Shown: piece by piece, positions 1-64,000 of the stretch
How the letters are laid out: each line of letters starts with the position of its first letter
Position numbering within the stretch: position 1 is the first letter of the stretch
NCBI GenBank assembly: GCA_016946835.1
Contig: JACVTC010000041.1
Coordinates: 917,501-981,500, forward strand
Direction: 5' to 3'
Source of the DNA: Neocallimastix lanati (nom. inval.)
Taxonomy: Eukaryota > Neocallimastigomycota > Neocallimastigomycetes > Neocallimastigales > Neocallimastigaceae
Length of the DNA stretch: 64,000 nucleotides
Position numbers and translations under genes: made by a program
Notes under the pieces: generated by a model
What the model saw: only the letters and a program-made list of their open reading frames with translations
Databases searched by the model: none
Told to the model about the DNA's origin: nothing

Positions 1-2187
1 TTTCATATACCATGATTCTGTTCCTTTACCGTAATGGATATTTAATTTCTTTTTCCTCATATTCATGACGTAAGGTGAAGAATAATTTCTTATTAATGAT
101 CTTCTTTTTTCGAATGATCCATAGAAGGATTGTGAAGGCGTCATGAGAGGTGTTCTAGAAGGTGTCATGGATGGTGTTAAAGATGAAGAAGAAAGAGTAC
201 CACTGTCTCCACCATTAGTATTGACACCTAAATTTGTCCAAAATTGATCACTCTCACTTCCTTCCTGGATAAGATTTAATTCATATTTACCTCCTTGAAT
301 TGATAGATCCGAAGGTTGAATCGTATTTAAATCATAACCAAAATGTTTAGGCTTATTTATTTTTAATGGATCTTCAGATGACATTAATTCCGATATCCAT
401 TTGGATATTTCAATGGCTCTTCTCACTTCATCCTTACTGGAACCTTTGCCTATCCATAAATCACATTCAAAACCGTTTTCTTCAAAGTGTTTATTGGCTA
501 AGGAGGTGAGTGATTCTTTTATGTCTAATTCTATATCCCTGGTAGAACTCCTTCTACTCATAGAGCCTTTTCTACTTGCTCTTGAAGAAACCGATCCTTT
601 TCTACTATTATTTCCAATAATGGTTTTGATAAGAGTAGTGGTAAAAATGGGATTAGTTGTTTTCATTTCCTTATTTTCATTTTCATTTTTATTTCCACTT
701 TCATTTTCATTTCCACTCTCATTTTCATTTCCACTCTCATTTTCATTTCCACTCTCATTTTCATTTCCATTCTCACTTTCATTTCCACTTTCATTTTGTT
801 GTTGCTCTTGTGGCTGTTCTTCATTGATATTATTAATTGTTTCATCTGATTCTTGATGAGTTTTTTCTTTATTAAGATTAACTTCACTATTTTCTAGCTT
901 TTCCTTTTCATCATTACTTATACCTTCACCTTGTTGTTGTTGATCCTCCATAGTATTATTAACTTCAGATGGTTTTTGGTTTTCATTATTATCATTATTA
1001 TTATTATTATTATTATTATTAACATTGGAGTTTTCATTTTCAGGTGGATCTCGTTCTTCCTTTATCTTCTTTTCATTTTCAACTATATTTTCTATATTTT
1101 CATTATTTTCTAATTTTTCGTTGCTTTCATTAATGGTTGATATTTTTACATTATCATAACTAATACCAATTTCTGTTTTTTCATCACACTCAGCAATATT
1201 ATTGCTTTTAGTACTTTCATTTTCACTAACACTATTTGTACTGGATTCATTTTCATTATAACATTCATTATCATCTTCATAAAATTCTTTTGAAATAAAG
1301 TTGAGATTATTATTAATTATAAGGAAACAATCTCTACTTACTAACGATTCGGCTTTTGTATCAACTTCCCATGCTCTTGTTGTTCTGTTTTGTTGATTAG
1401 TTTGAATATGGAACATGTGTAATGGTTGCTTTTTATAGTATTTACTGTAATCATTGTTATCATCTTCAAAATAGAGGTTTTCATTGGAACAACTGTAAGA
1501 TAAAGGATTGGTAATGTTGGCCTGATAATAATAATTTAACCTTGAATTCTTAAAATACACACAATAATTATTAAGATGAGATAAGAAATAAAGTAATTCA
1601 CTACCTTGATGCAAAATTTTGACTTGTACAGGCTCATGGTAGGCAGCTAAGGTACTTTGTTCGATTTGATCTTTCTTCAAATAAAGGAAGGCAAGCCATG
1701 CAAATTTATTTGCCATAGTTCCCTGCCAGAAATAAACAATACAACTTATTTTACGATTAAATGTTTTCTTTTTTCCAATTATAGTATGACATTTAGATAA
1801 ACTTTGTTTGGAATGATTATTTTCATCATCAATATTATTTTCAGATTCCTCTTGTTCATCTTCATTATTATCTTCTTCTCCTTCTTCTTCTTCTTCTTCC
1901 CCTTCTCCTTTTTCTTCTTCGTCTTCTTCATTATTCTTGGCTTTATAAATACATAAAAATATATATGAATTTTTACTGTAAAATTGTCCAAGTTCTGTTT
2001 CTGAAATGTCTATGAAATTACAGCTTAAAGGATCAAATACAAAACCATGAATTGCTAATAAATCTTCATTAGCTTCATTCATAGTTTTTTCAAGTTTTGA
2101 AGCTTCTTCAGAGTTTTGTTCTTTTGGATTAGTATTATATAATGCACTGGCATCAATCTTTAAATTACCTTTGTAACAGTTATCTAT

Positions 2188-2220
<33 letters not shown>

Positions 2221-2996
2221 TTCAATTATATATATTATAAAATAAAATGATTAGTAATAATAATAAATTAAAGTTATTTATAAAGAAAAATATAAATAAA
2301 AATTTTTAAATAATCTGTTTAATTAACCTGGCAAAATTAATTTGGAGAAATCAGGATTTTTAGGTATACCCCAATTAAAGAATTTGACAGCAAATTTTTC
2401 ATTTTCACTATTTTCATTTAATCTATGCAATCCAACCCATTTTGGTCTTTTTTTATTTGGAATTAATTTCTTTATAATTATATTTCATATAAATAACAAT
2501 ATATTATTTTTTATATTAATAATGACATCATTATTTATTATTAATATTATATTAAGTTTAGTAAGTAAATAAATATATATATATATATATAAGACAATAT
2601 TATACCACTGTAAATTCTCTGATTAATTCACGGGCATATTCATTGGATTTATTCCCTGTCCATAAAAATATTTCTACACCACAATCCAATACATAACAAT
2701 TATCAGTAGTTAAAATATTTTTGTCAAAGAAATATCCTTCGGCTTCTAAATAATCTTCACAATTGATATCATCTAAATTTTCAATATCTGGAATTCTATA
2801 ATTAATTATTTTATTAATAAACAAATTTATTATATATTATTTAAAATAATTGTATTAATTTTATAATATGTTCATACTTATATAATTTATATGGTTGCTT
2901 AGCAACTTTAAGAATTTCAATAGTTTCTTTGTCTTCTTCAAGAAATTTGGCTAATTCTTCAGCTACATTATAATAATTATTAATGAAACTTTATTA

Positions 2997-3027
<31 letters not shown>

Positions 3028-5037
3028 CATATTTTAATATATTACTGAGTTTAAAAAACTCCATATATTACCATTTTCTTTAGTTCTTTCTTCATCAAAA
3101 AATTCCCAAAAACTATCTTCTTCTTCAAATTCTTCATATGTTATAATTTCTGCCTTATGGTTTCTATCATTTGAATTTATTCTTCTCAATAATATATTAC
3201 AAAATACTTTATTTGCTAAACTTGACTTTTTTCCATTCCATTGATATAATTCTAAACCAGCGTCAATTAAAAATACACTATTACTATCAAGCATATGAGG
3301 ACTTGGCTCGACCTAATTATAATAATAAATAATTTATATCATATAATATATTAATATCAATATTATAAAATAATATAAAATAATTAATACTTAAATTTAA
3401 TAATATTTTTATCAATATCAATATATATATATATATATGTTTTAATTATTTTACAAACTTACCAAATGAATCAAACCATTATCATAAATTTTATACATTC
3501 GAAATGGATATTGATATTCACAAGGAGGTGATAGTCTACTTTCAGCACATTGATCATAATCTAAATACCTAATTTCAGATCCAAATATATATTTAAAGTC
3601 ATCGCTTTCTTCCCCTTCCATCTTTAAAATAATTAAATTTTTTTTTTTTTTTTTAAATTTTTAATTAAAAATTTATAAAAATAATCAGATATTAAAAAAA
3701 AAAAATTTTTTTTAGCATATATATTTTAATAATTAAGTTTATATATATATATAAATATATAAAATTTACCTCTCGTGATATACTTGAAGTCTCATTAATA
3801 AATCCTTTTAACATAACTGAATAAATTGCAGAGCAAAACAATTTATCCTTTTCAGCTTTTAGTCCTATCCATTGAAATATTTTGTGCTTCAATTCTTTAT
3901 TTTCCCAATATGTATTTAATATTACATAACAATCTCCTGTACAAAAAGCACCATAATCATCTGAATCAACCATATCTAGACTTAAATCCTTAATACGGAA
4001 TACCTCTATTCCTTCTGTTTCACCGATGCCTACAGGGAATACGTCAGTAGTATCCCACATCATTTTTGGTTGATCATAGAAACTTTTTGTTTTTGTGATG
4101 GGATATGAAGAAACATTATTTAATTGTGAAACATTTATATCTGCTTTTTCTGTTTCCGTTTCCTCGGAAACGTCTTTATTGATACATTTCGTTAAAGCTT
4201 CAATAAAAATATCACCTTGATGTTCTCTTAACTTTTTTGTTAATTTTTTATTTTTAATGTCAGTTTTATTTTTCTTTTTCAAATCTTTAATTTCAACTAT
4301 TTCTGTTTTTTCAAAGGATGCACCATAAAATTCATTTTCATTAATAAATATTCTTTGATGCTAGATATACCAATAAATTTAACAATGAAATTATATATTT
4401 ATGACAATATAACGGTAACATCCACAATAATAATGGTAATGATGATGAAAAAAATAATTTATTTTATATAAATTTACATATTAATTACATAAATTAATAA
4501 AAATTTTTAGAATATTATTTTTTTTAAATGTTGTATGTTACTAAAAATCTTTAATACTTATATATAAATATATATAATATATCTTACATTTTCTTCTTCT
4601 TCATCAGTGCCAATCTTATGTATTTTTTTAATAATTTCTTTTTCTCTTTTTATTTCATCTTTAATTAGTTTTCTATTCCTTTCTCTTTCTTCTTCTCTTT
4701 TTTGTTTCCGTTTATTTATTTCTTCTTTAAATTGATCAAAGTCAAAATCAGCTGAACATATAGAAAGTACTATTTATTTTTTGTATTAATACATATAAGA
4801 TATACATAAATAAATTAATTTTTTTTTCTTTCTTTCTTTTTTTTTTTTTTTTTTTTTACTTTATATGATAATTGTAATAATTTTAATCAATAATAATATT
4901 ATATAGTTTATACATGAATTTGAGTTTCTTATTTTTCCTGTTAAATCATTTTCATTTTTTAGTGAATGTAATCTTTTTGGTATTATTTCTGATGTTCTTC
5001 TATTAGATGAGGTATATATTCTCCCTATTGAATCCAT
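1..5037 (-). CDS. FLII: Flightless-I-like gelsolin-repeat protein, 5' part (truncated by window edge)
   Basis: Exons (minus strand): 5037-4914, 4751-4588, 4360-3770, 3621-3463, 3312-3072, 2962-2878, 2795-2606, 2469-2328, 2183-<1. All junctions are GT/AG and phases agree, giving 1293 codons to the edge. After a charged, coiled-coil-like N-terminus come gelsolin-type repeats with family hallmarks: a DVFPVGIG / GDCYVILNTYW / IFQWIGLKAEKD stretch in exon 3, ELYQWNGKKSS in exon 5, EIFLWTGNKSNEYA in exon 7, IVYFWQGTMANKFAWLAF in exon 9 and ECDLWIGKGSS near position 450. FLII binds and severs actin and is also a transcription cofactor in animals. The acidic insert after the CYVFLC-like segment (about 1830-1930) sits where FLII has one, and the YFWQG segment resembles FLII more than villin. 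No leucine-rich repeats precede the gelsolin half, unlike classical FLII. Low-complexity inserts include tandem GNENES hexapeptides (about 680-790). The 3' end lies beyond the window. Confidence 0.8.
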
Positions 5038-6322
5038 TCTTATATTTTTTTTTCTTTTGTACTTTTCTTTATGTATTTCTTATTTTATGATTTTTTTTAT
5101 TATTTTATTAATAATAACTAAATATATATAATAGTTTTATTATTCTTTTATTATTTCTAATAAATATTTATGAAATTAATATTATAAATACTTTTATTTT
5201 TGTAATTTAATAAAATGTTTTCGATAAGGTTTATTAGTATGATATTTGTAATATGAAATGTTATTGTGTTATTGTAATATATAAAAACATTATATATATG
5301 GATAGTATATTTATAAGGTGTTATGTATCCTTCATTTCTCTATTTTATACAATAATATAATTAAAATAAAATAATAAAAAATAATAAAAAATAAAAATGA
5401 ATTATTAAATAAAAATATAATAATAATGATTATAATTGCAAGAAATAAAAGTGATATGTAATAAAGAGAAGAAAATAAATAAGATATAATTAATGCTTAA
5501 TTATAACTTTAATTATATAAAATTATTATAAATTAATAAAAAATATTTTATAAATATTATAAATATGTATAATTAAAAAAAAAGAAAATTTATGAATATA
5601 ATATTCATTATAAAAATTTATTTTTAAACTAATTAATTAAACTTCGCAAAATAAATAATTTTAATGAAATTTAATAAAAAAAATGATGATGATAAATGAA
5701 TAGACATTTCTACAAAAATAAATTTAATATATATATATAAATATAATTTTTTTTTTTAAAAAAAAAAAAAAAATAAGGGAGATTAAAATTTTATTATATA
5801 TTTATATCTTAATTTTAAAAAATATATACATAATTATTTAAATAATAATATTCTTCAATTTGTAATATCAAAAATATTTTTTATTATCAAATAAAGTTTC
5901 TACAATTTATAATGAATTTTTTTTTAATCAAATTTTTATTTAAAAATACATGAAAAAAAATAACTTTATTTATATTTTACATAAAATTTTAAAAAAAGAA
6001 CTACTTTTTTTTTTATACAATTTTGTAATATACAAAATATTATTATTTTACGATTTAGTATTTCCCTTTATATATATATATATATTCGTTTAAATACAAA
6101 TAATCATAAAAAAATTGTAATAAACTTTATGAATTTTATCATATTTTTTAATGAACTCTTTTTTAACTTTTTATATATATGAAAAAGTTTTAATGTTTAA
6201 TTAATATGATATTTGTAATTAATTATATAATATTTTACTATTATTTAAAATTTAATATTATTTTCATTTAAAATATTGAATTTGGATAGTATTCAATAAA
6301 GTTTTTTAGATCTTCTTAATAC
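5038..6322. other. AT-rich spacer upstream of the gelsolin gene
   Basis: No credible exon on either strand. It holds homopolymer A/T runs and short TA repeats and should contain the promoter of the minus-strand gelsolin gene and the 3' flank of the next minus-strand gene. No leucine-rich-repeat coding sequence is visible here, which matters for the missing LRR half of the flightless-like gene. Confidence 0.6.
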
Positions 6323-7234
6323 TTAATATTCATATAATTCTTCTCCTAAAATCATATAAAATTTTTTGTAAATAATATTAATTAGTATATGTATATATAA
6401 ATTATTATAAATTTGCAATATTACCTGTAATAATGTTATAATTTCCATTTGGTTTGGATTTTCCAACATTTTCAAGTACAGCTGTAATTTTTTCTACATA
6501 TGGATATTTCGGTTGTTTTGATTGATAATATTTTCTTTCTTCATCAGTAAACATTGCTGGTAAAATAAGTGATGTGCATTCATTAGGTAACCTTGGTGGG
6601 AAGGATGGAAGCTTTTATTTTTAATTATTTCCATTCAAAATTAATTTTTATTTGTTTTGTTTTAATTTTTATTTTTATTTTTCAATTTTATTTTTATTTT
6701 ATTGTATTTTTAATAAATTTTTTATAAAAATATTTTCATAAATATAAAATAAAATTTTTAATATTAATATATAACTAAATATCATATTTTTTTAGTTTTT
6801 ATAATTATTTTTATATCACATACATGATCATCATCAATTTTATTTTTCCAATAAGTTACATCGTTATCTTTTTGTTCTTTATCTATTGGTTTATTATTTG
6901 CTGGTTTTTTCTTTGAAACATAAAATTTTTGTCTACATTTTGGACATAACTTTTCTGATAAACCATTTTTCGAACAAAATTGAGAATCACAATCTTTTGA
7001 TGCTTCCTCTGACTTGCAGGCTTTTGATGTAATACCTTCTCTTGAATTATCTGATATTCTTGGTAATTTTTTATCAGGCCTGTAGTATTTTTTTAAAACC
7101 TTTAAGTATTCCGGATTTGTTTCTGCATATCTTCGTATTGCGTTTTCTGTTAATCTATCACGTCTGTTATTATGGTATATATCTTTTGATTCTAAATATG
7201 GAATTTCTTCAGTGTATCTCTTACATTTACTCAT
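6323..7234 (-). CDS. Unrecognised 206-aa protein with a CPxC zinc-knuckle-like segment
   Basis: Three exons: 7234-6824, 6611-6425 and a terminal exon of only 23 coding nt, 6345-6323 (encoding the tail GEELYEY and stop). Phases 0 and 1 agree at both junctions, with donors GTATGT and GTAATA. The protein starts MSKCKRYTEEIPYLESKDIY. A central Cys cluster (two spaced Cys, then KLCPKCRQKF) could bind zinc, but spacing does not match a finger I can name. The C-terminal third is proline/tyrosine rich with an FTDEERKYYQSKQPKYPY segment. I do not recognise a family. Consistent splicing and higher sequence complexity than the flanks argue that it is a real gene. Confidence 0.65.
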
Positions 7235-7347
7235 TTTTATATCTATTATATAAAAACAAATGATAATATATAAAGAAAAATGATTATAATTTAAAAAATT
7301 TCTTATTTATAATGTTGATATACGATATTAAAGGTAAAAAATAAAAA

Positions 7348-7383
<36 letters not shown>

Positions 7384-9835
7384 AAGTAAAATTTAAATAA
7401 AATTTTTTAAAAAAATTTTCTTATATTTATGTTTATTTTTTTTTATTTTTTTTTTTTAAATATATATATATATATATTATTTTATTTATAAAATATTAAA
7501 GTGTATTTAAATTACTAAAAATAATATTTATTATATCCAAAAAGATTAAGAATAAAAGAAAATTTTGTAAAAATAATAAACTTCTTTTTTAAAAATTATT
7601 CATGAGAATATATAAAAATATAATATTTTTAAAAATAAAAAAGTAAAATATTATATTTTTATATATTCTCTTTTTTATTTTTCAAAAGATAAAAATTAAC
7701 TAAATATAGAAAAACAAACAAAAGAATGAAATAATTCTATAAATTGTAATACTATTCTTTTTAACACAAAATTTTATTAATTATGTAATTCTAAATTTAG
7801 AATTTTATGGGAGATAACACATTTTTAATAAAAATTCAATTTTATTATAATTATTTAAAATTATATATACATAAAACATATATACATATATATTTTATAA
7901 TATTTTTTTTAAATTTTTTAAAAAAATATTTTTTAAAATAATTTTTAAATATTTTAAGTATTATATATAAAAAAATTTTTTTTTATTTAATATTAATTCA
8001 CTAATATAATATTTATTTATTTTTTTTTATATAAAATATTTTTAGGTATTAAACATATATTCTTTATTTGTTTTATCAAATACTTTTATATATAACTAGA
8101 AAATTTTTAAATAAATATTATTTATAAATAAAATAGAATTTTTTAATATTTTAGTATTATTAATATTTTTACACAAAATCATGTAAAAATCTATTTTATT
8201 GTTTCAACAATATCCATTCACAATGATATAAAATGAAATATTCAAACCTTAATTAATATAAAATAGTTTTTATTATTCAAACATAAATTAATGTCATAAA
8301 TTAAATTTAAATCTAATGATTTTATTAATAATATTCTTAATATGTGGCTTGAATTCTAAATATAAATTACAATAATACACTAATAATTAATAATAAATTT
8401 TATAGCATAAATCAATGTTCAAATTATATTCTTTTTTTTTATATTTATCTTTTTATAGTTATTAAATATTTCCTTAAATAATAATTATCAATATTTATAA
8501 CACATAAACATAAAAATTCATTAAAGTTTATTTTAATCAAAAGAACAACTAATTAAATAGTTAATTATAACTAAATAACATGAATTAAGAGAAATGTGTG
8601 TGCGTGAAAGTTGTTTGATAGTTTTAAATGTATAAATATGTATAATCATAATAATAAAATGTGTAATCATAAGAATAAAATTCAAATAAATAAATAATTC
8701 TTTAAATTTAATAAATAAATCCTAACAATTACATCCTCGATTATATATATCAACGGTCAATAAAAAAAATTGATACTTAAAAAATAAAAATAAATAAATA
8801 AATTATACATATAAAACTGATAATAATGTTTAATGAATAATATTAATTTTGTGTAAAATTTTATTTTTATTTTCCGTATATTATATTAAAAAAATTATAA
8901 AAGGATTTCTACAAAACGAAATATCAATAAAAACAAAAATAATGTAACAAATTCCAAATATTTTAATTTATTTTGATTTATTTTAATTTATTTTTTTAAA
9001 ATGTTCAAAAATATAAATATTATTTAATATTGTAAAAGATTATAAATGGTATGAAAATATATTAAAAATTTATAATAGGTATATAAAAATATTTATATAA
9101 TCAAAATTTTAAATACATATATTTTTATATTAATTATAAAAAATATTATTTATTAAACTGATTGGTTAAAATTTAATAAGCATTAAATGTTGTACTACAA
9201 ATAATATAAAAAAAATAATATTTAAGATTTTAATTTGTATATATTAAAATTTATAAAAAATACAAAGTAAAATAGTTTTATATAATTTTTTTATAATAAT
9301 TAAGCTAGGAAATAAAAACGTGTTATTAATATTATTTTAATGAATTTTAATAAAATTTTTTAATAAAAAAAGTGATAAATTAATCATAAGACAAATTTTG
9401 ATGAATATTATTTGTTTTAAATATTATTTAATTATTAAAAAATAAAACAAAAACAAACAATTAAATAAAACAAAAATAAAACAAAAACAAACAATTTAAT
9501 AAAAAAACAAAAAATAAAAACATTAAATTTTTTTTATTTTTTTTTTATAGTTCTTTTTTAATAGATCATTTTATTATTTTTTTTTTGTTTTAAAAAATTT
9601 TTTTTAAAATTTTGAATTTAAATTTAATAGATATAGAATTAAATGTTATAGTAGTTGTTCATAATATTTTTTGTTTATATAAAGAGTAAAACAATAAATA
9701 TTCTTTATATAAATAAACATATATAATAAATATAATTAAAGCAATTAATAATTAGAATAATTATTTTATAAATAGTATAAAAAATCGTATTTAAAAATTA
9801 TATAAATAAATAAGAATATTTAAAATTAATACAAT
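7235..9835. other. Gene-free AT-rich spacer, about 2.6 kb
   Basis: Divergent intergenic region between the minus-strand Cys protein and the plus-strand 7TM-RGS gene. It contains a long A run (about 7350-7382), TA repeats and AAAACAAACAA-type tracts near 9440-9500. I see no open frame with coding character, RNA gene or mobile element. Confidence 0.6.
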
Positions 9836-11692
9836 ATGGCACCATTTCAAGGGCAAAATATATCATACTCAAATAATAATATTAATAATAATCAAACAAA
9901 TGTAATTTCAAATGAAGAAAATGAAAAATCAACAGATTATTATTTTATAATATATATACCATTATTATTATTATCACTAATATATATCATAACAACGTTA
10001 ATTTTATTCATATTAAGTAAAAAATCGAAGTTAATGATTATTCGTGATATTAATATATACATATATAATACAATAGCGGTAATATTTTTAGTAATTTTAT
10101 TGTTTTTAGAAGCTGCATTTACTGATGACTCAGAAGAAAATATTAAATTCAAAATTCCAAATATTATTTATATATTAACATGGTAATTATAAAAAAGAGT
10201 TTATTCTTTTTAACTAAATATAATTCTTTTTTTTATTGTTATGATTACAATATTAACCAAATTTTATGTTAATATTTTAAATTATTAGTGCTTATTCAAT
10301 TCCAATATGGATATTTACAAATATTGTCAGAGTTAAGAAAACTGAATTTAGAATGAAAATTCAAAATGCTAGATTGCGAAATTCAAGTATGTAAAATTAA
10401 TATTAAATAATTTTAATGTTGAAAATCAAAATATCTTATTAACTGTTGTAAATTTTTTTTTTATAAATTTTAATAAAATAAAATTAAAATAGTGTATAGC
10501 ATTGGAAATGATAAAAAGTAAATATTGGATAATTATTACATATAATAAATAATGAAATAATTAATATATAAAATATATATATAATAAAAAAATAACAACT
10601 AATAATTTTTATTGTTATATTATTATTAATAGAGCAAATGATAATCTTCATATCAATATTATTCAATTTCACTTTTATGAAAAATGGTTAAATTTTGCAA
10701 TCTTAGGATTGATCGGAATAATTTCTGTATTTTTAATAATATTATATACAATAAATAAAAATATTATAAGCGATATAGAATTTATTAATGAAAAATACCA
10801 TATGATTCTTTTAGCAACAATATTTATTAGTATGTTTTATGCCATATATAAAAAGATAAAAATTGGATTATATCGGGAAACTATCGGTGTTCAAGATGAA
10901 ATCAATAATATAATATTTATTTCATTAATATGCAGTTTTGGATTTGTATTATTCAAACTTGTTTCTATTAAATTTGAATGTGTTCCTGTTTGTATTTGGT
11001 TTGTTTTATTTTTTATATTATACCATACTATTATTATCGTTAAACCAGTATTTGCAGTTCGTATTTATCAAAACAAGGTTGAAATGTTACACGAAAAATA
11101 CAGAAGACATAGTGTTGCTAATATTAAGGTACCAAATGAAGTAAATGAAATGGAAATATCTACTTTTGAAAAAGTATTAAATCCAAATACTGATATATAT
11201 AGAGAATTTAAGAGGTTCTTAGTAGGAGAAGTATGTATAGAAAACTTATTGTTCTATGAAACAATGATTGATATTTTAATAAAATGTCAAAAGAAAATTA
11301 TATCAGATAATACATGGAATCTAAAGAATTTAATTGAAAACCCAGAAAAGGAATATACAGCTATTAATATATCATTTAATTCATCAAATAAACAATCACC
11401 AGAAAATGGTTCAAATGAAATTCCATACTATGAAAAATTATATAGTTCAGCAAGTATAACGGAATCACCAGAAATTAAGACATATTTACATAATATATTT
11501 GAAAAGTTTATTCCAGAAGGATCAGAATATCAATTAAATTTAACAAGTGATTTGGTTAAAACACTAGAACAAAAAATAAATAATGAAAATCAAATTGATA
11601 TTTTGTTATTTAAACCTGCTCTTAAAGAAGTATACGAACTTCTAAGATGGACTAATTACCCAAGATTTTTACAAACCAGAAAAGAAAATTAA
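9836..11692 (+). CDS. Seven-transmembrane protein with C-terminal RGS domain
   Basis: Four exons: 9836-10182, 10289-10386, 10493-10517 (a 25-nt microexon) and 10633-11692; phases match and give 509 aa. Seven hydrophobic segments can be counted: about residues 34-60, 77-97 and 105-130 (the third crosses the first splice), then four in the last exon starting at WLNFAILGLIGIISVFLIIL and ending near CIWFVLFFILYHTIIIV. The cytosolic tail carries an RGS-type domain from about residue 335, with FEKVLNPNTDIYREFKRFL and ENLLFYE (about 360-366), the usual helix that contacts G-alpha, ending near residue 500. The architecture matches fungal GprK-type and plant AtRGS1-type receptors that speed GTP hydrolysis on G-alpha at the plasma membrane. 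The RGS core looks interrupted by an Asn/Ser-rich loop (about 405-435). Ligand unknown. Confidence 0.85.
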
Positions 11693-12238
11693 TTTAAAAA
11701 TATCTAGAAAAAAAATTATATAAAGTATATAAAAAAATTTAAATTAATATTTTGTATCTCTTATTTAAATATAAATATTATAAATATTAATAATTATATT
11801 CAAATAATAGATCCAAGGTATTAACATTTAAAAATATTCTTTAAAAATTTAATATTATATTAATATTATATCAGTATATTTAACATATTAATACAGAAGT
11901 TACACGTATATATAAAACTAATTAATTAAATAAAATATATACTTTTAAATTAATCATTAAACTGATAAATTTTATTTAGCTTTTATTTTTTTGTTTATTA
12001 ATTTTTTATTTTATTTATTTTATTTTTATATATAAGAATGAATTTAACTTTTATTTTTTTTGTTTATTATTATTTATTTTTTGTTTTATTTATTTTAATT
12101 TTATTTTAATTTTATATATAAGAATAAATGAATGAATAAAATATATAAATCAATTTAATACAATGATTCTTAATATTTTTTTTTAATTAAAAATTAATTA
12201 TATCTTATTGTTGAATAAACTTATAAAATAATTAATGT

Positions 12239-12279
<41 letters not shown>

Positions 12280-12675
12280 TTTAAAAACATGCTTATAATT
12301 TACGCTTAAATAAATTTATTATTGTTGTTGTTGTTATTATTATTGTTATTTGTATAATCTTTTTTTTTTTTTTTTTTTTTTTTTTTTGAAAAAAAAAAAA
12401 TGTTTAATATAATTGTTGACTAGACTTATTAAATAATATTTTTAGTATTTTTTTTTTTTTTTAATTTGTTAAAAAACATATTTATAATTTACACTTTAAT
12501 AAATTTATTATTACTGAATTGTTATTGTTATTTCAAATGCAATTTTTTCATTTTTATGTTCTTTATAAATATTAATTCAACTATATATTTTAATTTTTCT
12601 TTTTCTTTTTTATTATTATTAAATAATTTTAAATAATTGTATAATAAGTTATAGTTATATATAAATATATAAAAA

Positions 12676-12742
12676 TGATAAAGTTATAAAGTTTTAAAGT
12701 AAAATATTACATGGAAGAAATTATTTTTTTTTTTATCTGTAT

Positions 12743-12801
<59 letters not shown>

Positions 12802-13105
12802 CATTATTGGTATTATTGGTATGGCAATTCGCTAATTAATAAATATATATAATATTAGTATTAAAACTTCAAAAAAAGTAAATTTTTTATATAAAAAATT
12901 TAAGAACAAAATTGATAAAGTTATAAAGTTTTTAAGTAAAATATTACATGGAAGAAATTATTTTTTTTTAACTGTATTATTAAAAAAAAAAAATTAATAA
13001 CTAATATTATTGGTTAGGCAATTCGCTAATTAATAAATATATATAATATTAGTATTAAAACTTCAAAAAAAGTAAATTTTTTATATAAAAAATTTAAGAA
13101 CAAAA
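12676..13105. repeat. Tandem duplication of a ~200-bp non-coding unit
   Basis: Copy 1 (12676-12911) and copy 2 (12913-13105) are almost identical and abut. Each starts TGATAAAGTTATAAAGTTTT, passes through ATTACATGGAAGAAATT, an A tract and GGCAATTCGCTAATTAATA, and ends TTTAAGAACAAAA. They differ mainly in A-tract length (about 44 versus 11) and an extra ATTGGT unit in copy 1. This indicates a recent duplication with slippage in the A tract. Confidence 0.85.
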
Positions 13106-13488
13106 CAATTTTTATGTTTAAGTTATCTATTAATACATACGTTACAAAACGAATATCAATTATATTATAGAATACAAATATTAAAAATATTATTTAATAT
13201 TTTAAATTACATTACTAATGATTTTAATATCAAATAAATTGTTTTATTCAAATATGATAATATGGAATTACAAAAAAAAAAAAAAAAAAAAAGCTAGATT
13301 GGGATATAAAAGAAACAAAAAAATTAAACATAAATATATTATATATTATTAACTAAAAATTCATTTAATAAATCAATAAAAAATTATATATATATATATT
13401 GATTTTGTTATATATATAATAAAACAATTATTAAATAATGAAAATTTTAAAGATATTAAATAATAATTAATAAAATATAACATTAAAA

Positions 13489-13519
<31 letters not shown>

Positions 13520-14036
13520 AGGTTTTTTTCACTTTATTAACTGTATTAGCCTAGTTCTATATACTATAAGAATTATTTATAATAACCCTTATATCTATTA
13601 AATTGGTATTTTTTTTATATCAATTATTTATTTAATTTATGAGCTTTTTAATAAATATAAATAAAATTGATAAGGAACATTTAACATAATTAGACCAAAC
13701 ATATCAATTTCTAATATACATAAAGTATATCATTATTAAATAAAAATGATATCTTGAAGATTCCAATATAAATTTCAAAAAAAAAAAAAAAAGAAAAAGT
13801 ATATATATATATCATTAATATATCATCTTTCATGATAATCTATTAATATTAATTAGTAAATAAAATAGATAAATGGAATTAATTATCAAAATTTTATTAA
13901 TAGCATATTTGATTGAATATATTTATTAATATTTATTAATTTATTAATAATTATTTAATTATAAAATAAAATTAGTTAAAAATACAAATTATTTTAAAAA
14001 TAGTAGTGAGTGTTGTACATTGATAGTTATTACTAA

Positions 14037-14165
14037 TGTTAAATGATCACCGGCGTAACAGGATTCCCTATGGAGTAATATATATGTTAGTGGTGTGTCG
14101 TTCAATGTTCTATAAACCTTTTTAATTAATTGATTTTATCTCTTTGAGTCCATAGTATAGGTGAA
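14037..14165. other. GC-richer island of unknown nature
   Basis: The stretch stands out from its surroundings by normal base mixture, with GATCACCGGCGTAACAGG and GTGGTGTGTCGTTC. A weak inverted pair, CTATGGAGT near 14071 and AGTCCATAG near 14147, could form a long hairpin. No open frame, tRNA box pair or snRNA signature was recognised. It may be a remnant of an inserted element or a small RNA gene. Confidence 0.3.
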
Positions 14166-14599
14166 GATATGAAGTATTTTATATCAACCAGTTTTTTGTT
14201 ATATTGACTAGTATAATAATTCTTGAATGAAAGTTTACTTTAGACAAGATTTATTTACATTCGATATAGAAAATTATATATAGTCTTGTTTCATATAAAA
14301 ACAAAAATAAAATGTAAATCATTTAAAGTTACCTATATAAATTATATTTAATTTTTTGTTTCAAATATTTGTTTTCATATTTTTATTCAGATTTTTTCTA
14401 AATAATAGACTATTACATTATTGTAATAATCTATATTCTGTAAAAAATAATAGTTCTAATATGGTTCTTATTCCTTTAATTTATAGTACACATTATATTC
14501 TTTTTAATTTTCATTAAAGTTGTTAATATTAATATTAATATTTTTTTTAAAAAAAAAATTAAATAATTACAAATGCTATATAATAATATCTTTAATATT

Positions 14600-17403
14600 T
14601 TATTTGTTAATTCTACTAGTATAATCAACATCATTATCATCAATATCATCATCAATGTCATCATCAATATCATCATCAATATCATCATCAATAGCAACAT
14701 CTATATCATCATCAATATCATCAATATAATTATTATTGATATTCTCTTTATCATCACCACTACTACTTGCATTTTTTATTTTCATTGAATGGCCTGTAGC
14801 TTCAATAGCTTCCATATAATCTTTTTCTTGTATTGGTTCTTGTTGTTTAATAAAACGAAGTATTCTTTGAATATTTTCAGACATGAATTCTGATGAAGGT
14901 ATAATTTTTAAAATATTTATATAAGTTAATTTGGTAAATGGAATTCCGTCTTCTATTATACTATTTTTAAAAAAAATTTTTTTTTTTTTTAGATTATTAG
15001 TAATAATTAATTTATTATACTAATAATAAAAATAAATTATTATTATCATAATTATTATTTTATATCTATATTTACTTTCGTATCTGTCTCAATAAAACAC
15101 TTTCAGTGGAAGATATTTTTTTTGAAGATCCAGTAGTATATAACAATCTTTTAATCATATCATTATACCATGGATGTTTTTTAATAATACTCTCACGTTC
15201 AATTTTTAGTTCGTTTCTTACAATATTTCTCATTCGTTTTATATCATCATCTATAAATGCATTATTCTTTTTTTTTTTTTTTCACCAATTTTAAAAATAT
15301 AAATGAAATAAAATATAGTTTTTTAATATTATTATTTAATTAATTATTATTATGAAAAAAAAATATTTACTAAACAGCTTACTTTACTAATTTTAAGTGA
15401 ATTAAATTTCATTTTAAATATTTTTTTTCTATAAATTTCTTGTCTCATTAAATCTTCTTCTAATATATTATTTAACCGTTGGAGTTGATCATAGTATCTA
15501 TCCCGTGTTTCATAAAACTTTAAAATTTTATTTTTATTTAAATAAATATAATTCGATAAATAAATAATTAAGGTTTTTAAATTATTAAAATTAAGATTTA
15601 ATTTATTTACTTTTTCTACTGGATTAATATGATTTAAATTTTGCTTAAATTGAAAAGTTTCTTCGAATTTTTTAAGATTTATAGTTTTTATTGATGGTTC
15701 CTCTAAATTAATATTTAAATATATAATTAATTAAACTTTATTTCTTTAAAAAGATTAAATAGTAATTTTTTGTTACCGTTTTCCTTTTTTTTATTTATTT
15801 TTTCCTTTTTACTAATATTTTTCAATTTATTCTTGGATAATGGTATTGAATCAATGTATTGTTCTTTTAACATTTATTATATTACATTATTATATTATTA
15901 GTTATAAAAAAATCATAATATGAATAAATGTCAAATATAATAACATACCATTTTTTCTCGTATTTGTCAATTGTGCAAAGTAATTCTGTTTATCCATATC
16001 AAAAATAAGATGCTTATAATCAATTGCTTTATATAAAAAAAAATAATTAAATAAAATTAATAAATATCAGTGGTCTTCATTATTATATGATTAATAAAAT
16101 ATTATTATACTATTTCATACTATTTAAATTAATATTTGATTTATCAGAATCATCATATTTATTACAATTATGATTTTCTATAGTTTCAAAATATGGAACT
16201 CCATACTTTTAATAATTAATATATATATATATATATATTAATCTAGTCTATATATATATAATATATATATAATTAATATTATATATTTATAATTACTTTA
16301 ACAAAATGCATTCTATTATTTGACTCATTTATTGCTGATTTTAATAATCCGTAACCAGTTTTTCTTCCAGATAAGTCCACTTTTATTTTTTTTATATAAT
16401 GTAAAATATTTTTGATTATATAAATATTAACTATAAACCTAAAATTTAAATTATATATTTAAAGAAAAAATATCAAATTTCATTCTATAAACATACAAGT
16501 TGGAATTTTTCTATTAACATGATATAATTCATTTTTTATATTATTCATTTTATATTCCTGATGATATGATGGCCTATATATATTATTAAAAATTATACAT
16601 TAATTTTAAATTAATTTATAACTTTTAATATTATTTTGCTATTTAATATATTTTTAAAATACTTTTGAAAGGAACCTGGATTTATTTGTAAAGAATCAAT
16701 TATTAATTTTTTTGTATCGGTGATAGGAGAACCTTTATAGAAATGAAACAATTTTTAATTAATTTAATCAAAAAAATTAAAAAGAAATATATTATAATTA
16801 TATATATATATGTACCTAATGGTTTATATGGCTCTTTAAATACTGATGAAAATCCACATTCATGTACATCCTATTTTTTATTATTATTATTTTTTTATTA
16901 TTAAATTTTTATTTTTAATAATAATAATATCCATATGAATTTAATTAATAATTATTATAATAAATTAGTAATATTAGAAAACATTTTCTATGGGTAAAAA
17001 CTAAAATGTATATTAATACTTTTTTTCTTCTCTCTTTTTCTTTTTTTATTTCTTGTTGATCCCCTGTTAAAAGACATAAATTAGTTCTTACGTATACTTT
17101 TTCGGGACTATAATTTGCCGTTCTAATTAAACTATCATTAATTATATTTGATTTCATTGAATCTAGCAATGATACATCTTTGATATCTTTTTTAATAAAC
17201 TGACTATGACTAACTAAATTATGACGTCGAAAGTGATGCTTCGGTCCGATGGAGTTAGAATTATTATTACCATTATTAATTGTTAAATTCTTATTTATTG
17301 ATGATACATTATTAGTATCTTTTTGAATTGCTGAATTTTTAAATGATACTTCATTTGTATTATTCTTATTTAGAAGTAAGCTTCTTAGTGATGATTCTGT
17401 CAT
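14600..17403 (-). CDS. Unrecognised 11-exon gene, 596-aa charged protein with acidic IDDD tail
   Basis: Exons: 17403-17020, 16870-16816, 16732-16663, 16573-16497, 16379-16297, 16205-16121, 16026-15949, 15863-15777, 15702-15383, 15266-15076, 14960-14600. All ten introns have GT/AG ends and every phase joins, so the model is solid although the family is not known to me. The N-terminal exon is Asn/Ser rich and ends in a basic QQEIKKEKERRKK segment; the middle is basic and helix-prone with LQRLNNILEEDLMRQEIYRK; the C-terminus has FIKQQEPIQEKDYMEAIEA followed by a run of DDDI repeats coded by near-perfect 12-nt repeats (about 14640-14720). No signal peptide or membrane segment. Possible cytoskeletal or flagellar coiled-coil protein, but that is a guess. 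Confidence 0.7.
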
Positions 17404-17966
17404 TATAATATTAAGTAATTTATATATTTATAGGTTATATTTTCATATAATTTTCAAAAAATATTTATAATAAATTGAATATTGAATGAATATAAAATGA
17501 AAAAATCTACCATTGATTTAATATTTTGTTTCATAATTTTTCCCACATAATACTGTATAATTAAATAATTAAATATATATCTATTTTCAAAATCTATTTT
17601 TAACATTTATTAAAGTTTATTTTTTATAGTTTAATGAAACTTTTATAAATAATTAAAAAAAAAATAATTACAAATATATATATATAAATGTAAAATTTAT
17701 TAATTATATTAACTTCCTATATTTTATAAAAAATATTTATTAGAATCTTTTTTGTTACACCAACTTAAATAACTCAAAATTTGATTAATAATAAATGAAT
17801 TTTTAAATATTGAAATATTATTAAAGTTTTTAATTCATTTTAAATATGTCAAAGTATTTTACTATTTTTTCTCAATAATAAGTTCATCATTCAAAAAATA
17901 ATGTGTAAATTCATATTCATTAAAATTTTTAATTAATTTAATTTCATCAATTTCTCAGAGAAACAT

Positions 17967-18009
<43 letters not shown>

Positions 18010-18953
18010 ATTATTAGAAATAAAAATTCATTTATATAAAGATATCTATACATTTTTTTAAAAAATTCTTTCATAAAAAATTCATTGGATATCTTATAAT
18101 ATTATATATAATTATTACTGAAAAAATAAAAACAATTATATGTAAATATTTTTAATAATAAATAGAAAAATAAATAAATGCTCAGATTATTTAAACGCAT
18201 AGGATATAATTTATAAATAAATAGAAAGATTTAATTCAGAATATCAATAAATACAATTTTAAAAAGAAATATACAATAAAAAAGAATATTTCATAAATCA
18301 TATTTATTGTATTTAAAAATTTAAGTTTATCTACTATAATTTCCCATATTCCAAAATTTAAAGTATTAATAATTATTGAGCTTTTTTTTTATTATTTTAT
18401 TTTTTTATTATTTTTTTTAATAGTTAAAAGTATAGATATAACCGCAATAGATGCTAAAAAACTATAATTGAAGAAATAATAAAAATAATTAATATTTATA
18501 TATAATTTTCACAGATTATTATTTAAGAACTTCTTATAATTTTTATAATTAAATAATCAAAATTAATATTAATTTAATAATACTAAAATAATAATAGAAT
18601 ACATAAAACTATGAATTAAGTATCATTGCTAAAATTATCAAATGATGTAAAATATATAAAACTAAATAAAATATAAAATTTAATAAGATCTTGATTTTAA
18701 TTTTTTTTTTTTTTTTAAAAAAACCTTTTTTTTTTTTTTTTTAATAAAAATTCTACTTTATAGTGTATTATTAAATAAAGATATATTAATCATTATTAGG
18801 AAAAGATCTAAATATATTTGAGAGAATGATAAAATAATAATAAATCTTTTAAATTTTATTAATACCGATTTGATTAAAAAATATAAAGAATTTATAATTA
18901 TGAGATAATAAAATTATTTATATTTCGTTAAAACAAAAATTAATATTTAAAAA
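17404..18953. other. AT-rich spacer, about 1.5 kb
   Basis: Upstream flank of the 11-exon gene. It contains an A tract of about 40 bases (near 17968-18007), a T tract opposed to an A run near 18700-18740, and no recognisable gene. Confidence 0.6.
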
Positions 18954-18976
18954 GTGTTGCATTTCAGTTAAGTTTC

Positions 18977-19658
18977 CTGATCGACTTTCGTTAGTATCAA
19001 ATCTTCACGATTTTCCCCTCTAGTTTTACGTGAAAGGTTAGGGGTTAAATGATACTCAGGGGGATCGTGCATTTCGAAATAGTGCATTTCGTAATGTGGC
19101 GTACTTGTTTTTTAATAATTTAATAAGTATTAGTTAAATAAATGATAATTAAATAAATAATAAATATTCTTTTTTTTTATATATATAATTTATTGATATT
19201 CAATTATAAAAATATTTTTTTATAATAATAATAATAATTTTTTAAAATTCTTTTTTAATAGAATATATTATTATTTCTTTTGAAATAATAATTTTTTATA
19301 TATTTATTTATGATTGTATAGAATATTTTAAAAATGTATGACTTTATTTTAAAATTTTATAAGCCACATTGCGAAATGCATGATCTCCATACTCAGGTAG
19401 GTATGTTTTCTATATTTCTAATACTTTAGAATCCCATTGCATAAGACTTCTCTGAGAGATTACAGTTTCCAGCTCCTCTGGGATGGCAAGGAGACCACCT
19501 ATAGTGGGCTCTGCTTTCCCTTGAGGATCGCGAACAGTGCTTCTATATGGAGTTTCTTTGCTTATGGGGAGTTGAGAGCGTATTTGTATGGCAGTTAAAC
19601 ATACACCCATATTAACATATGGGGGTGACAAAAGTCTTTAGTCTATAAAAAAAAAATA
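18977..19658 (+). mobile_element. A-tailed retroposed element with 14-bp target-site duplication
   Basis: The 14-mer TTCAGTTAAGTTTC occurs at 18963-18976 and again at 19659-19672. Just before the second copy lies an A-rich tail (about 19647-19657). Long direct repeat plus 3' A tail is the signature of target-primed reverse transcription, so this looks like a SINE or a 5'-truncated LINE. Without the inner MITE and its duplication it is about 345 bp, much less AT-rich than its surroundings. An open frame of 73 codons on the minus strand (19410-19631) has no family I know and is probably fortuitous. Confidence 0.65.
19061..19388. mobile_element. MITE (family A) with 9-bp target-site duplication, Mutator-like
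   Basis: Left end GGGATCGTGCATTTCG (19061-19076), followed by a second GTGCATTTCG and TAATGTGGC. The right end read on the other strand is GGAGATCATGCATTTCG, then CAATGTGGC. Direct repeats ATACTCAGG flank it at 19052-19060 and 19389-19397. The left arm carries an extra copy of the GTGCATTTCG box relative to the right. Nine-bp duplications are typical of Mutator-type transposases; none is encoded here, so it is non-autonomous. It sits inside the A-tailed element at 18977-19658. Confidence 0.8.
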
Positions 19659-20181
19659 TTCAGTTAAGTTTCATTTTAGAAAATATGGCGTCTCAAAAAT
19701 TTAATAAATAAATTAATAAATAAATAAATTTAATAAATAATGTCAAATTAGGGCTAAAAATTATTTTATTTGTATTATACTTTTTAATATTTATATAAAA
19801 TATATATTCTTTAAAAATAATATATTTTTGAAATAATATAAAAAAGCATTTAAAAAAAAAAAAATTTTTTTTAATTATTTTTTACTTATATTTAATTATT
19901 TGCTTTTTGAATTTAATTATTTATCATGAAATTGGTATTAATTATTCAATCTCTTTAATTATGAAGTGTTTAAGAAAATATCTTATTTTTAAATAAAAAT
20001 ATAATATTTATTTAATTATTTGTTATTTTTATTTAACTATTTATTTATTCTGGATAAATCTATAAACTTTATAAATATTCATTTATTAATTTATAATTAA
20101 ATGATATTTAAAAATTTATGGCTATAATTTACAACAATATAAAAGCCATATTTTGAAATGTAGTTTTCCAAAATGCAATAC

Positions 20182-20958
20182 ATTCTTGTATTTACATTTT
20201 ATATAATATCAAAATAAAAATTATTTTTGAATATTAAATTTCATTAATAAATTAAATTCCTATATATACAATAAGTATGTATTAGGTGATTATTTTGAAT
20301 TAGGAAAAGATTTTTATTATTAGGTAAAAATACAATAGTATTATAATTATAATAGTATTATGCCTACTTATATAGTATTTAATATATATTTCAAAGTAGA
20401 AATTCAAATATACTTATAAGAATTTTTGTTAATGAAGAAGACATATTATGAGAAAATAAAAGAAAAAAAAAGAAAAAAAAAAATATTTAAATAGGTGAGA
20501 TATATACGATATTTAGTTAACTTCATTATATTGCAAAAAAATATATTTATAAAAATCGCAATTTTGAAGATATATTAAAAAGAAATTTATATTTAAATTC
20601 ATTCTGTATATATTATATATATATTATTATAAATATATAATTATATCAATATTCAATGATAATAAGTAAACTATATGTATATATATGATTATTTTTTGTA
20701 GGATACTAATTAGATTATATTAATGCTTTTAATTTGAATAATGCTAATATTTGAATTAAGAATAATTGAATTAAATATAATTATATATATGTAAATTAAA
20801 TATTAAATTTTATACTCCTATTGTTTAAATAAAAAATTTTCATATTGTTTTTTAAAATCTGATTTTATTTATTTTTATTTTTATTTTTATGTATTACCTA
20901 TAAATTTGCATTTCAATATATTTTAAATTATTTTTGATTTAAAAGACTGATATTATAA

Positions 20959-20999
<41 letters not shown>

Positions 21000-21114
21000 G
21001 TATAAATAAATTAATAATTATAATTGTAATTTATAATTATACATTTAATGATGATATATTAAATTGAAATAAATTTCGTTTTTAAATGAGTCGAATTAAA
21101 TTGATATTAATAAT
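20182..21114. other. AT-rich spacer 3' of LSM2
   Basis: No gene seen. It contains TA repeats and a T tract of about 35 bases ending near 20998, and presumably the 3' flank of LSM2. Confidence 0.6.
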
Positions 21115-21894
21115 TTAATTTTTTGGTTGTTGAGCTTCTCTTCTCGTTGCATCTTGAAGTAAAGCAGTGTCAACTAAATCCTTCGATAAACTAACGTAAC
21201 GAACTACTGAACCACGAATAAAACAACTTTTTACTGAATCCTGATATATTTTTTTTTATTATTAAAATTAAATTGGATACAATATAAACGATGATAAAAT
21301 ATGTATATATATAATATATACACTTTAATAATATTATAATTTCTTTAAAGAGTAAATGTTAAATAGTATATAAATATTAACATACCATGTGAGGATATTT
21401 CTGCTGATCCAATACACTTATATCATTCAACTTGATATTTAAAAATTGATCTACTGAAATAAGTTTTCCAGTAATTGTAAGATCATTTTTTAATTCAACT
21501 GTTACTGAATGACCAATTAATGTATTAAAGAAAGAATAAAAAAGCTGGAAAAAATATTAAATTATATATAATGAAATTTATAATTTTTCATTAGAATATA
21601 ATTAATTAATATTAAAATATTACTTTATTTTTTATCATTAATTAAAATAGAACACATCATTTTGAATATTAATTCTATTTATTGATATATTATTTTAATT
21701 TCAAAACCTTAAAAAATTGATTTAATTTGCATAATAGTATAATTCACATAAAGTAGATTATATCTTAAAGAAAAAAAAATTTTAATTTTAGCATTATTAA
21801 GAATATTTTAAAACTTGAAAGGAAAAAAAATAGAATAATATTTTAAATGTCTACTTCATAAATTACTTTTAATAATTTATAATGTAATTACCAT
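21115..21894 (-). CDS. LSM2: LSm2, U6 snRNA-associated Sm-like protein (apparent 1-nt deletion in exon 2)
   Basis: Coding exons: 21894-21892 (ATG only), 21543-21386, 21240-21115. The product matches LSm2 along almost its whole length (about 95 aa): FYSFFNTLIGHSVTVELKND (Sm1), SVDQFLNIKLND, KYPHM, then FIRGSVVRYV (Sm2) and a short C-terminus. LSm2 belongs to the LSm1-7 ring in mRNA decay and the LSm2-8 ring on U6 snRNA. Exon 2 is 158 nt where 159 is needed: after the acceptor the bases CTTTTTATTC lack one T compared with the expected codons for MLFYSFF, so the frame from ATG is broken as given. This sits in a T homopolymer, so a sequencing or assembly error is more likely than a pseudogene; the rest is intact. 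Confidence 0.85.
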
Positions 21895-22675
21895 TTTTCT
21901 TTATTATAATTATTATTTATTATAAAAATTATTTATTATTATTATTATTATTAAATAAAACAATTTAATAAAAAAAACAAAAAATATTTATTAAAATTTT
22001 AAATTTTATTGGATTAGAGATTTTATATAATTAAATTTTTCTTAAATTTTTATTATATTTAATTAAATTTTCAATAAAAGTTAAAGTATGTTTTCCCTCC
22101 TAAGTATAAAATTCATTCTATAACCCACAAATAAATATAAAGAATAATAAAGAATAATAAAAAATAATTTTATATTAATTTTATAAAATTTTAAATTTAT
22201 TAGTATAAAATATTATATAATTTTATAATTTTTATGATCAATTAAATAAATAAATAAAAATAAACTAAAATTCTAATAATAAAAAATAATTAATAAAGTT
22301 AATTAAAAAAAAAAAAATAATAAAAAAGTAAAAAAATAAATAATCAATATATATATATTTATATACATAATTTTTTTTTTTTAATTTTATTTATTTTTAT
22401 TTTTTCGATTTTGGTTTGCTTTTAAATAATTATATTATTTAATAATATACATAATAAATATTAAATTATTATTTAATATATATTTAATTAGTTTTTATCT
22501 AAAATATTACTATTCTTTTCAGGAATTTTTTTTTTAAAAAATAAAAAATAAAAGATGATTGTATATATAAAATTAACGAAAAAATAAAAATAAATAAATA
22601 ATAAATAAATAAATAAAATATAATACAATTACATACCTTATATTCAATATAAAAATTTTATATATTATTAAATTA

Positions 22676-22751
<76 letters not shown>

Positions 22752-22804
22752 TCATTGCGTTCTGTATAAAAAATTTCTTTTATTAAATAGAGTTTAATGA
22801 ATAA
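21895..22804. other. Divergent AT-rich spacer with AAT microsatellite
   Basis: Between LSM2 (-) and the phosphatase gene (+). It includes an AAT/AATA repeat at about 22676-22751. Both promoters should lie here; no motif is recognisable. Confidence 0.6.
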
Positions 22805-24539
22805 ATGCTCAAAAGAACCAAAAGACAATTATTATTTATTTCACTTTTTGTTATTACTTTAGTCAGTGTTCATTTTATCTATAATCATGCCATAATAAAT
22901 AAAATTGATTATGTTAATAATGTTAACGTTAATTATATAAACGATAATATAGATAGATATTTTGGTACTAAAAGTAGATACCCAATAAAGTCAGAAATTT
23001 CGGGTGCCAAATTTAGTGTCGATTCGAAATTTAAATTAAGACAAGTTCAATTAGTAATATATATTTTTTTATTTTTATGTTAAAAATTTAAATTCATTAA
23101 TAATAATATGTAGTAATGTTTATAAAAAAATATTTATTTATATACTTATATATATATATATTTATTTATTTATTTAAAATAATAAATAAAAGGTTTGTAG
23201 ACATGGAACTAGATATCCTACAGGATCAAAGAATTATAATGAAAAAATTGAATATTTAAGAGATTTCATATATTCAAATTCAAATATTCTTCCCAAACAT
23301 TATTCTTTTTTATCATTATTTGAAAACCCATATAATGTATCTGAATATGGACTTTTAGATGTTCAAGGCATTAAAGATATACAAAATTTGGCAAAACGTG
23401 CTATTAGAAGATATAATAATATAACTCAAACTATTGATGATATAGCTAATGTTCATATCTATTCTACAAATGTCACTAGAGTAGTAGATAGTGCAGCTGC
23501 TTTTGTTTCAACATTTAAAATTCATTTAGATAATATGCATAAAAATAGTGTAAATGATAACGAAGAAACTAATAATATTAAACATACACAAGATTCTATA
23601 TTTGAACAAGATGAAGAAGAAACTCTTGCATTTGATAGAAGAGATTATGAGTTTAGTGAAAAAGAAATTAATATATTATTAGAAACAGATGTAGATAATT
23701 ATGAGGATGACTTTAGTTACTTTCAAAATGATAAAATTTTAAAATATATTAATATATATAAGGATCGTAGTCAAGATATTGTTTTATCTCCTCATATTGC
23801 ATGTCCTTTATTCAACGAAGAAGTTGACTCAGACGAGAAAAAGGAAATAAATGAAAATATTAAAATACTCGAAAATAGTTATATTCAAAGTGTCATTAAT
23901 GACATAAAAGAAAATTTACATATAGAAGAAGTACCAAGTATTGTAGGAGAAAGTGTAATGAGTATGTGTATATTTGAAGTTGCTCTAAATAACACCAGAA
24001 ATCAATTTTGTTCTTTAATTAATGTAAATAAAAAATATTCAATACTTTAATAATAAAATTTATTAAGTATAAATTATATAAATTGTCAAAAAAATATTTT
24101 AAAAATAAATAAAATAAAAAATAAGAATAATATATAAATAAATAAAATAAAAATAAAATAAATAATAAAATAAGATATAAAATAATTTATTATATAAAAC
24201 TAATGATTATTAAATTTTAAATATTTTATTATATTTTAGAAATCTTCATTTGAAAATTATGCATTTTATGAAGATTATAGAAATTATCATATTAAAGGCT
24301 ATTATAATGAAATTAATAAATGGTTAGCAACACCATTATTCAAAGAAATAATCAATGATATAGATAAAGAAATATTAAAAGATGAATTATATATAACCAA
24401 AAGAAATACTTTTAATACTAATATTGTATTAAGGTTTGGACATGCTGAAACAATATTTCCATTAGTAACTTTATTGGTATGTATATCAATAGATTATATG
24501 AATATAAATAAAAATTATAAGCAAAGTTTCCAAAAAAAA

Positions 24540-24592
<53 letters not shown>

Positions 24593-25210
24593 TAATTAAT
24601 AAATATTTACATATTTCTTTTTTTTTTTAATGTATCTATTATTTATAATTGATAATATGAAAATAAAACGTTTCATTTATTAAACTTTATCTATAATTTA
24701 AAACACATCTTGATTAAACAAATATAATAATTAATATGATTAAATTAACAGGGTTTATATAAAGATAAAAAGCATTTAACTATGAAAGATGCTCCACCAA
24801 ATAATAAATATATATTTAAATCATCTGAAATATCACCATTTGCATCCAATTTTTGGTTTGAAATTTATGAAATTGAAACAAAATATATTCCAAATTACAA
24901 TCCAAAAGAAGATATACTATATGTTGATAATCCTTTTGGAAACCAAAATGTAACAAATATATTAGAAAATATTACTAATAATAATAGTCATAAAACCATA
25001 GTTAATCCTTTTACATTCGTTATAAGAATTCTTTTAAACGAAAGAGAAATAACTATTCCTGGATGTTCACCAATATTAGTTGTAGATCCAACGACTAGAG
25101 AAAAAACAAAATATTCCACTTTTTGCTTATTAAGTCAATTTAAAAATTTATATAAAGATATCTTAAGTACTACAATTGATGATTATAAAGCAAAATGTCA
25201 TATGAATTAA
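22805..25210 (+). CDS. MINPP1: Histidine acid phosphatase, multiple inositol polyphosphate phosphatase (MINPP) type
   Basis: Exons 22805-23053, 23193-24023, 24240-24476, 24752-25210, all phase 0, 591 aa. Residues about 8-27 form a hydrophobic signal or anchor segment. The catalytic RHGTRYP motif is at residues 86-92 (phosphohistidine nucleophile H87) and the distal acid-base motif FGHAET has H428-A-E430; the HAE triad rather than HD is the MINPP signature. FCSLIN near the exon 2/3 junction and RILLNEREITIPGC near the C-terminus also fit the family. MINPP removes phosphates from inositol phosphates including phytate, usually in the secretory lumen or outside the cell. An acidic Asn/Glu-rich insert lies at about residues 185-250. 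For a gut fungus an exported phytase role is possible but is inference. Confidence 0.88.
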
Positions 25211-25654
25211 TTATACATATAAATAACTATTTAAATTATATTTAAAATAAAATAAAAAACATATAAATATATACATATATACATTTAAAAAGACAATTAT
25301 AATATACCGATTTAATTAATTAATTATAAACAAATATGAATAAATTCTCACTGACAATTTTTTTTTAAAAAAAAAAAAAAAAATAAAAAACATATAAATA
25401 TTTGATATAATAAAATATATCATATCCATATTCACTTATATTTATTTTAATATAATTTTTTCTTTTTGATTATAATATTGTTTCATTCGATTATTTTTTA
25501 TTTTTTATTCTTTTTTATTCTTTTTTATTTTATTATTGTTATTATTAGTAGTAGTATTAGAATTATATTTTATTCTTTTAATTTACAAAAAAAAATAAAA
25601 GTGAATGATAAATGCGTTTAATAAAAAGAAAATAATCTTTTCTTTTCTTTTCTG

Positions 25655-25685
<31 letters not shown>

Positions 25686-25781
25686 CACAAATATTTTAAT
25701 TATTTTTTAATTATATCAGATATGATGATTAATATAATTTATTTAAAAAAAAACTTCTTATTTTATTTTTTTTAAAAAATT
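25211..25781. other. Convergent AT-rich spacer
   Basis: Short 3'-3' spacer between the phosphatase and the RING gene, with a T run near 25660-25683. Nothing else visible. Confidence 0.6.
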
Positions 25782-26213
25782 CTAGCTAACATATAGCTTT
25801 ATTGCTTTATCAATCCTTCTTTTACAAATTGGACATTTTGAAATGTTATTTGTTTTTAATTTAGTAATACAACTAGAGCAAACAGCATAATGACCACATG
25901 GAACTAAAATTTCTGTTACTTTACTTGAATGACAAACTTTACAAATAATTTCGCCATTTTTAATCTTTAATTCTCTTTCCTTTCTATCATTAATTTCATT
26001 TTCTCCGTTTTCCTCTTTTCCTTGTAAATATTCGATCTCTTTATCTCTTTCATCAATAGTACATTTTTGTTCCTCAATAACTTTATCTTTTTGAAGACTG
26101 GAAATAATACCAACAGTAGCAACAGTGGCTATACCAATTCCAGCAACGGTCTTTAAAACATTTTTAACAACTTTTTTGTTTTTTCTTCTAATTTCTTCTC
26201 TACTATCAGTCAT
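25782..26213 (-). CDS. Small membrane-anchored C3HC4 RING-finger protein
   Basis: Single exon, 143 aa. Residues 20-40 (Ala/Val/Ile/Gly rich) form a likely transmembrane or membrane-associated helix preceded by a basic stretch; residues 41-85 are a charged coiled coil. The C-terminal RING has C91, C94, C106, H108, C112, C115, C127 and C130, spacing C-x2-C-x11-C-x-H-x3-C-x2-C-x11-C-x2-C, of the compact IAP/MUL1 kind with VPCGHYAVCSSC. Such domains recruit E2 enzymes, so it is probably a membrane-bound E3 ubiquitin ligase; organelle and substrates cannot be told. It is divergent from the next gene (680-bp shared upstream region). Confidence 0.85.
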   Translation of the reverse strand: MTDSREEIRRKNKKVVKNVLKTVAGIGIATVATVGIISSLQKDKVIEEQKCTIDERDKEIEYLQGKEENGENEINDRKERELKIKNGEIICKVCHSSKVTEILVPCGHYAVCSSCITKLKTNNISKCPICKRRIDKAIKLYVS

Positions 26214-26893
26214 TTCTGTTTTATTTTGTTCTTGTCTTTTCTTTTTATAAATATTTATATTATCTATTTTTTTTTATATATATTTATAATAATATTATAT
26301 ATATACTATATTAAATAATTTTTCTTTTTATTTATAAATATTGAGTAATAATTTTAATTTTTACTTTTATTTCTATTTTTATTTTAAGTTTTATTAATAA
26401 AAAAAAAAAAAAAAGATAGATTAATATTTCTTTTTCGCTTCTTCTAATAGTTTTTAAATTTTACTTTATTTTTTATTAATTCAGCAAAAAATTAATTTTT
26501 TTTCAAAAAGAAAAAAATATTGAAAATTATATGGGATTATTTATATTTAAGAAATTTCGATATTATTAAATAATCAACTATAATAATTAACAAATTTAAT
26601 TATAATAACTAGTTTATTATTAAAATAAATATAGTCATACAATATTAAAATATAATATAAAATTTAATATATATATATATAATATAATGTTGGTAATATT
26701 ATTTATTAATATGATTGGTTAACATTTAATTCAATATTAATAAAAAAATTTTTAGAAATATAGAAAAAAAAGTATTATAAATTTTTTATTATTATCGATT
26801 TTATATTATTAAACTTTAATTTTTTATTGCAAATAGAAATTACTATATATTTTTATATATAATATTAACAATAATTTAATTTTAAACTCGAAA
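26214..26893. other. Divergent promoter spacer
   Basis: Upstream of both the RING gene (-) and the C9orf85-like gene (+). AT-rich with A and T runs; no specific regulatory motif recognised. Confidence 0.55.
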
Positions 26894-27722
26894 ATGCCTC
26901 AAAAGGTATCAACTTCAGGAAAAAAAAAAGGTGCTCAAAAGCATCAAAATACTGTTGCTTACAAACATAATCCAGGTTCTAAAACAACAAAAAGAATTCT
27001 TGCTTTACCAAATACACATTTATGTCCAAAATGTCATGAAATAGTAGAATGGCGAAAACGTTTTAGAAAATATAAGCCAATTTCTGCACCAAAGAAATGG
27101 TAACATATTTTTTAACCTTCATATATGTATAAATAAATAATGTATAATATTAATGAAAATATCATAAATATGATTATTAAATAGTGTTTGGTGTTCTCAA
27201 AAAGCAGTTAGAGAAGCTTATCATGTAATTTGTAAAAAATGCTCTGAAGAAAAGAATGTTTGTGCAAAATGTCTTCAACCAGTTGATGAAAAAATAAAGT
27301 AAGCATATATTTATTTTTCTTTTTAAAAATATAAAGAGAATAAGCATAAAGAAAATAAAAAATAAATAAATAAATAAATAATATTTAATTACGAAATTAA
27401 TAATGTAATAAAAATTTTTTTTATATTTTTAAAATTAATTTCAATATTATATGTTATTAATTAATTACTATATTAAAAAAATATTAAAAGTGATACTAAA
27501 TCACCGGAAGAAATAAGAAAAGAAGAACAAGAATTTGAAAATAAACTTAATAGATTAAAGGAAAGAGAACGTAGAACTGTATTAAGAAAAATTGAAAAGG
27601 GCGAATTAGATAAAGAAAATATACCAGAACCAAAAAATTCAAAATTCGATGATTTCGATGATTTCGATGATTTTGATGATTTTGATGAGGGCGAAGACGA
27701 TGAAGAAAATGATGAAAATTAA
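26894..27722 (+). CDS. C9orf85 / DUF2039-like protein with four CxxC motifs
   Basis: Exons 26894-27099, 27185-27298, 27491-27722; 183 aa. The N-terminus GAQKHQNTVAYKHN and the following LCPKC, EWRKRFRKYKPISAPKKC, VICKKC and NVCAKC agree with the conserved C9orf85 family of unknown function. Cys pairs at about residues 44/47, 69/72, 85/88 and 95/98 probably hold two zinc ions. The third exon adds a charged coiled coil and an acidic tail with tandem FDD repeats (27640-27690). The family is conserved from fungi to man without a firmly assigned role. Confidence 0.87.
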
Positions 27723-28074
27723 ATTCTTTAAGCTAAAATATCAAAATATATTGCAATTATTTCGAATAAAATAATATATATAATTAAATAATATATTTAT
27801 ATAATTAACAAAAAATATTTTAATCAATATCAAACTTAAATAATAATTACTCTAAATTATTTGAATATATTATTTAAATTAATTCCATTTTTTTTATTTA
27901 GTATTTATTTCGTTTTTATCCATATATTTAATTATTGCTTTATATAATACATATATAATTTTACGTTGCTTTATTATATTCCCTTAATAATATTTATAAA
28001 TAAAAAATTTTTTTATAATTTAATAAATTTAATATCAAAATTAAAATATAATATTGTTTTAAATTATTATTTAC

Positions 28075-28119
<45 letters not shown>

Positions 28120-28633
28120 TTATTATTTATTTTGTTTCTCAATTGTTTTTCTCTTCAATTCCTAATTTTACAAAATATAGATTTTTGCTTAAATTTTATA
28201 AAAAAATAATACTAAAAAATTATAAATAAATTTATTAACTACTATTTATTTATAATTATTATTATTTATTGTTGTTTATTAGTAATTTTTTTATATAATA
28301 TATTTCACTAACATCATATATTTTAGTGAAACATAAAAATTATATTATCAATTTTTTAATTTTTATATATAATAATAATAATATATTCTAAGATTATATA
28401 ATTCTATTTATTATAAATTTGATATTTACTAAATATTTTATTATGAATAGAAGTTTATATATATATGTTTTATTACTTTACACAATTTTTTTAATCTATT
28501 GTATTTTTTGAAGTTAACCCATAAAAATAAAACGAAAACAAAGTAATCAAAATAGAAATATTAATTTACTTCAAATACTATATTTCATTAGAAGGCTAAA
28601 TTTCATAAGAAAACAAAAAAACAACAACAACAA

Positions 28634-28683
<50 letters not shown>

Positions 28684-29202
28684 TATAAGAGAATATCAAT
28701 TATTGCATTATAAAATGATACAATACAATATTTTAAATACAGTCATTCGTCATTCATATTAAAATATATTTTCATTTTTTCATTAGTGTATTAGTAAATT
28801 TTTTAAACTATTCTTTTTAATTATCATATTTTTATTTTTATTTTTATTATTATTATTATTATTATTATAATTATTATTTTTTTTTTTTTTTATTTTTTTA
28901 TTTTTTTTTTAATTTTTATTTGCATTTTTTTATTTTTATTTTTATTATTTTTAATTTTTTTTTTATTATTATTATTTTTATTTTTATTTTTATTATTTTT
29001 AATTTTTTTTTTTATTATTATTATTTTTATTTTTATTTTTATTATTTTTGTTTTTGTTTTTATTATTTTGTTTTTATTTTTTAATTATTTTATTTTATTC
29101 TTTTCAATAGAATTATTTTTTTTAAAAAAAAAAATAAATTATTATATGATTTTTAATGAATTACAAAAATGTGATTTTCGAATATATAAGTAAATAAATA
29201 AT
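27723..29202. other. Convergent AT-rich spacer, about 1.5 kb
   Basis: Between C9orf85-like (+) and alpha-SNAP (-). It contains a TTA repeat (about 28075-28121), an A run ending in TA repeats (28637-28687) and TTTTTATT-type low-complexity tracts (28830-29090). No gene seen. Confidence 0.6.
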
Positions 29203-30287
29203 TTAAAGTATATCAATTTCTTCCATTTCCTTCTTTATTTTTAATAATATTTTTGTCTTCCATGGATCAAGTCTAGTTAAAGAATCATATTCACTAACAC
29301 ATTTAACGAATTCATCGACATTCTTTTCCTCGGTAAAATTTAATAAGTTTTCTAAGAACTTATATTCACGAGTATCCCTAAAAGTACCATCAATTTCTTC
29401 AAAAGTTTCCAAGAAATTCATAAATCCAGTTTCATGTTGCTTATTTGCTAAATGACAAAGACCAGCCTTAAGTAAATATTCTTTTACTGACCACTTAGCT
29501 AATTCGTTATCAATACTATTTGTAGCAACTTTTTCGAAAATATTGTATGCTTTTTCATATTGTTCTAATTCACCAGAAAGGTGAGCAACCTTAAGTGAAC
29601 ATTGATTTGAAAGAACCGGTAAATTTTCTGTTGAATACCAATCTGCCGCTGTTTCATAGGCTTCTAATGCCTTTTCTACATCCATTAAATCTGTTTCATA
29701 AATTTCAGCAATTGTTTTTTGATGATTTGCAGCTTGATTTAATTTACCCTTTTCAATTAAAAATTGAATTGCTTGTTTTAAAGAGTTAACAGCTTCCAAA
29801 GGACTTGACTTTTTATAACATTTTGAAGCATTAATATAAGAGGTAGAAGCTTCGTCATTTTCTTGTATTAAAATTAAACATCCAGCTGCTTGATAATAAG
29901 CATCACCAGCTTCCTTCCACTTTTTTATGCATTTGAAATAATTTCCTGCATTTTGATATTGTTCTGCTGCTTCATCCAATTTATTTCTATATAGATTTTT
30001 TAATTATTACATCAACAAAAATATAAAAACAATATACAAAAAATACATATATTGTAAAAAAAAATAAATTATATATATTCATGTATATTAAATTAAATAT
30101 CTACTACATTATTATTTACTTAATATTAAAAATAAATTATTTCTCATACTTAAGAAAAAAAAAAAAAAATCGAAAATTATATTATATTTAATTAATACCT
30201 TCCAAACCAACCCTTATAATTCTTTTTCTTTTCTGCATCTTTTAAACATGCGTAAGCTTTTTCTTCAGTTTGTTCCTTTGAATCCAT
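29203..30287 (-). CDS. NAPA: Alpha-SNAP / Sec17, SNARE disassembly adaptor
   Basis: Two exons: 30287-30199 and 29986-29203 (phase 2 intron), 290 aa, the usual length. It starts MDSKEQTEEKAYACLKDAEK, then KKNYKGWFGRNKLDEAAEQY, the N-terminal helices and membrane-contact loop with the family W-F-G, followed by TPR-like helical hairpins (AGNYFKCIKKWKEAGDAY, AIQFLIEKGKLNQAANHQK, YETAADWYSTENLPVLSNQC). The C-terminus SLTRLDPWKTKILLKIKK carries the leucine-rich end used to stimulate NSF ATPase. It acts with NSF/Sec18 to take apart cis-SNARE complexes after fusion. No oddities. Confidence 0.95.
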
Positions 30288-31530
30288 AATTACTATGATT
30301 ATATTTTAATAAATTTATAATTAAAAGTAAAATTAAAATAATTATGTTAAAATAAAAGTCTATAAATAAAATAAATAGTTATTGGCATTATAAAATTACT
30401 ATTTATTATTTATGTCCTAATTTTTAAATTTCATTTTAAAGAATTTTAATATAAAATTTTAAATAATTTACGATTATATTTAAAAATAAATTTTTAACAA
30501 ATTCTTTTTCAAATAATGTTAATATTTATAATTAAGATCATTTCAACTTATAATACTTAAAGGTAAAAATTTTAAATTAAATTTATTTATATATAGTAAC
30601 TATCATTTACTTTTATTTACCTATTTGAAATATATTATTATAAAAAAGATTTTATATAAAAAAATATAAATAAAATAAAAATAAAAAATTAAGATTAAAT
30701 ATTAACTAAAAATATAATTATGTTTGTAATGAATTGAATTTATATTAATTATTCAATTATATTTTTATATAATATTATTATGTTATTACACGTGCTTTTA
30801 TAAAATATCAGATGATATAGTAAAGAATTAATTATTAAACACCTTTAATAAATATATTTCTAATAAAAAAATAATTTTATTCATTTTTAAAAACATTTTT
30901 TAATTTTTTTTTAATAATAAAAAATATTAATAATTTTAAATAATATACAAATTAATAAAAAAAAATGTACCTAAAAATATAATATTAATGTACTTAAAAA
31001 TATTTATAAGAATTAATTTTATTTATTTATTTCTTTATTATATTTTATAAGAAATCAAAAATATTATTGACTATCAAGCCACAATAAATTAGTTAAAAAA
31101 CAATATTATATAATATTATATAATAATCTTAAATCATAAATTTTTTTATTAATATTTTATCAATATATATTAATATATATTAGTATATATATTATTTAAT
31201 TTAATATATATATTATATTTATACTGATTTTATTTTTTCTTTTTTTTTAAATTATTATTTGAGCATTTAGCCATTAATTTCAATCATTAATTTTTCTATT
31301 TAAATAAATAAATCTTGTTAAATGTATAGAAAATATTTTTTCGAATATACTATAAAAATAATAAATAAAATTAATGAAATAAATTAGTTCTATAAAATAA
31401 AATAAAAATTATATATATATTATATTATATTAATTATATAAAAATTAATATAATTTAATGAATTATAATATTTTCCATAAATAAGTATATTAATTATATC
31501 TAAATGAAAATAAATATAAAACTTTTATAA

Positions 31531-31561
<31 letters not shown>

Positions 31562-32086
31562 AATCTTAAACATATTTTTTTTATAAAGTTATAATATTTA
31601 ATTCAAATTTACTTTTACTTTATATTGAATGGAAACTCTATATTGAATGGAAAGATAAATAAAATTAAAAAAATATATATATATATAATAAATTAAACTA
31701 ATTAAACAAATTATTTAGACAAAAAATATATAGATATAACAATAAATAAAAAATATGCTTTGACAAAAAAAAAATTTTTTTTTTTAAAATAATTAATTTT
31801 AATAGAAATTTCAAAAATAAATTAATATTAAAGTTTTATTCAAAATAAAATAAATGATTTCAAAACAAAATATTTAATAAAATTTTTAAAGTATTTGATT
31901 TCATATATTTTTTATTTTATTGTTAAAAAATAATAACAATATAAAAGTAATAAATAGAAAATATATAAACTTTAACAAATTTGTTTATTAATTTATAAAA
32001 TCCATTTCTCCATTTGTTTTAAATAATAAGAAATTTTAATTTATAAAGTTTTTTTTTTTTTTTTTAATTAATATAATAAATAAATA
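30288..32086. other. Divergent AT-rich spacer, about 1.8 kb
   Basis: Between alpha-SNAP (-) and the tetraspanin (+). It holds T/A homopolymers and TA repeats, and an immediate tandem repeat of TATATTGAATGGAAA (31621-31651). Nothing coding. Confidence 0.6.
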
Positions 32087-33635
32087 ATGGATCCAAAAGA
32101 AAAATTAAAAAGCTCCAATGGTATAGAATTAAATATGTATAGAAATGAAAATTATAATGTTCAAGATGAAGATTTTATAAGCATAGAACCAGATGATAAT
32201 AATTCCACAACTGAATTAAATTATAATTTATTAGATAATAATGATTCTGAAAGTGAAGAATTTAATTTTTCCTATGAAGGTATATTGAAATCTCCTTTTA
32301 AACTACCAAAAAGACGAAATAAACATAAGAAAAGAAGAAATAAATACATAGATACTCAAAGTGAATATGATGATTTGAATGAATTATTAATTGATGATGA
32401 TGATGAAACATACAATAATTATTCAAGAGTTCCTACATATCAAGAAAGTGATGATGAAACACTTGATAATGATGCTCCTGATAATCTGTCAAATAGTGAT
32501 TTATATTTATTGAATCAAGAAGAAATTCCATATTTAAATTTATGGAGTAGTTTTAGTAATATATTCATAAAATCAGTTTTAAGATCAACTAAAAGATATA
32601 ATACATATGAAAAAGAAATTAGAAGAAACTTTTTAATTAGTTTATTAGCTGTCATAGCAACTTCAACTGTATATCTAATTATAGCATTATATGCATGGCT
32701 TATGGATGGATATTCTCAAAAAAATATTCATGATATTGATGGTAACACTGAAAGAGCTATTATTTTCGCATCAGTATTTTTAATATTTACAGCGTCACTG
32801 GGATTAATTGGTATACGTTATAAATTTAAGCCAATGATTATATTATACATTTTAATGAATATTTTATCATTTAGTTTCCAATACTTTTCAATTAAACAAA
32901 TCCATAATATTGTAGTAAATGTAGAAAGGAATATGGCATTTGCATGGTGGGATACTTATACCATTGACATTAAAAAAAATATTCAAAGTCAGGTAAATAC
33001 CAAAATTTTATTAAAGTTTGTGTTTTAAAGTAAAAAAAAAAAATATTAATATTAATATTGTTATTTTTATTTATATAACAAAATAAAAATGAAAATAGTT
33101 TAATTGTTGTGGCTATTTAGATTATATGGATAATGCTATTTCAATGGATATTTGTCCAGAAAAAATAGTACATAAAAAAGTTAAATTTGAAACTATTGGT
33201 CCAATCCCAGTTAGAGTTAAAAAGAATAGATTTAATAAAACATTTACCATACCAGATGTAGGAGATATGAATCAATATTTTACCAAGGAAGAAATGAAAC
33301 ATTTTCAAGTTAAACTAAAAGAATCAAAGCAAAAATCTAATAAAAATAATAATGAACATGGTAAAGCAATGAAAGATATAGGTATTGATTTAGATTTAGA
33401 TTTAATAGAAGAAAAAAATAAAAATAATGCTGAAGATTTAAATAGAAGAAATATTGATGCTAATACTATACCGGGAGGATGCTATAAAGAAATAAACCGT
33501 AAAGTTGTAGGTTCATTATCCCTATTATGTATATTTTGTTGGATATTATCTATATCATCCCCATTTGCATTAGTATTTTCATTATTATATTGTAAAAATT
33601 TAGATATGAAGAAAAAATCTTGTGAATATTTTTAA
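32087..33635 (+). CDS. Tetraspanin family protein with long acidic N-terminal extension
   Basis: Exons 32087-32992 and 33099-33635 (phase 0), 480 aa. Four hydrophobic segments: about residues 182-206, 224-243, 249-268 and 439-467. The large extracellular loop between segments 3 and 4 opens with the diagnostic CCG at 305-307 (FNCCGYLDYM), then C321-P and a last Cys near 430 just before segment 4. This is the tetraspanin plan; these proteins organise membrane microdomains, and in plant-pathogenic fungi Pls1 is needed for penetration. Unusual points: 180 residues of acidic, Lys/Arg-patched cytosolic N-terminus, and a charged, Lys/Asn-rich insert (about 345-420) in the loop where other tetraspanins are compact. 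Confidence 0.8.
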
Positions 33636-33884
33636 ATTTTCATTTTTATTCAATACTGATAGAGTTTATTAAAAGTAAAGATTTAAGAACATTATTTATT
33701 TTAATTGATAATAAAATTAGAAAATAAAAATAAAATATAGTAAAAGAAAAAATTAATGACAATTATAAAAAAAATAAAAATAAAGTAAAAATAAAATAAA
33801 GATAAAATAAAAATAACAAAATAAATTAAAAATAATATAAAAAATAAAAATAAATAAATAATATAATAATAAAATAACATAATA

Positions 33885-33920
<36 letters not shown>

Positions 33921-34260
33921 TAATAATAAATCAATATAAAACAAAACATAAAATAAATAAAATTAATATATATTTATATAAATAAAAAAAATAAAAATAA
34001 AAAAAAAGAAAAAGAAAAAAAAAAAAAAATTATAAAAATTAATTATTATATATATTAAATTTAATTTTTAAACAAATATAATAGAACAATAATAAATATC
34101 ATATGGATTATTAACTTTTATTTATTAGTAATAATTATCAAGTCATATACTTATTAGTCTTATTAGTAATACAATATAGATTATAATAAAAAATAAAAAA
34201 TAAAAATAAAGGAATAAAGAAATAAGATAAAAAAAAATTGAAAAAAAAAAAAAAAAAAAA

Positions 34261-34337
<77 letters not shown>

Positions 34338-34614
34338 GAAAAAAAAAATTAAAATATATATGTATATATTGAACTTATATTTTCAATATTATTTATTTAT
34401 TTAGTTTTTTTTTTTTTTTATAGAAATATACATTTCTCAATAACAATAATTTAATAATTCAAAAAAAAAAAAAAATAATTATAAATTTTTGAAATATTAA
34501 TATATTACAATAGATTAAAAATAGATATATTTAAATTAATAATAATCCTAAATTTTAGTTTTTTATTTATTTATTGATTGATTGATTTATTGATTTATTG
34601 ATTTGCTTATTTAT
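33636..34614. other. Convergent AT-rich spacer with AAT microsatellites
   Basis: Between the tetraspanin (+) and the SET gene (-). Contains AAT repeats at about 33885-33920 and 34260-34334 and A-rich tracts. No gene. Confidence 0.6.
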
Positions 34615-35794
34615 TTATTTTTTTTTTATTTTATTTTTATGAATATCACGTTTTAGATATTGTAATAAATTATTTTTATAGCTTATGCTTTTATAAGTGA
34701 AATATCTCTTTTTGAAAGAATATAAATTGGTATATGAATAATATTCTTTTAATAATTCTATATATTGGCGATTATAATTTCTTGAAAAATCAATATAGTT
34801 GGAATAATCAGATTTTTTATGTAGTTTATTAATATTTAACGTGGTTTGCTTAATAAGCTAAAATATATTTTTTTATTTTATTTTTATGATATTTTATTTT
34901 TATGATATTTTATTTTTATGTTATTTTTTATTTTTATTTTTATTTTTATTTTTATTTTTATTTTTATTTTTATTTTTATTTTTATTTTTATTTTTATTTT
35001 TATTTTTATTTTTATTTTTATTTTTATTTTTATTTTTATTTTTATTTTTATTTTTATTTTTATTTTTATTTTTATTTTTATTTTTATTTTTATTTTTATT
35101 TTTATTTTTATTTTTATTTTTATTTTTATTGTTAAATAATAATAATAATTATTAATTAGTAAATTGGATAAATAATAAATAATTAATTAATTAATTAATT
35201 TTATATACTTATTTATTGCTTATTACCTTTCTATTTGCACTTCTTAGATTTCTCATTAACAATACTGGTTCTTTTTTCATGATACCATAGTTACAAAATT
35301 TATCTCTTACGCTGTCTTTCATAAAGTTAATTAATGATTCCCACTTATATTTTAAATCCCAATATTTTTTTTCAAGTTCAACGAAGTTCTATAAATAAAT
35401 TAAATATAATAATTGTAATATATATATACATATTATTAAAATTTCATTTTTTACAAATTTAATAAATGTATATATATATGATTATTAACAATACATTATG
35501 TTTATGAATTCTAGACAAACGTCTTGAATTTTTCATTTTAACATTTAAACCAGTTAATTTTGTTTCTTTATTTAAATGACTTTCTTCTTCAGATTCTTCT
35601 TTTTGATTTTTGGTTCCAATTATTCCTCTACAATTCTTACTTCCACAATTACATTTTTGTTGCTCACCGAAACTATGAAAATTATAATCATATAATAATT
35701 CTTCACCTGCTTCAATGTTTCTTAAGGCAAAAAGACCTACCCTAGTTTCATCATTTACTGTCCTATTAATCATTATAATCAATAAATAATAATC

Positions 35795-35879
<85 letters not shown>

Positions 35880-38800
35880 AATTAGTAATTTTATTTTAAT
35901 TAATATTTTTAAATGAAAAAAAAAAAAAAAAATAAAGATTTTTTTTTTTACCATCTTTCCATGCTACAATTAGGATTACAACTGTGATTTGCAAAACGTG
36001 CTATACTTCCTTTTTGATAGGCATCAATTACTTTACCACTTTCAAAATGAATAAAATAAAATGATTTCAAATCTTTGTAAACGGTTTCTAAACGTTTATT
36101 ACAAGCTTTCAATGACATTACTTCACCAGTATATTCTATAATTAATTCATCTTTTTTAATTGGTTTTATAGTCTTCAACCCGTAACCTTTAGAGCCAGAC
36201 TTTTTTATTTAGTAATTTTACATTAATTTTTATATCATTTTAAATATTTATAGTTTAAAAATTTTGTTAATTAATTGTAAATTAATAAATATATTAATAA
36301 TTACTGATTATTAATCAAATATTATATGTATATATTTAAATAAATATTATTAATAATTTACCCAAAAAACTTTTAATTGTTTAGATTTTTTATCATAACG
36401 CTGAAAACGCTGATTTGAACACTTTTCATTACATTTACAAAGTTGTGGATCACATTCTATAAATAAACTACGATTTATACAGCCAGAACCACAATTTTCA
36501 CCTTCTTTACAATCACAGGGTATCGAAAGACTTTTTAATCTAATCTCACAGTCTAAATATATATCTATATTCATAAATAAATATATAAAGATTATAATAA
36601 GATAAAAAAAAAAAATTATAATTTACTATATATGAATGTTATGATAATTATAATAATAATACTATTATTATATTAATTAATATTTACTTTGATTTAATAT
36701 TTTAAATTTTGATGGTAATTCATATGGAACTACTTCAACCATCTAACAAATGAATTAATAAATAAAAAAAAAAAAAATTATAGCATTAAATATGATAATA
36801 TTTTGAATACATAGGATTTTAAAGTCTAAAATTTATTAATCTAGTTATTATAATTTAATTTATATTAAAATTTTATATTAATATATTACTTTTTTAAAAT
36901 GAGGATCTTGTGAAAGTAAATAAATATCAATTGGGAGCTGAAAATCTTTAACACTATTAATCAAAACTTCACCATGATGTTTAAGTTCAGGAAATTTAAA
37001 ATTCTTGATTTCATCAAAAATTTTATTATTATGAGATTGGGATGAAGAAGATGAAGTTATTTTTCTTCTTTTAATACCAACTCGACTATCTTCTGAATAT
37101 AAGCCATATTCTAAATATTCCTTTCTTGTTGATAAAGGTGTATCTAAACAAGTATAATAATATTTGTTTTTCTCTAATTTATGATATGGATAGTATTTTA
37201 GTGGATCTTTTAAAATATTTATAATATCCATATAAGATTTCAATCCATGAGTTTTACTTTTTGATATGAAATCATATAAACAATCTTCTATTATTTGATT
37301 ATCATCAATTATATTTTTTATATTTTTTTTATCTCTCTCAAATACTTCATTAATATTGTCTGTCTCGGATATATTTCCATTTTTAATTTTATAATTATTA
37401 TTATTATTATTTCTGTTTTTGTTTCCTTCATCTAATGCCAGTAATAATTCTATAAATATATTTTTGATTTTATCTTTTGAGGTATTATTAATATGATTAT
37501 TTAAAATTTTTGTTCTTTGTAGTATTTTTTTATCAATAGGATCTTTAACTATTTTCCTAACTAGTGATTCACTCTTTACCATTGCCTTTTTAAATTCTTT
37601 TTTTTGGATTAGTTTAGATGAAAAAGATCTTAATTGATAACAATTTTCTGTTTTTACTTTTTTAAATGTTTTACTACTTTTACTAGGTTTCACATTAAAT
37701 TTTTTAATGCCCTTTTTAATATTCCTTTTATTCATAATTTCCTTTCTTGTTTGGGAAGTTGTACCTTCAATAACTTTTTTATTTGAACTATATTTATGAA
37801 TCAAGCGACTATTTTTTTTAAAGATCATTGATTCCTCTTTTTCATTTTTAATTTTTAAATTTTCAATCTTCTTTTGAATTCTCCTACTTCTCCTTAATGT
37901 TCGATTTTCACTTATATTATTCATTTCTTTTTCATCATTACATTTTGTTTGATTTTCACTTTTATTATTTACTTCTTTTTCATCATCACATTTCATTCTA
38001 TTTTCACTTTTATTATTCATTTCTTTTTCATCATTACATTTTGTTTGATTTTCACTTTTATTATTTACTTCTTTTTCATTATCACATTTCGTTCGATTTT
38101 CATTTTTACTATTCATTTCTTGTTCATCATTACATTTTGTTCGATTTTCACTTTTATTATTTTTTCCCCCTTCGTCATATTTTATTTGATCTTCACTTTT
38201 ATTATTTACTTCTTTTTCATCATCACAATTCATTCTATTTTCATTTTTATTATTCATTTCTTCTTCTTCATCATATTTTGTTCGATTTTCACTTTTACTA
38301 TTTATTTCTTTCTCATCGTCACATTTTATTTGATCTTCACTTTTATTATTTATTTCTTTCTCATCGTCACATTTTGTTTGATCTTCACCTTCATTATTCA
38401 TTTTTTTTTCATTATCACATTTTATTTGATCTTCATGTTTATTATTTATTTCTTTTTCGTTATCATATTTTTTTTGATCTTCACTTTTATTATTTATTTC
38501 TTTTTCGTTATCATATTTTATTTGATCTTCACTTTTATTATTTATTTCTTTTTCATTATCATATTTTATTTGATCTTCACTTTTATTATTTACTTCTTTT
38601 TCATCATCACATTTCATTCTATTTTCACTTTTATTATTCATTTCTTTTTCATCATTACATTTTGTTTGATTTTCACTTTTATTATTTACTTCTTTTTCAT
38701 TATCACATTTCGTTCGATTTTCATTTTTACTATTCATTTCTTGTTCATCATTACATTTTGTTCGATTTTCACTTTTATTATTTTTTCCCCCTTCGTCATA

Positions 38801-40633
38801 TTTTATTTGATCTTCACTTTTATTATTTACTTCTTTTTCATCATCACAATTCATTCTATTTTCATTTTTATTATTCATTTCTTCTTCTTCATCATATTTT
38901 GTTCGATTTTCACTTTTACTATTTATTTCTTTCTCATCGTCACATTTTATTTGATCTTCACTTTTATTATTTATTTCTTTCTCATCGTCACATTTTGTTT
39001 GATCTTCACCTTCATTATTCATTTTTTTTTCATTATCACATTTTATTTGATCTTCATGTTTATTATTTATTTCTTTTTCGTTATCATATTTTTTTCGATC
39101 TTCACTTTTTTTATTTATTCCTTTCCCATTGTCACATTTTATTCGATCTTCACCTTCATTATTCACTTCTTTTTCACCATCACATTTTATTCGATCTTCA
39201 CCTTCATTATTTATTTCTTTTTCACTATTACATTTTATTCGTTTTTCAATTTTATTATACATTTCTTTTTCACAATTACATTTATCATTATTTTTTTTAT
39301 CATTCATTACTATCTGTGATAAATCATCATTATCTTCTAGGTTTATTACTAAATAATTCTTTCTTTTCTTACCTTTTTTAGATATTTTATTATTCCTTTC
39401 ATCATTTTTATCATCTATAATATTTATATCTGGTATATTATTATTTTCTTTATTTTTTCTATCAATAGCCTTAATATTAGTATCTCCTTTTAATAATTTG
39501 TTTTTTATTGAAGTTAAATTTTTTCTTTTTATCTCTTTTTTAGATTTATGATTTTTTTTATCATTATCTATTATAAAGACATCTGGTATATTAATATTTT
39601 TTTCATTTTTTTCATTAACAACTTGAATTTCATTATGGTTTTTTAATAAGCGATTTTTTCTCTTTCTACTTTTTTTGGATTTTTGAATTTCTTTTTTATC
39701 ATTTATATTTTCATCAATAGTTAAATCTAATATTTCAATATCATTTTTTTCACTTTCATCATAAGTTTTAATACCATCATTTTCTTTCACCAGTTTAGAA
39801 GTATTTTTTTTTATTCTACCTCTTCTTGATTTCCTATTTTTATTTTCGTCGCTTTCCTCTTTTTCCAAATCATTTTTTAATATAATTCTTTTATAATTTT
39901 CTTTAGTTTTATCAACGAATATTTCAATTGTTATATTTGGCAGACTTCTATATATTTGATTTTTTTCATTTACGGTATCATTATTTATCAAATTAGACAT
40001 TGATAATGGATTTAATTGATTATCATTTAAAGTATTTTTTGTATTTTTATATTCTATAGTATTATCTTCGTTTACGTTATTGCATTTAGTTTTATCATTA
40101 ACATAATTCAAAATATCTTTTCCTAAAAATGGTTTTGTTCTTATTAATTTTTTATTTAAATTTTCATTCTCTTGAACAATCTTAAAACACTTTTTATCAT
40201 TTAATTTTAATAGTTTTGAATTTGAAATTCTATTATCTTTGGTCTCAATTTTTACTTTCATTTTTTTTAATTCTTCATTTATTGTATCTTTCCATTTATT
40301 TGAAATTACTAATTTTTTATTCAATATATCATTATTATTTTCATGTTTATTTAAATTATTATTATCTAAAATTGAAGGATTTTCCTCAAATTTTCCTAAA
40401 TTTATAACATCTATATTATTTATTACATTATTATCAGTTTTATTGTTGATATCAATTTTCTCCATTTTATCAATATGATGGTATCTCTTAATAGAATTAT
40501 TGATATATAGGTTATTACTTTTATCTTTTGTCATTTTATTTGTATTTTCGTTTTCATTTATATTCTCTTTGTCAGTACCTGTTTCTAAATATGAAATATT
40601 TGAAGATTTTAGAGTATTTTCTAATTTACTCAT
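34615..40633 (-). CDS. ASH1-type SET-domain histone H3 lysine methyltransferase
   Basis: Exons: 40633-36890 (3744 nt), 36742-36688, 36552-36362, 36199-35952, 35762-35495, 35388-35227, 34857-34615; all phases agree, 1636 aa. The catalytic unit lies in the small exons: AWS (CDCKEGENCGSGC, FIECDPQLCKC, CSNQRFQR), SET (GSKGYGLKTI, ELIIEYTGEV, RFANHSCNPNC, ELLYDYNFHSF) and post-SET (CNCGSKNCRGIIG). The YDYNFHSF and CRGIIG wording is that of ASH1/ASH1L, an H3K36 methyltransferase, rather than SETD2. The first exon encodes 1248 residues of Lys/Asn/Glu/Asp-rich disorder with about 27 copies of a 16-aa repeat (37925-39255) and three looser units ending in SRKRKN-like basic patches. The C-terminal 150 residues are basic and unrecognised. 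Confidence 0.88.
34923..35131. repeat. TTTTTA hexanucleotide microsatellite in a SET-gene intron
   Basis: About 34 nearly perfect copies of TTTTTA lie in the last intron of the SET gene (34858-35226). Because the unit is a multiple of three, long F/L- and F/Y-repeat frames appear on the plus strand; they are artefacts. Confidence 0.95.
35790..35878. repeat. AAT trinucleotide microsatellite in a SET-gene intron
   Basis: A run of ATA/AAT units of about 85 bases lies in the intron between the SET exon (35952-36199) and the post-SET exon (35495-35762), just upstream (in gene sense) of the acceptor. Confidence 0.9.
37925..39255 (-). repeat. 48-bp coding repeats with a 621-bp higher-order duplication
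   Basis: Tandem 16-residue units of the form KCDDEKEINNKSEDQI fill the middle of the first exon of the SET gene. On top of this, about 37950-38474 recurs almost unchanged at 38571-39095, an offset of 621 bp (207 codons), including the odd 15-residue unit with EGGK. The offset keeps frame, so the gene tolerated a recent unequal exchange. Confidence 0.9.
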
Positions 40634-40701
40634 TATTAATAAATATAATAAAATTAAAATATATATATATTAAATGAAATTCAAATAAATGTACCCTTAA
40701 A

Positions 40702-40741
<40 letters not shown>

Positions 40742-42194
40742 CTTAATTATTAATGTATTAAGCACTAAAGATATATAAATTTTTATATATATATTTTTAT
40801 TAATAAAATAAAATGATTGAAAATTAAATAAAAAAAATATTTATATTATATAGAAAAAAGGAGAATAAATATAACAATTTAAAATATTTATATATATATT
40901 TATAAATATATATCTTATTTATTCAAACTACAATTATACTATTAATTAAAAAAACTAAAAATTAAATTTTAATTTTATTAAAATAAAATTAGTCAATAAA
41001 AGCTTTTATCGATACTTTTCTTAATTACGTTTTTAATAATATATTTTTTATTAAATAAAACAAAATAATTGAAAATAAAAATGATAAAAATAAAAAAACA
41101 TATATATTAAATATAATAAAAAGTAAGATAATTTAACAATTTAAAAATACAATTAATTAAAAAGGAAAAATTTAATTTTGATTTTATTTAAATAAATTAA
41201 TCAGTAAAAAAATTTTTTTTGGAATTTTTTTTTAAATTACATTTTTATTAGTAACATATATATTAATATATTACTTTTTAAAGAAAATATATATATGATT
41301 CATATATAAATTTTTGATAAAAAATAGATCTAAATTTATATTGCTAATACTCTATATATAACAGATTGAAATTGTTAAATCAATTTAACGATAATATAAT
41401 ACTAATTACTATTAGTTAATGATTTCAAGTAGGAATACGCAGCATTATAATTTATTTAGTATTTAAAATAAAAAAAAAAGCATTAATTTATTAATAATAC
41501 TATTAGATTTTAAATTTGTACTTTTAAAATAACCAATCAAATATAATATATATAAATTTATTTATTCATTATTTATTTATTCATTATTTATTTATTTATT
41601 TATTCACTATTTATTTATTAATATATATATTTATTTATTCATTATTTATTTATTTATTATTTATTTATTTATTATTTAATTTTTATTATTCATTCATTCA
41701 TTTTATACCATGAATTAAAAAGAAAAAAAGGAAATCATTTATTCATTTAAATTATTAATAAATAATTTTTTATTTACAATTTTTTTAATATTTATTTATT
41801 ATATTGAGTTTTACTTAATTTATATTAATATCAATATAAATAAATCAATACAATAATCTAAAAAATATTAAAAAAAAAAAAAAAACGTATTTAATTTACT
41901 ATTTGTAAAATATTTAATAAAAAGAAATTCCTTTGTTAATGCTTTGTTTATAATATTATATTCATTTTTTACAGAATTTAAATTTTTTATATATTTATAG
42001 TAATATAAATTTATAATGATATTATTCAAATTCTATCATTTATTTAAAATATTTTTCTTTACTCTTAAAAAAAAAAAAAATTTATATTTTCCTTTTCTAT
42101 TTAAATATATAAAATATTTGAACATATATTTAAAAGTATGTAATATTGTTTAATTATAATATATATTTAATATAATAAAAAAATTTAAATTTTT

Positions 42195-42365
42195 TTTTTC
42201 AGACGCAATTATTACGAACTTTAAATTTTATTTATATATTCATATATTAATATGAATATTTTTATTAAAAAAAAAGCATAGAATTAGAAAAAAAAATAAA
42301 TATTATTTGTCCAATTAGAACAATAATATTTTAAATAATAATATGAAATAAAAAATAATTAATGA
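42195..42365 (-). mobile_element. 5'-truncated copy of the LINE 3' tail
   Basis: This stretch matches the 3' tail of the LINE at 48640-48815 in order and wording: CGCAATTATTNCGAACTTTAA, then ATGAATATTTTT, AAATAAATATTATTT, CCAATTAGAACA and ATAATATTT. A T run just before it (42190-42199) is the A tail seen on the minus strand. The match stops near 42365, as expected for a 5'-truncated retrocopy. Confidence 0.7.
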
Positions 42366-42460
42366 TACTATAAAATTAAATTTAAATTTACTCTCACTCT
42401 CATCCATTGTTACAATATTAATAATTATGAAGGATTAGATTAAGCTAAAAGCAATACAAC

Positions 42461-42561
42461 AGGAGAGTTGCATTTCGCCAAGGTGGAGTATTGATATAGA
42501 TAAATAAATAAATTAAAATTTTTTTAAACTTGTTTTTATTCTATAGTAATAATATCTAATT

Positions 42562-42617
<56 letters not shown>

Positions 42618-42649
42618 AAATTTTCAATTTGGCGAAATGCCCCACTCCC
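42461..42649. mobile_element. MITE (family A) with 9-bp target-site duplication
   Basis: Left end AGGAGAGTTGCATTTCGCC; right end read on the other strand GGGAGTGGGGCATTTCGCC. Direct repeats CAATACAAC flank it at 42452-42460 and 42650-42658. The GCATTTCGCC core and duplication length match the element at 19061-19388, so both belong to one non-autonomous family. The 189-bp interior is AT-rich and non-coding with a TTTA repeat. Confidence 0.8.
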
Positions 42650-42658
42650 CAATACAAC

Positions 42659-42736
<78 letters not shown>
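42659..42736. repeat. TTA microsatellite directly beside the MITE
   Basis: About 25 copies of TTA begin immediately after the right target-site duplication of the MITE at 42461-42649. Confidence 0.95.
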
Positions 42737-42737
<1 letters not shown>

Positions 42738-43461
42738 ACATTTAAATTTCTTTGTACCATTTATAAATTTTATTTCATTTTATTTTATTTTTCTAAATTT
42801 ATAATAAAATTTATTTATTTTTATTTATAAGTTTTATTTAATTTTTTGGTTAAAACTTTTTTTTAATTTGATATATTTTCAAAGCTTTTCTAAATTTAAG
42901 AATTGCATTTTAATAATATTATTTTTAAAAGTTATTATAAAATAGTTTATAATTAATTTTAATTTAAAATTATTATTATTTACTTCATAAAATTACTATA
43001 CTAATCATCTAAAATAAAAAAAAGGGATAATTTGTATATTTTTAAATTTTAAATTTTAAAATATTCATATTATCCACATAATTATTATAGTAATTCATTA
43101 TTGTCAATTATTATTGCTAATTTTTTTTTATAATAATATTAATATTACATTTAGTATATTCAAAACTAAAAAGTATTGTTAATATTATTAACATTATTGT
43201 TAATTTGTTATTATTATTCTTATTACATTGTTATATTTATAATAATATAATCAAAGAAAAAACCCTTTTTTTAAAAAATTATCAGAATATACTTCAAATA
43301 TTATTTTAATTTTAATTTTAGTTTTAGTTATTAATAAAAAAAATTAAAAAAAAAAAAAAAAAAAAAGTTTGCTATAATATTAAATAAATAATTAATTAAG
43401 AGATAAATAAATTTATGATAATAATCAAATGAAACATAAATTAAAAATGATTATTGCTTTA

Positions 43462-43506
<45 letters not shown>

Positions 43507-43844
43507 ATATGTATGTATATATATATATGAGAACTAATGAGTTTAAACTAGCATGTTTTTTTTTTGTTTTGTTTTGTTTTGTTTTGTTTTAGTATATGAT
43601 ATTAGTTAATTTGAAGATAAACAAAAAAAACAAAAAAACAAAAAAAAAAAAACATAACAAAAGTCACGAATAAATTAATAATTTTTTAAAGTAAAACTAT
43701 TAGTAAACATAATTTATATTATAAAATCTATGTTTTCTAAAATATACTAAAAATTTCATTAAAACTTTTTCATTAATTATACATAAAAAATATCAATAAT
43801 TATTTTTTTTTTGAAAATATTGGGCATTAATGATATTAATCTAT

Positions 43845-46168
43845 TCATAATAAACTATTAAACCAACTTTCTAGATGTTCTTTTATAAATAAATTTTGAT
43901 AAGTTAATTCATATGGTTGTTCCTTTTTTACTACCTTCATTATATCTCTTTGATTTTTTTCATTTTCCCATATTTCATTATGAGAATATCTATTATCATA
44001 TCCAAAAGACGCCATATAATCATTTTTTACTGGTTGTGGTGGAACATAATCTTTCCATTCATTAACTGGTGTTATCGATTGTGAATTTGTATAATCATGA
44101 TAATAATTATTACTAGAATAAAAATTACTTTGATCATGTTCGAAATAATCATCATTACTTTCTGGATCTTTTACAAATGGAGCGTCTGTGAGAATTGAAT
44201 GATTGTAATCGTTAAAACCATTAGTAGTTATAATATCTCTTTCTTTTATATCGTCAATAGAAATATCTTGATTTTTAACGTTATCTTCAACTTGTGAATG
44301 GCTTATATTATTTAAATTAAGTTTTTCTTCTGTCATTTTAATACCATCTTTAACACCATTAATTATAGATGCACCAGTTGCAGCTGTAAAATTAAATAAA
44401 GTATTTTTTGAAGTAACAAAAATAGACATCTTTCTTGGTTTTTCTTTTTTAGTTACAGATTTCCATTTAAATATATCCCAATTAATTAATTTTAAAATTA
44501 AATCATATTTTAATTCTTGTTCATGAATAGATAAATGATGATTATCAATATTTGGTATAATATTATCTAATGTTAAGATACCATCCTTCATCATCATTTC
44601 TAATATACAATCTTTTAAATGTTCTATTGGTGGAGTAATATATGGATTATCTAAAGCTGACATTGGATCAAATCCTGGTGTTTCCTTAAAGAATTTTTCA
44701 ACTTTATTTACTTGTTCACTTCTCCTAATGTTTATAAATTTGTCGACAGAAATATTTGACTGACGATAATCTTCAATTTCATTGAAATTAGATGAAAAGT
44801 ATTTAATAAACTCAACTGCTGATTCTTTAGTAAATTTGAACTTTTCAGCAATATCAGAATTTACTTGCTCTAATAAATATTTTTGAACAGTTTTTGGGTT
44901 CATTAATTCCATTGATTTAAAATCAAGATTTTCTTCATATCCTTTGACTATTATAGAATAAAAAAAAAAAAAAAAAAAAAAAAAATTAGTTATATATAAT
45001 AGTTAGTAATACCATAAAGTACTACCAAAATTTAATATTTTTAATGAATATAAAAATAAATAATATTTTTTATCTTACATTTTCTTAAAGCAGAAATTAA
45101 AGATTGACCTGAGTTACATAAAATAACTTCTAATAAACCATTTTTTTCATTTTTTAAAAGCCAAGCGAAAATTTCATTTATCTTATCATATTGACTAATA
45201 TTTGATTCAGAATTATTAAATAATAAATTAATATTTTTAATAATTAAAGTTACTGGATAACTTTTTGATTTTACAACTTTTAATACAGTTTCAATTTCAT
45301 CTAATTTTTCTTCCAATCTTCCACTTAAAGTTTGATTTGAAAATGATTCCTCTGAAAGACAACGAGATGAAACTGATGAACTTGATGAAGAAGATCCTAA
45401 TCTAACATATTTATTAGAGGCATCATCTATTAATTAAATAATAAAATGTTAATATAATAATAATAATAAAAGGGAAAAAAAATATTATTTTTATTTAGTT
45501 TTTTATAACTGCTTGAATTATTAATTTTTAAATACTAATAATACCAATAATGATTATATTAAATAATGATTAATTTCTTATTTATATTTACCTAAAGAAA
45601 AATAACCAAAAACATTTAATATGGCATATACTAATTGTTCACTATCTCCGGTATAAACTGTTTTATCTTGTTGATAAAGCATTGAGAAATAATCATGTAA
45701 ATCAAGATTTAAAATAATCTTATTATGTTTGTGTTCTTGAATAGCCCAAGATTGCAAAGCATATCTTACTCCGTATCCAGGTGGAGATTCAAATAAAAGA
45801 ATTCTTCCTTTATTTTTATTATCTTGAATTTGTTTTACTATATGTTTTATATTATCTTTAAATAATGGTAATCTCAATTCATTTTCAAGATCTTCAGTTA
45901 ATACAGGTTCATGAGCAACAACATATCTTAACATTTTTCTAGTTAATCTTTTAGTTTGTTTAGATTTAAATTCATTCAAATAGAGCATTCCATATTCATT
46001 AAGACGATAATGCTCAGCAAAAGCTGCCATTTTTTTATTTCTTTTATGGATATAATGAATAGCATATGTTAAACTACTAAATAAAACAAAAGAAGTAGTT
46101 CCTATAATAACTTTTTGCTTATTATTAAGGGTTGCAAGTCTATTTGCCTTTTCTATATTCGATTCCAT
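43845..46168 (-). CDS. Membrane-anchored protein with a degenerate P-loop (AAA/STAND-like fold)
   Basis: Exons 46168-45592, 45426-45079, 44947-43845; phases 1 and 1 agree, 675 aa. Residues about 19-40 (VIIGTTSFVLFSSLTYAIHY) are a single membrane segment followed by a basic stop. RILLFESPPGYGVRYALQSW (about 122-141) occupies the place of a Walker A motif in an AAA-type ATPase, but the expected GKT/GKS is replaced by G-V-R. YPVTLIIKNINLLF (about 250) is in the place of Walker B, with Asn in place of the acidic pair. A helical C-terminal region follows (GFDPMSALDNPYITPPIEHL), then an Asn/Asp/Tyr-rich disordered segment. I cannot name the family; it may be an inactive ATPase-like adaptor on an organelle membrane. 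Confidence 0.65.
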
Positions 46169-46364
46169 TTTTAATATAAATATTTATAAAAAAAATCAAT
46201 AAATTGGTATGTTTTTTTTTTTTTTTATAAAAAAAAAAAAAAAAAAAGAAAAAAGGATCGTTTATGAGTCAATAATATTTATTATTATTGGAAATTTAAT
46301 GTAATTTCAATTTTATAATTTCAAAATTAGGAATATTAATATATAAATATTATTTTTATTTTAT

Positions 46365-46406
<42 letters not shown>

Positions 46407-47834
46407 TGGATTAATTGGGAAGGCTAAAATAAAATCAAGCTAATATTTATTATATTTTTGTAAATTTTGATTAAATTATAATAATTTTAATAAAATAATG
46501 ATCAACTCTTATAGCCCTTTCTCTAAATTAAAAAATATTTAAATATTTAAGAAGGTAAAATAAATTATAAATTATATGTTAATACATTTATATAAATATT
46601 ATATATTATTTATTTATTTTATCATTTTTTATATTATAATAAATTAATTTATGTTTTACAACTTTATATTACATTTCATTTATATATAAATAATACTAAT
46701 ATTAATATTTGTAATATTATTCTAATTATCATTAAAATAAATATTAAATTATTAATCTATTAACTACGTAATATTCAATATTTTTTTATTGACTTTTAAA
46801 AACAATTATCTTTTCTGCACTAACTATAAACAATATACATTTATAATTAAAAAAAAAAAATAATAAGTTATTTTTTTTTATTTATTTTTATTATTTAATT
46901 TCTTTCCTCCTTTTTTAAAGAAAAATAAAAAAAGAATATTTGTTATATTTACTACATAAAAATATCGATTTAGTTCTCAATTTTTTTTTTTTTTTTTTTT
47001 TTTAAATGTTTTTTTTTAAAAAAAAAAAAAAAAAAAAAACTAAAAATATATATTAAAATAAGAAAAAAAAATAAAAAAAAAAAATAAAAAAATTAATAAA
47101 TAGTATTTGAATTATAATATTATTATTTACTTAATATGCATTAATTTACATTAATTTATATATATATATATATTTATACTTTTCTTTTCTTTTTTTATGA
47201 ATAAAACTATATAAATAATACCTAATTAATGTTTTATATATTACTTATATAATTTAAATAATTAAGCCTTTATATCTTAATTATTAAATCATATAAACGT
47301 ATTAAAATAATAAAATATATATATTGTATTTTATAAATTATATTATCTTTTTTTCTTCTAAAAAAAATATTATGAAAGATTCTCCACATCATATATAATA
47401 TATTATTTTTCATACATTATATATTATAATATAAGGATAAATATATTAAAATATGAATAGGTCGATATTTTTTCTTTTTTTGGTTTAATTAAAGTGTATA
47501 AACCAAATTTCTTTATTATTTATGATGATATACTTAATCTTTATATACGTTAACCTTATTTAAACTAATATTGATATTGATTCCTGTGAAACATCGTACT
47601 GTATTGAAGTTTTTTTTTGATTTTAAAATGTTACACAATAATATAAATTTTCATAATCAAATATATTTAAATATTATATTACAGTAATATTATAAATATA
47701 TATAAAAATATATAAAAATAGATATATATATCTTATTAGATTAGAGTTTTATATGTATTCAGCATACATGAATTAAATATTATTTATAATTATTTAAATA
47801 TTTAAAGTCTTTCCAATTTTTATCCTGGTGGTTA
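46169..47834. other. AT-rich spacer with long T/A homopolymers
   Basis: Upstream of the P-loop-like gene. Long T runs at about 46368-46404 and 46980-47003, paired with an A run at 47017-47039. No gene or RNA seen. Confidence 0.6.
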
Positions 47835-47843
47835 GTACTTAGG

Positions 47844-48009
47844 GATTAACACACATAAGATTAATGATTGACCCTGCGCATGTCTTTTTAATATATATGG
47901 GATATTTTCTCTCTACCCTGGGTTTTCACTATATATGAGGCTGGAAGTTCACTCGTCATGGTATGATTTACAAATAGTCTCGGACTCAGACCTTGTGTTA
48001 AAGTTTTGC
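47844..48009. mobile_element. Candidate small inserted element with 9-bp direct repeats
   Basis: A GC-richer segment of 166 bp is flanked by GTACTTAGG at 47835-47843 and 48010-48018. Its ends share an imperfect inverted TTAACACA motif (left ATTAACACACATAAG; right, other strand, CTTTAACACAAGG). The duplication length is that of the MITEs in this window, but the inverted repeats are weak and set in from the ends. A tRNA-derived SINE is the alternative, since TGGTTAGTACTTAGGG and GATTGACCC loosely resemble A and B boxes. Confidence 0.45.
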
Positions 48010-48621
48010 GTACTTAGGATGAGGAAAGAATATTATAATATTTAATTTTAATTTTGCTATAATTTATTTTTTAATAACTAATATATATAAAAAAATGTTT
48101 ATAAAAATATTTTTATTTTTAACAATAAAAAAAATATATTTAATTATTTATTATTTATTCATATTTAATTATTTATTTTGAATAAAATAATATTAACTAT
48201 TCAGATTTTTTGACATTTTTAATGTGTTTATAATAATGTTTAATTTTTTAATGTCTAATATTGAAAATAATTATAATTATTATTCATTATTTATTTACTT
48301 ATTTTGTTTTTAATTGAATTAAAAAAAAAAATTATGGCTTTAAATTAATAATTAAAAATGCTACATTACAAAATGTATCATATACTTAAATAATATATAT
48401 AATTAATTAAAAAAAAATAAGGCTTAATATTTTTTTTTTCATATATTACATTATATATTATATATTCAATATAAAATAATATATTTTTGTATTATCTTTA
48501 TATTTAACACAATAAATGATTTAGTTTAAAAAATTATTTATATATAAAATAATTTATGTAATATAAATGATGCTATGTATTAAAATTAAAATAATATAAT
48601 ATATTAATAATAATTAAAAAA

Positions 48622-51400
48622 TTTTTTTTTTTTATATCCGCAATTATTGCGAACTTTAATCTGTATTTATTTTTTCATTTATTAATTACATGAATATTTT
48701 TAATTTTAATAAAAAATAAATAAACATATAATTAATAAAATAAATAAATATTATTTTTCCAATTAGAACATAATAATATTTAAAATAGTAATGTAAAATA
48801 AAAAGTAATATTCAAAATAAAGTGTATAAATAAATTCAGAAAAAAATTCCAATGCAACGAACCTCATTTCCTTATGGATAAGGGCTTGAATTGAATATCT
48901 GAAAGAAATTATAGTCTTCTCCTTCAGAGGCATTGGCCCTGTTAGCCTGTCTTACTACATTTTCAGAGTTGACGTTCATGGTTAGTGTGTGCTTATACTC
49001 TCGGAATTGTAACCCTTGTCGAGCATTAGCCCGAGGCATAATTTCTGTAAAGAGAACCGAAGATCGCGCCAAGAATGACGTTTTTGAATAATCACCAGAA
49101 ATGATTTGGTTCTTAAACAAAACACCTCATTCCTTTTTATAATTTAAAACAACAATATCTGTATCTCTTCCACCAAGAAGGAAGTTATATTATTGGTACC
49201 ACGTCTCATAAATATGTACATACTCATTATTCAGAAAATTATTTAAATTAACACGATTTTCACCAACTGAACTATTCACTATATCATTAATAACGATACT
49301 ATTATTTTCACTATCACTAATACTACTATTATTAACAGTATTATTCCTATTTTTATTATTAATATTATATACTTCATTACTACTATCAGAATCTGTAATT
49401 GATTCAATATTATTAACATCTATGACAACAGTGCTTACACTATCATTTGATACTGGGCAATAATTGGAAATTATAAAAAATTTTTCATAAAGAATTTCAA
49501 TTTCCTTAAAATATTTCATTCAAAAATTCACGGAAAAGATAGCATTTAAAAAACCAATGTTCCAATCGAGGATTACTATTTTTTTTATAACAACAAGGAC
49601 ACCTTTCTGGACAGTAGTATTCAATCATTTTGGAAGCTTTGGCAATACGACCATCGAATTTATATCCACATCTGGTATAAAGTATTCATCGGAAGTTAAT
49701 GCTAAATTCAAGATACTTGAAGTTGAGCAATAAGTATTCTAGTTATAACAATTTGATAGATCGCCCTTTTTATGAATAGAAACTATCGATGCGTTATTCC
49801 ATGATTTCGGAAAATCACCATTCCAAATACGATTGATTAAGGCTTTAAGACATTTAAAGTCAGATGAAATATTACTATTATTTTCACTAGATTCTTCTGA
49901 ATAATCCTTACCAGGAATCAAAGCTTTGAAGAATTCCATTGGAATATCATCAGGACCACAAGCTTAGGCATGTATGAAATTGTTTCACTAATTTCTTCAT
50001 CGCTAATATCTTGGCTAATTTCCCATTCTTGTTGCTTTGAACTTGCCAAATTTTTAAGTGCCTCAGAATCTTTTCAGAAATCTTTAGAAAGACTATAACC
50101 TGAAGAATCTGACCCTAAGAATTTATAATGAGAATGCCAAGATTTAATTTTTCATCTGTAGAAGAAACAAGTTCATTATTATTGTTTTTAAAGGATGAGA
50201 GCTAGTGAAAGATTGATTATTTTTTTTTTGCATTCTTTTTTACCCATTACCATACTTTCCTACATTCATTTCTAAGAGCTATAGAACATCCAATTTTAAT
50301 CCAATATAAATATTATTTTTTCCAAAATTTGTTACATTTTTTATTAATTGATTCACAAAGTCTATTATACGAGTCAACAATTGTAGTAAATTCATTGGGA
50401 TCACTTGTAGATTTATAACCCTTAATTTGTTTATATTTTATATGTTTTACCTTTTGAAGACAATAAATTTTGAGTGGCATTCTAAACATCGCTTTTCTGA
50501 TTTCTGTTGACGATATATTTTCAATTGTACAATCAACTGAAAATTCTTCATTTCTTAATTATTCACTAAGAATATCATATTTTTGTGATCACATATTTCT
50601 TTTTTATGTTCAAGACATTTATACTTATCCCACCTAATAATTTTTTTGGTAACAAAAATGATTCATTTATTATTTATGGTAGTTTTCTTGCAATAAATAC
50701 AAGCGGCTTGTGATTAGATATAGAAGGATAATCAACAAAATAAGCACTTGATATTTTATCCAGTATACTTGAGTTGATTAGCGCGTTATCAATATCTGAC
50801 GAATATCTACCTCTAGTCCATGTAATTAGTGAACCATTAATAGGAAGAATAAACCAGTTATCAAGGTTACTGTTGGTTAATTTATCATGTAAATCAGCGG
50901 TGCTCATGTTAAAGTCTCCAAGAAGAATAGGTGGATAATTGGTGTAATTCTGAAGCCATGTGAAAACTTTAGAGAATGCATATCAGACTAGTAATGATTG
51001 TTTCCTAATAGGAATATAGACATTAACTACAGAACACATAGAATAATACTATAGAAAAATACATATTCAAAATAATGCTAAAGTAAAAAATACAATAGAT
51101 TCATTTCAATGATTATATGTAGAAACCACATGATATTATTAACTATACCACTCCAATAATACTGCATATTCAGCTTAAAACAATATAAAACATCAGATTC
51201 ACTTTCTACAGTATCTTCCAAATTTCCAATTTTCTTTCTTAGTACTAGAAGCCACTTTAGGAAGGATAACCATCTATTATCATCAGAATCACAAAAAACT
51301 GTAATTAGTACACCTGAAATAGGTTGTTCCTTTTCGATCAACCCTCCATGGACCTGGAAAAATAGTCCCATATCATTGAGGTAAAAAAAAAAAAAAAAAT
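48622..51400 (-). mobile_element. Decayed non-LTR retrotransposon (LINE) with internal deletion
   Basis: On the minus strand from about 51400 down to an A tail near 48622. Recognisable parts in order: an APE-type endonuclease region (about 51040-50680) with VNVYIPIR, PILLGDFNMSTADLHDKL and the C-terminal SNHKPLVF; the N-terminal part of the reverse transcriptase (about 49960-49740) with LINRIWNGDFPKSWNNASIV and HKKGDLSNCYN; and the C-terminal zinc knuckle (about 49615-49540) with CPERCPCCYKK and LEHWFFKC. The catalytic core of the RT is missing between the second and third, and stops and frameshifts occur throughout, so it is dead. A CGCAATTATTGCG palindrome lies next to the A tail. Region 51078-51400 upstream of the endonuclease is open but unassigned. 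Confidence 0.75.
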
Positions 51401-51434
51401 ACATAAATATATTTTTGATATTTAATAATTTCAT

Positions 51435-51550
51435 AAAAAGAATTAAAATAAAAAAAAATTTTTTTTTACTATATTTTTTTCTTTTAGTTTTTTGTAAATA
51501 TATACATATTTACATATACATATATGGCTCCCTTTATTTTACACAATACC

Positions 51551-51581
<31 letters not shown>

Positions 51582-52126
51582 AATTCATTTTATTTTAACT
51601 ATTTCATTGCAAAATTTCATAAATATATATCTCATTAATTCGATTTTTCATTTTCTTTTATATGATAAAATTATTTCATGAGAGAAAAATTACAAAGAAA
51701 AATTACATGTATCAGTCTTAAAATATTAATAAATAAATAAATAAATAAATAAATAATATAATATAGTAATAATACTAATAACAGAATATAGTACCTATAA
51801 TAATTAATATATATTATTAAGACTCTCATAGAAATATAGATATTCATTAATACTAAAAATACTAAAAATATAAAATTAAAAATAATGTTTTTATTATTTT
51901 ATTATTATAAAAATATTAATTTATTATATTAAGATTCATAAAATAATTATATAATGAATATAATTATTTAATGAGGTAATACTTAATTATTTTTATTATA
52001 TATGAACGAAAATAGTTGTTTATTTAATATATATATATATATATATTTTTTTTTGTTGATATATGTAATTAATTAATTATTATTATATAATTTATTATTT
52101 ATTTATTTATTTATTTTTTATAATTA

Positions 52127-52168
<42 letters not shown>

Positions 52169-52334
52169 AAAATATTTAAAAATAAAAATATTTTAAAATT
52201 ATATTAGTTAAAATTGCTAATATTTTTATTATTACTGGTATTAATGATTAATTCACTTTGATTTGATAAATACTTTCAATAGATTTTTTTTTTTTTTTTT
52301 CATAACATCAAATTCCAAGAACTTATAAATTATC
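51435..52334. other. AT-rich spacer between the LINE and PSMA5
   Basis: TA repeats near 51551-51580 and 52027-52048, AAAT repeats near 51730-51756 and a T run of about 34 bases near 52132-52165. No gene. Confidence 0.6.
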
Positions 52335-52894
52335 TTATAAAGAATTGATAATTTCATTAACTTCTTCTTCACTATAAATACGGAAACCCTTGTCAGGTGT
52401 AACTGAACATAATTGTACATTGACAGAGTTTACTTTTTCTTCCATAACTTGTTTCAAAACCTTTAATGATAGTGCTTCAGCTTCCTTTAAAGTTAATGAC
52501 TACATAATCAATATTAATATAAAAATATTATTTATATAATATATACATATAATAGATAAAAATTAGAAAAATATTATTAAAAATTAGTTCATCAAATAAT
52601 AAAATAAGATATAATGATTTCAATAGTAATAAAATTTATACAACCTTGTGATAGTTTTCTTGTAATTCTGTTTGAGCACCTTCTGAACCAGAACCAATAG
52701 CCTTAGCCTGGTATTTAGTGAAGGTACCAGATGGGTCGGCATGGAAACTAATTTATTAATTACAAAAAATTATTTTATTTTGTATATTATATAGATTAAA
52801 TATAAATAAATATAAATAAATACATATTTAATAATATTGACTTTATAATAATAATAATAATAGCTATAATTATTACTACTACGACTATTATTAC

Positions 52895-52963
<69 letters not shown>

Positions 52964-54132
52964 AAAATCTTTTACTATTATTATTATTATTATTATATGA
53001 TTATTACAGTTGTGGACCATTTTCATCACAACCAGCAATTAATAAAGCAACACCAAATGGACGACTCTATTAATTTATAATGAAATATATATATATATAT
53101 ATATTATTTTAAATTATTATTTTTAATTTATTATAATATTAGTATTAGAATTATTAGAATTGAAACTATTAGAATTATTGTTTATTAAAACTTTTATTAT
53201 AATTATAATTATTTTCATTTTAAGAAACACTATTTCACATTTTATTTGATTATTAATTAAAAATAATATTTTAATCAATAATACTTACCATAATAGATTC
53301 TTCACCTTGAGCACCTTCACCAAATCTTAAAGCAAGATCACAAATAGCTTGGGTAATACTTTCAACTTTAATTGGTTCATCATATACGAAAGTATGATTC
53401 TTTAATTAATATATAAATATATAGATTTATATAATAAAAATATATTTATTCATTTACTCTCACATCTTTTAATAATAATAGGATATTAAAATTTATGAAT
53501 GTAATAAAAATAATATTTTTCATTTGAGTTTATATGAATAATTATAAAATATTTACTTGAGCTTGAACTCTAGCATGATCAATCATAGTTCTAGCATCAG
53601 CATTTAAACCTGACATAGCACAACCTAAATGAGAATCAATTTCTAAAATTTTTTCAATAGAACTTGGTTCCAATAAAGTTGAGGTAATACGCTTTTCAAC
53701 AGCAAGAATAACACCTTCTGAGGTTTGAATACCAATGGCAGTTGAACCCATCTTTTACACATACAATTTATTTAATTTATTATTTTGAAAAATACAAAAT
53801 TTTGAAATAAAATTTAAATATTCATTTAGTTATATAATATTATTATTAATATTTGTTGCAAATATCATAAATCCATTCTAAATTTTCCAAATTATAATAA
53901 AATATTAATTTTAAATTAAAAAGCAATATAATATATATAAATTGAAATTTAAATAAATTGAATGTATAATACATTTTTTTATTGATCATTTTAATTTAAT
54001 ATATTTATTCTAAAAATTTAAAAACAATTTTGTATTATATCTGTTACTCTTGAAATGTTTTATATTAATATTTAAAATATTGCTTATTAAATTTAACAGT
54101 TTATTTTTATTTTATCATTATTATTATTATTA

Positions 54133-54175
<43 letters not shown>

Positions 54176-54919
54176 CAATACTATTTAATTCTATATTTAT
54201 ATATAATGTCATAATTTGAACTATATTCAATGAATAGCCAACAATTAATTATTAAAAGTTATATAATTTGAAATATCTTGATCCTTATAATTGCTAAAAA
54301 AAAAATAAAGAATAAAATAAAGACCAAAAAGGATATAAAAAGATAATTAATTTGTCATATAAATAATTATATATTTACCTTTATAGCTTCAATAGCATAT
54401 TCAACTTGAAACAATCTACCTTCTGGAGAGAATGTGTTAACACCTCTATCATACTGTTTAAATTAAAGATACAATAATAATAATAACAATAAAAAATAAA
54501 GAAAGAATAACAGTGTTAAAATAAAACATATACAATTTCAATTTAAATTTCTTATTAATTTTATGAATATAATTAAAATGTAGTTTTATAAAATATTTTT
54601 TTTATAAAATTTTTGGTAAATTCAAATTATAAATATAAAAAAATAATGATATATAACTATTATTAACTATTTTTTTTTCATTGCATTTTCATTATTTTTT
54701 CTAATCATTTATATTAAAAACTTAAATCTTTTTTTAAAAGAAATTCTATTATAAGATGTACAACATTAAATTATAGATTTCTGAATCATTTTTAAAATTA
54801 AATATTGGTTATATATTTATTAATTTCATTAAAAATACTGGAAATTTACTTAAAATTACATCTCTCTCTTTTTTTTTTTTTTTATTTAATTAATTTATTA
54901 TATACATAATTTCAATTTA

Positions 54920-54950
<31 letters not shown>

Positions 54951-55106
54951 TTGAAATGAAAAATGTTACAAAGAAATGAAAAGAACAAGATAAAGAATAA
55001 AAGAGAAAAAAAAAAAAAAAAAAAAAGAATTTTTAAATTTTAACTTTAAAAATTTAAACAATTATTTATATAATAATAAAATTACTTCAGATCTAGTTAA
55101 AAACAT
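52335..55106 (-). CDS. PSMA5: 20S proteasome subunit alpha type 5 (Pup2)
   Basis: Seven exons: 55106-55086, 54453-54379, 53751-53557, 53399-53289, 53066-53008, 52747-52645, 52499-52335; phases agree, 242 aa, as expected. It starts [20 protein letters not shown] then [20 protein letters not shown], the alpha-subunit N-terminal signature and H0 helix; [34 protein letters not shown] and [20 protein letters not shown] are alpha5 wording. It is a non-catalytic subunit of the outer heptameric ring that gates the chamber. The first exon codes only seven residues. The donor of exon 6 is GTTGTA, weaker than the others. It diverges from RTT109 across 405 bp. Confidence 0.96.
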
Positions 55107-55511
55107 CTTAGACTATTACTATTAATTAACTTTATTTAATTAATTTTAATAAAGTATTTCTCAATAGAACGAATTATTCTGATTAATTGAATTATATTGT
55201 TGAAAAATGTAAATTTCTAAAATAAATTTACTTTTTGTTATTTTAAAAAATAAAAATTATTAAATTATATAATAAGAGATTTAATTAAATTATATTAAAT
55301 ATATTATATAAATTATGAATTATTAATTAAAAATATAATTTATATATATTTTATATATTTTAATATAAAAATTTTTTTATCATTTTTTTAATAAATTAAT
55401 TTATTTTTTTTTTTTTATTAAATTTTATTTAAAAAAATAATATAAAAATTAAGAAATACCAAAAAAAAAAAAAAAGACAAAGAAGAAAAAAGAATAATAA
55501 AAATAAAAAAA
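55107..55511. promoter_or_regulatory. Shared divergent upstream region of PSMA5 and RTT109
   Basis: The only sequence between two start codons pointing away from each other, so both promoters and 5' leaders lie here (inference). AT-rich with T and A runs; no TATA element or proteasome-type box can be singled out in this composition. Confidence 0.45.
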
Positions 55512-56960
55512 ATGAAATCTTTTTTAATAAATGCATTAAATAATCTTTTTGGATATGCAAATATTGATTTATACATTATAAGTAGTAGGCCAGAGAAAGA
55601 AGCGTTGTATTCGAAAAAGCAAATTAATAAAAAGAAAAAAGAAAATTACAATATATATGATATGAGAAATGTTTTAATATTAGCTGCAAACAAAAATAGA
55701 AATAAATTAGATGAAAAAAACTATGATACTATTTTCAATTCAGGAATTCTTTGTAATGAATATATAAATTTGGAAGAAAACAAAGTAATATTATACATAT
55801 CAAAAATAGACACTTCAGGTTGGGAAAATCTCAAAAGACAACCTCTTTCTCTTATACGGGCAATTATATTAGGCTATTTGAGTTATTACCAAAACTTATA
55901 TAAAGATACAGGTGTAAGTGTTACTCTTCACCTATACACAAGAGCAAAACCAAATTATCTTTTTCCTACTTCAGATGATGCCAATAATACAGATAAACAC
56001 GTTTTAACAGATTCTGAATTAATAAATTGGTGGATAAAAACTTTGTCGCATTATCCAAAAGTTTTTATTCCTGAAAGTGGATATTGGTATTGTCCTACAG
56101 GTGAAAGAATAGGTCATTTACAAACAGTTATGAATGAAAACCATAATGAAGATATTAAAAATGCATTGAAAATTAATACATCCATATGTCCCTGGACTTG
56201 GGGATATCCATTTGAAAAATCATCGTATGCTCTTGAAACCATTCCTCAGTTCCCGGATGATCCTAAGAATTCATTACTTCACAGTAAGAAAAGAGCATCA
56301 CTTATTCATGAAAGAACAACTGTAAGAGAGTTTTTTGAATATTTAGCAATTGAAAATTTATCTGGAACTGTTTCTGCATGTATGATTTTAAATATTCTCT
56401 CTTCATCAGAGAAAAAAAAGGATTTTAAAAAGAATAATTCACAAGTTAATATAGATAAAGTAGACTATGATAAATTAATTGATTATGTATTATCACTTAA
56501 TTATGCGTTAGAAGAAGATGCTGAAAATTCTTCAAAAGCTCTTCATGAGTATTTACAACAATTAGTAAAGCAAAAGAAAATTATTCATTTTAATTATAAA
56601 TTAAATAAGGAATTTGAGGAGGAAGAAGAGGAAGAAAAAGAAGAAGAAAAAGAAAAAGGTATAAAGTTTTCTGAAGCAATCCATGTAAATAATTTACAAG
56701 GAAGTATTAAAAGAAAAAATGTAAATGATATTCAAGGATTAATAAAAAAGAAGAAAATAACTTCAACACAAGAATCAAATAATAATTGTATTAATAATTT
56801 GCAAGGCTTAGTTAAAAGAAAAAAAGTCACAACTTCACAAGATTCAGCTAATAATATTAATAATATTCAAGGTCTATTAAAGAGAAAGAATCCAACTGTT
56901 CAAAAATCTACAAACAATGTTAACGATGTTCAAGGACTCATTAAAAGAAAACAAAAATAA
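55512..56960 (+). CDS. RTT109: Rtt109-type histone H3 lysine 56 acetyltransferase
   Basis: Single exon, 482 aa. Family wording: VILYISKIDTSGW (92-104), LIRAIILGYLSYY (114-126), LHLYTRAKPNYLFPTSDDAN (139-158), KHVLTDSELINWWIKTL (162-178), YWYCPTGERIG (191-201), PWTWGYPF (227-234) and IPQFPDDPK (244-252), whose last Lys corresponds to the autoacetylated Lys of yeast Rtt109 and whose Asp pair lies in the active site. The enzyme acetylates new H3 with Asf1 or Vps75 during replication and repair, in the nucleus. The C-terminus has a Glu-rich run (368-381) and then five copies of QG(L/S)(I/V/L)K(R/K)K at 396, 408, 431, 453 and 474, ending two residues before the stop. Rtt109 is confined to fungi, which supports the organism call. 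Confidence 0.88.
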   Translation: MKSFLINALNNLFGYANIDLYIISSRPEKEALYSKKQINKKKKENYNIYDMRNVLILAANKNRNKLDEKNYDTIFNSGILCNEYINLEENKVILYISKIDTSGWENLKRQPLSLIRAIILGYLSYYQNLYKDTGVSVTLHLYTRAKPNYLFPTSDDANNTDKHVLTDSELINWWIKTLSHYPKVFIPESGYWYCPTGERIGHLQTVMNENHNEDIKNALKINTSICPWTWGYPFEKSSYALETIPQFPDDPKNSLLHSKKRASLIHERTTVREFFEYLAIENLSGTVSACMILNILSSSEKKKDFKKNNSQVNIDKVDYDKLIDYVLSLNYALEEDAENSSKALHEYLQQLVKQKKIIHFNYKLNKEFEEEEEEEKEEEKEKGIKFSEAIHVNNLQGSIKRKNVNDIQGLIKKKKITSTQESNNNCINNLQGLVKRKKVTTSQDSANNINNIQGLLKRKNPTVQKSTNNVNDVQGLIKRKQK

Positions 56961-58087
56961 TAAGGAATTACAATGATTTATATCATATTGTATGATTAAA
57001 TGAAAGAAATAATTATTTTTATTTCCTTTGGAGCAAAATTATTAAATATTTTAAAAGTTTTATAAAATAATGTATTAATCTTTTTTATAATATAAAAATT
57101 TATTATGTAATTTTAGTTCTTAGAATCAATAAAATAATATATTAGAAATTAATAGAAAAAAAAAATATATATATATATATATATTTATATATGTACATAT
57201 ACTTTTATATAATTAATTTTGTATATCATATTATAAAAACAATTATGCATATACCTACCTGTAAAATAAAATTTAAAATTAATCTCTATTTTTTAATATT
57301 TCTTAATCTTTATTTTTTTCTTTTCTTCTTTCCTTATTTTATTTTTTTTTCCTTTTTCCTTTTTTTTTTTTTTAAAAAAAATTTGAATCAAAATAATTAT
57401 TAATATTTTTATTTTCTATTTAATCTTTGTATATTTAAATATATATATATATTTTTAATATTGTTTATTTATTTATTTATTATTATATTATTATTATTAT
57501 TATTATTATTTTTTAAAAAAAGTTACTTTCCTTAAAGTTAAATGAATAAATTATTTATTTTCATTTTCTTTTAAATAATAATGTTTCACTATTTAAATTT
57601 TTATAAACACTTATATTTGTAAATGAATAATTGTTTATAAAATTTTGAAAATAGTTACTAATTATCTTTCCATATTACTTTAAAGATAGTACATATTAAA
57701 TTTTCATATTCTTCCTTTCATAATAAATATATTCATTAATCTTCTATACTTAAAAATTATTTATTGTTATTCTAATATTGGAAATTAATATATATAATTT
57801 ATTATTAGCATCATTAATGTTTTCAATTATTGTTACTAATCTTATTTTTTTTTTTTTTTTTTTTAATATTTGATGTATGTATAACTATACTATTTTTATT
57901 AATAAAAAGGTGATTATATACATCAAAAGAGTTAATAAACTAAAATTAATTACATTTTTAGAGTCCAGTTAATCCTATTATTTTATTTGTTGTTATTTTT
58001 ATTTTTATTATTTAAATATATTTTTAATATTGAAAATATGTATATTTATTAATTTATTTAATAATTTATTTATTAATATATTTATTT

Positions 58088-58118
<31 letters not shown>

Positions 58119-59529
58119 CTATTATTGGTAATGTAATTATCATTAATATATTTATTTTCATAATTATTATCATTAACATCCTCATATTATCATTATTATT
58201 GTTAAGTATAATATTATCATTTTAATCATAAATTATTAATTATTATTAATTAAATTAATAAAGTTTAATTACCTCACATTACACAAGCTTATGTTGATTA
58301 AATTTATTAGATTTAAATTCTTTCAAACTTTTATATGAATTTGTCAATATATTTATTTTAATTATAATTAATTATATTTATATTTTTATTTATTTATTTT
58401 TTTTTATAAGCCTTTCATAAATAATTATATAGTTAATAACAAAAAAATTTTTTTATAATCACGTTTCTTAATTTATTATTTATGTGGCTAGAATTCATAT
58501 TTAGTAAAATTTTTATTTTCAGTAAAATAAGGTAAAAAAAAGAAGCATAACAAATTACACTTTACAATTAAAATTAATAATATAAATATAAATCCAATAA
58601 TTTTATTATTATTAAGCTTTAATGACCTTGCTATCAACTTTTTTTTTTTTTTTTTTTTGAAGATTTCTATAAAAGGAAAAACCTTAACGTGGCTTGAAAA
58701 GATTATTAAAATTATAAATTTAATAAAAAAAAAAATAAAAATAAAAAATAAGAACCAATATCATAATTAACTAAAATAATTTTAAAAATTTTCTTTTTTT
58801 TCTTTTCTTTTTCTCTGAAAACTCTAAAAAAAAAATTAAATAATATTATTAAATAATATTATTTAAAATAAATTACAAAAAATATATATATATATATTTA
58901 TTTTAAAATACATTTATTTATTTTATATACTTTTTTTTATTTCTTGAAAGTGCATAAATTTTTGTTTTAATAATAAGAAAAAATAATAAATAATACAAAT
59001 AAAATTTAAAAAAAAAAAAGAAAAAATCTAAAAATTAATAAAAACATAGCAATTAACTTGTTTTAATAAAGTTTATATAACAAGTTTAATTTTTGTTAAA
59101 ATTGTATAATCACATACATATAAAAATTTTATATATTATCTTAATTTGTTATTATTATTTAAATATATATAAATATTATTTTATATTTTATTAGAATAAT
59201 ATTTAATTCATTATTAAAAGAAAAAATAAAAAAATAATATAAAGGGATAAACAAAAATATATCATATAATTATTTAATATTAATATCCAATATATATATC
59301 AATAACTATTATATATCAATAATTAAGAAAAAAAATTATATAAAATAAACTAAGGTAAATTTTAATAATTAATAAAAAATATATATTAGAACGAAAAGAA
59401 ATTTTAAATTATTTATTTATTTATTATAATGCTCTACTATTTTTATTTATATTTTATTATTATTATCTTTTTTTTTTTTTTTTTTTCAAAGTCCTTTGTT
59501 TATTAAATTAATATTATATTGTTTTTAGC
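56961..59529. other. AT-rich spacer, about 2.6 kb
   Basis: Tandem spacer between RTT109 (+) and the TBC gene (+). TA repeats near 57165-57185, TTA and TTTA tracts (57490-57510, 58080-58120), T runs (57846-57864, 58639-58658, 59469-59486). The TBC start codon at 59530 is preceded by a T tract and TTTTTAG, an acceptor-like site one base before ATG, so a 5' leader intron may begin inside this spacer. Confidence 0.5.
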
Positions 59530-59899
59530 ATGAGTGATTATCAAAAATATTTTTGGAGACGCTCATCTCCTCAGCTTTCAAGGTATATATAATAGATATC
59601 CCTAAATAAATAAAATATTATTCCGAATGAATTAAATTATTTTTAAATAAAATTAAGAAATGGATATCAATAAAAACAACTTGTTTATACTAAAATAATA
59701 TACTTTTACCTATATTTATCTATATTTATTTTTATTATTAATAATAAAAAAGTAAACGTTTATCGAAAACTCAGTTAGATGAACATGGGCTTCCAACAGA
59801 AAGGTATGATTATTGATTTATTTAAAAGTATAATAAAAGTATTAAAAATTAATTTTATATATTTCTTGTTTTAAAAAAATAAAATTTAGCAAAGGAATA

Positions 59900-59930
<31 letters not shown>

Positions 59931-61070
59931 TGCAAAATTATATATATATTATTTAAACTTTTATATATTATATAACTTTATTAATAATTGTATTTAAAAT
60001 AATATTTTCAATTGAAATATGTTAATAAATATAATTTAAATAATATAATGAATATAAAGAAGTTATTCACCTACTGGAAGTAATTCACCTCATCTAAGTA
60101 ATTCTTCTCAGCAATTTAAGGATTATTTAAGCGCTACAGATTGTGATTGGAATGATGATCTTGACGAGTTTGATCCTAATGATATTGAAAAATTAAAAAG
60201 AAATACTTTAACTTCTTTATCATCAATAGATATTCCAATGATGTCATTTGGTAATAACAGTAATTTGAGTTCGCCTATCGAATCTACAAAACGTAATTAA
60301 AATATAATAAATTTTCATAATATATTTTTTTTAAATAACATGAAATACTTCATATATATACTTCAAAAATTTAAATTAATTCAAGAAGATACCTTTGATA
60401 AAACTATTAATAATTAATTACGAAATTTAATTATTAACAAAATTCTATATATCTATATATATATATATTAGATAAATCTATTGACGAAAAAACAGCAAAT
60501 GAAATTGCAAGGATAAATAATGATATAGTTCGATTTAAAAAATTTGAAGCATTACTAAAAGAACCTAATGTTGATATAGGTATGTATAAAATAATGGATA
60601 TATTTTTTATAAAAGTTAACTTCATTATTAATATAATTAAGCAAATTTATATTAATATCTCTAACAACAATAATAATAATGATAATGATTATAATTATAA
60701 TTTAGTGAAATTAAAAAAATTATCATGGTCGGGTATTCCGGAAGAATGTAGGCCCGAAGCATGGCAAATACTTATGGTATATATCAATTATTTAATATAT
60801 TAATTAAATAAAATAATATATAATAAATATAAATTTACTTGTTTAATAAATTTTGAATAAATATTAAAAAAGGGTTATTTACCATGCAATTCGAATGAAA
60901 GGGAATATGTTTTAAAGACAAAAAGAAATGAATATGTTAAATTAGTTAAAGAAACATTTAAAAATGGAACATCCAGATTGAATCAATCTATATATCATCA
61001 AGTAAATATAATATTATAAATAAATGATAATTGAAATATAGATAAGCGTTTAATAATATATATATTGTAT

Positions 61071-61106
<36 letters not shown>

Positions 61107-62565
61107 AATCTAATATTTCCAAAGATTCATATTGATGTACCAAGAACAAATCCAGATATACCACTATATCAAAATCCAATTATTCAAGAAGTAATAATTT
61201 TTTTATAATAAAATTTTGAAAAAATATTAGAATTAAAATATTAATCATTTTTAAATTTATAAATTAATAAAAAAAAAAAAATAGTCATTAGAAAAAATAT
61301 TATATTGCTGGGCTATACAGCATCCTACTATTGGATATGTACAAGGAATTAATGATTTAATTACCCCTTTCTATCATGTTTTTTTATCAAAATATATACG
61401 TGAGTTATAAAAATCAATAAAGAAATGCATTTATTATTATAATTAATTAAGTCTTCTAATTTTATTAATTGTATTTTTTATTAATAAATTATAGCTCTAA
61501 AAAGTATTAGTAGATTTGATTTTTATAGTTTTCCGAAAGAACAATTAACGATTGTTGAAGCTGATTCATTTTGGTGTTTAACTATTTTATTAGATGAAAT
61601 TCAAGTAAATATTAATTGAGTTGAGTTATAATATATAATATAGAATGTTAAAAATAAAAATTAAAAATAATAATAATACAATTATAAGGCATATTAAAAC
61701 CTACCAATATCATTAATAATTTTATATTTATTTTTTTTCTAATAATAGGATAATTATATACATGCACAACCAGGAATTGTACGTCAAGTAGAAAAAATGA
61801 ATGAATTGACTAACCGTATTGATGGTAAATAGAAAATTAATAATTATATATATATATAATTAATATACCTTAATTGTAATAAAATTTTTTAAAATTAAAC
61901 GATATATTTGTATTTTTATATAATACTAATATAATTTACTTTAAATGTTAGAACCATTATATAATCATTTAAAGGAAGAAAATGTTAATTTCTTACAGTT
62001 TGCGTTTAGATGGATGAACTGTTTACTTATGAGAGAAATTTCATTACCAAATATTATAAGAATGTGGGATACCTATCTTGTATGTTTAACAAATATTCCT
62101 TTTTTATTTTTAATATTATCATCATTAATAATATTAATATTATTATTATTGTATTAGTAGTAGTAGTAGAAATCATTACAAATATATTATTTATTTTATA
62201 TAATATTTATATATATTAATTAATTAATTATTTTATTTAATTATTTATTTTGATTTAATCTAAAATATTTATGATTTGAAAAAAAAAATCATTCATTAAT
62301 AAACTATTTATATAATTAGTGTGAAGCTAATGGTTTTTCAGAATTTCATACTTATGTTTGTGCAGCCTTATTAGAAAAATGGTCAAAGGAATTAATCACA
62401 CAAGAATTTCAAAACATAATTATATTTTTACAACATATACCTACAAAGAATTGGACAGATAATGATATTGAACTTCTGTTATCAGAAGCATATATGTATA
62501 AATCATTGTTTCATGATTCACCAAATCATTTAAATCATATTACATGCACTAAAATAAAAATATAG
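59530..62565 (+). CDS. TBC1D22: TBC-domain Rab GTPase-activating protein, Gyp1/TBC1D22 type
   Basis: Twelve exons: 59530-59582, 59753-59803, 60063-60292, 60472-60579, 60706-60776, 60873-61001, 61125-61190, 61285-61399, 61495-61604, 61749-61824, 61952-62079, 62320-62565; all phases join, 460 aa. About 150 residues of Ser-rich, disordered N-terminus precede the TBC domain: SWSGIPEECRPEAWQILMGY, IHIDVPRTNP (the IxxDxxR arginine finger), GYVQGINDLITPF (the YxQ glutamine finger), EADSFWCLTILLD, LQFAFRWMNCLLMREI, IRMWDTYL, FHTYVCAALLEKW. Both catalytic fingers are present, so it should be active. Wording fits Gyp1/TBC1D22, which acts on Ypt1/Rab1-class GTPases at the Golgi. Introns split the domain into exons as short as 66 nt. 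Confidence 0.94.
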
Positions 62566-63216
62566 TATTTAAAAATTGAACATATTAAAAAGATAAAATA
62601 TTAATTAACTAAATAAATAAGTGAAAAAAAAATTTTTTTTAAAAAAAAAAAATAAATAAGAAACACTGATAAACAAAATAAAATTATCAAGTAAAAAAAA
62701 AAAAAAAAATCAACATAAATATATTTTAATATACGATAATCACAAATCATATTATATTAATTAAAAATTATTAATCATTCTAATTATTTTAATAGTAATT
62801 TTAAAAATATAATTTTTTTTATTAATATTTTATTTTCACAAGAAACATTAGACTATATAATAATATATTAATAAATATAACAAGATTCTTTTTATTATTA
62901 TTATTATTATTATTAGTTTATATTATTTTATTTATTAAAAATAATGATAATAATAAAATAAATAAAAAAGAAAAGGAAAATACTAATTATAATAATAATA
63001 ATAAATTAAATTAAAAAAGAAAAAAAAAAGTTTTTGTTACGCATTTTATCTCCTTTATAACTATTTTAATTATTATTCTAACAAAAAATAATACTAATAA
63101 TAATAATGAACATATTATACTATAATCTTTATATGACATACCAACTGTTATTAATAATAACAAAAAAAAAAAAAAAAAAAAAAAAAGTTAATAGTAAAAT
63201 AAATAATAAATAAAAA

Positions 63217-63253
<37 letters not shown>

Positions 63254-64000
63254 TACCTTTTTATTAAAACTGTTAATGAAGTTTTTCTACTTTATTAAAT
63301 TAAATATTATTAATTATGTAGTATTTATTTTATTCTAAATTTATTTAAATTTATTAAAACCAAATTAAGAGTTTATTTAACAAATTATAACAAAAATACT
63401 AAAAGTTTAAAACATATCATTATTAGTACATTTTCTTTACTTTAATAAAATATTAAATAGTATAAATATAGCAGTAAAAAAAATTATTTTATATTAAAAT
63501 AGTAAAATAATAATAGAATTTAAAATATTACTTATTAAAATTTTTATATTAATGATTTTATTTATTTTTATTTTATTTTGTTTTATTTTATTTTTTGGTA
63601 TTAATATATAAATATATATTCTTTATTCTTCGTTAATTCTAATTAATAAATAAATAATTTCAATAGTACCTATTAAAATTAACGAATTATTAAATTCTTA
63701 AAAAAAAAAATTTCAAATTTCAAATTAAAAGACAAATATTAATATATTTAATACATAAAGCTAGCATTAACAGTGTAAATATATTTGTTATTATTTTTTT
63801 ACTTATTATATCATATTTTTATTTTATTTAGTTATATTAATATTTAAAAAAATTGTACATTATTTGAAAAATTGTAATATTAGCATAAAAGTATGACTAC
63901 GTACTGAATTGCTAAATACCTCTAATAAAGATAGGTTGCCCCAATTATTAAAGATTAATGAACCTCAATAATATTTACTGGTCCATTTTTTTTAAGGAAA
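62566..64000. other. AT-rich spacer to the right edge
   Basis: Downstream of the TBC gene. TTA, AAT and TA repeats and an A run near 63163-63186. The last 110 bases (about 63890-64000) are less AT-rich (GACTACGTACTGAATTGC, GATAGGTTGCCCCAATT) and may begin a repeat or gene cut by the edge; nothing could be assigned. Confidence 0.5.

What the first reader, a model, noticed from the sequence alone, without database searches (positions are those of the whole stretch)
18954..20181. Three-level nest of mobile elements with readable target-site duplications
A 14-bp direct repeat (TTCAGTTAAGTTTC) plus an A tail marks a retroposed element at 18977-19658. Removing it rejoins a sequence that then pairs with 20150-20181 as the terminal inverted repeat of an older MITE-like element. 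Inside the retroposed element sits a third element (19061-19388) with 9-bp duplications ATACTCAGG. The layering dates the insertions: outer MITE first, A-tailed element second, inner MITE last.
Basis: partly seen in the sequence, partly recalled or inferred. Interest (0 to 1): 0.75.

Follow-up and report, generated by a model that had tools for sequence, protein, structure and literature searches.

The report
Nested transposons with a telomere-motif target
Three mobile elements sit one inside another here, and the innermost belongs to a family of small DNA transposons that prefers to land a fixed distance from a short sequence resembling this organism's telomere repeat.

Summary
In detail: an A-tailed retroposon (18977-19658, 14-bp TSD) sits in one terminal repeat of an older MITE-like element (my bounds 18950-20185), and a 328-bp MITE (19061-19388, 9-bp TSD) sits in the retroposon. 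Relatives of the layers occur apart elsewhere in the 199-Mb genome.

The surprise is the inner layer. MITEs of this family sit at the same 9-bp site (GATACTCAG) in about 14 copies of the retroposon, in both orientations; 117 copies show the uninterrupted site. A wider preference covers it: TAACC starts 19-21 bp outside the element end, about 10 bp beyond the TSD. In flanks fetched after the test was written down, 6 of 54 had it at 18-21 versus 0.55 expected; it led about 47,500 5-mer/position tests. TTAGGG arrays, the same repeat, lie at contig ends.

So: an ordinary nest made by a new variant of MITE, probably Mutator-type, with a fixed-offset target preference. The transposase and the reader of the motif are not identified.

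The parts
18950..20185 (.). Outer, oldest MITE-like element (about 540 bp without the insert and its extra TSD), interrupted in its left terminal repeat
   Evidence: Rejoined left arm pairs with right arm (2 of 5000 null; 459 of 3000 under stricter scoring); relative L039 with uninterrupted arm; right end GAATGTATTGCATTTTG is 3 substitutions from the A-end of the inner family
18941..18949 (+). Putative degenerate left TSD of the outer element (TAATATTTA)
   Evidence: 7 of 9 identical to 20186-20194, read
20186..20194 (+). Putative degenerate right TSD of the outer element (TTGTATTTA)
   Evidence: read
18926..18930 (+). CGTTA, i.e. TAACG at outward position 20 from the outer element's left end; one base off the TAACC target motif
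   Evidence: suggestive only
18963..18976 (+). Left 14-bp TSD of the retroposon, TTCAGTTAAGTTTC
19659..19672 (+). Right 14-bp TSD of the retroposon
18977..19658 (+). A-tailed, 5'-truncated, SINE-like retroposon (345 bp without the inner MITE and its extra TSD copy)
   Evidence: Three full copies elsewhere start at GTCATCCAG and give about 412 bp, with A tail and own TSDs; window copy 8.5% from the consensus of 12 others
19036..19040 (+). GGTTA, target motif inside the retroposon, 10 bp before the insertion TSD
19052..19060 (+). Left 9-bp TSD of the inner MITE, ATACTCAGG (phase in other copies: GATACTCAG, 19051-19059)
19389..19397 (+). Right 9-bp TSD of the inner MITE
19061..19388 (+). Inner, youngest MITE, 328 bp, both ends of the B type (GGGATCGTGCATTTCG / CGAAATGCATGATCTCC)
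   Evidence: 234 B-ends and 149 A-ends of the family genome-wide at up to 3 mismatches

Best explanation
A MITE-like DNA transposon (18950-20185) was hit in its left terminal repeat by a 5'-truncated A-tailed retroposon (target-primed reverse transcription, inferred). The retroposon was then hit by a second, younger 328-bp MITE of a family with 9-bp duplications. That family prefers targets of the form GGTTA-N10-[9-bp TSD], equivalently [TSD]-N10-TAACC, in either orientation of the element. The retroposon carries one such site (GGTTA GGGGTTAAAY GATACTCAG) and so acts as a repeated landing pad. Shown: the nest, repeated use of one site in both orientations, and the motif enrichment. Inferred: the family is Mutator-type, and its transposase, or a host telomere-repeat binding protein that tethers it, reads TAACC(C) one helical turn from the cut.
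For: Nest. Same-site insertions: 5 B-end junctions and 4 A-end junctions to GATACTCAG, plus window, L068, L071, L154 and L159, against 117 uninterrupted sites; about 0.00015 would be expected at one retroposon position for 234 MITE ends. TSDs read on both sides in window, L068, L069, L070 (7 of 9), L088, L089. Motif: held-out flanks 6 of 54 with TAACC at 18-21 versus 0.55 expected, P 2.4e-5, and 0 of 54 with the reversed motif GGTTA there; best of about 47,500 5-mer/position tests, 12 of 74 at 19-21, and 11 of 71 without three retroposon copies; 7 of 50 flank clusters at 18-21 versus 0.55. TTAGGG arrays at contig ends.
Against: Only about one B-end flank in six has an exact TAACC at the right distance (12 of 74; A-end candidates 3 of 38 at 19-20), so it is a preference, not a rule. 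The motif was noticed partly on 20 of those 74 flanks; only the 54 are held out, one of their 6 hits is a retroposon copy, 20 of the 80 planned flanks could not be fetched, and all come from the 100 listed of 234 ends. With loose clustering (E < 0.1) the AT-rich flanks nearly all merge and the excess is not significant (2 of 11, P 0.11). The MITE tree has few supported branches and does not by itself force more than one origin; retroposon-site MITEs cluster more than shuffled labels. No transposase was tied to these ends: two MULEs (L091, L092, about 2 kb read on each side of the domain) lack them.
Confidence: 0.7

Rival explanations
1. An ordinary nest with no target preference: the retroposon sites coincide because one MITE-bearing retroposon was copied by retroposition or recombination.
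For: The tree does not by supported branches exclude one origin, and retroposon-site MITEs cluster more than chance. Both elements are multicopy.
Against: Insertions occur in both orientations at the same 9 bp with duplications on both sides. Their ends differ (A-B, B-A, B-B, partial A). The same motif spacing is found at MITEs outside the retroposon (11 of 71).
Confidence: 0.1
2. The window's own composite (retroposon already carrying the MITE) retroposed into the outer element as one piece, so the MITE is older than this retroposon insertion.
For: Nothing in the TSDs forbids it; the retroposon TSD encloses both.
Against: No sister composite with the same MITE was found among the rows compared: closest MITE 91% and outside the retroposon. 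None of the five other site copies with both ends read (L068, L069, L070, L088, L089) has B-type ends on both sides. But two B-type ends are not rare in the family: 1 of 13 pairs, and 3 of 20 at up to 2 mismatches (L101, L104, L107).
Confidence: 0.18
3. The TAACC signal comes from a few unrecognised repeat families that happen to carry TAACC and happen to be hit at one site, not from recognition of TAACC.
For: Several TAACC flanks belong to recurring sequences, compared by eye: the retroposon, a second repeat (L030, L153), a third (L109, L026), and an AATTTAATTTAACCCTT context (L101, L107, L108, L147).
Against: Different contexts share TAACC at the same spacing; 7 of 50 clusters at E < 1e-3. 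Repeated hits at one site in several unrelated repeats would itself need a recognised feature.
Confidence: 0.15

Closest known systems
Mutator superfamily (maize Mu; MULEs and Mutator MITEs)
   Same: 9-bp TSD, terminal inverted repeats, many short non-autonomous copies. The host genome has at least 150 places with the MULE transposase domain PF10551 above its cut-off; the two proteins scanned also have FLYWCH.
   Different: Maize Mu has a weak consensus in and next to the TSD (SW::SWNNNNNWS::WS) and an open-chromatin preference (PMC2774946, abstract start and passages). Here the signal is a defined 5-mer 10 bp outside the TSD. No transposase has been tied to these ends.
Dada DNA transposons
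   Same: DNA transposons that hit one site in a multicopy sequence; for Dada-U6 a sequence at a fixed distance from the TSD was proposed to take part in recognition (PMC3706591, passages).
   Different: Dada has 6-7 bp TSDs, targets snRNA/tRNA genes, and the Dada-U6 target motif is shared with the element's subterminal repeats. Here the TSD is 9 bp and neither TAACC nor GGTTA is in the first 60 bp of the 5 ends checked.
Pokey and its mPok MITEs (piggyBac) in Daphnia rDNA
   Same: A family with MITEs that inserts at a specific site of a multicopy sequence as well as elsewhere (PMC4912750, abstract).
   Different: Target is rDNA; piggyBac normally makes 4-bp TTAA duplications (recalled).
Nested plant LTR retrotransposons that target specific regions of other elements
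   Same: Preferred places for nested insertion inside another mobile element (PMC6911290, title and start of abstract only).
   Different: LTR retrotransposons in plants, not a DNA transposon with a base-precise site.
SINEs
   Same: Short, multicopy, A-tailed retroposon with variable 12-16 bp TSDs and 5' truncations.
   Different: No tRNA, 5S or 7SL head found by Rfam or ARAGORN; internal TTTTT at base 92 of the consensus is awkward for an RNA polymerase III transcript (general knowledge).

Membership tests
MITE (non-autonomous TIR DNA transposon) | Short, too small to code for a transposase, terminal inverted repeats, TSD, many copies | tested here: met
   328 bp, TIRs, TSD, 234 B-ends genome-wide
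Mutator superfamily | TSD of about 9 bp | tested here: met
   9-bp TSDs exact at window, L023, L030, L033, L053, L088, and with one mismatch at the other 7 of the 13 pairs listed (which only lists pairs with at most one mismatch)
Mutator superfamily | Autonomous relative encoding a MULE/DDE transposase with the same ends | tested here: inconclusive
   L091 and L092 lack the ends.
SINE | Short, A-tailed, TSD-flanked, non-coding, multicopy | tested here: met
   longest open stretch of the consensus 61 codons
SINE | Mobilised by a LINE | not tested
   Inferred from A tail and TSDs only
SINE | Head derived from a polymerase III RNA (tRNA, 5S, 7SL) | tested here: not met
   No Rfam match in the window region or in L076, L078, L081; ARAGORN none in 20 loci. 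A GGATCGACCC stretch resembles a B box by eye only
Dada | 6-7 bp TSD in snRNA or tRNA genes | tested here: not met
   9-bp TSD; target retroposon has no small-RNA match

The most novel reading that the evidence does not exclude
A eukaryotic DNA transposon family reads the host's telomere-repeat unit (TAACCC), directly or through a telomere-repeat binding protein, and inserts one helical turn away from it. It thereby uses internal telomere-like boxes, including one inside an abundant retroposon, as scattered landing pads.
Probability: 0.35. Interest if true: 0.75.

Novelty: new variant of a known kind. Interest (0 to 1): 0.5.

Why it matters
Many DNA transposons choose targets loosely. A family with a simple, testable fixed-offset target code, found from raw sequence, gives a tractable model of how a Mutator-like transposase or a tethering host factor picks sites. 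It would also explain why one retroposon keeps being broken at the same base, and it warns that coincident insertions need not share one origin when nests are dated.

Tried and rejected
Outer and inner elements as close relatives: under strict scoring their terminal repeats are no more alike than random pairs (1204 and 1426 of 3000). The outer right end is 3 substitutions from the A-end and its left flank has TAACG at position 20. I keep this as suggestive only.

Hits to the outer element of 71-83%: of 6 looked at on the left side, only L039 shows an arm; I count only L039 as a clear relative.

RNA origin of the retroposon: no Rfam or ARAGORN match.

Autonomous partner: L091 and L092 carry FLYWCH+MULE proteins but not the MITE ends within the 4.5-4.7 kb read.

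Rarity of two B-type ends as an argument against a retroposed composite: dropped, because the later sample has several. I raised that rival from 0.15 to 0.18 for this reason.

Literature: nine library searches listed no paper whose title or abstract start describes fixed-offset TAACC targeting or SINE-like elements of anaerobic fungi. One search returned 0 papers. I read passages of three papers and the abstract and outline of one.

A genome-wide spacing count (ACGATCCCCN{5,35}TAACC) was asked four times and never answered, machine busy.

Full report
Setting. The window is C346:917501-981500 of a 199-Mb, 762-contig assembly, 10-29% GC in 2-kb steps. An alpha-SNAP gene in the window has its closest named relatives in early-diverging fungi; four unnamed relatives (sources jgi, lgn, ena) are 89-95% identical. 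An anaerobic gut fungus fits size and GC (Pecoramyces sp. F1 is given as 106.83 Mb and 16.07% GC in the abstract start of PMC6414434, seen). This identification is inference.

The nest. An exact 14-bp duplication brackets 18977-19658, which ends in an A-rich tail. An exact 9-bp duplication brackets 19061-19388, whose ends are inverted repeats (14 of 3000 null pairs). Removing 18977-19672 rejoins a left arm that aligns with the reverse complement of the right arm (score 15, 2 of 5000 null; 459 of 3000 under stricter gap scoring). L039 aligns through the junction without the retroposon.

Copies. Of 20 loci fetched around hits to the whole query, 12 hold the retroposon without the MITE and 8 have MITE sequence abutting retroposon position 74-76; the choice favours composites because the query held both. 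In 8 of the 12 intact copies I see a convincing 12-16 bp TSD; in the other 4 the best repeat is low-complexity or not adjacent. Three start at GTCATCCAG, giving a full length near 412 bp and 44% GC in this AT-rich genome. The window copy is 5'-truncated and 8.5% from the consensus of the other 12, which range from 2.3 to 7.6%.

The inner family. Its two ends differ: A (GAATCTAGTGCG...) and B (GGGGATCGTGCA...). One search lists 13 MITE pairs with a TSD of at most one mismatch, 6 of them exact; I see no motif shared by their TSDs. Elements with two B-type ends, like the window's, are 1 of those 13, and 3 of 20 at up to 2 mismatches. Genome counts at up to 3 mismatches: 234 B-ends and 149 A-ends.

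One site hit many times. Patterns find 5 copies with a B-end and 4 with an A-end joined to GATACTCAG in the retroposon. Five more are seen directly: window, L068, a degraded L071, and from one side only L154 and L159 (the last if its end is read 11 bases further out). That is 14 places, against 117 uninterrupted sites. Six have the TSD read on both sides, L070 with 7 of 9. By chance about 0.00015 would be expected. Both orientations occur, so a single insertion copied along with the retroposon cannot explain all. The MITE tree is compatible but weakly resolved: plus-oriented rows need 5 changes, minus-oriented 4, supported branches force only 1 each, and the rows outside the retroposon are clustered (0 of 500 shuffles as low; one of its six plus rows, L069b, lies at another place in the retroposon).

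The target preference. In the first flanks TAACC stood at outward position 19-20 (10 of 71 B-end candidates, 3 of 38 A-end candidates; some candidates are not true ends). Together with the 20 they are 80 of the 100 listed of 234. Six of the 60 were near-identical to others and dropped. Of 54, 6 had TAACC at 18-21; elsewhere there were 8 over 62 positions, so 0.55 expected, P 2.4e-5; one of the six (L154) is a retroposon copy. The reversed motif GGTTA occurred 5 times, never at 18-21. On all 74 deduplicated flanks, 20 of which had suggested the motif, TAACC at 19-21 is the strongest of about 47,500 tests (12 of 74, P 2.8e-14); without three retroposon copies 11 of 71, P 7.8e-15. After clustering homologous flanks 7 of 50 clusters have it at 18-21, P 1.8e-6; with looser clustering almost all AT-rich flanks merge and the test has little power (2 of 11, P 0.11). 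The retroposon site fits exactly: GGTTA (19036-19040), ten bases, then the TSD. So does L030 in another repeat (GGTTA-N10-TAAGAATTT). The motif can face either end of the element.

What reads the motif. TAACCC is the complement of TTAGGG, which looks like this genome's telomere repeat: 152 exact (TTAGGG)4 matches against 1 in the reversed control. Of the 100 places listed, 45 of the 50 minus-strand ones lie within 500 bases of a contig start, 3 on C212 are internal and 2 on C269 lie 30 kb in; of the 50 plus-strand ones, the 5 on C200 lie at its end and the other contigs' lengths were not seen (lengths). A transposase domain or a telomere-repeat binding host protein could position the cut one helical turn away. 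I have no evidence to choose between them. Neither TAACC nor GGTTA is found in the first 60 bp of five element ends, unlike Dada-U6, where target motif and subterminal repeat match (PMC3706591 passages).

Family. 9-bp TSDs and TIRs fit Mutator; MULE transposases are abundant in the genome but were not linked to these ends. By coordinates alone, C666 has facing B- and A-ends 6.1 kb apart around a PF10551 domain. This is a lead, not a result.

Verdict. Observation and layering stand. As a nest it is ordinary. The fixed-offset, telomere-like target preference is the finding, and it can be tested directly.

Noticed in passing
L017, L030, L153 and L026, L109: Two further repeats appear to carry MITE insertions within a few bases of the same homologous position, like the retroposon site; compared by eye from printed flanks.
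   Followed up: partly
G000 (table): Many copies of the retroposon 3' part have identical scores and spans (20 of the 40 scored rows at 317 bits over 5-259), which suggests a recently active subfamily; the window copy is more diverged.
   Followed up: no
L104: One MITE has TAACC at outward position 20 on both sides.
   Followed up: no
L090 1-300: Sequence next to a MITE-retroposon junction reads like the end of a LINE endonuclease domain (by eye, no call).
   Followed up: no
L069 1085-1260: A second MITE of the family sits in the 5' part of the same retroposon copy, away from the main site.
   Followed up: no
window 36878-40669: A 1263-aa open frame with long tandem repeats, open on the opposite strand too for 509 aa.
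   Followed up: no
window 55446-56957: Open frame with a HAT_KAT11 (histone acetylation protein) match, E 1.4e-34.
   Followed up: no
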